Positions 1 to 64,000 of a stretch of 64,000 nt of DNA are shown here, in pieces. A program made the position numbers and the translations under genes. Under the pieces are notes generated by a model. The model ran no database searches. It had not been told where the DNA came from and saw only the letters and a list, made by a program, of their open reading frames with translations. The DNA lies in NCBI GenBank assembly GCA_001513145.1, contig LFSP01000032.1:84088-148087 (forward strand). Direction: 5' to 3'. This DNA comes from Clostridia bacterium DTU025. GTDB taxonomy: Bacteria; Bacillota; DTU025. Within the stretch, counting starts at the first letter, position 1, and each line of letters begins with the position of its first letter.

Positions 1-574
1 ACGTGGTCATCGCCTCAGCGAACCCGTAGTCGATATCGGCCCTCAGGGTGTGTAGCGGCAGCTTACCGCTGCTGTAACCTTCAGTCCTGGCGATCTCGGC
101 GCCGCCCAGCCTTCCGCTGGTCTTCATGCGGATGCCCTGAACGCCCAGACGCTCCGCCCTCATCATCGCCTGCTTCATGGCGCGCCTGAACGAGATCCTG
201 CGCTCCAGCTGGTTCGCGATGTTCTCCGCGATGAGCTGCGCATCGGCTTCCGGATGCCTTATCTCAAGGATGTTCACCGAAACCTGCTTGCCGGTCATCG
301 CCTCGAGGTCCTTACGAAGCGCCTCGGCCTCCGCGCCCCCACGGCCGATGACCATACCAGGCCTGGCGGTGTGGATCGTTACCCTGATCCTGTTGGCCGC
401 GCGCTCGATCTGGATCCGCGACACCCCCGCCGCATAAAAGCGCTCCTTCACGTACTTCCGAAGCTTCAGATCCTCGTGCAGCAGGTCGGCGTACTTCTTA
501 TCCGCATACCACGTGGAGTCCCACGTCCGGGTGATTCCAAGCCTAAGGCCTATCGGATTGACCTTCTGCCCCAC
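1..574 (-). CDS. rpsC: 30S ribosomal protein S3, C-terminus cut by window edge
   Basis: Reverse translation from GTG at 572-574 reads [29 protein letters not shown]..., typical S3; correct S10-operon position. Confidence 0.93.
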
Positions 575-577
575 GCT

Positions 578-916
578 CTAACCCTCCCTCTCTCTGACGA
601 TCACTGTGATGTGGCTTGTGCGCTTGAGGATCCTGTCGGCCATACCCCGCAAACGAGGGAGTATCCTCTTCATCGTCGGCCCGGCGTCTACGTACGCCTT
701 CGCCACGTAGAGATCGTCACGGGTAAGGTTGAGGTTGTTCTCGGCGTTGGCCGCCGCCGACGCTACGACTTTGTACACCGGCTCGGCGGCGACGTACGGA
801 GCGTACTTCAGAATGGTCAGGGCCTCGTCAACGCTCTTGCCGCGCACCATGTCAAGCACCCGGCGGACCTTCCGGGGCGACATGCGCACGTATCGAGCCA
901 CTGCTTTCGCTTCCAC
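578..916 (-). CDS. rplV: 50S ribosomal protein L22
   Basis: [29 protein letters not shown]...; operon order. Confidence 0.97.
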
Positions 917-930
917 TCTGCCCGACCTCC

Positions 931-1212
931 TTACCTCATCTTCGCAGTCTTGTCAGTCTGTCTGTGCCCCCTGAACGTGCGGGTGGGGGCGAACTCGCCG
1001 AGCCTGTGCCCTACCATGTCTTCAACGATGTAAACCGGAACGTGCCGTCTGCCATCGTGCACGGCTATGGTGTGCCCCACCATGTCGGGGGTTACCATAG
1101 AGGCCCTGGCCCAGGTCTTTATTACTTCCTTCTTGCCAGCCTGGTTCAGAGCTTTGACCTTCTTCTCCAAAGCTGGGTGAACGTACGGTCCCTTCTTCAG
1201 CGACCTTGCCAT
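931..1212 (-). CDS. rpsS: 30S ribosomal protein S19
   Basis: [19 protein letters not shown]... Confidence 0.97.
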
Positions 1213-1244
1213 CCTTCGGCGCGCCTCCTTTCAGAACCTCGTCG

Positions 1245-2075
1245 TCACTTGCTGCCGCGGCGTCGGACTATCAGGCGGTCCGAGGCCTTAGGCTTGCGCG
1301 TTCTGTGTCCGAGCGTGGGAACGCCCCACGGGGTGACAGGACCCGGCATGCCGATGGGCGCCCTGCCCTCGCCACCGCCGTGTGGATGGTCAACGGGGTT
1401 CATGACGCTACCGCGAACGTGCGGACGCTTGCCCAGCCATCTCTTGCGGCCGGCCTTGCCCAGGGTGATGTTCTCGTGCTCCACGTTGCCCACCTGGCCA
1501 ACCGTGGCACGGCACTCCGCTGGCACCATTCTCATCTCTGAAGACGGCAACCTCAAAGTGACGTACCCGCCCTCGCGGGCCATGATCTGCGCGCTGGCGC
1601 CGGCTGACCTCACGAGCTGCGCCCCCTTGCCTGGGAAGAGCTCGATGTTGTGGACTACGGTGCCCACGGGGATGTTCTCCAGCGGAAGAGCGTTGCCAGG
1701 CTTGATGTCGGCGTCAGGGCCTGACATTATCACGTCGCCCACCTTCAGCCCCAGCGGGGCAAGGATGTAGCGCTTCTCGCCGTCCCTGTACACCACCAGC
1801 GCAATCCTGGCGGACCTGTTGGGGTCGTACTCGATGCTGGCTATCCGGCCAGGCACCCCATCCTTATCCCTCTTGAAGTCGATGATCCGGTAGGCCCGCT
1901 TGTGGCCTTTTCCGCGGAACCTCAACGTGACCCTGCCTTCTGCGTTGCGCCCACCGCTTCTCCGCAGCGGAGCCACGAGGGACTTCTCAGGCCGGGTCGA
2001 CGTGATCTCCTCGAAAGTGGACACAGTCATCTGCCTGCGCCCCGGCGTAGTGGGCTTGAAAGCCTTGATTGCCAT
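1245..2075 (-). CDS. rplB: 50S ribosomal protein L2
   Basis: [21 protein letters not shown]... [17 protein letters not shown] motif. Confidence 0.98.
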
Positions 2076-2102
2076 CCCGCATACCTCCTTTGCTGCGATT
2101 CG

Positions 2103-2393
2103 TTAGGCGCCTTCGAACAGTGGGATGCGGTCCCCAGCCTTCAAAGTGACGACAGCCTTCTTCCAGGTGGGCGTCCGTCCCTCGAAACGCCCTTGCCTCT
2201 TGAGCTTGCCTCGCACGGTCATGGTGTTCACGTCCGTGACGGTCACGTTGAAGAGCGCCTCGACCGCCTTGGCGATCTCGATCTTGTTGGCGTCACGTTT
2301 CACCTCGAAGACGTACTTGCCCTCGGTGGTGAGCCGGTTCGATTTCTCAGTGATGATCGGCCTTATGATTATGTCCTGAGGATGTGCCATCAC
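2103..2393 (-). CDS. rplW: 50S ribosomal protein L23
   Basis: [27 protein letters not shown]. Confidence 0.97.
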
Positions 2394-3010
2394 GCCAAGG
2401 CCTCCTCTACTGCAGCCACCGCATCGCGGCTGATCACCAGCGCGGTGTGCCTCACTATGTCGTAAACGTTCAGCCCCTCCACGGTGAGAGCCAGCGCATC
2501 CGGGATGTTCCTGGTGGAACGCTCCACCGTGTCGTCAGCTGACGCCGTTACCACCAGCGGCTTGTCGGCGCCGATGGCCTTAAACAGCTGGACCATGGCC
2601 TTGGTGCTCGGCTTATCCAGCTCCAGCGAGTCGATGACGTACACCGCGTTCTCCTGCGCCCTGGCGGAGAGCGCTGAGAGCAGCGCCAGACGCCTCACCT
2701 TCCTGGGGATCCTGTATCCATACTTCCTGGGCGTCGGACCGAACACGATGCCTCCGCCAACCCACAGAGGCGACCTGCGGGAGCCGTGCCTGGCCCTGCC
2801 GGTACCCTTCTGGCGCCAGGGCTTGCGGCCGCCGCCCGCCACCTCGGAGATGGTCTTGGTATCATGCGTGCCAGACCGCCTCGAGGCCAGCTGGAGCGTT
2901 ACAGCTTCGTGAACCGCGTACTCGTGGGGCTCTATTCCGAAGACGGCGTCAGGAAGCTCCACCTCTCCGAGCTTATTGCCTTTCATGTCGTAAAGTGGTG
3001 CTACGGGCAT
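2390..3010 (-). CDS. rplD: 50S ribosomal protein L4
   Basis: [29 protein letters not shown] motif. Confidence 0.97.
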
Positions 3011-3023
3011 TTCCTACGCCTCC

Positions 3024-3668
3024 TTACTTCTTCCTGGCCTTCACAGACTCGCGCACGGTCACGAGGCCGCCGTTGGGCCCAGGCACGGAACCGCGAACCA
3101 TGATCAGGTTGCGCTCAGGCTCCACCCTGACAACCTTGAGCCCCAGCGTCGTCACCCTCTCGCCGCCGAGCCTGCCCGGCATCTTGCGCCCCTTGAACAC
3201 CCTCGCAGGGTCAGTTGCGCCGAGGGAGCCCACCCTGCGGTGGTACATGGAGCCATGGCTCATGGGGCCGCGCCGGAAGTTCCATCTCTTCACCACGCCC
3301 GCGAAGCCGCGCCCGCGGGAGGTGCCGGTCACGTCGATCAGGTCGCCGGCGGAGAACATCTCCACGGTGAGCTCCTGTCCGAGCTTGTACTCGTCGGCCG
3401 ACTCCACCCTGAACTCCCTGAGGAAGCGCTTAGGCTTCACCTTGGCTGCGGCGAAGTGCCCCGCCATCGGCTTGTTCACCCTGCGCTCCTTGATGTCGTC
3501 GAAGCCCACCTGGATCGCCTCATAGCCGTCGGTGGCCTTGTGCTTCTTCTGCACAACGACGCAGGGACCGGCTTCTATAACCGTAACTGGATGAACCAAG
3601 CCGTCCTCCTCGAACAGCTGAGTCATCCCAATCTTTCTGCCCAGTATAGCTCTGCCCATGCGTAACAC
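3024..3668 (-). CDS. rplC: 50S ribosomal protein L3
   Basis: [29 protein letters not shown]; start may be the internal M of MGRAIL. Confidence 0.97.
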
Positions 3669-3679
3669 CTCCCTCTGGC

Positions 3680-3988
3680 CTACAGCTTGATCTCTATGTC
3701 GACTCCTGCGGGCAGGTCAAGCCGCATGAGCGCGTCTATCGTTCTCGGGGTGGGCTCAATGATGTCGATGAGCCTCTTGTGCGTCCTCATCTCGAACTGC
3801 TCCCTCGAGTCCTTGTCGATGTGGACTGAACGGAGCACCGTGTACACGTTCTTCTCAGTCGGCAGAGGCACCGGCCCCGACACCCGCGAGCCCATGCGCC
3901 TGGCGGTGTCGACGATCCTCTCGGCGGACTGGTCGAGGATCTTGTGGTCGAAGGCTCTCAGCTTGATGCGAATCCTCTGGGTTGCCAC
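3680..3988 (-). CDS. rpsJ: 30S ribosomal protein S10
   Basis: [33 protein letters not shown]. Confidence 0.98.
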
Positions 3989-4093
3989 GTAGACTCCCTC
4001 CTAGTCGCCCGATTGCTTTTGCGGACATACTCCCCGTGAGTTACTCCCCCCGTCGGGAGCGAGGGGACAATCTCACGATTCATCGCAAAGGGT

Positions 4094-4114
4094 GGGGGCG
4101 GGAGCCCCGCCCCC
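4094..4114 (-). terminator. GC-rich hairpin between tuf and rpsJ
   Basis: gggggcggg-agc-cccgccccc; no clear U-tract, so it could be an attenuator instead. Confidence 0.4.
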
Positions 4115-4181
4115 CAACGTGCCGGCCGCCGCGGGCCAGCTTAGCTTCCTTACACTGAAGACCGCAACGTGAACCGCTACG

Positions 4182-5384
<1,203 letters not shown>

Positions 5385-5408
5385 GTTTCTCAAACCTCCC
5401 TTGTGATC

Positions 5409-7529
5409 TCAGGAAAAAACTCCTCGGTACTTCCTGATTATCTCCTGGGCCTTGCCGGGCGGCGTTGGCTCGTACCTAAGGAAATGCATCGTATGATTCG
5501 CCCTGCCCTGCGAGAGCGAACGTAACGTGGTTGCGTAACCGAACATCTCGGCCAGAGGGATCTGGGCTCTGATCACCTGATTGGGCCCCTGCGGCTCCAG
5601 GGATTGCACCTTTCCCCGCCTTGCCCCGATGTCAGCCATCAAGTCCCCCACATACTGCTCAGGCGTTTCGACCTCAACCTGCATTATGGGCTCAAGGAGA
5701 ATCGGCGAAGCAGCCTGCACTGCCTCCTTGAAACCTATGGACGCCGCGATCTTGAACGCCATCTCTGAAGAGTCAACCTCATGGTAAGACCCATCCAAGA
5801 GCGACACCTTCACGTCCACCACAGGGTAGCCAGCCAGCACTCCCACTGACGCCGCCTCCCTGATGCCCTGCTCCACCGCGGGCACGAACTCCTTTGGCAC
5901 GGTGCCGCCCACCACTTTGTTCTCGAACACCACTCCGGAGCCGCGCACGCCTGGCTCGATCTCCAGCACCACATGGCCGTACTGGCCGCGGCCGCCGGTC
6001 TGCCTCACGAACCGGCCCTCCTGGGTCACCGTGCCCGTCACCGTCTCCCTGTAGGCAACCTGAGGCTGGCCGACGTTGGCCTGCACGTTGAACTCCCGCA
6101 TCAGCCTGTCGACGATGATCTCAAGGTGAAGCTCGCCCATGCCCTCGATGATGGTCTGGCCGGAATCCGGATCCGTATGCACCTTGAACGTGGGATCCTC
6201 ATCCGTCAGCTTCGCCAGGGCCAGAGCCAGGCGCTCCTCATCAGCCTTGCTCTTGGGCTCGACGGCGACGGCGATGACCGGGTCCGGGAAGACCATCCTC
6301 TCAAGGAGCACCGGATGCCTTTCGTCTGACAAGGTGTCGCCGGTGGTGATGTCACGCGGGCCCACCGCGGCGGCTATGTCTCCAGTGGATATGACGCTGA
6401 GCTCCTCACGGTGGTTGGCGTGCATCCTCAGGATCCTGCCGAGGCGCTCACGCTTGCCCTTAGACGCGTTGTACACCACCTGGCCCGCGCGGGCCATCCC
6501 GGAGTACACCCGGAAGTACGCCAGCTTCCCGACGTACGGATCGGTGGCTATCTTGAACGCCAGCGCACAGAAGGGCTCGTCGTCGGAGGGCTTCCGCTCG
6601 ACGCGGACCTCCGAATCGCTCGGGTCGACCCCAACCACGGGAGGCATATCCACGGGGCTGGGCAGGAAGTCAACCACCGCGTCAAGAAGCGGCTGCACTC
6701 CCTTGTTCCTGTACGAGGACCCGCACAGCACCGGGATGATCCTCGCCGCCAGCGTCGCCCTGCGTAGCGCCGCCATCAGCACTTCCTTCGATATCGGCTC
6801 GCCGGCGACGTAGAGCTCCATGGCCTCGTCGTCGTTCTCAGCCACCTTCTCCACCATGCGCTCGCGGGCCGTCTCCGCGATCTCCACAAGGTCGGCCGGT
6901 ATCTCGCCCACCTCGAAGTTCAATCCGAGGTCGTCGTTGTACGTGATTGCCTTCATGTTGATCAGGTCGACCATGCCCCTGAAGGTGTCCTCCGCGCCGA
7001 TGGGAACCTGAATCGCGACAGGCACCGTTCCGAGGCGCTGCTCCATCATGCGCATCACGTTCTCGAAATCGGCCCCCACCCTGTCCATCTTGTTAACGAA
7101 GGCTATCCTGGGCACCCCGTACCTGTCGGCCTGACGCCAGACGGTCTCCGACTGCGGCTGCACGCCCTCCACCGCGGAGAACACCGCCACCGCGCCGTCC
7201 AGCACTCTCAGGGAGCGCTCCACCTCTACAGTGAAGTCAACGTGCCCGGGCGTGTCTATGATGTTTATCTGGTGACCGCGCCATTCGCACGTGGTGGCCG
7301 CAGAGGTTATCGTGATGCCGCGTTCCTGCTCCTGCACCATCCAGTCCATTGTGGCTGTGCCCGAATCCACATCACCAATGCGGTGGGTTCGCCCGGTGTA
7401 GAAGAGGATACGCTCGGTGGTCGTGGTCTTGCCGGCGTCGATATGAGCCATTATGCCGATGTTGCGTATCATGTCAAGAGGCAGCATTCCCGACTCCTGC
7501 ATCTCCCTTCTCCCCCCTCCGTGCGCCAC
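5409..7529 (-). CDS. fusA: Elongation factor G
   Basis: [34 protein letters not shown]; start may be internal. Confidence 0.97.
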
Positions 7530-7559
7530 AACCTGCTGGATGCGCTGTGATAGCGGTGT

Positions 7560-8030
7560 TTACCACCTGTAGTGTGCGAATGCCCTGTTGGCTTCCGCCA
7601 TCTTGTGCATGTCCTCGCGCTTCTTCACCGAAACGCCCTGTCCCGCTGCAGCATCGAGGATCTCCGCTGCAAACCGCTGGCTCATGGTCCTTTCCGATCT
7701 GTTGCGCGCGTTGGTCACGATCCACCTTATCGCCAGGGCCTTGCGCCTTTCCGCCCTGACCTCCACCGGCACCTGGTAGGTTGCTCCACCCACCCTGCGC
7801 GGCCTAACCTCTAGAACCGGCATGACGTTCTTCAGCGCGCGCTCCAGGGTTTCCAGCGGATCCTTCCCCGTCTTGCTCTCGATGATGCTAGCTGCCTCGT
7901 AGAAGATCCTCTCGGCAGTCCCCTTCTTGCCGGAGAGCATTATCTTGTTGATGAACTCCGACACGAGAACCGAACCGTAAACGGGATCAGGCGCCACGTG
8001 CCGCCGGCTGACACGACCTCGTCTTGGCAT
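7560..8030 (-). CDS. rpsG: 30S ribosomal protein S7
   Basis: [31 protein letters not shown]. Confidence 0.97.
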
Positions 8031-8061
8031 TTTTCAACCTCCCCTCGAGCCCAGAAAGGTG

Positions 8062-8484
8062 TCACTTCGGACGCTTGGCGCCGTACTTCGACCTTCCCTG
8101 ACGTCTATTGACAACTCCAGCAGCATCCAATGTGCCGCGGATGATGTGGTACCTAACGCCCGGCACGTCCTTCACTCGGCCGCCTCTGATCAGTACGACT
8201 GAGTGCTCCTGCAGGTTGTGCCCAACACCCGGGATGTACGCGGTAACCTCGAGCCCGTTGGTCAGCCTCACCCTGGCGATCTTCCTGAGAGCCGAGTTCG
8301 GCTTCTTCGGAGTGGTCGTTCTCACCACCGTGCACACCCCTCTGCGCTGAGGAGAGCCCTCGCCGAAACGAGTCCTGCGACTGAGGGAGTTGTACTGGTA
8401 CCTCAGAGCCGGAGCGGATGTTCTTTTGGCGCTCTGACGCCTACCCTTTCTCACCAGCTGATTTATGGTTGGCATGCGTGCCAC
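8062..8484 (-). CDS. rpsL: 30S ribosomal protein S12
   Basis: [12 protein letters not shown]... [19 protein letters not shown]. Confidence 0.98.
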
Positions 8485-8572
8485 CTCCTTCCCTGACAGT
8501 CACCTCGGACAACTTGCTGCAGGCGCGAGTGAACGCCCCTTGCGGGCCCACACCGGGTGCAAAGGGCGAGGA

Positions 8573-8842
8573 CTATTCGTCCAGGATCGCGGCGGAAGCC
8601 GCGCCAACCTCTATCCCGCACACCTTGCCGAGTTCCGACATCGTGTCGACAATGATAACCGGTATACCTTTGGCCTGGCACAAAGCCTTAAGGTCGCGAA
8701 CCACTCTCTCTTCGGCGTCGCGGGCCACAAATACTGTCCTGACGCCGCCACGCTCGAGAGCTCTCATCGTCTGCTTCGTGCCGATCACCCGGCTGGTTGC
8801 AGCGGCAAGTTCCTCGTACATAAGCGGTTTCGCCCCTCCCAA
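8573..8842 (-). CDS. L7Ae/YbxF-like RNA-binding ribosomal protein
   Basis: Small ORF between rpoC and rpsL; VIGTKQTMRALERGGVRTVFVARDAEERV resembles YbxF/L7Ae. Confidence 0.8.
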   Translation of the reverse strand: MGGAKPLMYEELAAATSRVIGTKQTMRALERGGVRTVFVARDAEERVVRDLKALCQAKGIPVIIVDTMSELGKVCGIEVGAASAAILDE

Positions 8843-8886
8843 GCCGGCCTGAACTGCACGTATTGCACTCGTTCAGACAGTTTTAC

Positions 8887-8915
8887 ATTTTACCATCAGC
8901 ACTATGGGCTGTCAA
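8887..8915 (-). promoter_or_regulatory. Sigma-A-like promoter of the str operon
   Basis: Minus strand TTGACA-N17-TAAAAT. Confidence 0.7.
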
Positions 8916-8995
8916 TATACATTGGCGAGGCTCGCGCGCAGGCGCGCAAGCGGGAGCGGCCCGGCTTCCGGCCACTCCCGCGTTTGCATCGATGG

Positions 8996-13099
<4,104 letters not shown>

Positions 13100-13129
13100 C
13101 CGCCTATCCCCCTTCCAACCCCTAGGGCC

Positions 13130-16100
13130 CTATATTTCATCGTCACCGACCAGGTCGGCATCGAACTCCTCAGTCTCCAACAGCCCATCGTGGATGGTGA
13201 GCCCTTCGGCTTCAAGCTCGCCCTCATCCTCGTAAGCATCCTGCGGTTCATCCTCGTCCTCGTCGCTGCCGCCCGCACGCTTCCGCTCGGTCTCCAGGCG
13301 CGGCAGGCCGCCTATGGCGTCAGCCCGGCCTGACCTGTTGCCTATGTCGATCCCCAGCTCGCTCGCGGTGGCCTCGATGTCGTCGTCAATCTCCTTGATC
13401 TCGATTTCCTGATCGTCGCCGGAGAGCACCTTGACGTCAAGGCACAGGCTCTGGAGCTCCTTGATGAGCACCTTGAAGGACTCAGGCACTCCGGGTTCCG
13501 GCACGTTCTCACCCTTGACGATGGCCTCGTAGGTCTTAACGCGCCCGGCGATGTCGTCGGATTTCACCGTAAGCAGCTCCTGCAGCGTGTACGCGGCTCC
13601 GTACGCCTCCAGAGCCCACACTTCCATCTCGCCGAACCGCTGCCCGCCGAACTGCGCCTTGCCGCCTAAGGGCTGCTGCGTCACCAGGGAGTACGGACCG
13701 GTGGACCGAGCATGGATCTTGTCATCCACCAGGTGCAAGAGCTTCAGCAGGTAAGCGTAACCCACCGTTACCTCCCTGTCGTAGGGCTCGCCTGTGCGTC
13801 CGTCATACAGGACTGTCTTTCCATTCTTGGGCAGCTCCGCCTTCTCAAGGAACTTGAAGACGTCCTCCTCCGTGGCCCCGTCGAACACCGGCGTGGCGAT
13901 GTGGACTCCGAGAGTGGCCGCCGCCCAGCCCAGATGGGTCTCCAACACCTGGCCGATGTTCATGCGCGACGGCACGCCCAACGGGTTCAGCACGATCTCT
14001 ATGGGCCTTCCGTCTGGCAGGAACGGCATATCCTCAACCGGCAGGATCTTGGCGATGACGCCCTTGTTCCCGTGCCTCCCTGCCATCTTGTCGCCCTCGG
14101 ATATCTTGCGCTTCTGGGCCACGTAAACCCGAACCAGCTTGTTGACGCCAGGGCCCAACTCATCCGGCTTGTCATCGCCCTTGGCCTTGTCGCGCGAGAA
14201 CACGTGCACCGCCACGACCTTGCCAGACTCGCCGTGGGGCACCCTGAGCGAGGTGTCCCTTACCTCGCGGGCCTTCTCGCCGAAGATGGCCCGGAGCAGT
14301 CGCTCCTCAGGAGTGAGCTCGGTCTCGCCCTTGGGGGTCACCTTGCCCACCAGGATGTCACCGGTGCGCACCTCGGCCCCGACGCGGATTATGCCCTCCT
14401 CGTCCAGGTCCTTCAGGGCGTCTTCGCTGACATTGGGGATGTCCCGGGTTATCTCCTCGGGGCCCAGCTTGGTGTCGCGGGCCTCGCACTCGTATTCCTC
14501 TATATGGATGGACGTGAACTTGTCCGTTATCACCAGGCTCTCGGATATGAGGATGGCGTCCTCGTAGTTGTACCCCTCCCAGGGTATGAACGCCACCAGG
14601 ACGTTCCTGCCAAGGGCAAGCTCCCCGTTGTCAGTCGACGGGCCATCCGCCAGGACGTCGCCCACCTCGACCCTCTGGCCGATGGCGACGGTGGGCCTCT
14701 GGTTGATGCAAGTCCCCTGGTTGGACCGGGCGAACTTGATCAGCCTGTAGACGTCTAGCGTGCCGTCGTCAGCCCGCACGCATACGCTGTTGGCATCGGC
14801 CGCTTCCACGTAGCCGGCGCGCCTGGCTATCACCACGACGCCCGAGTCCACGGCCGCCTTGAACTCCATGCCGGTGCCGACGTACGGAGCCTCCGTCCTG
14901 ATGAGGGGCACCGCCTGCCTCTGCATGTTGGATCCCATCAGGGCCCTGCCGGCGTCGTCGTTCTCCAGGAACGGGATGAGCGCCGTGGCCACCGACACCA
15001 GCTGTTTGGGCGACACGTCCATGAAGTCCACCTGGTCTGCGGAGGCCAGCATGATCTCATCCCTGAAGCGGCTCGCGATCTTCGGGTTCACGAAGGACCC
15101 GTCCTCCGCCAGGGGCTCGTTGGCCTGCGCGATGACGTAGCGGTCTTCAGCATCGGCGGTGAGATACACTATCTCGTTGGTGACTTTGCCGCCTTCAACC
15201 TTGCGGTACGGGGTTTCGATGAACCCGTACTCGTTGATCCGGGCGTAGGTGCACAGCGAGCCTATGAGGCCGATGTTGGGGCCTTCAGGCGTCTCGATGG
15301 GGCACATGCGGCCGTAGTGGGAGTGGTGCACATCGCGCACGTCGAAGCCTGCGCGCTCCCTGGAGAGACCGCCAGGCCCCAGGGCCGACAGCCTGCGCTT
15401 GTGCGCCAGCTCCGAGAGCGGGTTTATCTGGTCCATGAACTGCGACAGCTGGCTCGACCCGAAGAACTCCTTCACCGCAGCCACCACGGGCCTGATGTTT
15501 ATGAGCGCCTGAGGCGTCACGGCCTCCACGTCCTGAATGGTCATGCGCTCGCGGATCACCCTCTCCATGCGGGAAAGGCCGATCCGGAACTGGTTCTGCA
15601 GGAGCTCGCCGACGCTCTTCAGCCTCCTGTTGCCCAGGTGGTCGATGTCGTCGCGGCTGCCGATGTCATGCGGCAGGTTAACCAGGTAATTCACGGTCGC
15701 GAGTATGTCGTCGGGCGTGATGGTCTTCTGGTCAGCAGCGGGGAAGCCGTTGCCGATGACCTTCACCTCGCGATCGTCGTCGCCAACGCGCACGTACGCC
15801 TCGAAGAGCCTGCGCTGGTGTTCAAGCTCCCTGATGAGCTCGGCCTTTCTCGCGGTGACCCTCTCGCCATCGCCAACCAACGTCATGAGCTGGATGGTAT
15901 CCACCAACTCGCCAGTGTTGGGATCCAGCGTCTGCTCAGGGAGCACCTCGCCGGTGACGGGATCCACCAGCCTGCCGCTCCTAAGCTCCAGGCCGTACTT
16001 GAATATGGGCCGCGCCAGGCGGTGGCCGATGAGCCTGTCGGCCAGCTCCAGCTTGCGGTTGAGCTTGTATCTGCCCACGCCGGCCAGGTCGTACCTCTTG

Positions 16101-16891
16101 GGGTCGAAGAACAACGACTCGAAGAGCGAACGGGCGCTGTCAACCGCCGGCGGCTCGCCGGGACGCAACCTCTTGTAAATCTCCACCAGCGCCTCTTCCT
16201 GGCTGTTGGTGTTGTCCTTCTCCAGCGTGTTCCTGATGAAGTCGTTGTCGCCGAAGAGCTCCATGATCCTCTGTGTGGAGCCCCATCCCAGCGCCCGAAG
16301 GAGCACCGTCGCGGGAATCTTCCGGGTCCTGTCGACGTGCACGTACACGACATCAGACGCATCCGTCTCGAACTCGAGCCATGCGCCTCTGTTGGGAATT
16401 ATCGACGCCGTGTACGTCGTTTTCCCGGAGGAACTCTCCTTGACGATGTCGAAATAAGCACCGGGAGAGCGCACCAGCTGGCTCACGATGACCCGTTCGG
16501 CGCCGTTTACGATGAAGGTCCCGGTCGGGGTCATGAGCGGGAAATCGCCCATGAACACTTCCTGCTCCTTGACCTCGCGCGTCTCGTTGTTGATTAGGCG
16601 AACCTTCACCTTCAGAGGAGCGGCATAGGTGACGTCCCGCTGCTTGCACTCTTCCTCCGTGTATTTCGGAGAGCCAAGGGAGTAGCCTATGAACTCCAAA
16701 GAGAGATTTCCGGTGAAATCCTGAACCGGAGAGATGTCGCGGAATGTCTCAAGCAGGCCCTCGTCGAGAAACCACTGGTAAGACTTCTGCTGGATCTCGA
16801 TGAGGTTAGGGACTCCGAGAACTTCGGGGATACGGGAAAACGATATCCTCTCACGCCTCTTCGGTCTCTCGGCAATCTCCATGCAACCCAC
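13130..16891 (-). CDS. rpoB: RNA polymerase beta subunit
   Basis: [34 protein letters not shown]; acidic C-terminal tail. Confidence 0.98.
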
Positions 16892-17032
16892 CCTGCTTCC
16901 TATAGTGATTCCCGGGCATAACGAATAGCGCGGTTCCTGCTCTCAGTTCAGCCGCGCTCAAACTTGCACACCACGCGAATAGGCATCATGCTCCTTCACG
17001 TGTCCCCTTCACTCTCATTGTGACAATGAGTT

Positions 17033-17061
17033 ATGATACCACAACATGCGCGACAAGTCAA
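17033..17061 (-). promoter_or_regulatory. Sigma-A-like promoter of rpoBC
   Basis: Minus strand TTGACT-N17-TATCAT. Confidence 0.65.
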
Positions 17062-17173
17062 ATTCGCCATGGGAACACGTAGCCGGCACTGCCCCACCTG
17101 TGCGCCGCCAGTCTCCTCGCAGGCGGTGCCCAGGCGGGGCGCCGGCTCGGCAATAACGCCACTGTATCTGATG

Positions 17174-17554
17174 TTACTTGATCTCGACCTGTGCTCCAGC
17201 CTCTTCCAGCTGAGCCTTGATCTTCTCGGCCTCTTCCTTCTTGATGCCTTCCTTGACCGGCTTCGGAGCGTTGTCCACCAGGTCCTTCGCTTCCTTGAGG
17301 CCCAGGCCGGTGATCTCGCGGACGACCTTCAGCACCGGGATCTTCTTGTCGCCGGCGGTGATGAGGATCACGTCGAACTCGGTCTTCTCCTCGACCTCGG
17401 CCGGTGCAGCGGCGCCGGCGGCTGCAGGGACGGCTGCCACCGCAACGGGCACGGCGGCGCTCACGCCGAACTTCTCCTCAAGAGCCTTGACTAGCTCGGA
17501 AAGCTCCAGAACTGACATGTTCTCAATAGCGGAAAGGATCTCTTCCTTGGTCAT
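17174..17554 (-). CDS. rplL: 50S ribosomal protein L7/L12
   Basis: [34 protein letters not shown]. Confidence 0.98.
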
Positions 17555-17575
17555 TTCAAAGTTGCCTCCCTCTTA

Positions 17576-18124
17576 TTAGGCCTGCGCGGGCGCTGCGCCG
17601 CCAGCGGCCTCCTCTTTCTTCGCTCTGATCGCATCCAGCGCCACCACCAGCTTGCGCGCAGGACCTGACAACACGTTGACCAGGCCAGCGATGGGCGCCT
17701 GCATCGCTCCGAGAAGCTGCGCCAGCAGGACCTCCCTGGACGGCAGGGTGGCCAACTGTGCCACCTTGGCGTCGTCGATGACCTCGCCCTTCAGGATCCC
17801 GCCCTTCACCTTGAGGACCTTGCTCTCCTTGGCGAACTGCGTGAGGATCCTGGCCGGAGCGGCGACATCGTCGCCTGCGAAGGCCACGGCGGTGGGGCCC
17901 TCCAGATAGGGCTCGAGCCCGGCTATGCCAACCCTCTCGGCTGCGATCTTGATAAGGGTGTTCTTGTACACCTCGTAGTGCGCTCCGGCTTCCCTCAGTT
18001 TCCGCCTGAGTGCGGTAACCTGTGCGACGTTAAGGCCCCTGAAATCGGCTAACACCGCCACCTGCGAGGTGCTGAGCTTCTCCTGAAGCTCGTCGATGAT
18101 CTGGGCTTTCTTGGGTGTAGGCAA
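17576..18124 (-). CDS. rplJ: 50S ribosomal protein L10
   Basis: Start placed at TTG 18122-18124 after GGAGGTG; LPTPKKAQIIDELQEKLSTSQVAVLADFRGLNV. Confidence 0.93.
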   Translation of the reverse strand: MPTPKKAQIIDELQEKLSTSQVAVLADFRGLNVAQVTALRRKLREAGAHYEVYKNTLIKIAAERVGIAGLEPYLEGPTAVAFAGDDVAAPARILTQFAKESKVLKVKGGILKGEVIDDAKVAQLATLPSREVLLAQLLGAMQAPIAGLVNVLSGPARKLVVALDAIRAKKEEAAGGAAPAQA

Positions 18125-18149
18125 TCTTACACCTCCTCGCTTGTGGGTT

Positions 18150-18330
18150 CCGGACAACAGAAAGGGACCTCGGCTCAAGGCTGGCCGGAGGCCCCACAAA
18201 ACTCTACCTGTGAGGAAACACCCCTCCGGCCTCGGCGGGCTGACTGCCTTCCTCCAGTCATTTGAGTAGGCTGGCTCCCGCTGGGGAAGTGCCTACACCT
18301 GCTGTCTCTGGCCAGGTGCTCTTTCTATTG
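18150..18330 (-). ncRNA. Ribosomal protein L10 leader (Rfam L10_leader-like)
   Basis: Minus strand contains CCAGAGACAGCAGGTG and downstream CCGCCGAGG, resembling conserved L10-leader segments; located between rplA and rplJ. Confidence 0.65.
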
Positions 18331-18369
18331 TCAAGGCTTAGGCATGCTCCTTCGACTGCCGTCCTCCGA

Positions 18370-19080
18370 CTACCGCTCGACGTTCATCGCGGTGGCCGCC
18401 TGCGGGCTCACCGACACGCCGGGGCTCATGGTAGCCGCCACCGACACGCTCTTCACGTAAGCGCCCTTCGCGGCAGCGGGCCGCGCCTTGATGATGGCGT
18501 CCATCAATACCGCCAGGTTCTGGTAGAGCTTGTCGACGCCGAACGACACCTTGCCGATGGGAACGTGCACGATGCCTGTCTTGTCAACTCTGTACTCCAC
18601 CTTACCGGCCTTGATCTCTGCCACCGCCTTGGCCACGTCGAAGGTCACCGTGCCGGTCTTGGGGTTCGGCATCAGGCCCCTGGGGCCCAGGATCTTACCG
18701 AGCTTACCGACGGTGCCCATCATGTCGGGCGTCGCGACGGCGACGTCGAAGTCCATCCAACCGCCTTTGATCTTCTCTGCCAACTCGTCTCCGCCCGCGT
18801 AGTCCGCGCCGGCCTCCTCGGCCTCACGGATCTTCTCGCCCTTGGCGAACACGAGGACTCTCTTGGTCTTGCCTGTTCCGTGCGGCAGCACCACTGCGCC
18901 GCGCACCTGCTGGTCGGAACGGCGGGGGTCTATGCCCAGACGAATGTGGGCTTCGACCGTTTCATCGAACTTGGCCTTGGCCATCTCCATGAGGAGAGCC
19001 AGGGCCTCCTTGGGATCGTACTGCTTCGTACGGTCCACGAGCTTAGAAGCTGTCAGATACCTCTTGCCCCTATGCGGCAT
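18370..19080 (-). CDS. rplA: 50S ribosomal protein L1
   Basis: [30 protein letters not shown]. Confidence 0.98.
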
Positions 19081-19149
19081 TGATTCTTCCTCCTTCGTGG
19101 TGCATGCGGACGGTATCCTCCCACGAACGGGCTATGCACCGTAAGCGTG

Positions 19150-19575
19150 CTAGTCTTCCACTTCCACGCCCATGCTGCGGGCGCTTCCGGCCACCATGCG
19201 CATGGCAGCCTCGATATCGCTGGCATTCAGGTCGGGCATCTTGATCTCGGCTATCTCGCGGAGCTTCTCCCTCGACAGCTTGCCCACCTTGGTGCGGTTC
19301 GGCACCGCTGAACCGCTTTCCAGCCCAATCGCCTTCTTGATCAGGAACGACACAGGCGGCGTCTTCAGGACCATAGTGTACGACCGGTCCTCGTATACGG
19401 TGACCTCGACGGGGATGATCGTGCCCACCTGGTCGGCAGTGCGGGCGTTGAAGTTCTTGCAGAACTCCACGATGTTGATGCCCGTCGGAGCCAACGCCGG
19501 TCCCACAGGCGGCGCCGGTGTAGCCTTGCCCGCGTTGAGCTGGATCTTCACCACGGCTGTGACTTTCTTCGCCAT
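19150..19575 (-). CDS. rplK: 50S ribosomal protein L11
   Basis: [35 protein letters not shown]. Confidence 0.98.
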
Positions 19576-19602
19576 TAGCTGACACCTCCTCCCGGCTACG
19601 CG

Positions 19603-20151
19603 CTAGAGCTTCTCGACAGCGGAAAAGTCGAGTTCCACCGGGGTTTCGCGCCCGAACACCGACAGGAGAACCCACAGCTTGCCCCGCTCCGCGTTGACCT
19701 CCTGGATGACGCCTTCGAAGTCCTTGAACGCCCCGGAGGTCACCCTCACGGCCTCGCCCTCTGAGAAGTCCACGCGAACCCTGGGTTCCTCCTGCTCCTC
19801 GCCCATCTGCCGCAACAGCGCGCGGGCTTCGTCCTCTGTGAGCGGGATGGGCTTGTTGCCGGAACCCACGAACCCGGTGACGCCTGGCGTGTTCCTCACC
19901 ACGTACCAAGAGTCGTCTGACATGACCATCTCGACGAGGACGTACCCTGGAAACCGCTTGCGCTTGACCAGCTTCTTCCTGCCGTCCTTGATCTCCGTCT
20001 CCTCGTCGGTGGGCACTACCACGCGGAAGATCTTGTCTTCCTTCTCCATGGTCTGGACACGGCGTTCCAGGTTGGCCTTTACCTTGTTCTCATAGCCGGA
20101 GTACGTGTGGATTACATACCACTCTCTGCCGTTGTTCTTGGTTGAGCTCAT
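19603..20151 (-). CDS. nusG: Transcription termination/antitermination protein NusG
   Basis: REWYVIHTYSGYENKVKANLERRVQTM; KOW motif region. Confidence 0.97.
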   Translation of the reverse strand: MSSTKNNGREWYVIHTYSGYENKVKANLERRVQTMEKEDKIFRVVVPTDEETEIKDGRKKLVKRKRFPGYVLVEMVMSDDSWYVVRNTPGVTGFVGSGNKPIPLTEDEARALLRQMGEEQEEPRVRVDFSEGEAVRVTSGAFKDFEGVIQEVNAERGKLWVLLSVFGRETPVELDFSAVEKL

Positions 20152-20155
20152 GTTC

Positions 20156-20395
20156 TTACGCAGCTACCTTGATCAGACTGTTAATCACTGAAGACAGGCC
20201 CAGATCTATCAGGCCAAGGAACGCCGTCACCAGGGCCACGTAAACCAACACGGCGATGGTGAGCGAAACCAGTTCCCTGCGCCCAGGCCACTGCACGCGC
20301 TTGAACTCCGCGCGGACTTCACGGAAGAACTTGCCCAGCGATGCGCCGACGCCTTTGATGCGCGTGAGGAGAGTGGATTTGGCTTCTTCGGCCAT
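20156..20395 (-). CDS. secE: Preprotein translocase subunit SecE
   Basis: FFREVRAEFKRVQWPGRRELVSLTIAVLVYVAL. Confidence 0.95.
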   Translation of the reverse strand: MAEEAKSTLLTRIKGVGASLGKFFREVRAEFKRVQWPGRRELVSLTIAVLVYVALVTAFLGLIDLGLSSVINSLIKVAA

Positions 20396-20433
20396 TATTG
20401 TTTGCCTCCCCTGTTACACAGTGGTGAAGACTG

Positions 20434-20583
20434 CTAACGAGTCTCCTTGTGCAGAGTGTGGGCCCTGCAGAACTTGCAGTACTTCCTCCGCTCGATCCTG
20501 TCGGGATCGTTCTTCTTGTTCTTCATCGTCTGGTAATTGCGGTTCTTGCACTCGCTGCACTGGAGGGTGATTCCTTCACGCAT
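20434..20583 (-). CDS. rpmG: 50S ribosomal protein L33 (49 aa, missed by the ORF track)
   Basis: My translation: [49 protein letters not shown]. Confidence 0.95.
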
Positions 20584-20670
20584 TTGATCGGTCCTCCTCC
20601 GACTTGGCCCGGATTGGCCTCGCCCTCGGCGCTCCCGCGCTCGACTGCGCCTTCAGCCAGGCCATCTTGC

Positions 20671-20706
20671 CAGTGACTGCAGGGCCCCTTCGGGCCCGGC
20701 AGTCAC
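20671..20706 (-). terminator. Strong hairpin between the MBL gene and rpmG
   Basis: agtgactgcagggcccc-ttcg-ggcccggcagtcact. Confidence 0.45.
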
Positions 20707-20765
20707 TGTACAAAGCTATCACATGAAGGCAACCGCTGTCAACGTATTGGAGACATCAGCTTTTC

Positions 20766-22607
20766 CTACAGCTCCATCCACTCGCCGGCCGCGAGCACCA
20801 CCACCTCGGTGTCGGTGGCAGCCTCCACGTCGCGCTTCCACTGCTGAGGATCCTGGGCGATGGGAGGCCAGGTGTTGTAGTGCATCGGGATGGCCTTCTT
20901 CGGCTTGATCATCTTCACCGCGCGCAGCGCGTCTTTCGGCCCCATGGTGAACTTGTCGCCGATGGGGATGAGCGCCACGTCAACGCTCTCCTCCTCCAGC
21001 AGCGCCATGTCCATGATAAGCCCGGTGTCGCCAGCATGGTAGACCTTCTTGCCCTCGAACTCCACAACGAAGCCGCAGGCCAGCCCGCCGCCGACTCCGC
21101 TGCCATGGGCTGCCGCGGTGAACTTCACCCTGCCGAACTCCGCCGGCACTGACCCGCCGATCTGGCCCACCTCTACGCTGACGCCCTCGGGGAAGAGCTT
21201 GGCAGTCTCCACCGTGGCGTACACCGTCGCCCCGGTGCGCTGCGCTATCTGGGCCGCGTCTCCAAGGTGGTCACCGTGGCCGTGGGTCACCAGTATGTGC
21301 GTCGCCCTGACCTCGTCAGGTTTCACCGCCGCCTGAGGGTTGTCGGTGAGGAACGGGTCAATCAGCACGGAGTACTCCTTAGAGGAAATGAGAAAGCAGG
21401 CGTGTCCGAGATACTGAATCTTCACACCGGATTCTCCTTTCAACGTTTTCGCGATCTCCGATGGAATCGGAGGACAACCCTTGCAGAAAGGGGCAGCGCC
21501 CCGGAACGCAGCGGCACAGTTGCCTATGAGGAATGGGCGCTCCGCCGCGTTGATCCTCTCAAGACAGATGTCCCTGCCCGCAAATAGAGTATGGACGGGC
21601 CCGTGCTCAAACTTGCGGGCATGATACCGCAGGAACTGCACCAGCGCCGCGTGACAAGCGCTGCAGGCGCTCTCGTCCACGATCTCAATGGCATCGCACG
21701 AGATGTCGAGCCTCGCCTCTGATGCGCGTACGAACCTGTCGGCGTAGTGCATCCAGTCCGGGGGATCCGCGGCGATTCTATTGTAATCGATTCCGCGGCC
21801 TTCCGCGACCAGGCGAACGTGGGGCACCTCCTCCAGCGGGATGCCCATGAGGCGCAGGGCCACAAGGTCCGCCGCTACGGCTTCCGCGCTTGCCACCACC
21901 AGGTCCATGCTCTTGGACGGACCTCCGCTGGGCCCGAACCCCTCCATGCAGACGCTTCCATCTATGACCGCGTAATCCGGGTAGCACACCTTCGCCAGGT
22001 CGAGGATCCCGTAGTCCAGCGCACGGCCTACCGCTCCCTCCGGCACCGGCCTGTGAAGCCGGTGAAGCTTCGTCTTCTCCCTCCTCCACATGGCGCCCTT
22101 CATGTTCTTGATGCTCAGGGACGCGCCTGTGTACATGTGCGTCTTCATCACCGGAACCGACACCACGATGTCGCATTCGGCCAGAAGCGCCGAGAACAAG
22201 ATGCTGTCCACCATGACGCCATCAGGCACCCTTCTCTCAAGTGGCCCGTACGCGTTCAGATCGACGCACTCCACGTCCTCTCGTCGACACACCTCCAGGA
22301 TGCCCGCTGCGTCCAGGGCCTCCATGCCGTCGACGCCCACGATGGAGCTGTCGCCCACTAGGACCCGGCCCGCACCCTGCTCCTTGAAGTACCTGATTAA
22401 GCCCGACACCACGTCCGGACTGGTGCACAACCCAGAACGAGCCGGCCCCTTGAACCCGGTATTGACCTTCAGAAGAACCCGCATCCCACGGACATTCCGG
22501 GCGCACACTGCCGATATCGCGCAATAGGCGTTCTCGGCTGCATCGGAGCCGTGCACCACCTTGACGAATGCCCCGCCACCATCCCTAGTCTCCTCAGTCC
22601 CTCGCAA
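20766..22607 (-). CDS. DUF362-like protein in frame with a UPF0173-like metallo-beta-lactamase-fold hydrolase
   Basis: N-terminal DUF362-like region (VVSVPVMKTHMYTGASLSIKNMKGAMWR), C-terminal MBL (VTHGHGDHLGDA, HAGDTG); possible separate MBL start at 21425. Confidence 0.75.
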   Translation of the reverse strand: MRGTEETRDGGGAFVKVVHGSDAAENAYCAISAVCARNVRGMRVLLKVNTGFKGPARSGLCTSPDVVSGLIRYFKEQGAGRVLVGDSSIVGVDGMEALDAAGILEVCRREDVECVDLNAYGPLERRVPDGVMVDSILFSALLAECDIVVSVPVMKTHMYTGASLSIKNMKGAMWRREKTKLHRLHRPVPEGAVGRALDYGILDLAKVCYPDYAVIDGSVCMEGFGPSGGPSKSMDLVVASAEAVAADLVALRLMGIPLEEVPHVRLVAEGRGIDYNRIAADPPDWMHYADRFVRASEARLDISCDAIEIVDESACSACHAALVQFLRYHARKFEHGPVHTLFAGRDICLERINAAERPFLIGNCAAAFRGAAPFCKGCPPIPSEIAKTLKGESGVKIQYLGHACFLISSKEYSVLIDPFLTDNPQAAVKPDEVRATHILVTHGHGDHLGDAAQIAQRTGATVYATVETAKLFPEGVSVEVGQIGGSVPAEFGRVKFTAAAHGSGVGGGLACGFVVEFEGKKVYHAGDTGLIMDMALLEEESVDVALIPIGDKFTMGPKDALRAVKMIKPKKAIPMHYNTWPPIAQDPQQWKRDVEAATDTEVVVLAAGEWMEL

Positions 22608-24036
22608 GCGACCTCACCAGCTCCCGGATGTGCGCAGGCGGCGGGGGAGTCAGCAGGCTCACGCCCACCATCGCCAGCATGCTGAAGATGAACGCCACCA
22701 CCGCAAGGTGCAAAGTGTTATACCAGCCCGTGAAGAAGAAGAGCAGCACCGCGGCGACGCCGACGATGGCGCCGGCGATGGCCCCCTCCCTGGTGGCGCG
22801 CTCCCAGTAGCAGCCCAACACCACCAGCGGACCGAACACCGAAAGCCCGCCGAACGCCGTCCAGATCACCCACATCAGCACCTCAAACGGGTAGATGGCT
22901 ACAAGGATCGACAGAACGCCCACAACCACGGTGGCGATACGCCCCACCGTAAGGACCTCCTGCTCAGTGGCTCTGCCCTTCTTGAGCATCTTGTTGTAGA
23001 TGTCCTGCGTTATGGTGGTGTTGCACACATGCAGCAGCATGTCCGCTGACGACATTATGGCGGCCAGCACAGCGGCTACCGCCACCCCCATGAACACCGG
23101 CGAGAGGTACTCTCTGAAGAACACCAGCAGATTGAGATCCGGCGCAACGTCCCGTCCGTGATTCACCAGGGCGATGCCTAGCAGCGCGATGAAGCTACCG
23201 CCCAGCAGGAATATGGAGCAGGCCGCCGCGATGGCCGTGCCCCTTCCGGCCTCCTTAGGGTCCTTCATGCCGAAGAACATCTGAACCAGGTGCGGCTGGC
23301 CGAAGTATCCGAAGATGCTGGCGAATATCAGTCCGAACGCCGTGATCGGGTTCATCGCCATGGAGCCGAGCGCAGGGTTGATTTCCTTGAGACGCGCAAC
23401 GACGCTGCCAGTCGGGCCCGCGTGCCTCAGCGAAAGGACGATCGCCGTGGCGACGGCAACGATCATCAGCACGCCCTGCACAAAGTCGGTCCACGCCACC
23501 GCCAGCATCCCGCCTGCGGACGTGTAAGCGATCACCACAACCGCCCCCAGCACCACGGACAGCCTGTAGTCCCAGCCCAGCACGAACTGGAAGGTGGTGC
23601 CGGCTGCCATGATCTGCGATCCGGCGTAGATGATCAGGAATACCACCATGATGATGGCCGACACGATGCGCAGCGTCTTGCCCTTCTCGTCGTAGTAGCG
23701 CGACTCCAGCATGTCGATGAAGCTGCGTGCCTCCACCTTACCGCTGAGCGCCCGCACGCGCCTGGCAAGGATCGCGAAGTTGGTGATGGGGGCAGTCCCC
23801 GCGCTGATGGCGGTGTACAGAGCGCCCAGCCCCATCCGCGCCACCTGGCCCGCCCACGCCAGGAACATCCAACCGCTCATGGCCGCCGCCTGGTGCGCCA
23901 GTGTGGTCACCAGGATCCCCAACTTGTGGCCGGCGATGAGGAAGTCCGCCGATGTCCCGACGTGCCTCCTCGCCACCGCGCCGATGTAGAGCATTGCCGC
24001 GAAGTAAACGATCATTACCAGCAGGATAGTGTTCAC
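22594..24036 (-). CDS. Sodium:solute symporter (SSS) family, predicted tyrosine-linked
   Basis: Multi-TM; GTG start 24034-24036 after GGGAGGG; SGWMFLAWAGQVARMGLGALY and downstream SSS-like segments; preceded by Tyr T-box. Confidence 0.8.
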   Translation of the reverse strand: MNTILLVMIVYFAAMLYIGAVARRHVGTSADFLIAGHKLGILVTTLAHQAAAMSGWMFLAWAGQVARMGLGALYTAISAGTAPITNFAILARRVRALSGKVEARSFIDMLESRYYDEKGKTLRIVSAIIMVVFLIIYAGSQIMAAGTTFQFVLGWDYRLSVVLGAVVVIAYTSAGGMLAVAWTDFVQGVLMIVAVATAIVLSLRHAGPTGSVVARLKEINPALGSMAMNPITAFGLIFASIFGYFGQPHLVQMFFGMKDPKEAGRGTAIAAACSIFLLGGSFIALLGIALVNHGRDVAPDLNLLVFFREYLSPVFMGVAVAAVLAAIMSSADMLLHVCNTTITQDIYNKMLKKGRATEQEVLTVGRIATVVVGVLSILVAIYPFEVLMWVIWTAFGGLSVFGPLVVLGCYWERATREGAIAGAIVGVAAVLLFFFTGWYNTLHLAVVAFIFSMLAMVGVSLLTPPPPAHIRELVRSLARD

Positions 24037-24174
24037 GCCGAACCCTCCCTCGTAGATTGATGCTCCTTTCGTCTCCCCTGGAGACTGAAAGCCAACCCTC
24101 CGCGAGACGTCGCTGCACGATGCGGAGGCGACTTGGCTTTCCGAAGACGGGCGCCCGGCCCAGGCTCCGCCGTG

Positions 24175-24510
24175 GAAAGACAACAGCGCCCGCCCTCTGC
24201 CTTGCCTGCAGAGGACGAGCGCCTGATCCCGTGGTACCACCTCAGTTCGCCGGCAGCTCACGCCGCCGACCTCTTCGAGTACGGCGCAACGGCACCAGCT
24301 GAACTGCGGCCTTGCGCGTATACTCTATCACTGTAACGGGTGAACCCCGTCTCAGCCTACAAGGTGCGGCATCCGAACACGCGCCGGCGCCGACACCCTT
24401 CGGTAAGCGGCTACCAGGATGTATTCAACTGCGGCAGCCTGCCCCCTCACACCGCCCGGGGGCTCTCTGCAAGGACCGTTCGCAGCCTACTTCTTCCCGG
24501 TCATCGCCTT
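24175..24510 (-). ncRNA. T-box leader, UAC (Tyr) specifier
   Basis: Minus strand: AGAAGTA K-turn region, CAGAGAGCC...GGTGTGAGG, GAA-TAC-ATCC specifier (24421-24423), GGTGGTACCACGG antiterminator, then terminator hairpin 24186-24222. Confidence 0.88.
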
Positions 24511-24548
24511 TGTTTCGTATGAAATTGCAGTGGATGGCTATTGCCCGT

Positions 24549-24577
24549 ATTGTAGCACGCTCCTGCGCGGCTTACAA
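24549..24577 (-). promoter_or_regulatory. Promoter of the T-box/symporter transcript
   Basis: Minus strand TTGTAA-N17-TACAAT. Confidence 0.55.
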
Positions 24578-24787
24578 GCGGTACATGGAAGGAAGCTCCC
24601 TGAAGCAATGCTTGCAGGGAGCCTCCCAGGGAGTGGACTTGGCAACGGACAACCGCAGGATGGACGGAGGCGGCCGTGCCGCCTCCCCGTGTGTATGCCT
24701 AACCAAGAGGAAGTGTGAGAACAGGGCGCCGATGTCGTAAGTAGTGCGTTTGGGCATCAATCGTAGTAGGTGGCGCCCTCATGTCGA

Positions 24788-24793
24788 ATTATA
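24788..24793 (-). promoter_or_regulatory. Upstream TATAAT -10 box (extended, TATGGTATAAT)
   Basis: Minus strand GTATGGTATAATTCG; -35 is weak. Confidence 0.4.
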
Positions 24794-24953
24794 CCATACT
24801 TTCTCAGAGAGTAGAAGCACAGGTGGCATTCGACAATGAAATCGAGTGTCGGCCCGACATAATAGCGCCCTATGAATGCCGGCACATGACGATGGCTCCG
24901 TTATGGAGCGTGAGGCTGTGCTGTAGGACGAGGTACAAGCACAGTGGGATGCG

Positions 24954-24971
24954 CGACCCACACACGGGTCG
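24954..24971. repeat. Palindrome CGACCC-ACACAC-GGGTCG
   Basis: 6-bp arms; same family at 25167, 25199 and 37808. Confidence 0.7.
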
Positions 24972-25166
24972 TTGACACAGCAAGTGCTCCGGCCCGGGTC
25001 CGACCCGGGCACAAGAGCTGAGGGCAAGAGCCGGCGCCGCAGAGCCGGCCACTCATTTCTCCAGCTAGGCGCGGTGTGTCATCGGGTGGTTTGCCCGATG
25101 CGCAAGGCCCCTGAAGGGAGGTTTCGGGGGGTGACCCAGGCGTTCCGCGCCGTGCTCGCGTGTAAA

Positions 25167-25184
25167 CGACCCGCCGGTGGGTCG
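25167..25184. repeat. Palindrome CGACCC-GCCGGT-GGGTCG
   Basis: Exact arms. Confidence 0.7.
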
Positions 25185-25198
25185 AAGCCCTGCGAAAG

Positions 25199-25216
25199 CG
25201 ACCCGCCCATGGGTCG
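25199..25216. repeat. Palindrome CGACCC-GCCCAT-GGGTCG
   Basis: Exact arms. Confidence 0.7.
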
Positions 25217-25308
25217 GCTACAGCCCGCCCATCCATGTAGCTCGTGCCTGGACCAGCCGCGGCCGGGATTCCCACCCCACGGCGTATCGATCATCCCTGC
25301 CAAGAACG

Positions 25309-25340
25309 AAGCCCTCTGCATTAACTCGTGCAGAGGGCTT
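25309..25340 (-). terminator. Terminator of the 5-tRNA operon
   Basis: aagccctctgca-ttaactcg-tgcagagggctt. Confidence 0.65.
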
Positions 25341-25349
25341 CTCGAAACC

Positions 25350-25426
25350 TGGAGCCCGCGACCGGAATCGAACCGGTGACCTCATCCTTACCATGGATGC
25401 GCTGCTACCTACTGAGCTACGCGGGC
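25350..25426 (-). tRNA. tRNA-Thr(GGT), CCA encoded
   Basis: GCCCGCGTAGCTCAG...CATCC ATGGTAA GGATG...GGTTCGATTCC...CGCGGGCTCCA. Confidence 0.96.
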
Positions 25427-25443
25427 AGGGCCCTTACGGGCCA

Positions 25444-25524
<81 letters not shown>

Positions 25525-25543
25525 ACGAAACTTATCAAACAGC

Positions 25544-25619
25544 TGGAGCGGGAAACGGGACTCGAACCCGCGACATTCAGCTTGGAAGGCTGACGCTCTA
25601 CCACCTGAGCTATTCCCGC
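25544..25619 (-). tRNA. tRNA-Gly(TCC)
   Basis: GCGGGAATAGCTCAG...CTTCCAA anticodon loop...TCCCGCTCCA. Confidence 0.96.
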
Positions 25620-25644
25620 CCGACTCAGGACTTACCAAGTAGGA

Positions 25645-25730
<86 letters not shown>

Positions 25731-25747
25731 ACGAAAACACCGCAAAC

Positions 25748-25822
25748 TGGAGCCGACGATGGGATTCGAACCCGCAACCTGCTGATTACAAGTCAGCCGC
25801 TCTACCATTGAGCTACGTCGGC
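25748..25822 (-). tRNA. tRNA-Thr(TGT)
   Basis: GCCGACGTAGCTCAA...CTTGTAA loop...CGTCGGCTCCA. Confidence 0.96.
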
Positions 25823-25846
25823 ATACAATCGCGCCGTGCAGCTCTT

Positions 25847-25875
25847 AGAATACCATGGGCGCTTTCACGTGTCAA
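25847..25875 (-). promoter_or_regulatory. Promoter of the 5-tRNA operon
   Basis: Minus strand TTGACA-N17-TATTCT. Confidence 0.7.
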
Positions 25876-26792
25876 CCACAAAATCTGCTGGCAGCTCGGC
25901 CCATCGCGTAGATGATGATGGCGGCGGCCGAGGCGGCGTTCAGCGACTCCACCTCACGTGCCATCGGGATGTGCACAAGCCTGTCGCACTGTTCAAGGCA
26001 CTGGGCGGAAACGCCGTGGGCCTCCGATCCTATCACCAGCATCGCCAGGTGGCCGGCGGAAGTCGCACCGACCCCCGTAACGCCCTCAGCGTGGCTCGAC
26101 TGCGGCGGCCAGTCCAGGTCCTCCAGCGTCAGGCTGCCTTCAGGCGCCGCGTCCGAACCGATGATGAAGAATCCCCGGGCCTTCGCCCATCTGATCAGCC
26201 CCGGCAGATCAGGCTCTTTCCCCACGGCGACGCGAAACATGGCGCCCATGGACGCCCTTATCACTTTCGGGCTCGCCGGATCGGCTGTCTCTGCACCGGC
26301 GATGATCGCTGATGCCCCCAGGGCCGCTGCGGTGCGTATGATGGCGCCGACGTTGCCAGGATCCTGCACCCCGTCCAGCAACACCGCGAAGCGGGACATC
26401 TGGGTGCGACGATGTTCAATCCACTGTATGACTTCCCGGGCCGGAGCTGGCGCCCACCGCGCAAGGGCGAACACCCCCTGAGGAGTCATCGTGGCGCCCA
26501 TGCTGTGGCCTACCCTGTCGGATACCACGAACACGGGGGTGCCGGCAGCGCGCGCTCCGTCGATGACCTCCTGCACCGCCCCTCCGTCCTCGCCGGGGCC
26601 AGGCAGCGCCGATTTGGTCACATACAGGGCAGAAAAGCGCACGCCAGCAGCTAGGGCATCCCTGACCAGCCTCACTCCTTCAAGAGGGACTGTGCCTGGA
26701 ATGCCCTTGCCGACGCACTCACGATACTCACGCACCCTGGGGTTGTTGACGCTCTCTATGACGACACTGGCACCGCTTGCCACAGAGACCAC
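25872..26792 (-). CDS. TrmH/SpoU-family RNA methyltransferase
   Basis: VLLDGVQDPGNVGAIIRTAAALGA, LVIGSEAHGVS, MAREVESLNAASAAAIIIYA SPOUT motifs. Confidence 0.93.
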   Translation of the reverse strand: MVSVASGASVVIESVNNPRVREYRECVGKGIPGTVPLEGVRLVRDALAAGVRFSALYVTKSALPGPGEDGGAVQEVIDGARAAGTPVFVVSDRVGHSMGATMTPQGVFALARWAPAPAREVIQWIEHRRTQMSRFAVLLDGVQDPGNVGAIIRTAAALGASAIIAGAETADPASPKVIRASMGAMFRVAVGKEPDLPGLIRWAKARGFFIIGSDAAPEGSLTLEDLDWPPQSSHAEGVTGVGATSAGHLAMLVIGSEAHGVSAQCLEQCDRLVHIPMAREVESLNAASAAAIIIYAMGRAASRFCG

Positions 26793-26839
26793 CCCGTTTC
26801 TTTCACAGCTTGGGGCCCTGTTGGCCTGCTGCCGGAGGA

Positions 26840-27196
26840 CTACTGCTGTGCGCTCCTTGCCACGCTGACGAGTTCGGTGAATGCAGCCGCGTCCCGCACT
26901 GCCAGCTCCGCCAGCATCTTGCGGTTGATCTCCACTCCGGCCTTCTTCAGCCCCGATATGAGACGGCTGTACGACATGCCGTTTAGCCTGGCTGCGGCGT
27001 TGATCCTGGCTATCCAGAGCTGCCTGAAGTCGCGCTTCTTGGTGCGCCGATGCACGTAAGAATAGTGCATGGCCTTCATCAGAGCCTGGTTCGCGCGCCT
27101 CCAGGAGATCCGGTTCACTCCCGTATATCCCTTAACAAGCCGTAGAGTCTTCGCATGACGGCGCCTCGTTGTGGTGCCGCTCTTTACCCTTGCCAT
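26840..27196 (-). CDS. rplT: 50S ribosomal protein L20
   Basis: [26 protein letters not shown]. Confidence 0.98.
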
Positions 27197-27234
27197 CAGA
27201 ATTCATCCCCCTTTGGTCTTGTCGAGGCAACGCG

Positions 27235-27432
27235 CTACTTGTACGGAATAAGCTGGCGGACGACCTTCTGATCTGCCGTCTTCATGACGTCGGCCTGCCT
27301 CATCTTCCGCTTGCGCTTGGGACTCTTCTTCTCCAGGATGTGCCTGCGGCCGGCCCTGTTCTTCACGATCAGTCCGCTGCCGGTGACACCGAATCGCTTC
27401 GATGAAGCCCTATGCGTTTTCATCTTGGGCAT
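27235..27432 (-). CDS. rpmI: 50S ribosomal protein L35
   Basis: [37 protein letters not shown]. Confidence 0.97.
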
Positions 27433-27449
27433 CTGACTTGCCTCCCTGA

Positions 27450-27959
27450 TCACTGCTTCGGGGCAAGGATCATAACCATGCTCCTGCCCTCAACCTTCGG
27501 TTCACGTTCCACATTCGATACAGCGCTCAACGCTTCGGCCATCTCCAGCAGGAGCTTACGGGCGATCTCAGTGTGTACGATCTCTCGCCCTCTGAATCTG
27601 ACTGAGGCTTTCACCTTGTCGCCTTCGCCCAAGAACTTCTCAGCATTCTTGATCTTCACGCTGAAATCGTGGTCCTCAATCTTCGGAGTCATTCGCACTT
27701 CCTTGATCGTCACGATGTGCTGCTTCTTTCTGGCCTCGCGGTCACGCTTGCTCTGTTCGTACTTGTAGCGGCCGTAATCCATGATGCGGCACACAGGCGG
27801 ACGAGCCGCGGGCGCGACCTCCACCAGGTCAAGATTCCTGTCAGCAGCTATGCGAAGAGCCTCCCTCAGTGGCATTATGCCCAGTTGCTCTCCGTTCTCG
27901 TCGACGACACGGACCTCCTTGGCTTTGATCTCCTCATTGATGCAGAGCTCCTTGGCGAT
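27450..27959 (-). CDS. infC: Translation initiation factor IF-3, probable ATC start
   Basis: Extended upstream of the ORF call: [38 protein letters not shown] at 27957-27959 after GGGGGTGA. Confidence 0.9.
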
Positions 27960-27964
27960 AGCCT

Positions 27965-28280
27965 GTCACCCCCGATGTTAGTGTTTGGTTTGAAGTCTGC
28001 TTTGGGCGCTGATCTCCTGTGCTAGGCTTGCGAACCGCCCTCTTCGCTTCCGGTGGCAGGGCCGGCATTGCCTACCCCACAGGTCCCGGCCTACCGAAAC
28101 GCAAGAGGGCGGGTGGCAACCACCCGCCCCAAGATACGCACAAACACGCAGCCCTCGCCACCAACCCTTTGTGGGAGCGCTGCAGCTACTGCGCGTTGAC
28201 CGGCCTGACTACCGCGCAGCGCGGCGTCGGACGGTGAGAAGCGGATGGCTTCTACTTGCTACTACGCCCGATATTGCGGT
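27965..28280 (-). ncRNA. Structured 5' leader of infC-rpmI-rplT (L20-leader-like attenuator candidate)
   Basis: About 300-nt leader; GGGCGGGTGGTTGCCACCCGCCC followed by TCTTGCGTTT terminator-like hairpin. Confidence 0.45.
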
Positions 28281-28284
28281 TCTT

Positions 28285-28314
28285 ACTATACCATGCCACC
28301 TGAGCGATGGTCAA
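28285..28314 (-). promoter_or_regulatory. Promoter of infC operon
   Basis: Minus strand TTGACC-N18-TATAGT. Confidence 0.65.
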
Positions 28315-28430
28315 GCAACAGTTCTGCGAGACCTGCGGCATGGCCGCTAAAGGCGCAGTGGCTGAGCCGGGCCGGAGCGCCCTGGGGGCCCGGAAGGCCC
28401 GCGGCACCCCAGAGCAGCACGGCGACTCTC

Positions 28431-30377
28431 TTACACCTCTTCGCATGACCTGGACTGCACCAGGTCCTCCATCATCGCCACGAACTGGTCCACGGGCATC
28501 GATCCAATGTCGCCCTTACGCCTGGACCTCACCGACACGGCACCCTGTTCCTGCTCCTTGTCGCCTACCACGAGCATGAACGGGACCTTCTCCAACTGGG
28601 CCTCGCGGATCTTGTAGCCGATCTTCTCGTCGCGCACGTCCAACTCAGTTCGGAAGCCCTTGGCCGACAGCGCAGACGCCACCTGCCTGGCGTACTCGAT
28701 ATGCCGCTCGCCGATGGACATCACCTTGGCCTGCACCGGGGCGATCCACACCGGGAAGGCGCCTGCGTAGTGCTCGATCAGGCAACCCAGGAAGCGCTCC
28801 ATGGAGCCCAGCACCACGCGGTGGATCATCACGACCCTGTGCTTCTCGCCGTCGGGGCCGATGTAGTTCACGTCGAACCTCTCTGGCAGGTTGAAGTCCA
28901 CCTGGATGGTGGGGCCCTGCCAGAGCCTGCCCAGGGCGTCCTTCAGCTTGATGTCGATCTTCGGACCGTAGAACACGCCCTCGCCGGGGTCGATCTGGTA
29001 CGAGAGCCCGTTGGACTCCAGGGCGTCCTTCAGGGCAGCGGTGGCGCGTTCCCAGTTCTCGTCGGATCCCACCGACTTCTCAGGCCTGGTGGACAGGAAC
29101 ACCTCGTACTCCTTGAACCCGAAGCTCCTGAGCATGTAGAGGGCGAACTCGATGACCCCGGATATCTCGTCGTGCAGCTGCTCGGGGGTGCAGAACAGGT
29201 GGGCGTCGTCCTGGGTGAAGCCCCTCACCCTGAGCAACCCGTGCAGCACGCCCGAACGCTCGTACCTGTAGACTGTGCCCAGCTCACAGTAGCGTATGGG
29301 CATCTCCCTGTAGCTGTGGGACTTCGACTGGTAAATCAGTATATGCCCAGGGCAGTTCATGGGCTTCAGCACGTACTCCTTCTCATCTATGTTCAGGAAG
29401 TACATGTTGTCCCTGTAGTAGCTGTTGTGGCCGGAGATATCCCACAACGTCGATTCGGCGATGTGCGGGGTGATGACGTACTTGTATCCCCGCTTCACAT
29501 GCTCCCTGCGCCAGAACTCCTCGATGGCGGTGCGCAGGGCGGCGCCCTTCTCGTGGTAGAAGATGAGGCCTGCGCCGGCTTCCTCGTGCACGCTGAACAG
29601 GTCCAGCTCACGGCCGAGCTTGCGGTGGTCGCGCTTGGCGGCCTCCTCAAGCAGCCTCAGGTGCTCATCCAGCTGCGCCTTCGTGGGGAACGCCGTGCCG
29701 TAGATGCGCGATAGCATCTGCCTGTTCTCATCGCCGCGCCAGTAGGCACCTGCCACGTTCAGCAGCTTGAAGGCCTTCACCAGGCCGGTGCGGGGCATGT
29801 GTGGGCCGCGGCACAGGTCTTTGAACTCGCCCTGGCGGTAGAAGCTGACGGTATCATCGGGGAGCTCCTGTACCAGCTCCACCTTGTAGACCTCGTCTGA
29901 GGCGGAAAGCTCGGCGATGGCCTGCTCACGCGGCATCTCCTCGCGAACGATGGGCAGGTCCTCGGCGATGATCTTGCGCATCTCCTTCTCGATGGCCTCG
30001 AGGTCCTCCGGGGAGAACGAGCCTTCCTTGTCGAAATCGTAATAGAAGCCGGTGGAGATGGCAGGCCCAATCGCCAGCCGGACGTTGGGGAACAGGCGCC
30101 TCACGGCCTGCGCCATTATGTGCGCCGCGGTATGACGCAGGGCATCGACGCTGCGCTCGTCGCCCTCCATGAGGAGGGCCAGGTTGCAGTCGCTCTCGAT
30201 ACGGTAGTGCAGGTCGTGCACCTCGCCGTCCACCAGGGCCAGCACCGCCTTGGAAGCCAGCCTTGGGCTGATCTTCGCCGCCGCCTCCGCCACGGTGATG
30301 CCGGAACACAGCTCCAGCGTGGAGCCGTCTGGCAGCGAAACCTTGACCTTGCTGCAGTTGACGTTGTCTTGCTCCAT
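28431..30377 (-). CDS. thrS: Threonine--tRNA ligase
   Basis: MEQDNVNCSKVKVSLPDG...; MNCPGHILIYQSK; TGS domain; T-box upstream. Confidence 0.97.
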   Translation of the reverse strand: MEQDNVNCSKVKVSLPDGSTLELCSGITVAEAAAKISPRLASKAVLALVDGEVHDLHYRIESDCNLALLMEGDERSVDALRHTAAHIMAQAVRRLFPNVRLAIGPAISTGFYYDFDKEGSFSPEDLEAIEKEMRKIIAEDLPIVREEMPREQAIAELSASDEVYKVELVQELPDDTVSFYRQGEFKDLCRGPHMPRTGLVKAFKLLNVAGAYWRGDENRQMLSRIYGTAFPTKAQLDEHLRLLEEAAKRDHRKLGRELDLFSVHEEAGAGLIFYHEKGAALRTAIEEFWRREHVKRGYKYVITPHIAESTLWDISGHNSYYRDNMYFLNIDEKEYVLKPMNCPGHILIYQSKSHSYREMPIRYCELGTVYRYERSGVLHGLLRVRGFTQDDAHLFCTPEQLHDEISGVIEFALYMLRSFGFKEYEVFLSTRPEKSVGSDENWERATAALKDALESNGLSYQIDPGEGVFYGPKIDIKLKDALGRLWQGPTIQVDFNLPERFDVNYIGPDGEKHRVVMIHRVVLGSMERFLGCLIEHYAGAFPVWIAPVQAKVMSIGERHIEYARQVASALSAKGFRTELDVRDEKIGYKIREAQLEKVPFMLVVGDKEQEQGAVSVRSRRKGDIGSMPVDQFVAMMEDLVQSRSCEEV

Positions 30378-30426
30378 GCGTAAGTCACCTCTCGTAGAAC
30401 TAGTCAGCGCTCCAGGCTGGGGCGGC

Positions 30427-30690
30427 AAATGAAATGCCCGCCCCGAAAGCCATCTCGGGACGGGCCCAAATCACGTGCCCGCGGTTCCACCCGTATTGGC
30501 GCGATCAGCGCCCACTCGTTGGCCTGATAACGGTGGCAGCCGCCTGACATACTGCGCCCCGGCAGGGGCCGGCGCGGTTCAGCCAGGTGCTCAGAGGGGG
30601 TTTTCAGCGGCCGGCGCCCGGCGCGCTCACACCACGTGCGCGCCGTCTCTGAAGGGCCATGCTTAGCTTACTCGTCCTCGTCATCGCGAT
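30427..30690 (-). ncRNA. T-box leader, ACC (Thr) specifier
   Basis: Minus strand: CAGAGACGGC...GGTGTGAGC, GAAA-ACC-CCC (30599-30601), GGGTGGAACCGCGG, hairpin 30436-30465 and TTTCATTT. Confidence 0.88.
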
Positions 30691-30697
30691 TACTGCT

Positions 30698-30726
30698 ATC
30701 TTAGACTCCGCCACCGCACCTGTCAA
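30698..30726 (-). promoter_or_regulatory. Promoter of thrS T-box
   Basis: Minus strand TTGACA-N17-TAAGAT. Confidence 0.75.
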
Positions 30727-30787
30727 TAGGTTCCGCGTCGGGGCGCGGCGCCAGTCGGCTCGCTGGGCGTCTCCAGTGGAATGAAGG

Positions 30788-31753
30788 TTAGTGGATGGGC
30801 TCCAGGGGCTCCCCTTCCTGAGTGGTGATGGCGGTGACGACAGAGGTTGAAACCAGGGCACGTTCGCACCCGGCGATGCTGCAGCCCGCCCCGTGGCACT
30901 TCTCCACCCTTCCCTGGAAGACCGACTCCAGGGTATCCAGGGTATCCTGGTCGGAGATGAAATGGACCACGATCCTGGCAGGCGCCACGCTGATGAGGGC
31001 GCTAACAAGGAGGTCGGCAGGGTCGACGCCCTCGTCCACCAGGTCGGCCACCACCGCGTCCACGAGCTGGCCTTGGATCCGGCTGCCGTCGTCGGACACC
31101 AGCTCGTAGGCGCCGTCGATGCCGCGGAGCACGTGGACCACGTCTTCCCTGGACTCCTGTGACTCCACAAACATCCTGAGGAGCTTGACGAACTCGCGAT
31201 GCTCGCGGTCGGCAAGGTGGCTCAGCAATGATTCGCGCGCGCACAGGGAGATACTGATCATGTAGTCGCGCAGGCGGAACTGCAGGAAGCCCTCGAGGAT
31301 CAGGGTGTCAGCTTCAAGGAGGTAATCGTAGATGCGCTGGGCCAGCTCCTCGTGGGTGGGCTTCTCCGCGGCCTCGGCCAGGAGGCGGAGAGCCCGCTGG
31401 CAGACGTCAGCCTTCTCGTCGGCGGTGAGGGACGGGCCGCGCTGGTTCAGCGATTCAATGGCCATGGCCTGCTCCACCTCGTTGAGGATCGTGCCTGCTG
31501 CGGCGTCGGCGAGGCTTCGGCGCATGGCGATGCCGTCGGTGACGTCGCGCTCGGCGTCGCGGCCGGACTCGCGTCCGGCGTTGTGGCCGGCGCGGCTTGG
31601 CCTTGCGCAGCACGTCACCATGTATATCGGCCCTGTGGAACGGAATCGAAGCGATATGTTGACGCCGCCTGTGCGCAGCGCCTCGGCCTTCTCAATAACC
31701 CTGCGCCTCAGAGCTTCCCCTGCGACCCTGGACCCCAATCGCACACAGTCCAT
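30788..31753 (-). CDS. ytxC: YtxC-like sporulation protein
   Basis: Adjacent to thrS as in Bacillus; sequence consistent with YtxC-like family; start placed at MDCVRLG after AAAGGGGA. Confidence 0.65.
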   Translation of the reverse strand: MDCVRLGSRVAGEALRRRVIEKAEALRTGGVNISLRFRSTGPIYMVTCCARPSRAGHNAGRESGRDAERDVTDGIAMRRSLADAAAGTILNEVEQAMAIESLNQRGPSLTADEKADVCQRALRLLAEAAEKPTHEELAQRIYDYLLEADTLILEGFLQFRLRDYMISISLCARESLLSHLADREHREFVKLLRMFVESQESREDVVHVLRGIDGAYELVSDDGSRIQGQLVDAVVADLVDEGVDPADLLVSALISVAPARIVVHFISDQDTLDTLESVFQGRVEKCHGAGCSIAGCERALVSTSVVTAITTQEGEPLEPIH

Positions 31754-31841
31754 CGGGCATTCCCCTTTCAACCGATAGTATATGTGTGCCCATGGGGCTG
31801 AATTCAGGGCTTGACCTGCGGAAACCCTACAATAAGGAAAA

Positions 31842-31864
31842 CGGCGGCCCTCAGAGGACCGCCG
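31842..31864 (-). terminator. Terminator of the 6-tRNA operon
   Basis: Minus strand CGGCGGTCC-TCTGAG-GGCCGCCG followed by TTTTCCTTATT. Confidence 0.75.
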
Positions 31865-31873
31865 CTCAAATAA

Positions 31874-31950
31874 TGGTGGGATGCAGTGGAGTCGAACCAC
31901 TGACCTCAACGATGTCAACGTTGCGCTCTAACCAACTGAGCTAGCACCCC
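31874..31950 (-). tRNA. tRNA-Val(GAC)
   Basis: GGGGTGCTAGCTCAG...TTGACAT loop...GCATCCCACCA. Confidence 0.95.
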
Positions 31951-31968
31951 GAAACCCTGGTGAAACCT

Positions 31969-32043
31969 TGGAGGCGACACCCGGATTCGAACCGGGGAAT
32001 CGCGGTTTTGCAGACCGCTGCCTTACCACTTGGCTATGTCGCC
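31969..32043 (-). tRNA. tRNA-Cys(GCA)
   Basis: GGCGACATAGCCAAG...CTGCAAA loop...TGTCGCCTCCA. Confidence 0.95.
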
Positions 32044-32068
32044 GCCGCACCCCCGCAGAGTGAAAAAA

Positions 32069-32143
32069 TGGAGCGGAAGACGGGATTCGAACCCGCGACC
32101 CTCGCCTTGGCAAGGCGATGCTCTACCACTGAGCCACTTCCGC
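32069..32143 (-). tRNA. tRNA-Gly(GCC)
   Basis: GCGGAAGTGGCTCAG...TTGCCAA loop...CTTCCGCTCCA. Confidence 0.95.
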
Positions 32144-32162
32144 AAACCATAAACCTTCACGA

Positions 32163-32238
32163 TGGTGCCGAGGGGCAGAATCGAACTGCCGACACGGGGA
32201 TTTTCAGTCCCCTGCTCTACCAACTGAGCTACCTCGGC
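32163..32238 (-). tRNA. tRNA-Phe(GAA)
   Basis: GCCGAGGTAGCTCAG...CTGAAAA loop...CCTCGGCACCA. Confidence 0.95.
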
Positions 32239-32253
32239 GCAATTGAAAAATAG

Positions 32254-32329
32254 TGGCGGAAGCGACGGGAGTCGAACCCGCGATCTCCTGCGTGACAGGC
32301 AGGCATGTTAACCACTACACCACGCCTCC
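32254..32329 (-). tRNA. tRNA-Asp(GTC)
   Basis: GGAGGCGTGGTGTAGTGG...CTGTCAC loop...GCCA. Confidence 0.95.
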
Positions 32330-32352
32330 GCACACATATAAACCTGTCAAGG

Positions 32353-32427
32353 TGGTGGGCGAAACAGGGCTCGAACCTGTGACCCCCTGCGTGTAAGGCA
32401 GGTGCTCTCCCGCTGAGCTATTCGCCC
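32353..32427 (-). tRNA. tRNA-Val(TAC)
   Basis: GGGCGAATAGCTCAG...CTTACAC loop...TTCGCCCACCA. Confidence 0.95.
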
Positions 32428-32460
32428 TCTACTCGCCCTACATCGCCCTGGCGCTTTTTC

Positions 32461-32489
32461 ATTATAGCAGACCACTGCGGGGCGTGCAA
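32461..32489 (-). promoter_or_regulatory. Promoter of the 6-tRNA operon
   Basis: Minus strand TTGCAC-N17-TATAAT. Confidence 0.7.
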
Positions 32490-32499
32490 CACCCTTGTT

Positions 32500-33504
32500 T
32501 CAGTCGGCACGAAGAATCTCGGGTATGTGCTTCCTGGCATAGTTGAAGAGGTACTCCTGGGCGTAGCCGGCCAGCGGGCCGAAGCGGGTTGAGGCGAACT
32601 CGCGGATGCGAGCGAGCGGGGCCGGCTCGCCGCCGAAATAGAGGCGCCTCACAGCGCGACCGATCCAGACGTCCACCGGAAACACCTCGAACCTGTCGAG
32701 GGAGAACAGGAGCACGCAGTCGGCGACTTTGTTGCCGACGCCGCGGAGCTCCATCAGCTTGTTCCGGGCCTGGTGGGTTGGCAGGCGGCGCAGAGCGGAG
32801 AGGTCGAGGTGGCCGTACGCTACGCGTTGCGCCGCCTCGCACACGCCTCTCGCCCTGAAGCCCGCCTTGCACGAACGCACGTCGCATTCGCCGCATCTGG
32901 CAAGGGCCTCGGGGGTCGGGAAGGCGCGGCGCGGGCTGTAGTGCGGGCCGTCGCCGGCGGTGGGCTCGCCGTAGGCGTAGGACAGGTTCTCAACGACGCG
33001 CGAGATCTGCTGCACGCTGTTGTTGGCCGACAGGATGTAGCTGATCAGGCACTCCCAGGGGTGCTGCGCCACAAGACGCAGCCCGCGCGAGGCGGAGACG
33101 GCGGCGGCCATCACGTCGTCGACGGACTCCAGGACGCGTTCGATGGCGTCGTGGGAGTCGGTGAGCCTGAAGTAGCGGATCACGACGTCCACGGCGGCGC
33201 GGTCGGCTGGCGGGTGGACGATGAGCTTCCCGCCGCGCTGCTCCAGGCGGAGCAGGTGGCCTTCAACGATGCCTTCCTCAATGCCGCCCATGTCGCCGAC
33301 GCGCACCCACCGGAAGGCCTGCCCGCACTGGCAGGTGGCGTGCAGGTCGAAGCTGTCGAAGCCGGATATGGCGTAGGAGCCGTCTGGTTGCTGGACGATG
33401 TCGAGCTGGAGCTGTGTTTCGGTCGTTGACACGTTCGGCGTCGTCGGCGTCGGCACCATAGGCGTCATTCGCGTCATTCGCGTCATTCGCGTCATTCGCG
33501 TCAT
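32500..33504 (-). CDS. ogg: 8-oxoguanine DNA glycosylase (OGG1-type HhH-GPD)
   Basis: CQCGQAFRW, QHPWECLISYILSANNSVQQISRVV, LMELRGVGNKVADCVLLFSLDRFEVFPVDVWI. Confidence 0.9.
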   Translation of the reverse strand: MTRMTRMTRMTRMTPMVPTPTTPNVSTTETQLQLDIVQQPDGSYAISGFDSFDLHATCQCGQAFRWVRVGDMGGIEEGIVEGHLLRLEQRGGKLIVHPPADRAAVDVVIRYFRLTDSHDAIERVLESVDDVMAAAVSASRGLRLVAQHPWECLISYILSANNSVQQISRVVENLSYAYGEPTAGDGPHYSPRRAFPTPEALARCGECDVRSCKAGFRARGVCEAAQRVAYGHLDLSALRRLPTHQARNKLMELRGVGNKVADCVLLFSLDRFEVFPVDVWIGRAVRRLYFGGEPAPLARIREFASTRFGPLAGYAQEYLFNYARKHIPEILRAD

Positions 33505-33507
33505 TCG
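33463..33507. repeat. Five perfect tandem copies of CGTCATTCG (9 bp)
   Basis: Direct reading; lies at the 5' end of ogg. Confidence 0.95.
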
Positions 33508-33509
33508 GG

Positions 33510-36383
33510 TTACTGGACACCTCCCCCGCCCTCGCCCTCGCATCGTTCGGCGGACAGGCGGATCAGTATAGCCTCCAGCTCCTCAAGAAGCCTGCCGTAC
33601 TCCGCGAAGTCGCCAGCCCTGAGCGCCTCCTGGGCCTGCCTGAAGGTGGCAAGTGCTCGGGCGGCGTCGGGAGCGGCCGCGCCAAGCTCTCCCGGCATAG
33701 GCGCGGAAGTGGGCCCGGTGTACGTGGGCCTTGCGTAGGTCGGCCCTGCTGGCGTGTACCCGACGTCTGTGTGCGCTGGCCCGACCAGCGCGTCAAGCGC
33801 CTGCTCCAGGTTCTCCCCTATCTCCACCCTGGTGCCGTCTGACACTACGACCCTCTTCAGCTGTGGCAGTTGGCTGGCGTGGGCGGCCAGGAAGAGGGGC
33901 TCCACGTAAAGGATGCCTCCGTCGATGGGGTACACCAGCAGGTTGCCGCGCACCACCCGTGAGCCGCTCTGATTCCAAAGCGACAGGAGACTGGATATCT
34001 CGGCGTCCTGGTCGATCTGCGCCTCTATCTGGGCGGGCCCGAACACCATGCTCTGCTTGCCGAAGTTGAAGGCCACCATTCGGCCGTGGTCCTCCTCCTC
34101 GGAGCTCACGGCGAGCCAGGCAACCATGTTGTCCTTGCGCGCAGGCGTATACGGTGTGAACAGCACGAAGCTGAGCTCCTCCTCGCCGGGGAGGACCATG
34201 TTGACGTAGTAGGGGCTCACTTCAACCCCTGGGGTTGCCGAGTAAGCCAGGCGCGGGATGTCCCATACGTCCTCATTATTGTAGAACACTTCTGGATCCG
34301 AAACGTGGTAAGTGGCGTACATCTTGGCCTGCATTATGAAAAGGTCCTCCGGATAGCGCAGGTGCTGCCTGATGGAGTCGGGCATCTCGTCCTCCCGTTT
34401 GAACAGGCCTGGAAATACCTTGGCGTAGGTAGCCGCCAGCGGATCGTTTCCGTCTACGATGTAGAAGCTCACCTCGCCGGTGTACGCGTCCACCGTGATC
34501 TTCACGGAGTTCCTGACGTAGTTCGTCCGCCTGTTGAATGGCTGCGCCATCGGGTACATGCTGGTGGACGTGATGGCGTTGATCATCCAGACTAGGCGTT
34601 CGTCGGCGATCACCACGTATGGGTCGCCGTCGTAGTCGAGGAACGGGGCTATCTTCCGCACCCTGCTGACGATATCGCGGTCGAACAGGATCCTGCTCTC
34701 GCCGGTGACGTCGCGGGACAGCAGCAGGCGGATGTCGCCGAACTTGGTGGCCAGCATCGCCCTGGTGAGCAGGCCGCCGACGCGCACACCGCTTTCGGCG
34801 TCGTAGCGGGTATGCTGATTGGATTCGCCTACCGGGTAGTCGAACTCATCGGTGCGGGTGTTGACCACCACCCAGTCGGTGGTGAGCTCGCCGAAGTATA
34901 TCTGCGGGCGGGTCAACGCCATGGAGGACGGCGCCTGGGGCGGGATGTCCCTGACCAAGAATGACGGCAGGCCGTCCTGCCCGATGACGTTCACCGGCGA
35001 GGCGCAGACTCCGTAGCCGTGGGTGTACTTGAGGCGACGGTTGACCCAGGTTTGGGCCTGGGCAGGCAGGCGGTTCATGTCCAGCTCCCGGGCTGACAGC
35101 ATCACCTGGGTCTGCTGGCCGTCTATCAGGTATCTGTCGATGTCGATGTCGTGGAACCTGTAGTACAGCCTGATCTCCTGCAGCTGCTGGAACGAGCGCA
35201 GCAGCGGGTCCCAGTCCCAAAGACGGACGTTGTTAAGCGTGGACCCGGCGTTCTCCAGGCTTGCGCGGGTCACGCTCTCGGCCACCTTGTATTCACGCTG
35301 TTCTATCCCCTCCAGGCCGAAGGCCTTTCGCGTCATCTCGATGTTGTTGAGGATCTGCTGCCTCTCCGCGGCCAGCTCGTTTGGGGTGACGCATATCCGC
35401 TGCACGAGGTCGGGGTATACGTTCACCGCCAGCACCGAGAGGGCGATGAGGAGGGCCGGGATCAGAAGGGCTACAGCGGCGGTACGGATCTGCCGCCTGG
35501 TGACGCCAGACCACGCCACCGCCAAGGCTCCGGCCGTCCACAGCGCTGCCATCACCCTGAGCGCAGGCAGGGCGCCGTGGATGTCAGCGTAGCTGGGGCC
35601 CGCCACGACCCCGCGCTGGGAGTACGCCAGCTGCCAGGCGCCCACCAGCTGGCCTACGGCCACCAACAGCATCAGGAAGGCCACTGCCAGGCACACGTGG
35701 AGCTTGGCCCAGCCGTCGGTCTGCAGCGGCGGGGCGGGCCGCAGGAAGAGGCGCACCAACGCGCCCGCGAAACGGGACAGGCGAGACCTGGCCGGGCGGT
35801 CAGCCCGTGGGTTCGCCTGCAGGTACGGGTCGAACGGCTGGGCGTCTTCAAAGAGGGAAGAATATCCCAAGGTGCTTGTCAGGGCGCCGGATGCCAGGTA
35901 GATCAGGATAACCGCTGCGGTGGTGGAGACCGCGAGAGCCCAGACCAAGGAAAGGGCCAGCTTGATGACGGGGAGGGTGAAGACGAAAAAGCTGACGTCA
36001 GCGTTGAAGACGGGGACGTTCGCGCCGAAGGCGGTGGCGTGCACCCACTGCTGGACTTCCATCCATTGCGGCCAGGCCCACGCGGCGGCGGCGAGCGCGG
36101 CGGCGAAGGAGAGCAGGAGTATCCAGGCGGTGCTGATGCGGCTCCTGGCCTTCCTGGTGAGCAGCAGGTTCACGGCGACGAAGGCGAACGCCACGGCGGC
36201 TGCGGCGGCGGCGATGCCGAGCTGGGCTCGCAGGCGGATCAGCAGTACCGACTCGTAGCCGAGGCTCCTAAACCATAGATACTCGGTGACCAGGTCGGAG
36301 ACGAACTTCCAGCCTAGGGCCACCGCCGCGAGCAAGACGAGAACTGCCCCCCAAAGTCGAGATGCAGGCTTCAACGCTATCAA
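33510..36383 (-). CDS. UPF0182 family large membrane protein
   Basis: 957 aa; N-terminal TM segments; YKVAESVTRASLENAGSTLNNVRLWDWDPLLRSFQQLQEIRLYYRFHDIDIDRY is characteristic of UPF0182. Confidence 0.93.
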   Translation of the reverse strand: MIALKPASRLWGAVLVLLAAVALGWKFVSDLVTEYLWFRSLGYESVLLIRLRAQLGIAAAAAAVAFAFVAVNLLLTRKARSRISTAWILLLSFAAALAAAAWAWPQWMEVQQWVHATAFGANVPVFNADVSFFVFTLPVIKLALSLVWALAVSTTAAVILIYLASGALTSTLGYSSLFEDAQPFDPYLQANPRADRPARSRLSRFAGALVRLFLRPAPPLQTDGWAKLHVCLAVAFLMLLVAVGQLVGAWQLAYSQRGVVAGPSYADIHGALPALRVMAALWTAGALAVAWSGVTRRQIRTAAVALLIPALLIALSVLAVNVYPDLVQRICVTPNELAAERQQILNNIEMTRKAFGLEGIEQREYKVAESVTRASLENAGSTLNNVRLWDWDPLLRSFQQLQEIRLYYRFHDIDIDRYLIDGQQTQVMLSARELDMNRLPAQAQTWVNRRLKYTHGYGVCASPVNVIGQDGLPSFLVRDIPPQAPSSMALTRPQIYFGELTTDWVVVNTRTDEFDYPVGESNQHTRYDAESGVRVGGLLTRAMLATKFGDIRLLLSRDVTGESRILFDRDIVSRVRKIAPFLDYDGDPYVVIADERLVWMINAITSTSMYPMAQPFNRRTNYVRNSVKITVDAYTGEVSFYIVDGNDPLAATYAKVFPGLFKREDEMPDSIRQHLRYPEDLFIMQAKMYATYHVSDPEVFYNNEDVWDIPRLAYSATPGVEVSPYYVNMVLPGEEELSFVLFTPYTPARKDNMVAWLAVSSEEEDHGRMVAFNFGKQSMVFGPAQIEAQIDQDAEISSLLSLWNQSGSRVVRGNLLVYPIDGGILYVEPLFLAAHASQLPQLKRVVVSDGTRVEIGENLEQALDALVGPAHTDVGYTPAGPTYARPTYTGPTSAPMPGELGAAAPDAARALATFRQAQEALRAGDFAEYGRLLEELEAILIRLSAERCEGEGGGGVQ

Positions 36384-36415
36384 CTCCGAGATGAAATCGC
36401 AGAAGAGACGGAACA

Positions 36416-36478
36416 GGGGCGCACATCAACAGCCGCTAGCCGCTGGACGCTGGCCGCCGGCCGCTGATGCGCGCCCCT
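36416..36478 (-). terminator. Long imperfect hairpin downstream of rpmA
   Basis: ggggcgcacatcaacagcc ... ggccgctgatgcgcgcccc inverted repeat. Confidence 0.45.
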
Positions 36479-36499
36479 GCTTGAACCCCCAACCTACAT

Positions 36500-36814
36500 C
36501 TATTCGGCCGTGGCAGCCGCCTCAACCATCGCGACCGCGTCGGGCACGATGCTCACGCGCTTGCCGGTCTTGCCGAAGCGCTCGAAACGGACGTAGCCGT
36601 CGACCAGGGCGAACAGGGTGTAGTCCTTGCCCATCCCAACGTTTGCACCTGGGTAGATCTTCGTTCCGCGCTGCCTCACGATGATGTTGCCGGCGACTAC
36701 GCGCTGCCCGCCGAACCTCTTGATTCCAAGCCTCTGCGCCTGGGAGTCGCGGCCGTTGCGGGAGCTGCCCACTCCCTTCTTGTGCGCAAAGAGCTGAAGA
36801 TCCATTCTGATCAT
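36500..36814 (-). CDS. rpmA: 50S ribosomal protein L27 with N-terminal presequence
   Basis: [33 protein letters not shown]. Confidence 0.97.
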
Positions 36815-36860
36815 CTGTTACACCTCCCGGCCCTATCGTCATGGCCATGCTTCACGCATT

Positions 36861-37211
36861 TCACTTGACCGTAAGTTGTTCTTCGATCACTCGCAAGTCG
36901 TGAGGGTGTTCGTCGGCGATGGACCGCATGCCGAGGACCATGGTTTCCAGGATCGCCTGGGCCTTCAGCCGCACGACTTCGGCGTCGGGGCTGGCTGGCC
37001 AGGCGATATCGCAGCTCAAGTGCCCTGACCTGCTGGTGGAGGCGGCCCGGGCTCCCGCGACGGCTTCGAGACCGTTCGCGGCGGCTATGGCCAGCGCGGA
37101 CACAGCGGCGCACACTATATTGCTGCCTCGTTCGCCTGAAGGCGAGTGCCCGTCAAGCCCGTACCGGACCACGTTCCCGTCGACGTCGCGCCACACCCTC
37201 AGAGTAATCAT
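36861..37211 (-). CDS. prp: Ribosomal-processing cysteine protease Prp
   Basis: GHSPSGERGSNIVCAAVSALAIAAANGLE; lies between rplU and rpmA. Confidence 0.92.
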   Translation of the reverse strand: MITLRVWRDVDGNVVRYGLDGHSPSGERGSNIVCAAVSALAIAAANGLEAVAGARAASTSRSGHLSCDIAWPASPDAEVVRLKAQAILETMVLGMRSIADEHPHDLRVIEEQLTVK

Positions 37212-37223
37212 GACCTGGACGCC

Positions 37224-37538
37224 TTACGCAGTTACGATGGAATCGACCCGAACTGACGTGAACGGCTGTCTGTGGCCGGTCTTGGTGCGAATCCGCTTCT
37301 TGGGCTTATACTTGAAGACCACTATCTTCTTGGCTTTGTCGTGGCCCAGCACTGACGCCTGGACGCTGGCGCCTTCGATGGCGGGCTTGCCCACGATGAC
37401 TCCATCCTCGCCCACGATGAGAAGAACCTTGTCGAAGGTGACCGTCTGGCCCACCTCGGCATTGAGCTTCTCCACTCGGACGACCTGCCCCGGCGCAACG
37501 CGGTACTGCTTGCCGCCGGTCTCTACGATAGCGTACAT
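37224..37538 (-). CDS. rplU: 50S ribosomal protein L21
   Basis: [25 protein letters not shown]. Confidence 0.98.
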
Positions 37539-37743
37539 TCACTTTCCTCCTCGCACTCTGGGCTCGCCGGGCTTGAAGGCAGGGCCGGCTCTTGGCGGTT
37601 CGGCCGGCTTCGTCGTTCCTGGACGACTTCGCCCAACTGCGAACTGCGCCTAAGCTCGCCGGACACCATTTGACATCACTTCATCGTTTACTGGCCTTCC
37701 CCGAGCGGCTTGAGGCGACGCACGGTCGCCCACAGCATCGCAC

Positions 37744-37772
37744 ATCATAACACAGGCAAGACGCAGTGTCAA
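37744..37772 (-). promoter_or_regulatory. Promoter of rplU-prp-rpmA
   Basis: Minus strand TTGACA-N17-TATGAT. Confidence 0.75.
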
Positions 37773-37807
37773 TTTGGGGGTAAGAGGTGGGTGACAGGGA
37801 TGCGGCG

Positions 37808-37825
37808 CGACCCACCCACGGGTCG
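37808..37825. repeat. Palindrome CGACCC-ACCCAC-GGGTCG
   Basis: Same family as 24954, 25167 and 25199. Confidence 0.7.
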
Positions 37826-37881
37826 GCCTTAGGAGCCACGGCCGGTCAGCTTTCTCACACCGGTGGACGCCAACCCATCAT

Positions 37882-40800
37882 CTACTGTGACTCTCCGTCC
37901 GTCACCGCGCTTTGGCCGTCCGCTACGGCCGCCTCGGCGCCCGCCGCCTCCGCCGCAGCTCTCGCGCGCTTAGCTGCCTTACGTCTCGCGCGCCGCTTGA
38001 CAGACTTCGACATGCCGGCGGGCTTAGCATTCTGAGCAGGCGTGGTCTCCGCGTTTGCGCCTTCGTCAGCCGGCTCGTTCGCAGGCTGTGCCCCTTGTTG
38101 CTCATGCGGTTGCCCAGGCGGCTTGCGCTGTGACTGGCCCTGCAACTGCCCCTGCAATTGCCCCTGCGGCTGCGCAGCAGCCTTCGCCGTCTTGGACTTG
38201 CGGCCTCCGCGTCGTCCCCTCCCGCGTCTCGAGGATGGTTGCTTCTGATCGGCTTTCCGGGACGCGGCTTCGCCCGTCGCCACATCCACCCCAGCAGCCT
38301 CTATCACCGTCCGCGTTGCCGCCGCGCTATCATCTTGCTCTTTCGGATCGTCGGCACCCTGGAGGACCAGTTCCGCTGGGGCCATCGGAACGATAGCCGC
38401 TTGCGTCCCCGTCTCCAGAGCAGTGGTCGTTCCCATCACCGCGGTGGCCCCGCCATCCGCACTCGACGCTCCGTCGGAAACCGACTCCAGCGCAAGTGCT
38501 CCGCCCTGGGGCTCTGCAGTTGCGGCCGTCTCGTTTGCCGCCTTCTTCGCAGCCTTCGACCGGCCTCGTCCACCTCTTCCACGGCGTGAACGCGATCTCT
38601 TGGCCGGCGCAGGCGGTTCCGCCAATGCTGGCGCCGCCCCACCTTCGTCGACGGCAGCGGCCCCTTCCGAGGCTCCGTTACCAATCGGTTCACCCGCAGT
38701 CGCGCCTTCCGTCGCGGGGGCTGTCTGAGGTTCCGCCTCAGGTCTAGCCTGGGCCTTGACGCCGCCTTCTTCCTGCGTAGGCCCAGCACCGGTCGCATCG
38801 CCGTGGTCCTGGTCCTGGCCCTGGTCCTGATCCTTGTCCTTGTCCTGGTCCTGGGCCGGGGTGCCCGTAGCGCCAACTGCGCCGACTGCGCTACCTGCGT
38901 CACCTGCGCTATCTGCGACGGCGCCACCCGTAGCCGCCGCGCCGGCGGCCGCCTTCTTCCTGCGTCTGCCATTGCGTGACCGTGACCTCGACTTCTTGGC
39001 CTTGCCTTCAGCTTTCGCTTCCGCCCCCTGCTCGGCCTTCGCCTTCGCCGCAGCTTCAGCCCTCTTCTCACTCGCCGCTTGAGCCTTCGCCCCAGCCGAA
39101 GCCCTGGTCACGTCTTCTCCCTCGACCTCTTCAATGGCCGCCACAACATCATAGTTGTCAAGGGGCTCACGGATCCTGCCAGCCGGCAGCAGCATCTCCG
39201 CCTCCACAACAGGCATCCGGGTCTGCGCCTCCACAGCCTCCGATCCAACCGCCACAGCGGTCGGGCACGCGGTCGCATCGTCCGTCCCTACGGACGCCAC
39301 CACCCCGGCTCCGGCCACAGCCCCGACTCCAGCTCCAGCTCCGGCCCCGGCCCGGGCCCGGGCCCGAGCTCCAGCCACGGCCTCGGCCCCAGCTCCAACA
39401 CCAGCTTCAGCCCCGGCCAGCCCCAGCCCTGGCGTTACCGGAGCCTTCGCCCGCGCAGGCGGAGGCGGCGCCACAGGAGACAGGCTCACAGCATCCAGCA
39501 TCTTGATGGGCTGCAGCGGCGCCGGCGTCGCGCCGGCCTCACCCCGCGCGTCACCCGCCGCAGCCTCCAGGGCCTCCCAGTCTCCCGAAAGCACCAGCTT
39601 CGCCTTGGCGTAAGTCTTGAACACTTTGCTTATGCGAGCCCGTACGCGCTTGCCCACCAGACCGCCGGCGCCCTCCACATCGATGACGTAGCCCTCCACC
39701 CGCGCTATGCCGTCGCGGCTGTTGGTCATGTGGGCCTCCTCGATCAGCAGGCTCAGGTCGTCGCCCACCGCCACAGGCAGCGCCCGGCCCTCCACCTCTT
39801 CCTTCGTGCCCGTCGCCGCGATGGCAATGTCCTCCGGATTCTGGTCGATGCTACCCTTGACGTAGATGTGCTTGCCAGTCTCCTTCTCCAGCGCCGCTAA
39901 GTTCGCGCCACCGGCCCCTATCAGCATCGCCGCCACCGATGGATGCAGAAGCACCAGCATAGCCGGGTCCGTCATCGACATCGCTTCCTTCTTGATGGCC
40001 CGCATCGCCCTGAACGCAAGCGTCTCCTCTGACAGCGTCCGCCCGCGCCCCTCACACGTCGGGCACACCTTCATCATGGCGTCCACCAGGCCCTGCTGCA
40101 CCTTCTTGCGGGTCATCTCCACCAGGCCAAGCTGCGTGAATCCCAGTACCGTGCTCTTGGTCTTGTCGCCCTCCAGAGCCTTCTCCAGCGCGGCAAGCAC
40201 CTGCTTCTGGTGGTTCTCGTCTTCCATGTCGATGAAGTCGATAACGATAATACCGCCGATGTTCCGGAGCCTCAGCTGGCGGGCGATCTCCACGGCGGCT
40301 TCCAAGTTGGTCCTGAAGACTGTGTCTGCCAGGCACGTGCTGCCCGTGAACTTCCCCGTGTTCACGTCGATGACGGTCAGCGCCTCCGTGTGGTCAATGA
40401 TGAGGTAGCCGCCGCAGTTCAGCCAGACCTTGCGCCTGATGGCCCTGGCGATCTCCTCCTCAAGGCCGTACACGTCGAACAGCGGCTCGGAGCCGGTGTA
40501 AAGCCGAACCCGCTCAGCCATGTGCTCAGGCAGCATCTTCATGAGGCCCATCACCTTCTTGTGCTCCTCGACGTCGTCAAGGATGAAGGCCTCCACGTCC
40601 TCGCTGAAGTGGTCGCGCACCAGCCTGAACACCAGGTCGTAATCCTTGTGCAGCATGGCCGGCGCTTTGGCCCGCCTGGCCCGCGCCTGTATCCTCCGCC
40701 ACAGCTTCACCAGGAACTGGATGTCGCCGGCAATCTCTTCCTCCGACCGCCCCTCCGCCACGGTGCGCACGATGACGCCCATCTTCCTCGGCTTGTTGCC

Positions 40801-41313
40801 CTGGGCGATCTTGCGCAGGCGGTCCCGCTCGGCCTCCGAGGCGATGCGCCTCGAAACCCCCACGTAGTCCACCGTGGGCATCAGCACTACGTACCTGCCG
40901 GGCAACGTGATGTCAGTCACCACCCTGGCGCCCTTGGTGCCGATGGGCTCCTTGGTGACCTGCACGATTATCTCCTGCCCGGTCTTGAGAATATCCTTGA
41001 TCGACCGGGACCTCTTCGGCGGCAACGGCTCATCGTCGTCGCCCGCCCGCGAGCCCCTGATGCCCTGGCCGTTGCGAACCGCAAGGGCATCGTCTACATA
41101 TAGGAACACGTTTCTCTCCAGTCCGACGTTGACAAAGGCCGCCTGCATGCCCGGGAGAACATTCTCCACCACACCTTTGTAGATGTTGCTGGCATACCGC
41201 GGATGAAGGGATCTCTCGATGAACAGGTCCACTAGAACCCCGTTCTCGACAATCGCTGCCCTAGTCTCGCCGTTCTCGGAGTTGACGATGATTCGTTTAC
41301 TCACTTTTCTCAA
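37882..41313 (-). CDS. rng: Rne/Rng family ribonuclease with long low-complexity C-terminus
   Basis: VENVLPGMQAAFVNVGLERNVFLYVDD; GGIIVIDFIDMEDENHQKQV; CPTCEGRGR; 1143 aa. Confidence 0.95.
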   Translation of the reverse strand: MRKVSKRIIVNSENGETRAAIVENGVLVDLFIERSLHPRYASNIYKGVVENVLPGMQAAFVNVGLERNVFLYVDDALAVRNGQGIRGSRAGDDDEPLPPKRSRSIKDILKTGQEIIVQVTKEPIGTKGARVVTDITLPGRYVVLMPTVDYVGVSRRIASEAERDRLRKIAQGNKPRKMGVIVRTVAEGRSEEEIAGDIQFLVKLWRRIQARARRAKAPAMLHKDYDLVFRLVRDHFSEDVEAFILDDVEEHKKVMGLMKMLPEHMAERVRLYTGSEPLFDVYGLEEEIARAIRRKVWLNCGGYLIIDHTEALTVIDVNTGKFTGSTCLADTVFRTNLEAAVEIARQLRLRNIGGIIVIDFIDMEDENHQKQVLAALEKALEGDKTKSTVLGFTQLGLVEMTRKKVQQGLVDAMMKVCPTCEGRGRTLSEETLAFRAMRAIKKEAMSMTDPAMLVLLHPSVAAMLIGAGGANLAALEKETGKHIYVKGSIDQNPEDIAIAATGTKEEVEGRALPVAVGDDLSLLIEEAHMTNSRDGIARVEGYVIDVEGAGGLVGKRVRARISKVFKTYAKAKLVLSGDWEALEAAAGDARGEAGATPAPLQPIKMLDAVSLSPVAPPPPARAKAPVTPGLGLAGAEAGVGAGAEAVAGARARARAGAGAGAGVGAVAGAGVVASVGTDDATACPTAVAVGSEAVEAQTRMPVVEAEMLLPAGRIREPLDNYDVVAAIEEVEGEDVTRASAGAKAQAASEKRAEAAAKAKAEQGAEAKAEGKAKKSRSRSRNGRRRKKAAAGAAATGGAVADSAGDAGSAVGAVGATGTPAQDQDKDKDQDQGQDQDHGDATGAGPTQEEGGVKAQARPEAEPQTAPATEGATAGEPIGNGASEGAAAVDEGGAAPALAEPPAPAKRSRSRRGRGGRGRSKAAKKAANETAATAEPQGGALALESVSDGASSADGGATAVMGTTTALETGTQAAIVPMAPAELVLQGADDPKEQDDSAAATRTVIEAAGVDVATGEAASRKADQKQPSSRRGRGRRGGRKSKTAKAAAQPQGQLQGQLQGQSQRKPPGQPHEQQGAQPANEPADEGANAETTPAQNAKPAGMSKSVKRRARRKAAKRARAAAEAAGAEAAVADGQSAVTDGESQ

Positions 41314-41335
41314 CTCCTAGGGTCAACTCCATGGG

Positions 41336-42043
41336 TCATAGACCCGCGGCAATGACCAAATCTGTACACTCGTGCGCCTCCGGCGCCACGAGCCTTGACT
41401 CAACCTCGAAAAACAGGCCGGTGCGGTGCACGCCGAAGCCGTCTGTGCGCACCTTCTCACCGGCAATGGAACCCAAAGCTGAAAGGAAGTCGCCCGGCCT
41501 GAGGTGCGCCCGACCCCCGCAAGCAATGGTGAACTCCAGCGCCCGGCCCTGCGGCGCCGCGCACCTAACCATCGGCCGTACGTCGACGGTCTTCTTGCCG
41601 CCCTTCCCCGCTATCTCGATCTCGAAACTCGCCTGCCCCAGCAGCTCCGCCGCCGCCAGCGCCATGCCAAGGCTAATCTCCACCCTGTAAGACGCCCAGC
41701 GGATCCCAGAGGCCAGTCCCGTGCGGCTGCCTTCCATGACTTGCGCCACCGCCAGCACACTCAGACCTGGCGGCAGCTCCCGACCCACCGCCTCCAGCAC
41801 CGCCCGAGACCCTACCGGCGAATCGGCCCTGTCGATAAGCTCGATGTCCACGTATTCGGCCTCGCTCGTCATACCCACTCCCAGGGCCGTGGCGAACGAA
41901 TACTTCGGATGAGGATGATACCCTTCCGTGTAGGCGACGGGCAGCCGCGCCCGCCTCACAGCCCTCTCGAAGGCCCGCATGGTCCCGAGGTGCGACACGA
42001 ATACCGCGCTTTCAAGCTTCGCCAGCCTGAGCCTGTACCTCAT
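41336..42043 (-). CDS. TIGR03936 / DUF2344 family protein
   Basis: MRYRLRLAKLESAVFVSHLGTMRAFERAVRRARLPVAYTEGYHPHPKYSFATAL. Confidence 0.9.
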   Translation of the reverse strand: MRYRLRLAKLESAVFVSHLGTMRAFERAVRRARLPVAYTEGYHPHPKYSFATALGVGMTSEAEYVDIELIDRADSPVGSRAVLEAVGRELPPGLSVLAVAQVMEGSRTGLASGIRWASYRVEISLGMALAAAELLGQASFEIEIAGKGGKKTVDVRPMVRCAAPQGRALEFTIACGGRAHLRPGDFLSALGSIAGEKVRTDGFGVHRTGLFFEVESRLVAPEAHECTDLVIAAGL

Positions 42044-42044
42044 C

Positions 42045-43919
42045 TCAGACTGCACCCCCTGTGCCCGCGCCTGTGCCCGCACCCTCGCCATCGCTCGGGC
42101 TCGCCGCGAGCCCGAACTCGCCCTGCAGACGCACGCGCACGTCGCCGAAGCACGCGCCACAACCGGTGCATCGCCCCTCGCGGCAATCCTCGGTGGTGAT
42201 GCCCTGTGCCGCCAGCTCCGCCTCGCGCCGCAGGAAAGCCTTTGACACGCCCATGTTCACTTTGTCCCACGGAAGTGCCTCATCGAAGGAGTATGCCCTG
42301 TTGGCGAAGGACTCGGGGCTCAGCCCCTGGCTCTCGAAAGCCTGCTTCCAAAGGTCCGGCCTGAAGTGCTCGACCCAGCCGTCGAACCTGCACCCCAGGT
42401 CCACCGCCTTCGAGATCACTGCTCCCAAGGACCTATCTCCCCTGGCGAAGGCCGCCTCCAGGTGGCTCTGCATCACGTCGTGGAACGAGACCGAAAGCCC
42501 CCTCACCCGGGTGGGCTCCTTGAGCAGCTGCTGCTTTCGGAGGATCTCCTCGATGCTGTCCTGGGCGTGCCACTGAAACGGCGTGTGGGGCTTGGGTACG
42601 AACGACGACACGGTCGCGTTCACCCTCACCCGTCCTGCCTTGCCTCGCTCGCCGGCGATCCTGCGTCCCAGGTCCAGCACCTTTCGGGCCAGCTCGGCGA
42701 TGCCGATGACGTCCTCGTCCGTCTCGTACGGCAGTCCGATCATGAAGTACAGCTTGATCTGCTCCCACCCCGACCTGAACGCGTCCGCCGCCGCCGACAT
42801 CAGGTCCTCCTCAGTCACACCCTTGTTGATGATGTCCCGCATCCTCTGCGTTCCAGCCTCAGGCGCAAACGTCAGACCAGTCCGGCGCGCCCGCGCGCCT
42901 TCCACCTCTCGGGCCAGGGCGATGCTGAAGGAGTCCACACGCAGCGACGGCAGCGACACCGCCACCCCCTGCGGCCCATACTCCTGCACAAGCTTGCGGG
43001 CCAGCTCCTGGATGCCGGTGTAGTCGGCGGTGGAGAGCGACAGCAGCCCCATCTCCTCGTATCCCGTTGACGCCACAAGCCTTTCGGCCTGCTCGCACAG
43101 CACCGGCAGGCTGCGCTCGCGGACGGGCCTGTATATCATGCCCGCCTGGCAGAACCTGCACCCGCGGCAGCATCCGCGCATCACTTCCAGAACGACCCTG
43201 TCGTGCACGGTATCGAGGAACGGCACGATGAACTTTTCCGGGTACTCCGCCGCGTCAAGGTCAGTCACCACGCGCCGCACCGCCGCGTTTCCCAGCGCAG
43301 GGCAGTACATCCCCGGTATGGCCGCAAGGCGCCGTACCAGCTGGTCGCGGTCTACGCCGTCCTCCTTGGCCCTGGCGGTGGTCTCCATGATGTCTACGAT
43401 GAGCTCCTCTCCGTCTCCAAGGGCGAAAAGGTCGAAGAAATCGGCCACAGGCTCGGGATTCGCGACGCACGGGCCCCCCGCAACTATGACGGGATCGCCG
43501 TCACGGCGCTCGGCCGCGAGCCTGGGCACGCCAGCCAGATCCAACATGTTCACTACATTGGAGTAGCTGAGCTCGTACTGAAGGGTGAAGCCGATGAGGT
43601 CGAAGCGGCGGGCCTCCGAAAGGCTTTCCAACCCGTACAGGGGGATGCCGTGCGTCCGCATGGCCTCCTCCATGTCGGGCCAGGGCGCGAACGCACGCTC
43701 CGCGATGAAGCCTTCGCGGGAGTTCACGATGGAGTAAAGGATCTTGAACCCGATGTATGACATCCCCACTTCGTACACGTCGGGAAACGCCAGCAGTATG
43801 CTGGCCCTGGCGGAATCATGGTCCACCACAGCCGCGTTCAGCTCGTTGCCGGTGTACCTCGCGGGGAACGTCACGTTCGGCAGAACGTCGCGGTAAAGCC
43901 GTTCCTTGTCGATAACCAC
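42045..43919 (-). CDS. TIGR03960 family B12-binding-domain radical SAM protein
   Basis: EVMRGCCRGCRFCQAGMIYRPVRERS CxxxCxxC; paired with TIGR03936. Confidence 0.93.
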   Translation of the reverse strand: MVIDKERLYRDVLPNVTFPARYTGNELNAAVVDHDSARASILLAFPDVYEVGMSYIGFKILYSIVNSREGFIAERAFAPWPDMEEAMRTHGIPLYGLESLSEARRFDLIGFTLQYELSYSNVVNMLDLAGVPRLAAERRDGDPVIVAGGPCVANPEPVADFFDLFALGDGEELIVDIMETTARAKEDGVDRDQLVRRLAAIPGMYCPALGNAAVRRVVTDLDAAEYPEKFIVPFLDTVHDRVVLEVMRGCCRGCRFCQAGMIYRPVRERSLPVLCEQAERLVASTGYEEMGLLSLSTADYTGIQELARKLVQEYGPQGVAVSLPSLRVDSFSIALAREVEGARARRTGLTFAPEAGTQRMRDIINKGVTEEDLMSAAADAFRSGWEQIKLYFMIGLPYETDEDVIGIAELARKVLDLGRRIAGERGKAGRVRVNATVSSFVPKPHTPFQWHAQDSIEEILRKQQLLKEPTRVRGLSVSFHDVMQSHLEAAFARGDRSLGAVISKAVDLGCRFDGWVEHFRPDLWKQAFESQGLSPESFANRAYSFDEALPWDKVNMGVSKAFLRREAELAAQGITTEDCREGRCTGCGACFGDVRVRLQGEFGLAASPSDGEGAGTGAGTGGAV

Positions 43920-44766
43920 TATTGAAACACCTCAAACTTAACACCTGGGCCACGGTGGCCTCTGAGCCCAGCTCGGCCACGCCGTCGATGAGCTGTATCT
44001 GCGACAGCCTGCCGAGCTCCACGCCGTCCGGCGACAGCACCGACACCATCGTCACCCCTGCGGCGCCCAACGACGATAGCACGTGCGCCGCGCGGACGTG
44101 GGCGCCCACGGCCAGCGACGTGACGTGCATCGGCACGCCTCGCGCCAGCTCAGCCCTGGCCCTAATCCCTTGCCTGGCTGCCGAGAGGGCGGCCCACCGC
44201 CCCTCTCTGCCAGCCTCAATCCATATGAAAGCTGCCAGCGCCGCCGGCAACGGGTTAAGCAGTCCTGCGCGGAAGCCCACGACGCCCCACATCGCCAGCA
44301 CCACCGCAACGACCCTGCTCACCGTCACGGCCAGCCGCGTCGCCCCGCGCCAGCCCATCCTGCCTGCGGCCAGCGCCCTGATGATGCGCCCGCCGTCAAG
44401 GGGGAAGGCCGGCAGCAGGTTGAACAGCGCCAGGCCCAGGTTCACCCCGGTGAACAGCTCCGCCCCCTCGCCCCACATTATGATGCCGACGGCCGCCATG
44501 ACCAGAGACGCCATGGGACCCGCCACGGCCACCGCCGCCTCCACTTCCGGCCTGAGCTCGAACCCTGACTCGATGCGTGCGGTGGCGCCCAGAGGCGATA
44601 TGCGGATCTCCTCCACGCGCAGGCCGAAGCCCGACGCCGCCGCGGCGTGCGCCAGCTCGTGCGCGAGCAGACACGCTGCTATCAAGGCCCACTCGCCCAC
44701 CGCCCCGGCAAGCACTATCAGGAGCGCCAGAACGAACACCGCCGGATCCAAGGTCACTCTAGGCAC
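43816..44766 (-). CDS. M50 family intramembrane metalloprotease (SpoIVFB-like)
   Basis: LLAHELAHAAAASGFG zinc motif; NLLPAFPLDGGRI. Confidence 0.85.
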   Translation of the reverse strand: MPRVTLDPAVFVLALLIVLAGAVGEWALIAACLLAHELAHAAAASGFGLRVEEIRISPLGATARIESGFELRPEVEAAVAVAGPMASLVMAAVGIIMWGEGAELFTGVNLGLALFNLLPAFPLDGGRIIRALAAGRMGWRGATRLAVTVSRVVAVVLAMWGVVGFRAGLLNPLPAALAAFIWIEAGREGRWAALSAARQGIRARAELARGVPMHVTSLAVGAHVRAAHVLSSLGAAGVTMVSVLSPDGVELGRLSQIQLIDGVAELGSEATVAQVLSLRCFNSGYRQGTALPRRSAERDVPREVHRQRAERGCGGP

Positions 44767-44842
44767 AGCCGTTCCCCCGTTCGTTGGACATGCCCCCGGG
44801 GGATGATATGACGCCTGCGTCGCGTTTATTACCGCTGTACCG

Positions 44843-45961
44843 CTAGAACAGAACCCGTTTCCGGCGCATGTAGATGTTCTGCAGCACTGCAGTGCCTATG
44901 ATCGTGGCCATGAGGGAGCTGCCGCCCGCGCTGAAGAACGGCAGAGGGATCCCGGTGCACGGCGACACATTCATAGTCATTCCCACATTCACGAATATAT
45001 GAACCAGCAGGATCGCCGAGATCCCCACCGCGACAAGGCTCCCGAACTTGTCGCGGGCCTGCTGCGCCACGCGGAAGCCCCTGCTCACTATGAAGAACAG
45101 CAGTCCGATGGCGGCAGCGGCACCGAAGAACCCCAGTTCCTCGGCGATGACCGAGAATATGAAGTCCGTGTGGTGCTCGGGCAGGAAGTTGAGCCTCGCC
45201 TGAGTGCTCTGCCCGAAGCCCTTGCCCATGAGCCCCCCTGAGCCGATCGCTATTGTAGACTGAATCACGCTGTAGCCATAGCCCTTCGGGTCGAGACCGG
45301 GATTGAAGAAGCTGACGATCCTCATCTGCTGGTAGGGCTTGAGCACGAAGAAGTACGCCAGCGGGGCCACGACGAAGAGACCAAGCCCGATGATGATGCC
45401 CAAGAGCTTCGGGTTCGCTCCCGCAGCGTACATCATCAGGAAGAACACCGGCGCCAGCACCAGAGCCGAGCCCAGGTCGTTCTCGGCCACCACCAGCCCG
45501 ATGGGCGCGAGCACGATGAGGGCGGGCACGATGAAGCTTCGCAACGTCGAAAGGTCGTCCTGCTGCACCAGGTACGCCGCCAGCGCCACCACGACGCCGA
45601 TCTTGGCGTACTCCGACGGCTGCAACGCCAGCGGGCCGATGCGGATCCAGCCCATGGCGCCCTTAGCCCTGGTGCCGAACACGAGCACGCTGGCCAAGAG
45701 GAGCATGCTCGCGGCGTACACCAGCTGCGCGAACTTCGCCAGATAGCGGTAGTCCACGCGCAGCACCACCACGGAGACCAATCCGCCAAGCAACGCAGCG
45801 ATCACCTGCTTCCTCACGTAAAGCAGGGGGTCGCTTCCCGTTAGGGAAGGCGTGAACCTGGTGGCGCTGTATATCATGGCGCATCCGAAAGCAATGGCCA
45901 CGCACACGGCTCCGACCAGAGCGAAGTCCATATTCCTAAGGAGCCTCTTGTCTATGAGCAT
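44843..45961 (-). CDS. rodA: Rod shape-determining protein RodA (SEDS)
   Basis: GKGFGQSTQARLNFLPEHHTDFIFSVIAEELGFFG; GIPLPFFSAGGSS. Confidence 0.93.
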   Translation of the reverse strand: MLIDKRLLRNMDFALVGAVCVAIAFGCAMIYSATRFTPSLTGSDPLLYVRKQVIAALLGGLVSVVVLRVDYRYLAKFAQLVYAASMLLLASVLVFGTRAKGAMGWIRIGPLALQPSEYAKIGVVVALAAYLVQQDDLSTLRSFIVPALIVLAPIGLVVAENDLGSALVLAPVFFLMMYAAGANPKLLGIIIGLGLFVVAPLAYFFVLKPYQQMRIVSFFNPGLDPKGYGYSVIQSTIAIGSGGLMGKGFGQSTQARLNFLPEHHTDFIFSVIAEELGFFGAAAAIGLLFFIVSRGFRVAQQARDKFGSLVAVGISAILLVHIFVNVGMTMNVSPCTGIPLPFFSAGGSSLMATIIGTAVLQNIYMRRKRVLF

Positions 45962-46022
45962 ACCACTGCCCCCGGAGTCCCGATGTCGTACGATGTCAGC
46001 TGCGGCCCGGCGCCGCGCCAAC

Positions 46023-46307
46023 TCACTTGCTCAGCGCCCCCGCGGTCCTCTTCACTTCCTTTACAGGGATGCTGGCCACTATGGCCACGGAGCCGTCGGT
46101 GTCGCTGAACTCCACCTTCATGTTGGTCTCATCGATCTCTATGTACTTGGTGATGACCGCGATGAGATCCTCCTTCAGGTTCTCCATGAGCCCGGGCGAA
46201 AGGGTAGCGCGGTCCTGCACCAGCACCAGGCGCAGCCTGGTCTTGGCCGTGGTTCTGCTGCTCGATCCCTCAAGCCTGCCGAAGAGGCGCTGCAAGAAGT
46301 CCATCAT
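46023..46307 (-). CDS. minE: Cell division topological specificity factor MinE
   Basis: AKTRLRLVLVQDRATLSPGLMENLKEDLIAVITKYIEID. Confidence 0.95.
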   Translation of the reverse strand: MMDFLQRLFGRLEGSSSRTTAKTRLRLVLVQDRATLSPGLMENLKEDLIAVITKYIEIDETNMKVEFSDTDGSVAIVASIPVKEVKRTAGALSK

Positions 46308-46313
46308 GTGCCC

Positions 46314-47123
46314 CTAGCCCCTTTCTCCCCTGAACCACTTGATGAGCCGCACGAACCACTCATCGCCTGGTTCAGCAGTTGCTGCAGCCTCTGCCACGTC
46401 CTCGCCCATCAGGCGGGCCGCGATCTTCTTGAATTCCTTGCCAGCCTTGGACTTGCTGTCCATCACCGCGGGCAATCCCTTGTTAGTGGAGACGATTATG
46501 GACTCGTCATCCGGCACAACGCCGAGAAGATCGACCTTCAGGTGTTCCAGCAGGTCGTCCACGGTTAGCATGTCGTGGCGTTTGATCATGTCGGGCCTGA
46601 TCCTGTTCACCACCAGCATCGGGGAGTCGATCCCCTCCGCCATGAGCATCCCGATGATCCTGTCGGCATCGCGCACCGCCGACATCTCCGGCGTGGTCAC
46701 CACGATGGCCTTGTCAGCGCCGGCTATGGCGTTCTTGAAGCCCTGTTCGATCCCGGCAGGGCAGTCGAGTAGGATGAAGTCGAAGTCCTTCTTCAGGTCG
46801 CTCACGAGCTTCCTCATCTGCTCCGGAGATACCGCGTTCTTGTCCCTGGTCTGCGCGGCCGGCAGCAGTGACAAGTTCTCCACGTGCTTGTGCTTGATGA
46901 GGGCCTTGCGAAGCTCCGCGCGTCCCTCCACCACGTTCACCAGGTCGTAGATGATCCGGTTCTCGAGGCCCAGAACCAGGTCGAGGTTGCGCAAGCCGAT
47001 ATCCGCATCCACAAGAGCAACCTTGGGGCCATTCATGGCAAGGGCCGCGCCGATATTGGCCGTGGCCGTCGTCTTGCCCACTCCGCCCTTGCCTGAGGTC
47101 ACAACTATTGCTGTAGAGCTCAT
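46314..47123 (-). CDS. minD: Septum site-determining protein MinD
   Basis: MSSTAIVVTSGKGGVGKTTATANIGAALA. Confidence 0.97.
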   Translation of the reverse strand: MSSTAIVVTSGKGGVGKTTATANIGAALAMNGPKVALVDADIGLRNLDLVLGLENRIIYDLVNVVEGRAELRKALIKHKHVENLSLLPAAQTRDKNAVSPEQMRKLVSDLKKDFDFILLDCPAGIEQGFKNAIAGADKAIVVTTPEMSAVRDADRIIGMLMAEGIDSPMLVVNRIRPDMIKRHDMLTVDDLLEHLKVDLLGVVPDDESIIVSTNKGLPAVMDSKSKAGKEFKKIAARLMGEDVAEAAATAEPGDEWFVRLIKWFRGERG

Positions 47124-47872
47124 CCACCAAACACCGTCCCTGCATGCGTACTCCATGGCTCGATGACGATGGCCCCGTCCTTCAGGAATGCCTGCTCCGG
47201 CCCGCGAGGGCCCTTCACGTCATCATCGGGAGCCCGGCAGATCTTGTCTGCTATCCTCAGCTGAGTGGGCATGAGGCGAAGCGCCACCACCCTGGCCTCC
47301 CTGTTGCCGGACGCTCCCGCATGGGCAACGCCTCTCAGGGTCCCGAAGACCACGATGTCACCGTCGGCCCAAACCTCTGAACCGGGGTTCACGTCGCCCA
47401 GGATCACCAGGTTGCCTTCGAACGACACGCACTGCCCCGACCTGAGCGACTGCTTTATCAGGAGCGTGTCAGCGCCTGGCACCGCCGGCACCGCCGGCGC
47501 CGCCTCATTCGGCGGATCGGGGTTCGCCACGGCCTCAGCAGTGGCCGCTGAAAGCATTGAGGCGGCCCTGAGCCTTGCCTTGGTGGAACCGCCGTCGGCC
47601 CCGCCAGTGCCGCCTGCCCCATGATCGATCTGGCTCAGCCTCAACCCGTACGACTCCAAGACCTGTCGGACCTCCTCCACCCACTGAACAGGCACCACGG
47701 CTCCCCTGGTGTCCACAACCACGCTGGCGCCTGTGTAGAACCCCGGGGCTTCAGCCAGTCTGCGCCTGATGGCTTCCCTCAGGGTGTCGATGCTGGCCTG
47801 CGCGTCCACAAGCAGGCGCAGGCCCTCACGTGTTCCAACGAACATGACTTCCTGTGGCTTCAGTTCAACCAC
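47120..47872 (-). CDS. minC: Septum site-determining protein MinC
   Basis: LRSGQCVSFEGNLVILGDVNPGSEVWADGDIVVFGTLRGVAHAG. Confidence 0.95.
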   Translation of the reverse strand: MVELKPQEVMFVGTREGLRLLVDAQASIDTLREAIRRRLAEAPGFYTGASVVVDTRGAVVPVQWVEEVRQVLESYGLRLSQIDHGAGGTGGADGGSTKARLRAASMLSAATAEAVANPDPPNEAAPAVPAVPGADTLLIKQSLRSGQCVSFEGNLVILGDVNPGSEVWADGDIVVFGTLRGVAHAGASGNREARVVALRLMPTQLRIADKICRAPDDDVKGPRGPEQAFLKDGAIVIEPWSTHAGTVFGG

Positions 47873-47926
47873 CGCCGATTACGCGTATCTCTGGTTATTT
47901 CTGCGAGCCGCCACCATTTCCTTCAC

Positions 47927-49828
47927 TCAATCGGTTGGAGGCGCGATATAGGTGCCGGAACCCTGTGCGCCGGCGCCCGGCCCGCCGTTCGCCCCCTCGC
48001 CCATCTCTGCGATCCTGTCGGCGAAATAGCACTCCATGATCCTGCGCGCCACCGGAGCCGCAGCCGTGCCGCCGGCGCCTCCGCGCTCGATCAGCACCGC
48101 CACCACGATCTCGGGCTCATCAATGGGAGCCCACCCCACGAACCAGCCGTGGGCATCACCTGGAGGAGCCTGGGCGCTGCCTGTCTTGCCAGCCACCGGT
48201 ATGGGGAAGCCTGAGTACGCCCGGGCCGCCGTGCCAGCCTTGACCACCTGGGTTAGGCTATCACGCAGGTAGTTCCACACTCTATCAGGCAGCTCGACAC
48301 GGGCCGATACAGTGGGCGACGCCTGGTGCAACACCTCGCCGTCGGCCGCCACCGCGCGGCTCACGAGGTACGGGGCATACAGGGTGCCCCTCGTGGCGAT
48401 GCCGGCGTAGGCCACCGCCAGCTGCAGCGGCGTGACCGTGACCTGCTGGCCAATGGCGTAGCTGAGCCGCTCGCCGGGCATGAACGTTCTGGTTTCGGAG
48501 CCAGGCACCACTCCAGCGGCCTCCGCAGGCACCAGGTCAAGGCCGGTGGTTCGCGAGAAGCCGAACATCCTGGCGGCGTTGGCCATCTGGTCGGCGGTAA
48601 GGCGTTTCCCCAGCTCATAGAAGACTATGTTGCACGAGTTCGCCATGCCCTCAAGCAGCGTCTGCCACCCATGGCTTCTCCCTGAAGACCACACATGGCA
48701 CCGCTTGCCGGTGTAGTCGTCAGCAACAGACGGGGAGCACAGGATCCTCTCGTTGAGGTTCACCACGCCTGCCTGCAGCGCAGCCACGGCAGTGAAAGGC
48801 TTGAAGACTGAACCTGGCGGGTAGGCGCCTGACACGGCCCTGTTGAAGAGGGCTGAAACCGGGCTGTTCAGACTGCGCCACCTCTCCTCGGATATCCGCG
48901 GCACGAACCAGCCTGGGTCGTAGCCGGGCTCGCTGGCCAGCGCCAGCACCTCGCCGGTGCGCGCATCCAGCACCACAGCTGCCCCTGCCGACGCGCTGGT
49001 GTACTTGCCCTCCGCTTTCAGCAGGCGCAGCTGCTCCTCGATGGCTAACTCCGCCGCCTGCTGAAGGCCTGCGTCGATGGTAAGCTCCAGACTGGCGCCT
49101 GCCACCGGCTCCACCGTTCCCAGGGTTCCTCGGGGACGCGACAGCGAGTCCACCTCCACCTGTGTCTCGCCATCAACGCCCTTCAGCAGGTGTTCGTACG
49201 CCCGCTCCAGACCTGTCTTGCCTATGCGGTCGCGGGCGCGGTACCCGGCGCTGGCCAGCTGCTTAAGCTCTTCGGCGTTGATCTGGCCGACGTAGCCAAT
49301 TACCTGGCCCGCCAAGTCGCCCTTGGGGTAGCTGCGGTAGGGCTCTTCCTCGATGATGATGCCGGGCAGCTCCACGCGGTGCTCCGACACCCGCAGCACC
49401 ACCTCGACCGACGCGTCCTCCACCAGACGCGCCGGCTGGTACGGAACCCCCAGCCTCCCCTGGGTCTGCTCGGCTATCCTGGACCGAATGTCTTCAGGGG
49501 ACATGTCGATGAGGCTCGACAGCAGCTCCAGCTCCTCGTCGGCGCCGCGAAACTCCCCCGGGACAGCGGACACGGTGTAGGCCATCCTGTTGGACGCCAG
49601 CACTTCCCCGTTTCGGTCGACGATGACACCCCTCGGCGCCGATATGGGCAACAGCGCCAGGCGGTTCTCAGTGGCCCTCTTCACGTAGTACTCTCCCTGC
49701 ACCACCTGGAGCTGCCAGAGCCTTGCGGCAAGCACCATGAAGAGGATCACGACAAGTATCTGAAACCTGTGGACACGGCGTTCCGTTCCAGTCTGTTGAG
49801 CCCTGTCCATAGCGTCCATAATGCTCAT
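47927..49828 (-). CDS. mrdA: Penicillin-binding protein 2
   Basis: SGAYPPGSVFKPFTAVAAL active site; VAGKTGSAQ. Confidence 0.95.
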   Translation of the reverse strand: MSIMDAMDRAQQTGTERRVHRFQILVVILFMVLAARLWQLQVVQGEYYVKRATENRLALLPISAPRGVIVDRNGEVLASNRMAYTVSAVPGEFRGADEELELLSSLIDMSPEDIRSRIAEQTQGRLGVPYQPARLVEDASVEVVLRVSEHRVELPGIIIEEEPYRSYPKGDLAGQVIGYVGQINAEELKQLASAGYRARDRIGKTGLERAYEHLLKGVDGETQVEVDSLSRPRGTLGTVEPVAGASLELTIDAGLQQAAELAIEEQLRLLKAEGKYTSASAGAAVVLDARTGEVLALASEPGYDPGWFVPRISEERWRSLNSPVSALFNRAVSGAYPPGSVFKPFTAVAALQAGVVNLNERILCSPSVADDYTGKRCHVWSSGRSHGWQTLLEGMANSCNIVFYELGKRLTADQMANAARMFGFSRTTGLDLVPAEAAGVVPGSETRTFMPGERLSYAIGQQVTVTPLQLAVAYAGIATRGTLYAPYLVSRAVAADGEVLHQASPTVSARVELPDRVWNYLRDSLTQVVKAGTAARAYSGFPIPVAGKTGSAQAPPGDAHGWFVGWAPIDEPEIVVAVLIERGGAGGTAAAPVARRIMECYFADRIAEMGEGANGGPGAGAQGSGTYIAPPTD

Positions 49829-49874
49829 GCCATCATCTCCATGCCGGACGATGCCAGCGCGGCGCCGGCGTCAT

Positions 49875-50435
49875 CTAGCGGCCGGCCCCGCGGGCGCGGC
49901 CGGCGCCAGCGGCGTCGCCGCCACCTCCGGCGCCACCACCGGCTCGGCCCGCCTCGAGGCGAGCCCGCGGCACCAGGTAATACCAGCGGTATATCAGTAC
50001 CCCCGTAACGCAGTTCATTACGGTGACCCACGGCAGGACCACGAAAAGGGCCCTACCCATGTCGACGGCGGCCCCGAACGACCATATCACGAAAATGTAC
50101 ACAAGCTCCCGGGCGATGCTGCCGAGTCCGATGACGGCAGCGGGTGTGAGGAGGCTCTCCTTGAACAGCTCGGGCTGGATCATGCCGATGGCCGCCGCCA
50201 CGGCCATGTCGGCACCGGCGTTGGCGCCAATGAAGGCTCCGGTCAGCGCGTCCTGCATCAGCCCGCCCACAAGCGCCACCAGCACGCCGACGGCGGCACC
50301 CCCTGTGATGGCGGCCACGGCCGAGGCGCAGAAGACGACGTCAGGGACTATCCAGCGCGGAAACAGGGCAGGCACCACTGCTGCCTGGAACACCAAAGCG
50401 ACCAGTATTCCCAGGCAGATCCTGAGGCGCTTCAT
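49875..50435 (-). CDS. mreD: Rod shape-determining protein MreD
   Basis: Small hydrophobic protein between mreC and PBP2. Confidence 0.85.
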   Translation of the reverse strand: MKRLRICLGILVALVFQAAVVPALFPRWIVPDVVFCASAVAAITGGAAVGVLVALVGGLMQDALTGAFIGANAGADMAVAAAIGMIQPELFKESLLTPAAVIGLGSIARELVYIFVIWSFGAAVDMGRALFVVLPWVTVMNCVTGVLIYRWYYLVPRARLEAGRAGGGAGGGGDAAGAGRARGAGR

Positions 50436-51268
50436 TTGGCATCTCCCTCGATCGCGTCGACGAGCACCAGGACCTCCTCGAGCCGCTGGAAATCCACGCG
50501 CGGCTTCACGTATGCCAGCAGCGACACGCCGTACTTGCCCTGCTCCACCGCGATCACGTCGCCGATGGCATGCCCCTTCGGGTAAACGCCGCCCAGGCCG
50601 GAAGTGATGATGACATCGCCTTCGGCGAGGTCAGGCTGGGCTCCCAGCGGCCGCGCTATGAGCAGGCCCGATCCGTCGCCGGCGCCCTCCACCACCACCA
50701 GGTCGCGTGAGCGCGTGGCGATGCCGCCGATGGAATTGCGCGAATCCACAGCCAGAAGCACTGTGGCGCTGTTAGGGGTCACCGACGTGACCCTGCCAAC
50801 CACGCCTCTGGCATTGATCACGGCCTGTCCCTTGGCGATGCCGGAGGAAGATCCCTTGTCGATCACCACCGACTCAAGCCAGTTGCCGGGATCGCGATAG
50901 GCCACCACCGCAGCTTCGGCGCGGCCCCTGAGGGATCCTTTCAGCTGGAGGAGCTCGGTCAGGCGTTGGTTCTCCCTCGCCGCCTCCTCCAGCTGCAACA
51001 GCGCTGCCTGCGCCGCGTCCAGTTCGGCCCTGAGTCGTTCGTTCTCGCTCTTCATCTCGCCGATGGACGCGATGAACGAGACCCACGATGACACCCACCG
51101 GCTCACAGTGGACGCTCCCCGCGCCACGGGCGTGAAGACTTCGCGCACTGCCTGTTCTGCCAGGGTCAGGCGTTCTCGGTCGCGTGCGGTGAGATACACC
51201 ATGCATATGATGAGGACCACGCTCACAACAGTGATGATGGCCCTCCTCCTGCTGACGTTTGGGTTCAA
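50432..51268 (-). CDS. mreC: Rod shape-determining protein MreC
   Basis: NWLESVVIDKGSSSGIAKGQAVINARGVVGRV. Confidence 0.95.
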   Translation of the reverse strand: MNPNVSRRRAIITVVSVVLIICMVYLTARDRERLTLAEQAVREVFTPVARGASTVSRWVSSWVSFIASIGEMKSENERLRAELDAAQAALLQLEEAARENQRLTELLQLKGSLRGRAEAAVVAYRDPGNWLESVVIDKGSSSGIAKGQAVINARGVVGRVTSVTPNSATVLLAVDSRNSIGGIATRSRDLVVVEGAGDGSGLLIARPLGAQPDLAEGDVIITSGLGGVYPKGHAIGDVIAVEQGKYGVSLLAYVKPRVDFQRLEEVLVLVDAIEGDAK

Positions 51269-51308
51269 TATACGCTCTCCTGGGCCTCGCAGGCCGTAGT
51301 TATCTGGG

Positions 51309-52349
51309 TTATCTCAGCCTTCCTGACGACACCAACACTCGCCTGTACGTCTCCAGGTGTTCAACTACGACGCCGGTACCCCTGACCACACAGGTGAGGG
51401 GATCCTCGGTAACGTACGCGGGCATCCCGGTGGCCTCCTGAAGCAGGCGATCGAGGCCGTGGAGCAACGCCCCGCCGCCGGTCATGGCGATTCCCTTGTC
51501 CAGCACGTCCGCCGAAAGCTCCGGAGGGGTCTTCTCCAGGGTCTCCCTCACCGCTCTGACTATCTCCGACACCGGATCCGCCAGCGCCTCATAGATCTCG
51601 CTGCTGGACACCCTGACCGTCTTGGGCAGGCCATTCACTATGTCGCGTCCCCTGGCGTCCATCACCTGCTCCTCGTTGGGCGGGTAAGCCGTGCCGATGG
51701 TTCGCTTGATATCCTCGGCGGTGCGTTCGCCGATCATCAGGTTGTAGTTCCTCTTCATGTAGTTGATGATGGCCTCGTCCATCTTGTCGCCTGCCACGGT
51801 CACAGACTTGGAGGCGACGATGCCGCCGAGGGAGATCACCGCCACTTCGGTGGTGCCCCCGCCTATGTCCACCACCATGTTGCCTGTGGGCTCCTCAACC
51901 GGAAGACCGGCGCCGATCGCCGCGGCCATAGGCTCCTCGATGAGGTAGACCTCCTTGCCGCCAGCCTGGATGGCTGAATCATGGATCACCCTGCGCTCCA
52001 CCTGCGTCACTCCGGACGGGACGCCGATGACTATGCGCGGCTTGAACACTCCGTGACGCTTAACCGCCTTCTCGATGAACCGACGCAGCATGATGACGGT
52101 GATGTCAAGGTCAGCTATGACACCGTCGCGCAGGGGCCTCACCGCCACGATGCCGGCAGGCGTACGGCCCACCATCTGCTTGGCATCGTATCCCACTGCA
52201 AGGATCTCGCCGGAATCACGGTCCATTGCGATAACTGAAGGTTCCTGCAGTACTATCCCTTTTCCTCTGACGAACACTAGAGTGTTTGCAGTGCCGAGGT
52301 CGATGCCCATATCCCTCGACAGGCCGCCGAAGAGCGATCTGAGGCCCAT
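51309..52349 (-). CDS. mreB: Rod shape-determining protein MreB
   Basis: DMGIDLGTANTLVFVRGKGIVLQEPSVIAMD. Confidence 0.98.
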   Translation of the reverse strand: MGLRSLFGGLSRDMGIDLGTANTLVFVRGKGIVLQEPSVIAMDRDSGEILAVGYDAKQMVGRTPAGIVAVRPLRDGVIADLDITVIMLRRFIEKAVKRHGVFKPRIVIGVPSGVTQVERRVIHDSAIQAGGKEVYLIEEPMAAAIGAGLPVEEPTGNMVVDIGGGTTEVAVISLGGIVASKSVTVAGDKMDEAIINYMKRNYNLMIGERTAEDIKRTIGTAYPPNEEQVMDARGRDIVNGLPKTVRVSSSEIYEALADPVSEIVRAVRETLEKTPPELSADVLDKGIAMTGGGALLHGLDRLLQEATGMPAYVTEDPLTCVVRGTGVVVEHLETYRRVLVSSGRLR

Positions 52350-52391
52350 GGCGATGGCTCCCTTCCACTTACGAGTATAGAAACAGAATCT

Positions 52392-53087
52392 TCACGTGAC
52401 TCGCTCAAGGAGCCCCTTCTCCTTGAGGCTCACGTAAACGTTGTCGCCGATGATTATGTGGTCTACCACGTCGATGCCGATGAGGGCTCCAGCCGTGCAG
52501 AGGCGCCTGGTGATGGCTAGATCCTCCGGGCTGGGCGTGGGATCGCCGCTGGGGTGGTTGTGCGCGACGATGAGGGAAGCGCTGCCCGCCCTGATGGCAG
52601 CCCGGAACACCTCGCGCGGGTGCACGATGGAGGAATCGAGCGTTCCCACGGATATGGTGACCACATCGAGGAGCCGGTTTCGGCTGTCAAGAAACAGCGC
52701 CCTGAACTCCTCGCGCTCCAGGTACCTCATGGTCGGCATCAGTGCCTGCGCGGCATCGCGCGGCCCGCTGATGCTCCCGCGCTGCTCGCCCTGGCCGGAG
52801 AGCACCCTGCGCCCAAGCTCTATGGCGGCCTGGATCTGCGCGGCCCTAACCAGCCCTATGCCGGGCAGGGCTGCAAGCTCCATCGGGGTGGCGGTGGCCA
52901 GCTTCCTGGGGCTTCCGAACCGCGCCATCAGCCCTGCGCCCACCTGGACGGCGTTCTGCCCCTGCATGCCGCACCTGATGATCACCGCCACCAGCTCCGC
53001 CGCGGACAGGGCCTCCGGGCCGAACTGCAACAGTCTCTCCATCGGCCGCTCGCTGGCGGGAAGTTCCCTTATCGCTCCGCTCGACAT
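52392..53087 (-). CDS. radC: RadC family JAB-domain protein
   Basis: ELPASERPMERLLQFGPEALSAAELVAVIIR; AHNHPSGDPTPSPED. Confidence 0.96.
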   Translation of the reverse strand: MSSGAIRELPASERPMERLLQFGPEALSAAELVAVIIRCGMQGQNAVQVGAGLMARFGSPRKLATATPMELAALPGIGLVRAAQIQAAIELGRRVLSGQGEQRGSISGPRDAAQALMPTMRYLEREEFRALFLDSRNRLLDVVTISVGTLDSSIVHPREVFRAAIRAGSASLIVAHNHPSGDPTPSPEDLAITRRLCTAGALIGIDVVDHIIIGDNVYVSLKEKGLLERVT

Positions 53088-53158
53088 CTCGCAACACCTC
53101 GCTGCAGGTCTTCTGCAAGCGCGACCGTGCGGCGGGTGCGGACCCAGAGATGTTCAGG

Positions 53159-53752
53159 TCAGAGCACTCGCACTCCGAACTCATCCAGCATGCCGGCGAG
53201 CATGCCCACAGGTAGGCCCACCACGGTGAAGTAGTCTCCGCAGATCGACTCCACCAGCAGCGAGCCGAACCCCTGAATGGCGTAGGCGCCGGCCTTGTCG
53301 TCGGGCTCGCCTGTGCGGATGTAACTCTGTATGGTATCGTCAGAAAGCTCCCTGAAACGTACGTCCGTGACGCTGCAATCGCAGAGCTTGCGGCCGGAAG
53401 CCGCGTCCACCACGCAGACGCCCGAGTAAACCTGGTGAACCCTGCCTGACAGCATCCTCAGCATGCGGACGGCGTCCTCGTGGCTTTCGGGCTTGCCCAG
53501 CACCTTCCCGTCAAGCACCACGATGGTGTCGGATCCTATTACTATGCCATCGCCCTCCGCCTCAGCTACCTGCTGGGCCTTGGCCGCCGATAGCAGCTTC
53601 ACCAGCTCAGCCGGGTCAGGATGGTGGATGACGCTTTCGTCGATAGTGCTCGGTATCACATCGAAAGCCAGTCCCAGTTCGCGCAGGAGGCGCGAGCGCC
53701 TGGGGCTAGCCGAGGCTAGGATCAACCTTGGAGATATGAATACCGCCTCCAA
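53159..53752 (-). CDS. maf: Maf family nucleotide pyrophosphatase
   Basis: [30 protein letters not shown]. Confidence 0.96.
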   Translation of the reverse strand: MEAVFISPRLILASASPRRSRLLRELGLAFDVIPSTIDESVIHHPDPAELVKLLSAAKAQQVAEAEGDGIVIGSDTIVVLDGKVLGKPESHEDAVRMLRMLSGRVHQVYSGVCVVDAASGRKLCDCSVTDVRFRELSDDTIQSYIRTGEPDDKAGAYAIQGFGSLLVESICGDYFTVVGLPVGMLAGMLDEFGVRVL

Positions 53753-53810
53753 ACAGCCTGTGCCGGTCTCCGATTTTCAGTCTAACATTAGAAATTCGTG
53801 TTTACAAGAA

Positions 53811-53840
53811 GGACGGGCCTCCGTTGCTGGAAACCCGTCC
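53811..53840 (-). terminator. Terminator downstream of rnfB
   Basis: Minus strand GGACGGG...CCCGTCC followed by TTCTTGTAAA. Confidence 0.6.
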
Positions 53841-53875
53841 AGTTGCTTAAGCCCAAGTGGCGACCGTTTACTCCG

Positions 53876-54739
53876 CTATGAAGCTGCCTGCGCTTCACCA
53901 GCTGAGGCACATTCTCCCAGACAACCCTGGCATCCCCCGGGCACCTTGGCCAGGTCGATGATGCACTTCACCGGGCACTTCTCCACGCACACGCCGCAAC
54001 GGGTGCACCTGGAGTTGTCGATGCGGGCTAGATTGTCCTCCATGGTGATGCACTTCTCGGGGCAGTTGCGCACGCAGATGCCGCAGCCGATGCAGCCGAT
54101 GGAGCACACCTTCTTCACCTCGGGGCCCCGGGCGTGCGACTTGCACATCACGTTCACCGACTCGTTCTTGGTGCGAAGCTCGATGATTCCCCTGGGGCAC
54201 GCGGCCACGCACTTGCCGCACCCCGTGCAGAGCTCGTCGTCTACCTTGGGAAGACCGTCGTCACCCATGTACATGGCGCCGAAGGGGCACGCCTCGACGC
54301 AGGTGCCCAGGCCCAGGCATCCGTAGGTGCAGCCCTTAGCCCCTCCGCCCGAAAGCTCTGCCGCGCGGCAGTCGCGGATGCCTTCATACTTGAAGACCTC
54401 AATCGCCTTGTCCTTGCTACCGAGGCACAGCACCCGCGCGTACTTGGGCTCGCAGTCGGACTCGCATGACACCCCCATGATGTCGGCGATGAGGTCGGCC
54501 ACGCGCTTCTTGCCCACGGGGCACCCATCCACCGGGGCGGCGCCGGACGCGATGGCCTCCGCCAGGCCCGAGCAGCCCGGGTAACCGCAGGCACCGCAGT
54601 TGGCACCGGGCAGCACGTCGATGATCTGATCTATTCTAGGGTCCTTCTCCACCGAGAACACCTTGTCGGCGACGCCCAGCAACGCGCCGAAGAGAAGGCC
54701 CAACGCTCCCATGCTTAAGATGGCGTTAACGGTGCTCAT
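53876..54739 (-). CDS. rnfB: Rnf complex subunit RnfB
   Basis: PGANCGACGYPGCSGLAEAI; multiple 4Fe-4S motifs. Confidence 0.95.
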   Translation of the reverse strand: MSTVNAILSMGALGLLFGALLGVADKVFSVEKDPRIDQIIDVLPGANCGACGYPGCSGLAEAIASGAAPVDGCPVGKKRVADLIADIMGVSCESDCEPKYARVLCLGSKDKAIEVFKYEGIRDCRAAELSGGGAKGCTYGCLGLGTCVEACPFGAMYMGDDGLPKVDDELCTGCGKCVAACPRGIIELRTKNESVNVMCKSHARGPEVKKVCSIGCIGCGICVRNCPEKCITMEDNLARIDNSRCTRCGVCVEKCPVKCIIDLAKVPGGCQGCLGECASAGEAQAAS

Positions 54740-54754
54740 AGCGTATACACCCCC

Positions 54755-55351
54755 TTACATTCCCACGAACCTGGCCACGTCGAACCCGGAGAACCCGAGG
54801 AAGGCCATGGCCAGAAGGCCGGTGGTGACCAGCGCGATGGGGAAGCCCTCCATGCACTTGGGTATGGGGGCGAGCCTCATGCGTTCACGTATCGCCGCGA
54901 ACAGGACGATGGCCAGGCCCCAACCAAGGCCGGCTGCGGCCCCGCTCACGGCCGCCTCCACCAGGTTGTAACCTTCGTTGATGTTGATGATGGCCACGCC
55001 CAGGACGGCGCAGTTGGTCGTGATCAACGGAAGGTAGATGCCCAGGGCCTTGTACAGTCCGGGGCTGTTCTTCTTCAGGAACATCTCTATGAACTGGACC
55101 AGCGCGGCGATCACCAGGATGAAGGAGACCGTCTGCAGGTAGCCCATGTTCAGCGGATTGAGGATCAGGTTCTGCACCAGCCACGAGATGGCCGAAGCCA
55201 TGGTCATCACGAAGACCACGGCCATGCTCATTCCGGTAGCCGTCTCCACCTGTTGGGAGACTCCAATGAACGGGCAGGCGCCGAGGATCCTCGACAGCAT
55301 GAAGTTGTTGACCAGGGCCTGGGTGAACAATATCACCAAGAGGTTCTTCAA
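54755..55351 (-). CDS. rnfA: Rnf complex subunit RnfA
   Basis: VNNFMLSRILGACPFIGVSQQVETATGMSMAV. Confidence 0.96.
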   Translation of the reverse strand: MKNLLVILFTQALVNNFMLSRILGACPFIGVSQQVETATGMSMAVVFVMTMASAISWLVQNLILNPLNMGYLQTVSFILVIAALVQFIEMFLKKNSPGLYKALGIYLPLITTNCAVLGVAIININEGYNLVEAAVSGAAAGLGWGLAIVLFAAIRERMRLAPIPKCMEGFPIALVTTGLLAMAFLGFSGFDVARFVGM

Positions 55352-56026
55352 TTAGTGGCACCCCCCTTGAGGGCTCTGCGAACCGCGACGGCCGGCACGC
55401 CCCTTGCCGCGCTCTGCCAGCAGGTTCACCGCACCGATCAGCAGGCCCAGGCTGATGAACCCGCCCACAGGCTGCGTGACGATGGCTGCGGCGTACTCCT
55501 TGGAGAACAGCCGGATCCCCTCAAAGCCCAGGTCAGGGGCGGCGAGGATGATCCCGGTCCCCAGAGGCTCGCGGATGGCGCTGAGGAGCACCAGGGCGAA
55601 GGTGAAGCCGGCGCCCATGCCCAGGCCATCAACGATGGAGGCCAGAGGCCCGTTCTTGGAGGCGAAGGCCTCGGCCCGGGCCAGGATGATGCAGTTCACC
55701 ACGATCAGCGGCACGAACACGCCCAGCACCTGGTGAAGCTGAGGCAGGTACGCGTTCATCACCAGGTCCACCACGGTGACGAACGTGGCGATCACCACGA
55801 TGAATACCGGTATGCGGATCTCATTGGGCGTCGCTTTCCTGAGAAGCGACACGCACAGGTTGGAACCCACCAACACGAAGGTGGCCGCGAGGCCCATGCC
55901 GATGCCGTTGGATACCGCCAGCGACACCGCTATCGTAGGGCACATGCCCAGTAGCAGTCTAAGAGTGGGGTTCTCTTTGCCTATTCCGTTTGAGAAGATG
56001 CTGCTGAGCGGGCTAGGACTGCTCAC
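55352..56026 (-). CDS. rnfE: Rnf complex subunit RnfE
   Basis: LGMCPTIAVSLAVSNGIGMGLAATFVLVGSN. Confidence 0.96.
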   Translation of the reverse strand: MSSPSPLSSIFSNGIGKENPTLRLLLGMCPTIAVSLAVSNGIGMGLAATFVLVGSNLCVSLLRKATPNEIRIPVFIVVIATFVTVVDLVMNAYLPQLHQVLGVFVPLIVVNCIILARAEAFASKNGPLASIVDGLGMGAGFTFALVLLSAIREPLGTGIILAAPDLGFEGIRLFSKEYAAAIVTQPVGGFISLGLLIGAVNLLAERGKGRAGRRGSQSPQGGCH

Positions 56027-56610
56027 CTTGACCCACCTCCCAAGATACCGCTTGTGCGAGCCAGCTCACGCGCGGCGTTCACCCCGCGCACCACCGCGCG
56101 CGAGGAAATGGTGGCGCTGGAAATGGCGGTGATCTCGCCGCCGTCCTTGTTCACCGCCAGGGGCCCAGAGGCGCCCTTCCCGATGAACTGCTCCTGCCAC
56201 GACTTGTTTGTGATCTCCGAGCCGAGGCCAGGTGTTTCGCTGTGGCTCATCACCTGGAGGCCCTTCACCGTCATGTCGGCGCCGATGCCCACCAGCATGG
56301 TGATGGGCCCGCCGTAGCCCGCGGGGCGCACCCGGGCCACGATGCCCAGCACCTGGCCGTTGGCGGCGCCGGTGTAGATGGCGTCGATCTCGGCGAACTT
56401 GGGATCGGCGGTGAACCGGGCGACCTCCTCAGGGCTCAGGGCATTGAAGTCAGTGGCCTGAGGGAGCACTATCTGCATCGACCGCGCCTGCTCTTCAGCC
56501 TTACGCGCGCCGATGATCTTGCTGGTGACGCTGTAGACCGAGGAGAGCACCCCGGCGGAGACTGCACACACCAGCAACAGAATGACGCCAAGCTTAAGCG
56601 TTTTGCCCAC
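56023..56610 (-). CDS. rnfG: Rnf complex subunit RnfG (FMN-binding)
   Basis: HSETPGLGSEITNKSWQEQF; DGGEITAISSATISSRAVV. Confidence 0.95.
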   Translation of the reverse strand: MGKTLKLGVILLLVCAVSAGVLSSVYSVTSKIIGARKAEEQARSMQIVLPQATDFNALSPEEVARFTADPKFAEIDAIYTGAANGQVLGIVARVRPAGYGGPITMLVGIGADMTVKGLQVMSHSETPGLGSEITNKSWQEQFIGKGASGPLAVNKDGGEITAISSATISSRAVVRGVNAARELARTSGILGGGSR

Positions 56611-57583
56611 GGGCCTTCACCTCCCCGAAGCGCTTGGGTCGGGCAAATCTATCGATGAGCGGCACCGCCGCGTTCATTATGAGAATGGAGTAGCACACGC
56701 CCTCGGGGTATCCGCCGAAGATGCGAATGAGCGCCGTCAGCACTCCACAGCCGATGGCGAATATCGTCTGCCCCTTCGGGTTCATCGGGGACGTGACGTA
56801 GTCCGTGGCCATGAAGAACGCACCAAGGATAAGCCCGCCCGACAGGATATGGAACAGCGGGTCATGCCCGTAAAGCGACGTTATCACCGCCACGGTGCCG
56901 ATGTACGTCAGCGGGATCCTCAGCGAGATGTGCTCACGCCACAGCAGGTACGCCGCGCCCACCAAGAGCGCCAGAGCTGAGGTTTCGCCCAACGACCCGG
57001 CTACGTTGCCGAAGAACAGCGGGGCGTAGAACCTGGTCATCGGGATGCCGCCGATCTCCCCCATCTTCAGAAGCGTGAGCGGAGTGGCGGTGCTCACGGC
57101 ATCGAACCCCTGCACCCAGTGGGCGGCCTCGGCTCCGGCAGGCCAGATGTAGCCCGAATTGGCCAGGGCCGACCATGCCGCAACCGCGAACGCTCGGCCG
57201 GCCAGCGCCGGGTTGAACACGTTGAAGCCCAGTCCGCCGAAGAGGAGCTTCACGACGCCGATGGTGAAGAAGCCAGACAGCACCAGGATCCACCACGGAA
57301 CGTGCGGCGGAAGCACCATCGCCAGCAGCACTCCGGTGACGACGGCACTCCAGTCTCCGATGGTGACGGGACGACCGGTTATTCTCTCCAAGATGTACTC
57401 AGCGCCGACTGTTCCGACTATTGCTGCAGCTAGAGATACCAGTGCGCGGGCGCCGAAGAAGTAGACGCCGGCGGCGCATGCAGGTATCAGGCTTATCACC
57501 ACGTCGCGCATGAGCGCGGGGGTGGTGACCCCGCTCCTGATGTGTGGAGCAGGAGAGACTATGAGAGTAGACTCTGCCATCAC
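56594..57583 (-). CDS. rnfD: Rnf complex subunit RnfD
   Basis: STATPLTLLKMGE; NQR2/RnfD-type membrane protein. Confidence 0.95.
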   Translation of the reverse strand: MMAESTLIVSPAPHIRSGVTTPALMRDVVISLIPACAAGVYFFGARALVSLAAAIVGTVGAEYILERITGRPVTIGDWSAVVTGVLLAMVLPPHVPWWILVLSGFFTIGVVKLLFGGLGFNVFNPALAGRAFAVAAWSALANSGYIWPAGAEAAHWVQGFDAVSTATPLTLLKMGEIGGIPMTRFYAPLFFGNVAGSLGETSALALLVGAAYLLWREHISLRIPLTYIGTVAVITSLYGHDPLFHILSGGLILGAFFMATDYVTSPMNPKGQTIFAIGCGVLTALIRIFGGYPEGVCYSILIMNAAVPLIDRFARPKRFGEVKARGQNA

Positions 57584-58917
57584 TTAGCCCCCCGTTCCTT
57601 GGCAGCCTTCCTCAGCCTGCCGATCTCGAACTTGGCATGGCGGATCGCCTGAACCAGAGGCCGCTTGGACGGGCACTCGAAAGCGCACACGCCGCACTCG
57701 ATGCAGTCGCAGGCGTGGTACGCGTCGGCTTCTGCCCAGAACTGCTGCTCGGCCCACTGATGCAGTATGGCCGGCTCAAGTCGCATAGGACAGGCGTCGA
57801 CGCAGCGGCCGCACCTGATGCAGGGCAAGACCTCGCGCTGCCTCGCCTCCTCGGCCGTCATGAGCAGGATGCCCGAGGTGCCCTTGCTGGTGGGCACGTC
57901 CAGACTGAACACGGCCTGGCCCATCATGGGCCCGCCGAAGATCACCTTTCCGAGCTCGCCCTTGACGCCTCCGCACTGCTCAACGAGCTCAGCGGCGGTG
58001 GTGCCTATCTTCGCCAAGAGGTTCGCGGGCTTAGCCGCGGCGGAGCCGGTGATCGTGACCACCCTCTCTACAAGAGGAAGGCCGCGGTAGAACTTGTCAG
58101 CCACCGCGACGGCAGTGCCAACGTTGTTCACGACGACGCCCACGTGGAAGGGCAGGCAGCGTGGCGGCACCTCACGGCCAAGCGTTGACTTGATCAGCTG
58201 TTTCTCAGCGCCCTGCGGGTACTTGGTCCGAACCGCCATGACCTCGATCTCAGGCACGCTGGCCGCTTCCTTCGTGAGGGCCTGCACGGCGTCGGGCTTG
58301 TTGTCTTCAATGGCGATAACACACTTTCTCACATCAAGAGCCCTCATCAGTATCTGAGCGCCAGCTACCACGTCCTGCGGGCGCTCAAGCATCAACCGGT
58401 GGTCGGCTGTGAGATAGGGCTCGCACTCCGCCCCGTTCAGGAGCAGCGTATCCACCTTGGCGCTGGGAGGCACGGCCAGCTTTATGTGGGTGGGGAACTC
58501 GGCTCCACCCATCCCGACGATTCCGGCCTCGCGGATGGCCGCGATGATCTCGTCGCGCGAGAGCGACAGTGGATTCTTCACCGGAACGCACGACTCATGC
58601 AGCGTGTCGTTGCCGTCGGATTCGACGATGATCGCCGTATCGTCGTGGCCGTTGGCCGTGCGCACCGTGCTGATGCCTGCAACTTTGCCGGACACAGGCG
58701 AATGCACCGGCACGCCGAACTTCTGGTCCGTGTCGGCCAGCTTCTGCCCTTTGAGCACTTGGTCGCCTTTGGCTACCAGAGGGTTCAGGGGACAGGAGGT
58801 GGTGTGCAGGAGCACATATACCTTGGATGGCTGCTGTGCAGGAACGATCGGCAGGCCGCTCGTAAGCGACTTGTTCTCGGGAGGGTGGATGCCTCCACGG
58901 AACGCTCCTCTGGGCAT
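57580..58917 (-). CDS. rnfC: Rnf complex subunit RnfC
   Basis: MPRGAFRGGIHPPENKSLTSG; GGPMMGQAV; PCIRCGRCVDACPMRL; start placed after AAAGGAGTGA. Confidence 0.95.
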   Translation of the reverse strand: MPRGAFRGGIHPPENKSLTSGLPIVPAQQPSKVYVLLHTTSCPLNPLVAKGDQVLKGQKLADTDQKFGVPVHSPVSGKVAGISTVRTANGHDDTAIIVESDGNDTLHESCVPVKNPLSLSRDEIIAAIREAGIVGMGGAEFPTHIKLAVPPSAKVDTLLLNGAECEPYLTADHRLMLERPQDVVAGAQILMRALDVRKCVIAIEDNKPDAVQALTKEAASVPEIEVMAVRTKYPQGAEKQLIKSTLGREVPPRCLPFHVGVVVNNVGTAVAVADKFYRGLPLVERVVTITGSAAAKPANLLAKIGTTAAELVEQCGGVKGELGKVIFGGPMMGQAVFSLDVPTSKGTSGILLMTAEEARQREVLPCIRCGRCVDACPMRLEPAILHQWAEQQFWAEADAYHACDCIECGVCAFECPSKRPLVQAIRHAKFEIGRLRKAAKERGAK

Positions 58918-59065
58918 GGACTTCACTCCTTTACCACGCAACCCATAACTAAGCGACAACTGAATGATGCCTACGTCAGGACGCGCATGACTGCGGTACA
59001 AGCTTCAAGAGCGCCTCCACCCGCCTGGTCAGTTGTGGTTGGTAGAGGCCCTCAAAACCTGTTCC

Positions 59066-59094
59066 ATTGTACACTACGTCGAGGCATTGCGCAA
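59066..59094 (-). promoter_or_regulatory. Candidate promoter of rnf operon
   Basis: Minus strand TTGCGC-N17-TACAAT. Confidence 0.45.
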
Positions 59095-59220
59095 TAATGC
59101 ACTAGCGCGGGCTCTGGCGGGAATTAGGCATGTAGCTGGGATATGAAGCAAACGCATCAACCGCGCCGGCGTTGGCGCGGTCGATGCGGATCTGGGGCGT
59201 TGTTGAGGCGCTGGGATGTA

Positions 59221-59415
59221 TTACGCAAACCACCTGGGCCAAAAGGCCGCCAGCACGATTATCGCCAGCAGGATCAGGAGCATGCCCCACGATCCGAAGC
59301 CCCCACACGGATGGCAGGGATCACAAGGATCCACTGGACGGCAGGGCGGAGGGCAAGGTGGAGGGCAAGGCGGAAAACAACCCGCGCCCGCGTTGATGGT
59401 CTCACCAGTCGTCAT
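59221..59415 (-). CDS. Small Pro/Cys-rich protein with C-terminal TM helix (sporulation-like)
   Basis: MTTGETINAGAGCFPPCPPPCPPPCRPVDPCDPCHPCGGFGSWGMLLILLAIIVLAAFWPRWFA; GGAGG RBS upstream of ATG 59413-59415. Confidence 0.7.
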   Translation of the reverse strand: MTTGETINAGAGCFPPCPPPCPPPCRPVDPCDPCHPCGGFGSWGMLLILLAIIVLAAFWPRWFA

Positions 59416-59440
59416 CGATGAATCCTCCTTCAAATTCTAC

Positions 59441-59548
59441 TTACCAGGGGAACCAGAATACCGCTATAACGATAATCGCCAAGAGGATCAGGGCGAGGCT
59501 CCAAGAGAACCCTCCCTTGAAACCACGGCCAAAGAAGACACCGTCCAC
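59441..59548 (-). CDS. 35-aa YjcZ-like sporulation peptide (missed by ORF track)
   Basis: My translation (GTG start after GGGAGGAG): MDGVFFGRGFKGGFSWSLALILLAIIVIAVFWFPW*. Confidence 0.65.
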   Translation of the reverse strand: MDGVFFGRGFKGGFSWSLALILLAIIVIAVFWFPW

Positions 59549-59657
59549 CGCGATCGCTCCTCCCATGCTTGATTTGGTCGCGATTCCGTCGCGAGTAAGG
59601 TCGCGGAACCGTAGTTGTGGTTATCTTTCGTTCATCGGCCCCGCCTGTGCGCTGATA

Positions 59658-59686
59658 TATAGTATGAGGGCACTGGCAGTTGTGTC
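59658..59686 (-). promoter_or_regulatory. Sigma-K-like sporulation promoter candidate
   Basis: Minus strand GAC-N17-CATACTATA, matching the Bacillus sigma-K pattern AC-N16/17-CATAnnnTA. Confidence 0.45.
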
Positions 59687-59858
59687 AGTTGTGTTGCACG
59701 CAGTTCGTCGAAGCTACCTGCGGACCACTCCCCCGAAGCTGGTGGCCGCCACACACCCCGCCTGCCGAGGCACCACCACCGATCCCCCCTCGTCCCCCGG
59801 CCGGCAGCGCGACACATGCCGACAGCGTGCTGGCGCGAGCGGCGCGGTTCCCGTGAAC

Positions 59859-60037
59859 GTGTCGGTGCCACCAACACGATCACGTCGAACATGTCGGCGG
59901 CACTGACACGATCCCGATGACCATGTCGGTGACACCGACACAGTGACAACGAACATGTCGGTCAGACGAACACTATCGCGATGAATGTGCTGCCGACACC
60001 GACACGATTGCACCGAACGTGTCGGTCTGGGCGGCAT
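59859..60037. repeat. 32-bp-period dyad array, block 1 (6 units)
   Basis: Unit starts 59859, 59891, 59923, 59955, 59987, 60019; consensus RTGTCGGTnnnACCGACAC plus 13-bp linker. Confidence 0.9.
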
Positions 60038-60166
60038 GGTCGCCATCCCCCTCTCACTGGAGACTGGACCGTGCGCGTCGTCCTGTGCAGGAGTCGCAGC
60101 TACACGCGGCGCAGACCGCCGCGCGCCCTGGCGTCTTCGATCGGCAGTGTAGCCTATGCCGAGAAC

Positions 60167-60281
60167 GTGTCGGTAGCGCCAACACAAGAGCTGCGACCGT
60201 GTCGGTAGTACCAGCACGGTCGCGCCGAATCTGTCGGCGGCACCGACACAATCCCCTTGAGCGTGTCGCTCCGACCGACAC
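60167..60281. repeat. 32-bp-period dyad array, block 2 (4 units)
   Basis: Unit starts 60167, 60199, 60231, 60263; same consensus. Confidence 0.9.
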
Positions 60282-60344
60282 AGCCGCTATGCGAGCCGGC
60301 TGAGGCGAACCCGGCCCAGATCCCTTGATAACTCAACAATCGCA

Positions 60345-60370
60345 AAGGCCCCCACTTCAGTGGGGGCCTT
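60345..60370 (-). terminator. Terminator of fhs
   Basis: Minus strand AAGGCCCCCAC-TGAA-GTGGGGGCCTT then TGCGATTGTT. Confidence 0.8.
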
Positions 60371-60402
60371 CCACATATGCCTCCTCGGCTTTTCGGCGCC
60401 GG

Positions 60403-62073
60403 CTAGAACAGCCCGACTATGCGCCCATCCTCGTTGATGTCGACAGCCTCGGCCGCTGGCACCTTGGGCAGCCCGGGCATGGTCATGATCTCCCCGGTCA
60501 GGCACACCAGGAAGCCGGCGCCTGCCGACACCCTGACCTCCCTGATGGTGAGCTCCCAGCCCTTGGGGGCGCCCTTGAGGTCCGGGTTGTCTGACAAGGA
60601 GTGCTGCGTCTTCGCCATGCATATCGGCAGCTTGTCGAAGCCCAGCTTGGTCAGGCGGGCGATATCCTTGTCGGCGGAGGCGGTGTAAACGACGCCGTCT
60701 GCACCGTAGATCTCCCTGGCCAGGATCTCGATCTTCTCCTTGATGGGCAGCGCCGGATCGTATATCGGAGCGAAGTTGTTCTCGTCGTGCTCCAGCGCAG
60801 CCAGGATCTCCTTGGCGAGCTCGATGCCGCCCTCGCCGCCCTTGGCCACAACCTCCGAGATAGCGCTGCGCACGCCCATGGCATCGCAGTGCTTCTTCAC
60901 CAGGGCAAGCTCCTCGGGCTCGTCGGTGGGGAACCTGTTGATGGCCACCACGATGGGCAAGCCGAACTTCTTCAGGTTCTCGATGTGTTTGTCGAGGTTC
61001 GCGCATCCGCGCTCCAAGGCCTCGAGGTTGGTCTCAGCCACCTTGGCCTTTGGCACGCCGCCGTGCATGTTCAGGGCCCGCACCGACGCCACCAGCACCG
61101 CGACGTCGGGCTTGATGCCGGTGAACCGATGCACGATGTCGAAGAACTTCTCAGCGCCCAGGTCTGCAGCGAAACCGCCCTCGGTGACCACGTAGTCCGC
61201 AAGGCCCAGGGCCATGCGCGTGGCGATCACCGAGTTGTTGCCGTGCGCGATGTTGGCGAACGGACCGCCGTGCACGAACGCCGGCTGCCCCTCCAGGGTC
61301 TGCACCAGGTTGGGCTTGAGGGCGTCCTTGAGGAGCACCGCCATGGCACCCACGGCCTTGAGGTCAGCCGCGGTCACCGGCTTGCCATCTCTGGTGTAGG
61401 CCACCACGAGGCGGCCCAGCCGCTCCTTGAGGTCGGTCATGCCTGTGGCCAAGCAGAGCACGGCCATGACCTCCGACGCCACGCTGATGTCGAAGCCGGT
61501 CTCCCTGGGAACGCCGTTGGCGGTTCCACCCAGGCCGCACACGATGTAACGAAGCTGGCGGTCGTTGATGTCCATCACACGGCGCCACACGACCCTGCGG
61601 GTGTCGATGCCCAGCTCGTTGCCTTGCTGGATGTGATTGTCCACCATCGCCGCAAGCAGGTTGTGCGCTGCGGTGACGGCGTGGATATCGCCGGTGAAGT
61701 GCAGGTTGATGTCCTCCATGGGGACGACCTGCGAGTATCCGCCGCCGGCCGCGCCGCCCTTCACCCCGAAGGTGGGCCCCAAAGACGGCTCCCTCAGCGC
61801 CACGATGACCTTCTTGCCCAGCTTGCCCAGAGCCTGCGTGATCCCCACGGCCGTGCACGTCTTCCCCTCACCTGCGGGAGTAGCCGTGATGGCGGTAGTG
61901 TAGATCAGCTTACCCCTGGGTCCGGCAGGCAGCCTATTGAGCACCTTCAGCGAGACCTTAGCCTTGTTCCTGCCGTAGAACTCGATCTCGTCCTCGGCCA
62001 GACCAGCATCGCGCGCCACGTCGGCAATTGGGCGCAGTTTCGTCGACTGCGCGATCTCGATATCGCTCAACAT
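60403..62073 (-). CDS. fhs: Formate--tetrahydrofolate ligase
   Basis: [57 protein letters not shown]. Confidence 0.98.
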
Positions 62074-62080
62074 TCGGACT

Positions 62081-63529
62081 TCACACCTCCGGGTTTTTCT
62101 GTTGTGACCTCAGCCATCTGTCGATGCCCTGAGCGGCGCGTTTTCCCGCCCCCATGGCACTGATGACTGTGGCGGCTCCAGTAACGATGTCGCCTCCGGC
62201 GTACACGCCTGGAATGCTCGTGGCTCCGTATTCGTCATAGGTGACGATGTTACCTTTGTCGTTCACCACCAAGCCTTTCGTGCGACGCGTGAGCACCGGG
62301 TTAGGCCCCTGCCCCACCGCTACGATGACGGTGTCGACATCAAGCACAAACTCCGAGCCTTTGACCACCACAGGGCGGCGCCGGCCGCTTGCATCGGGCT
62401 CACCCAGCTCCATCCTCACGCACTCCATGCCCCCAACAGCCCCTCGTCCGTTGTCAAGGATCCGCGTGGGGTTAGTGAGGAGCATGAACTCGACGCCTTC
62501 CTCCTCGGCGTTCTCGATCTCCTCAATTCGTGCGGGCATCTCTTTTCGGGAACGCCTGTACACAATCAGCACCCGCTCCGCGCCTAGCCTCAGCGACGTG
62601 CGGGCAGCATCCATCGCGACGTTACCTGCGCCGACCACGGCCACCCTGCGGCCCACCTTCACCGGTGTGTCGTACTCCGGGAACAGGTAGCCCTTCATCA
62701 AGTTTACCCTGGTAAGAAACTCGTTTGCGCTGTATACGCCGTTTAGGTTCTCGCCGGGGATTCCTAAGAAATATGGAAGACCGGCCCCGGCGCCTATAAA
62801 TGCCGCCTGGTACTGGCCTGACTCCAGCAGCTCGTTGAGGTTCACGGTCATCCCAACCACTACGTTGGTGATGATGTTCGCCCCCAGAGACTTGACGTAC
62901 TCAACTTCCTCGTCGATGATCCTCTTCGGCAACCTGAACTCGGGGATGCCGTAGCGGAGCACCCCGCCGGTGTCGTGCAGCGACTCGAAGACGTCCACGG
63001 CATATCCGCACGCGGCCAGCTCAGCTGCACACGTCAGCCCTGCCGGACCTGACCCGATCACGGCAACCCGCGCCGTGGGCTGGCCGGGGGTGCAGTAGGC
63101 ACCTGCGCCGGTGGAGTGCGATTCCCCGCGCTTTCGCCGAGCCTCGCGGGTGTAGTCCGCGACGAAACGCTCCAGCATGCCTATGGCCACCGGCTCGAAC
63201 TTGCGCCCTAGCACGCACACCTGCTCGCACTGGGTCTCCTGCGGGCATACCCTTCCACATATAGCTGGGAGACTGTTCTTCTCCTTTATCTTGGCGTCGG
63301 CCTCTTCAAACTTCCCTTCCGCGGCCAGCGCCAGAAACTCCGGGATCGGCACCTCCACCGGACAACCGGCCACGCATGGGCGGGTCTTGCATTTCAGGCA
63401 GCGCTGCGCTTCTCGCCGCGCCTGCTCTGGAGTTAGGCCCAGGGCCACCTCGTCGAAGTTGTGTCGGCGAACCTCAGGCGCTTGCTTGGGCATCTGCGCC
63501 CTGGGCACTATCTCTCTTGGCATCTGCAT
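62081..63529 (-). CDS. nfnB: NADPH-dependent glutamate synthase small-subunit-like / NfnB
   Basis: [24 protein letters not shown]; paired with NfnA-like ORF. Confidence 0.85.
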
Positions 63530-64000
63530 GCACCCTCCCCGCGCTGGTACCTGTCCTTGGCAACCCTCTCCTCATCACAGAAGAATGCCTGTCTGGCGCA
63601 AAGCTCATCGAAGTCTACCTTATGGCCGTCGAAGTCTGGCCCGTCTACGCAAGAGAACTTGACCTCGCCGTCGACGGTTACCCGGCAGCACCCGCACATT
63701 CCGGTGCCGTCGACCATCACGGCGTTGAGGCTTACGATGGTCGGGATGTCATGTTTCGCGGTGACCTTGCAGACAGCCTGCATCATACGGACCGGACCGA
63801 TGGCTATGGCCTGGTCGAACTTGCGCCCCGCCTCCAGCAGCCGCTGGAGCGCGCCGGTCACGAAGCCGTGATAGCCGTAGCTACCATCGTCAGTGGCGTA
63901 GACCACCTCATGGCTGGCCGCCTCAACCTCGTCGCACATGATCAGCAGATCCTTCGTACGGGCGCCAACGATGGTAGTCACACGCGAGCCTGCTTCCTTA
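63508..64000 (-). CDS. nfnA: NfnA-like ferredoxin-NADP+ reductase subunit, cut by window edge
   Basis: EAGSRVTTIVGARTKDLLIMCDEV... MCGCCRVTVDGEVKFSCVDGPDFDG; frame stays open to the edge. Confidence 0.85.
   Translation of the reverse strand, partial: KEAGSRVTTIVGARTKDLLIMCDEVEAASHEVVYATDDGSYGYHGFVTGALQRLLEAGRKFDQAIAIGPVRMMQAVCKVTAKHDIPTIVSLNAVMVDGTGMCGCCRVTVDGEVKFSCVDGPDFDGHKVDFDELCARQAFFCDEERVAKDRYQRGEGACRCQER

Follow-up and report, generated by a model that had tools for sequence, protein, structure and literature searches.

A helically phased 32-bp dyad array in a Clostridia genome, likely an orphan binding site of a wHTH-nuclease protein with its own repeat family

The window analysed here is a 64,000-nucleotide stretch from Clostridia bacterium DTU025, and the array under study lies in its intergenic stretch between fhs and a small YjcZ-like gene. 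The features of this region are as follows:

59221-59433, minus strand: small YjcZ-like gene, one flank of the intergenic stretch
59859-60037, no strand assigned: block 1, six dyad units, each with a 19-bp inner dyad (starts 59859, 59891, 59923, 59955, 59987 and 60019; step exactly 32 bp)
60038-60166, no strand assigned: inter-block gap
60096-60108, plus strand: possible core motif GCAGCTACACGCG, within the gap
60167-60281, no strand assigned: block 2, four dyad units with the same exact 32-bp step (starts 60167, 60199, 60231 and 60263)
60345-60370, no strand assigned: perfect 12-bp inverted repeat between the array and fhs, a neighbour outside the array and likely the fhs terminator
60403-62073, minus strand: fhs, the other flank of the intergenic stretch

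The array thus comprises ten 32-bp units in two blocks of six and four. A preliminary description of the region had claimed ten units at these starts, with 32-bp intervals and no indels within the blocks, and this held fully. The lag-32 self-identity over 59641-60340 gave a z of 9.8, compared with a maximum of 3.8 in the control (the maximum over lags 20-60 in 300 shuffles), and the array was recovered independently by Tandem Repeats Finder. As also claimed, the period is not a multiple of 3, which excludes a coding repeat. The proposed unit of a 19-bp dyad plus a 13-bp semi-conserved linker required refinement: unit columns 20-23 and 29-32 extend the dyad symmetry outward into most of the "linker", giving a wider dyad of approximately GAAC-RTGTCGGT-NNN-ACCGACAY-GRTC that covers 27 of the 32 bp. 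The faint in-phase copy proposed at 59827 was not supported, because its 4 of 8 arm pairs are reached by 10% of random window positions.

Several other features of the window were observed. A second short YjcZ-like reading frame (59441-59566, minus strand, about 41 aa, read by eye) lies upstream of the gene at 59221-59433. Two T-box leaders are present on the minus strand (24208-24513 and 30453-30693), with tRNA gene clusters close to them (25353-25822 and 31877-32427).

A genome-wide search of this genome (G000) revealed one other array of the same dyad, starting at G000:C46:115326 and referred to here as array 2. Its 12 units form one block of eight and one of four, and its gap measures 157 bp from start to start, versus 148 bp in the window array. 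The units of the two arrays agree at 65% within the dyad but only 41% within the linker, and therefore it is the dyad, not the whole unit, that has been kept. A double-dyad pattern gave 24 matches in this genome (13 forward and 11 reverse), none in 40 relatives and none in a reversed-pattern control. With a three-unit sequence model, such arrays were found in 2 of 399 genomes sampled from the phylum, namely G000 and G002, the latter representing a sister genus in the same family; all the genomes compared are drafts. The preliminary description had named the absence of the array from every relative and of any other genomic copy as grounds for refutation, and this was not the case, since copies were found in both. 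A single weak match to the model in a distant genome (G098) was rejected as a simple 18-bp repeat of another kind. No exact-pattern match to the array was found in viral contigs, and no description of such arrays was found in the open-access literature searched.

In G002, about 48 blastn matches, partial copies included, were obtained to an element composed of three dyads, a gap and three further dyads. The neighbours of these copies are diverse ordinary genes, some copies share flanks in subsets, and some differ in length by exactly one 32-bp unit. The motif GCAGCTACACGCG in the gap of the window array has similar counterparts in two other gaps: GCAGCTAGACGCG in that of the G002 elements and CCTGCTAGACGCG in that of array 2. 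This core motif, GCTAGACGCG, had shuffle p values of 0.02 and 0.04 and no convincing match in other dyad families; it is possibly a real feature, being the sole sequence common to the gaps of G000 and G002, and the support for it is suggestive and marginal. As a separate observation, an RHS-repeat reading frame ends ahead of one G002 element at the G002:C6 contig end (L060 / L086), and the two are separated by a small ORF (MATRHLGNDQLKAYL...) that precedes other copies too.

The dispersal of these copies raises the possibility of a MITE-like non-autonomous element moved by an unrelated transposase, in which case the adjacency of some arrays to the protein genes described below would be incidental. 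The roughly 48 G002 matches, their diverse ordinary neighbour genes and the flanks common to subsets speak for this explanation. Against it, neither target duplication nor terminal inverted repeat was evident by eye at the limited number of G002 copies with unique flanks that were inspected. The private dyads upstream of homologs of a single protein family (six cases in two bacterial families) and the gap geometry, conserved where the gap sequence is not, argue against it as well, and we consider it unlikely.

Array 2 lies directly upstream of a gene encoding the protein that we regard as the likely binding partner of these dyads:

G000:C46:114337-115200, minus strand: wHTH-nuclease gene (C46), 289 residues

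The N-terminus of the C46 protein is a MarR/TrmB-like winged helix; among its homologs, TrmB was recognised in 10 of 14 by a Pfam scan, and MarR structures were matched by both sequence and fold. The C-terminal domain has a confident AlphaFold model (mean pLDDT 86 and 88) with a predicted alpha-beta, PD-(D/E)XK-like layout and an invariant D-x10-E-x-N/Q; D175, E186, H192, D212 and K215 are invariant in 14 homologs. Foldseek returned weak and consistent matches to R2 endonuclease, TnsA, PvuRts1I and Vsr, with E values of 0.06 or worse and none significant alone, so that catalytic activity can only be inferred. DNA cleavage is a possible part of the protein's job, as its conserved nuclease-like residues suggest. 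The Pfam scan of the 14 homologs listed winged-helix families and a weak DUF2726, with no Y1 transposase among them. PADLOC matches were restricted to the winged-helix parts. Three weak matches were found in phages, to the nuclease domain only (one is annotated as an intron-encoded nuclease), and none in plasmids. Homologs were found in 20 genomes in a sample of 300 from the phylum. A sigma-70-like promoter match (TTGACA-17-TACCAT) lies between array 2 and the C46 gene. The window array has no wHTH-nuclease gene beside it, and no promoter-like match was found inside it.

An array upstream of the protein gene is not confined to C46. In G002, an array of that genome's dyad likewise lies immediately upstream of the best homolog (49%), and the chance that one of about 48 copies would adjoin that gene is roughly estimated at 1-2%, assuming about 3,000 intergenic regions. 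Dyads of different sequence were found upstream of further homologs: CAGTACGn5CGTACTG at G002:C68 (two dyads 33 bp apart, then 167 bp, then two more), GAGGAGCn12GCTCCTC at 32 bp at G000:C32, and three CTGGACGG dyads at 32 bp at G002:C49. In another bacterial family, to which both G132 and G235 belong, the upstream regions carry TGGTCCCCnGGGGACCA in pairs or triplets spaced by exactly 32 bp (G132) and GTGCTnGn5CnAGCAC at 32 bp (G235). Overall, six homologs from this one protein family, spread over two bacterial families, have private dyads upstream. Many homologs have no visible array, for example those in G001, G003, G004, G007 and G008.

Four of these motifs (G132, G235, G002:C68 and G000:C32), each picked by eye from the scan of a single gene's upstream region, were used as double-dyad patterns, with at most three mismatches allowed, to search whole genomes. 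The results showed 240, 7, 27 and 30 forward-strand matches in the own genomes of the G132, G235, G002 and G000 motifs, respectively; recurrence of the G002:C68 and G000:C32 dyads in their own genomes had been predicted before searching. In the other genomes tested, none of the four was found, except for 3 matches in G187, a congener of G132, and the reversed-pattern controls gave 0 matches. Because the dyads recur almost solely in their own genome, each protein appears to own a private, dispersed dyad family. With cleaner controls, the upstream scan alone is only moderately significant, and the strength of the case lies in the private genome-wide copies together with the helical phasing.

The individual dyad families show further organisation. 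GAGGAGCn12GCTCCTC forms a second dyad family in this genome (L281, L282 and L207; G000:C6, C9, C13, C24, C33, C35, C36, C40, C44, C46 and C51), in 32-bp pairs often repeated every 240-242 bp, and is likely cognate to the G000:C32 paralog. G132 (L254, L260 and L261) contains very large TGGTCC arrays with higher-order repeats, in which many pairs stand 221 bp apart and subgroups are separated by 41, 52 or 84 bp. The region upstream of another homolog, G187:C27 (L236), carries many GTGAYGTRCRTCAC-like palindromes. Upstream of two more distant homologs, G211:C140 and G059:C10 (L250 and L237), GCATCGGATGC dyads stand at 34-35 bp, and their subfamily may use a longer step than 32-33 bp.

The spacing between successive dyads or blocks was examined for helical phasing. 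Distances other than 32 or 33 bp, which include 41, 52, 62, 84, 103, 126, 148, 157, 167, 187, 208 and 209 bp, cluster at whole multiples of 10.5 bp; in the window array, the 148 bp from the start of the last block-1 unit to that of the first block-2 unit correspond to 14.1 helical turns. For 39 unique distances, R was 0.72 (p about 1e-9), with the caveat that some of them are interrelated through added 32-bp steps; a conservative set of 13 distances gave an R of 0.89 (p = 4e-5). A scan of periods from 8 to 14 peaked at 10.52 bp, which is the helical repeat of B-DNA. As the block distances are multiples of 10.5 bp, the dyads share one DNA face, and this same-face phasing across eight array families or loci supports the earlier claim to that effect. 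In addition, three CAGTACG loci have distances of 33-167/168-33 with apparently unrelated gap sequences, indicating that geometry is kept rather than sequence. The kept geometry fits both blocks being held in one complex on one DNA face; we think this likely, the complex itself being inferred.

It might be argued that the repeats specify a structured RNA of repeated hairpins, as the dyads could form stems of about 8 bp. However, in the 22 units of the two arrays, 123 of 176 arm pairs are Watson-Crick, compared with a shuffle mean of 127, and arm pairing against shuffles gave z values of -1.4, -3.0 and -2.0 in G132, G235 and G002, respectively. The arms therefore do not behave as covarying partners in any of four dyad families, which favours a duplex-DNA binding site over a hairpin. 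The 10.5-bp phasing is likewise a property of duplex DNA, and an Rfam scan of the array gave no match, so little room remains for this explanation. Accordingly, the preliminary description was right that substitutions often fall in one arm only, and its claim that no RNA hairpin is maintained is supported.

Another possibility is that the arrays are ordinary transcription-factor operators, with the protein acting as a repressor or activator, the orphan arrays forming its regulon and the nuclease-like domain serving in sensing or oligomerisation. This explanation remains possible: the protein contains a MarR/TrmB-like winged helix, array 2 lies upstream of the sigma-70-like promoter of the C46 gene, and cooperative regulators typically show same-face phasing. 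On the other hand, the six to twelve dyads at each site, and the 240 double-dyad matches in one genome, are far above what is usual for operators, the window array, flanked by the end of fhs and by small YjcZ-like genes, has no promoter-like match inside it, and the putative catalytic residues are invariant. The arrays could also serve in chromosome architecture or segregation, as sites bound in the manner of parS or matS, and the wHTH-nuclease-like protein would then have a structural role. Their multi-dyad, helically phased and bipartite geometry and their dispersal over many contigs would agree with this. Nevertheless, related genomes range from 2 arrays to dozens, and the dyads are genome-private, unlike conserved segregation sites, which makes this reading unlikely.

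We therefore prefer to read the window array as an orphan array bound by the C46 wHTH-nuclease protein, within a repeat-protein pairing like that of REPIN/RAYT, and assign this a probability of about 0.72. The arrays, the phasing, the lack of arm covariation, the adjacency of genes and arrays and the private dispersed copies are directly shown, while binding, cooperativity, autoregulation, any cleavage or mobility, and the way in which the arrays spread, are inferred from sequence alone. What counts against this reading is the absence of binding data, the many homologs without arrays, the lack of a wHTH-nuclease gene beside the window array, the moderate significance of the upstream scan alone, the weak nuclease fold matches and the marginal gap motif of G000 and G002. 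In the proposed working, one wHTH-nuclease dimer would occupy each dyad, and neighbouring dimers would be packed on the same DNA face at intervals of three helical turns. A joint wrap or loop would hold the two blocks, whose separation is a whole number of turns, in one nucleoprotein complex. At the gene-linked copy (array 2), the protein would also control the promoter of its own gene, and the window copy would be an orphan site served in trans by the C46 protein. Related proteins would each have their own dyad sequence under a common spacing rule. With own dyads and dispersed arrays, the whole would thus behave like a repeat family with a dedicated protein, as in REPIN/RAYT, and DNA cleavage might be used in the spread or upkeep of the arrays.

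The preliminary description had offered two alternatives, an array serving an unknown regulator as operator or scaffold and a clustered repeat family of this lineage. The former is supported by the candidate binding-protein gene beside arrays, in the absence of binding data, and the latter by the additional copies that G000 and one sister genus contain; the two are likely to be true together. Beyond that description, the candidate is probably a wHTH-nuclease fusion, its binding and nuclease activity being inferred. A bolder reading, against which the odds lean, is that this is an undescribed protein-repeat partnership, in which each wHTH-PD(D/E)XK protein builds a one-faced nucleoprotein structure on private dyad arrays stepped in whole helical turns, and in which these proteins maintain or propagate the arrays over the chromosome by targeted cleavage and repair, as a duplex-DNA and independently arisen counterpart of REPIN/RAYT. 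These results connect an intergenic repeat that was hard to explain with one particular protein family and provide a rule for finding such pairs in unannotated genomes: a private dyad, a 32-33 bp step and whole turns between blocks. Should the proteins do no more than bind, the arrays would be operators, or chromosome-architecture sites, of unusual size and constrained geometry.

Several known systems resemble the present one in part. BIME and BOX-type elements are modular repeats scattered through intergenic regions and built of tandem palindromic subunits that vary in number. The number of units in the present arrays likewise varies, in steps of exactly 32 bp, but these arrays lack hairpin covariation, are helically phased and are associated with a wHTH-nuclease gene. 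Cooperative multi-operator arrays and the plasmid centromere parC, which has two repeat blocks around a promoter, share the regularly spaced sites on one DNA face and the two blocks; in contrast, the present arrays are chromosomally dispersed in many copies and have a nuclease-like binding candidate, and no ParM/ParR-type genes were seen beside the two G000 arrays. The protein resembles PD-(D/E)XK nucleases (Vsr, TnsA, R2 endonuclease, PvuRts1I and DUF2726) in its predicted alpha-beta layout and D-x10-E-x-N/Q, whereas the similarity is weak, the domain order is opposite to that of TnsA and no partner transposase was seen.

The closest likeness is to REPIN/RAYT (TnpA-REP, "REPtron"), in which a different REPIN cluster lies beside each RAYT (PMC3116915) and the enzymes and repeats have co-evolved (PMC8266576). 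Here, too, a palindrome family specific to each protein gene lies beside it and is dispersed in the same genome, paralogs differ in their palindrome, and protein and repeat appear to co-diversify. However, the present protein combines a wHTH with a PD-(D/E)XK-like domain instead of a Y1/HUH transposase, no GTAG/CGTC-type tag was recognised in the arrays, and the dyads are not kept as hairpins, forming instead duplex arrays with 32-33 bp steps and whole helical turns. The system thus works like REPIN/RAYT but fails membership, having neither the Y1/HUH transposase nor a maintained hairpin. If its proteins do cut DNA, it would add a second and independent case of bacteria hosting repeats together with an enzyme dedicated to them, and the question of persistence raised by REPIN/RAYT could therefore be asked there too.
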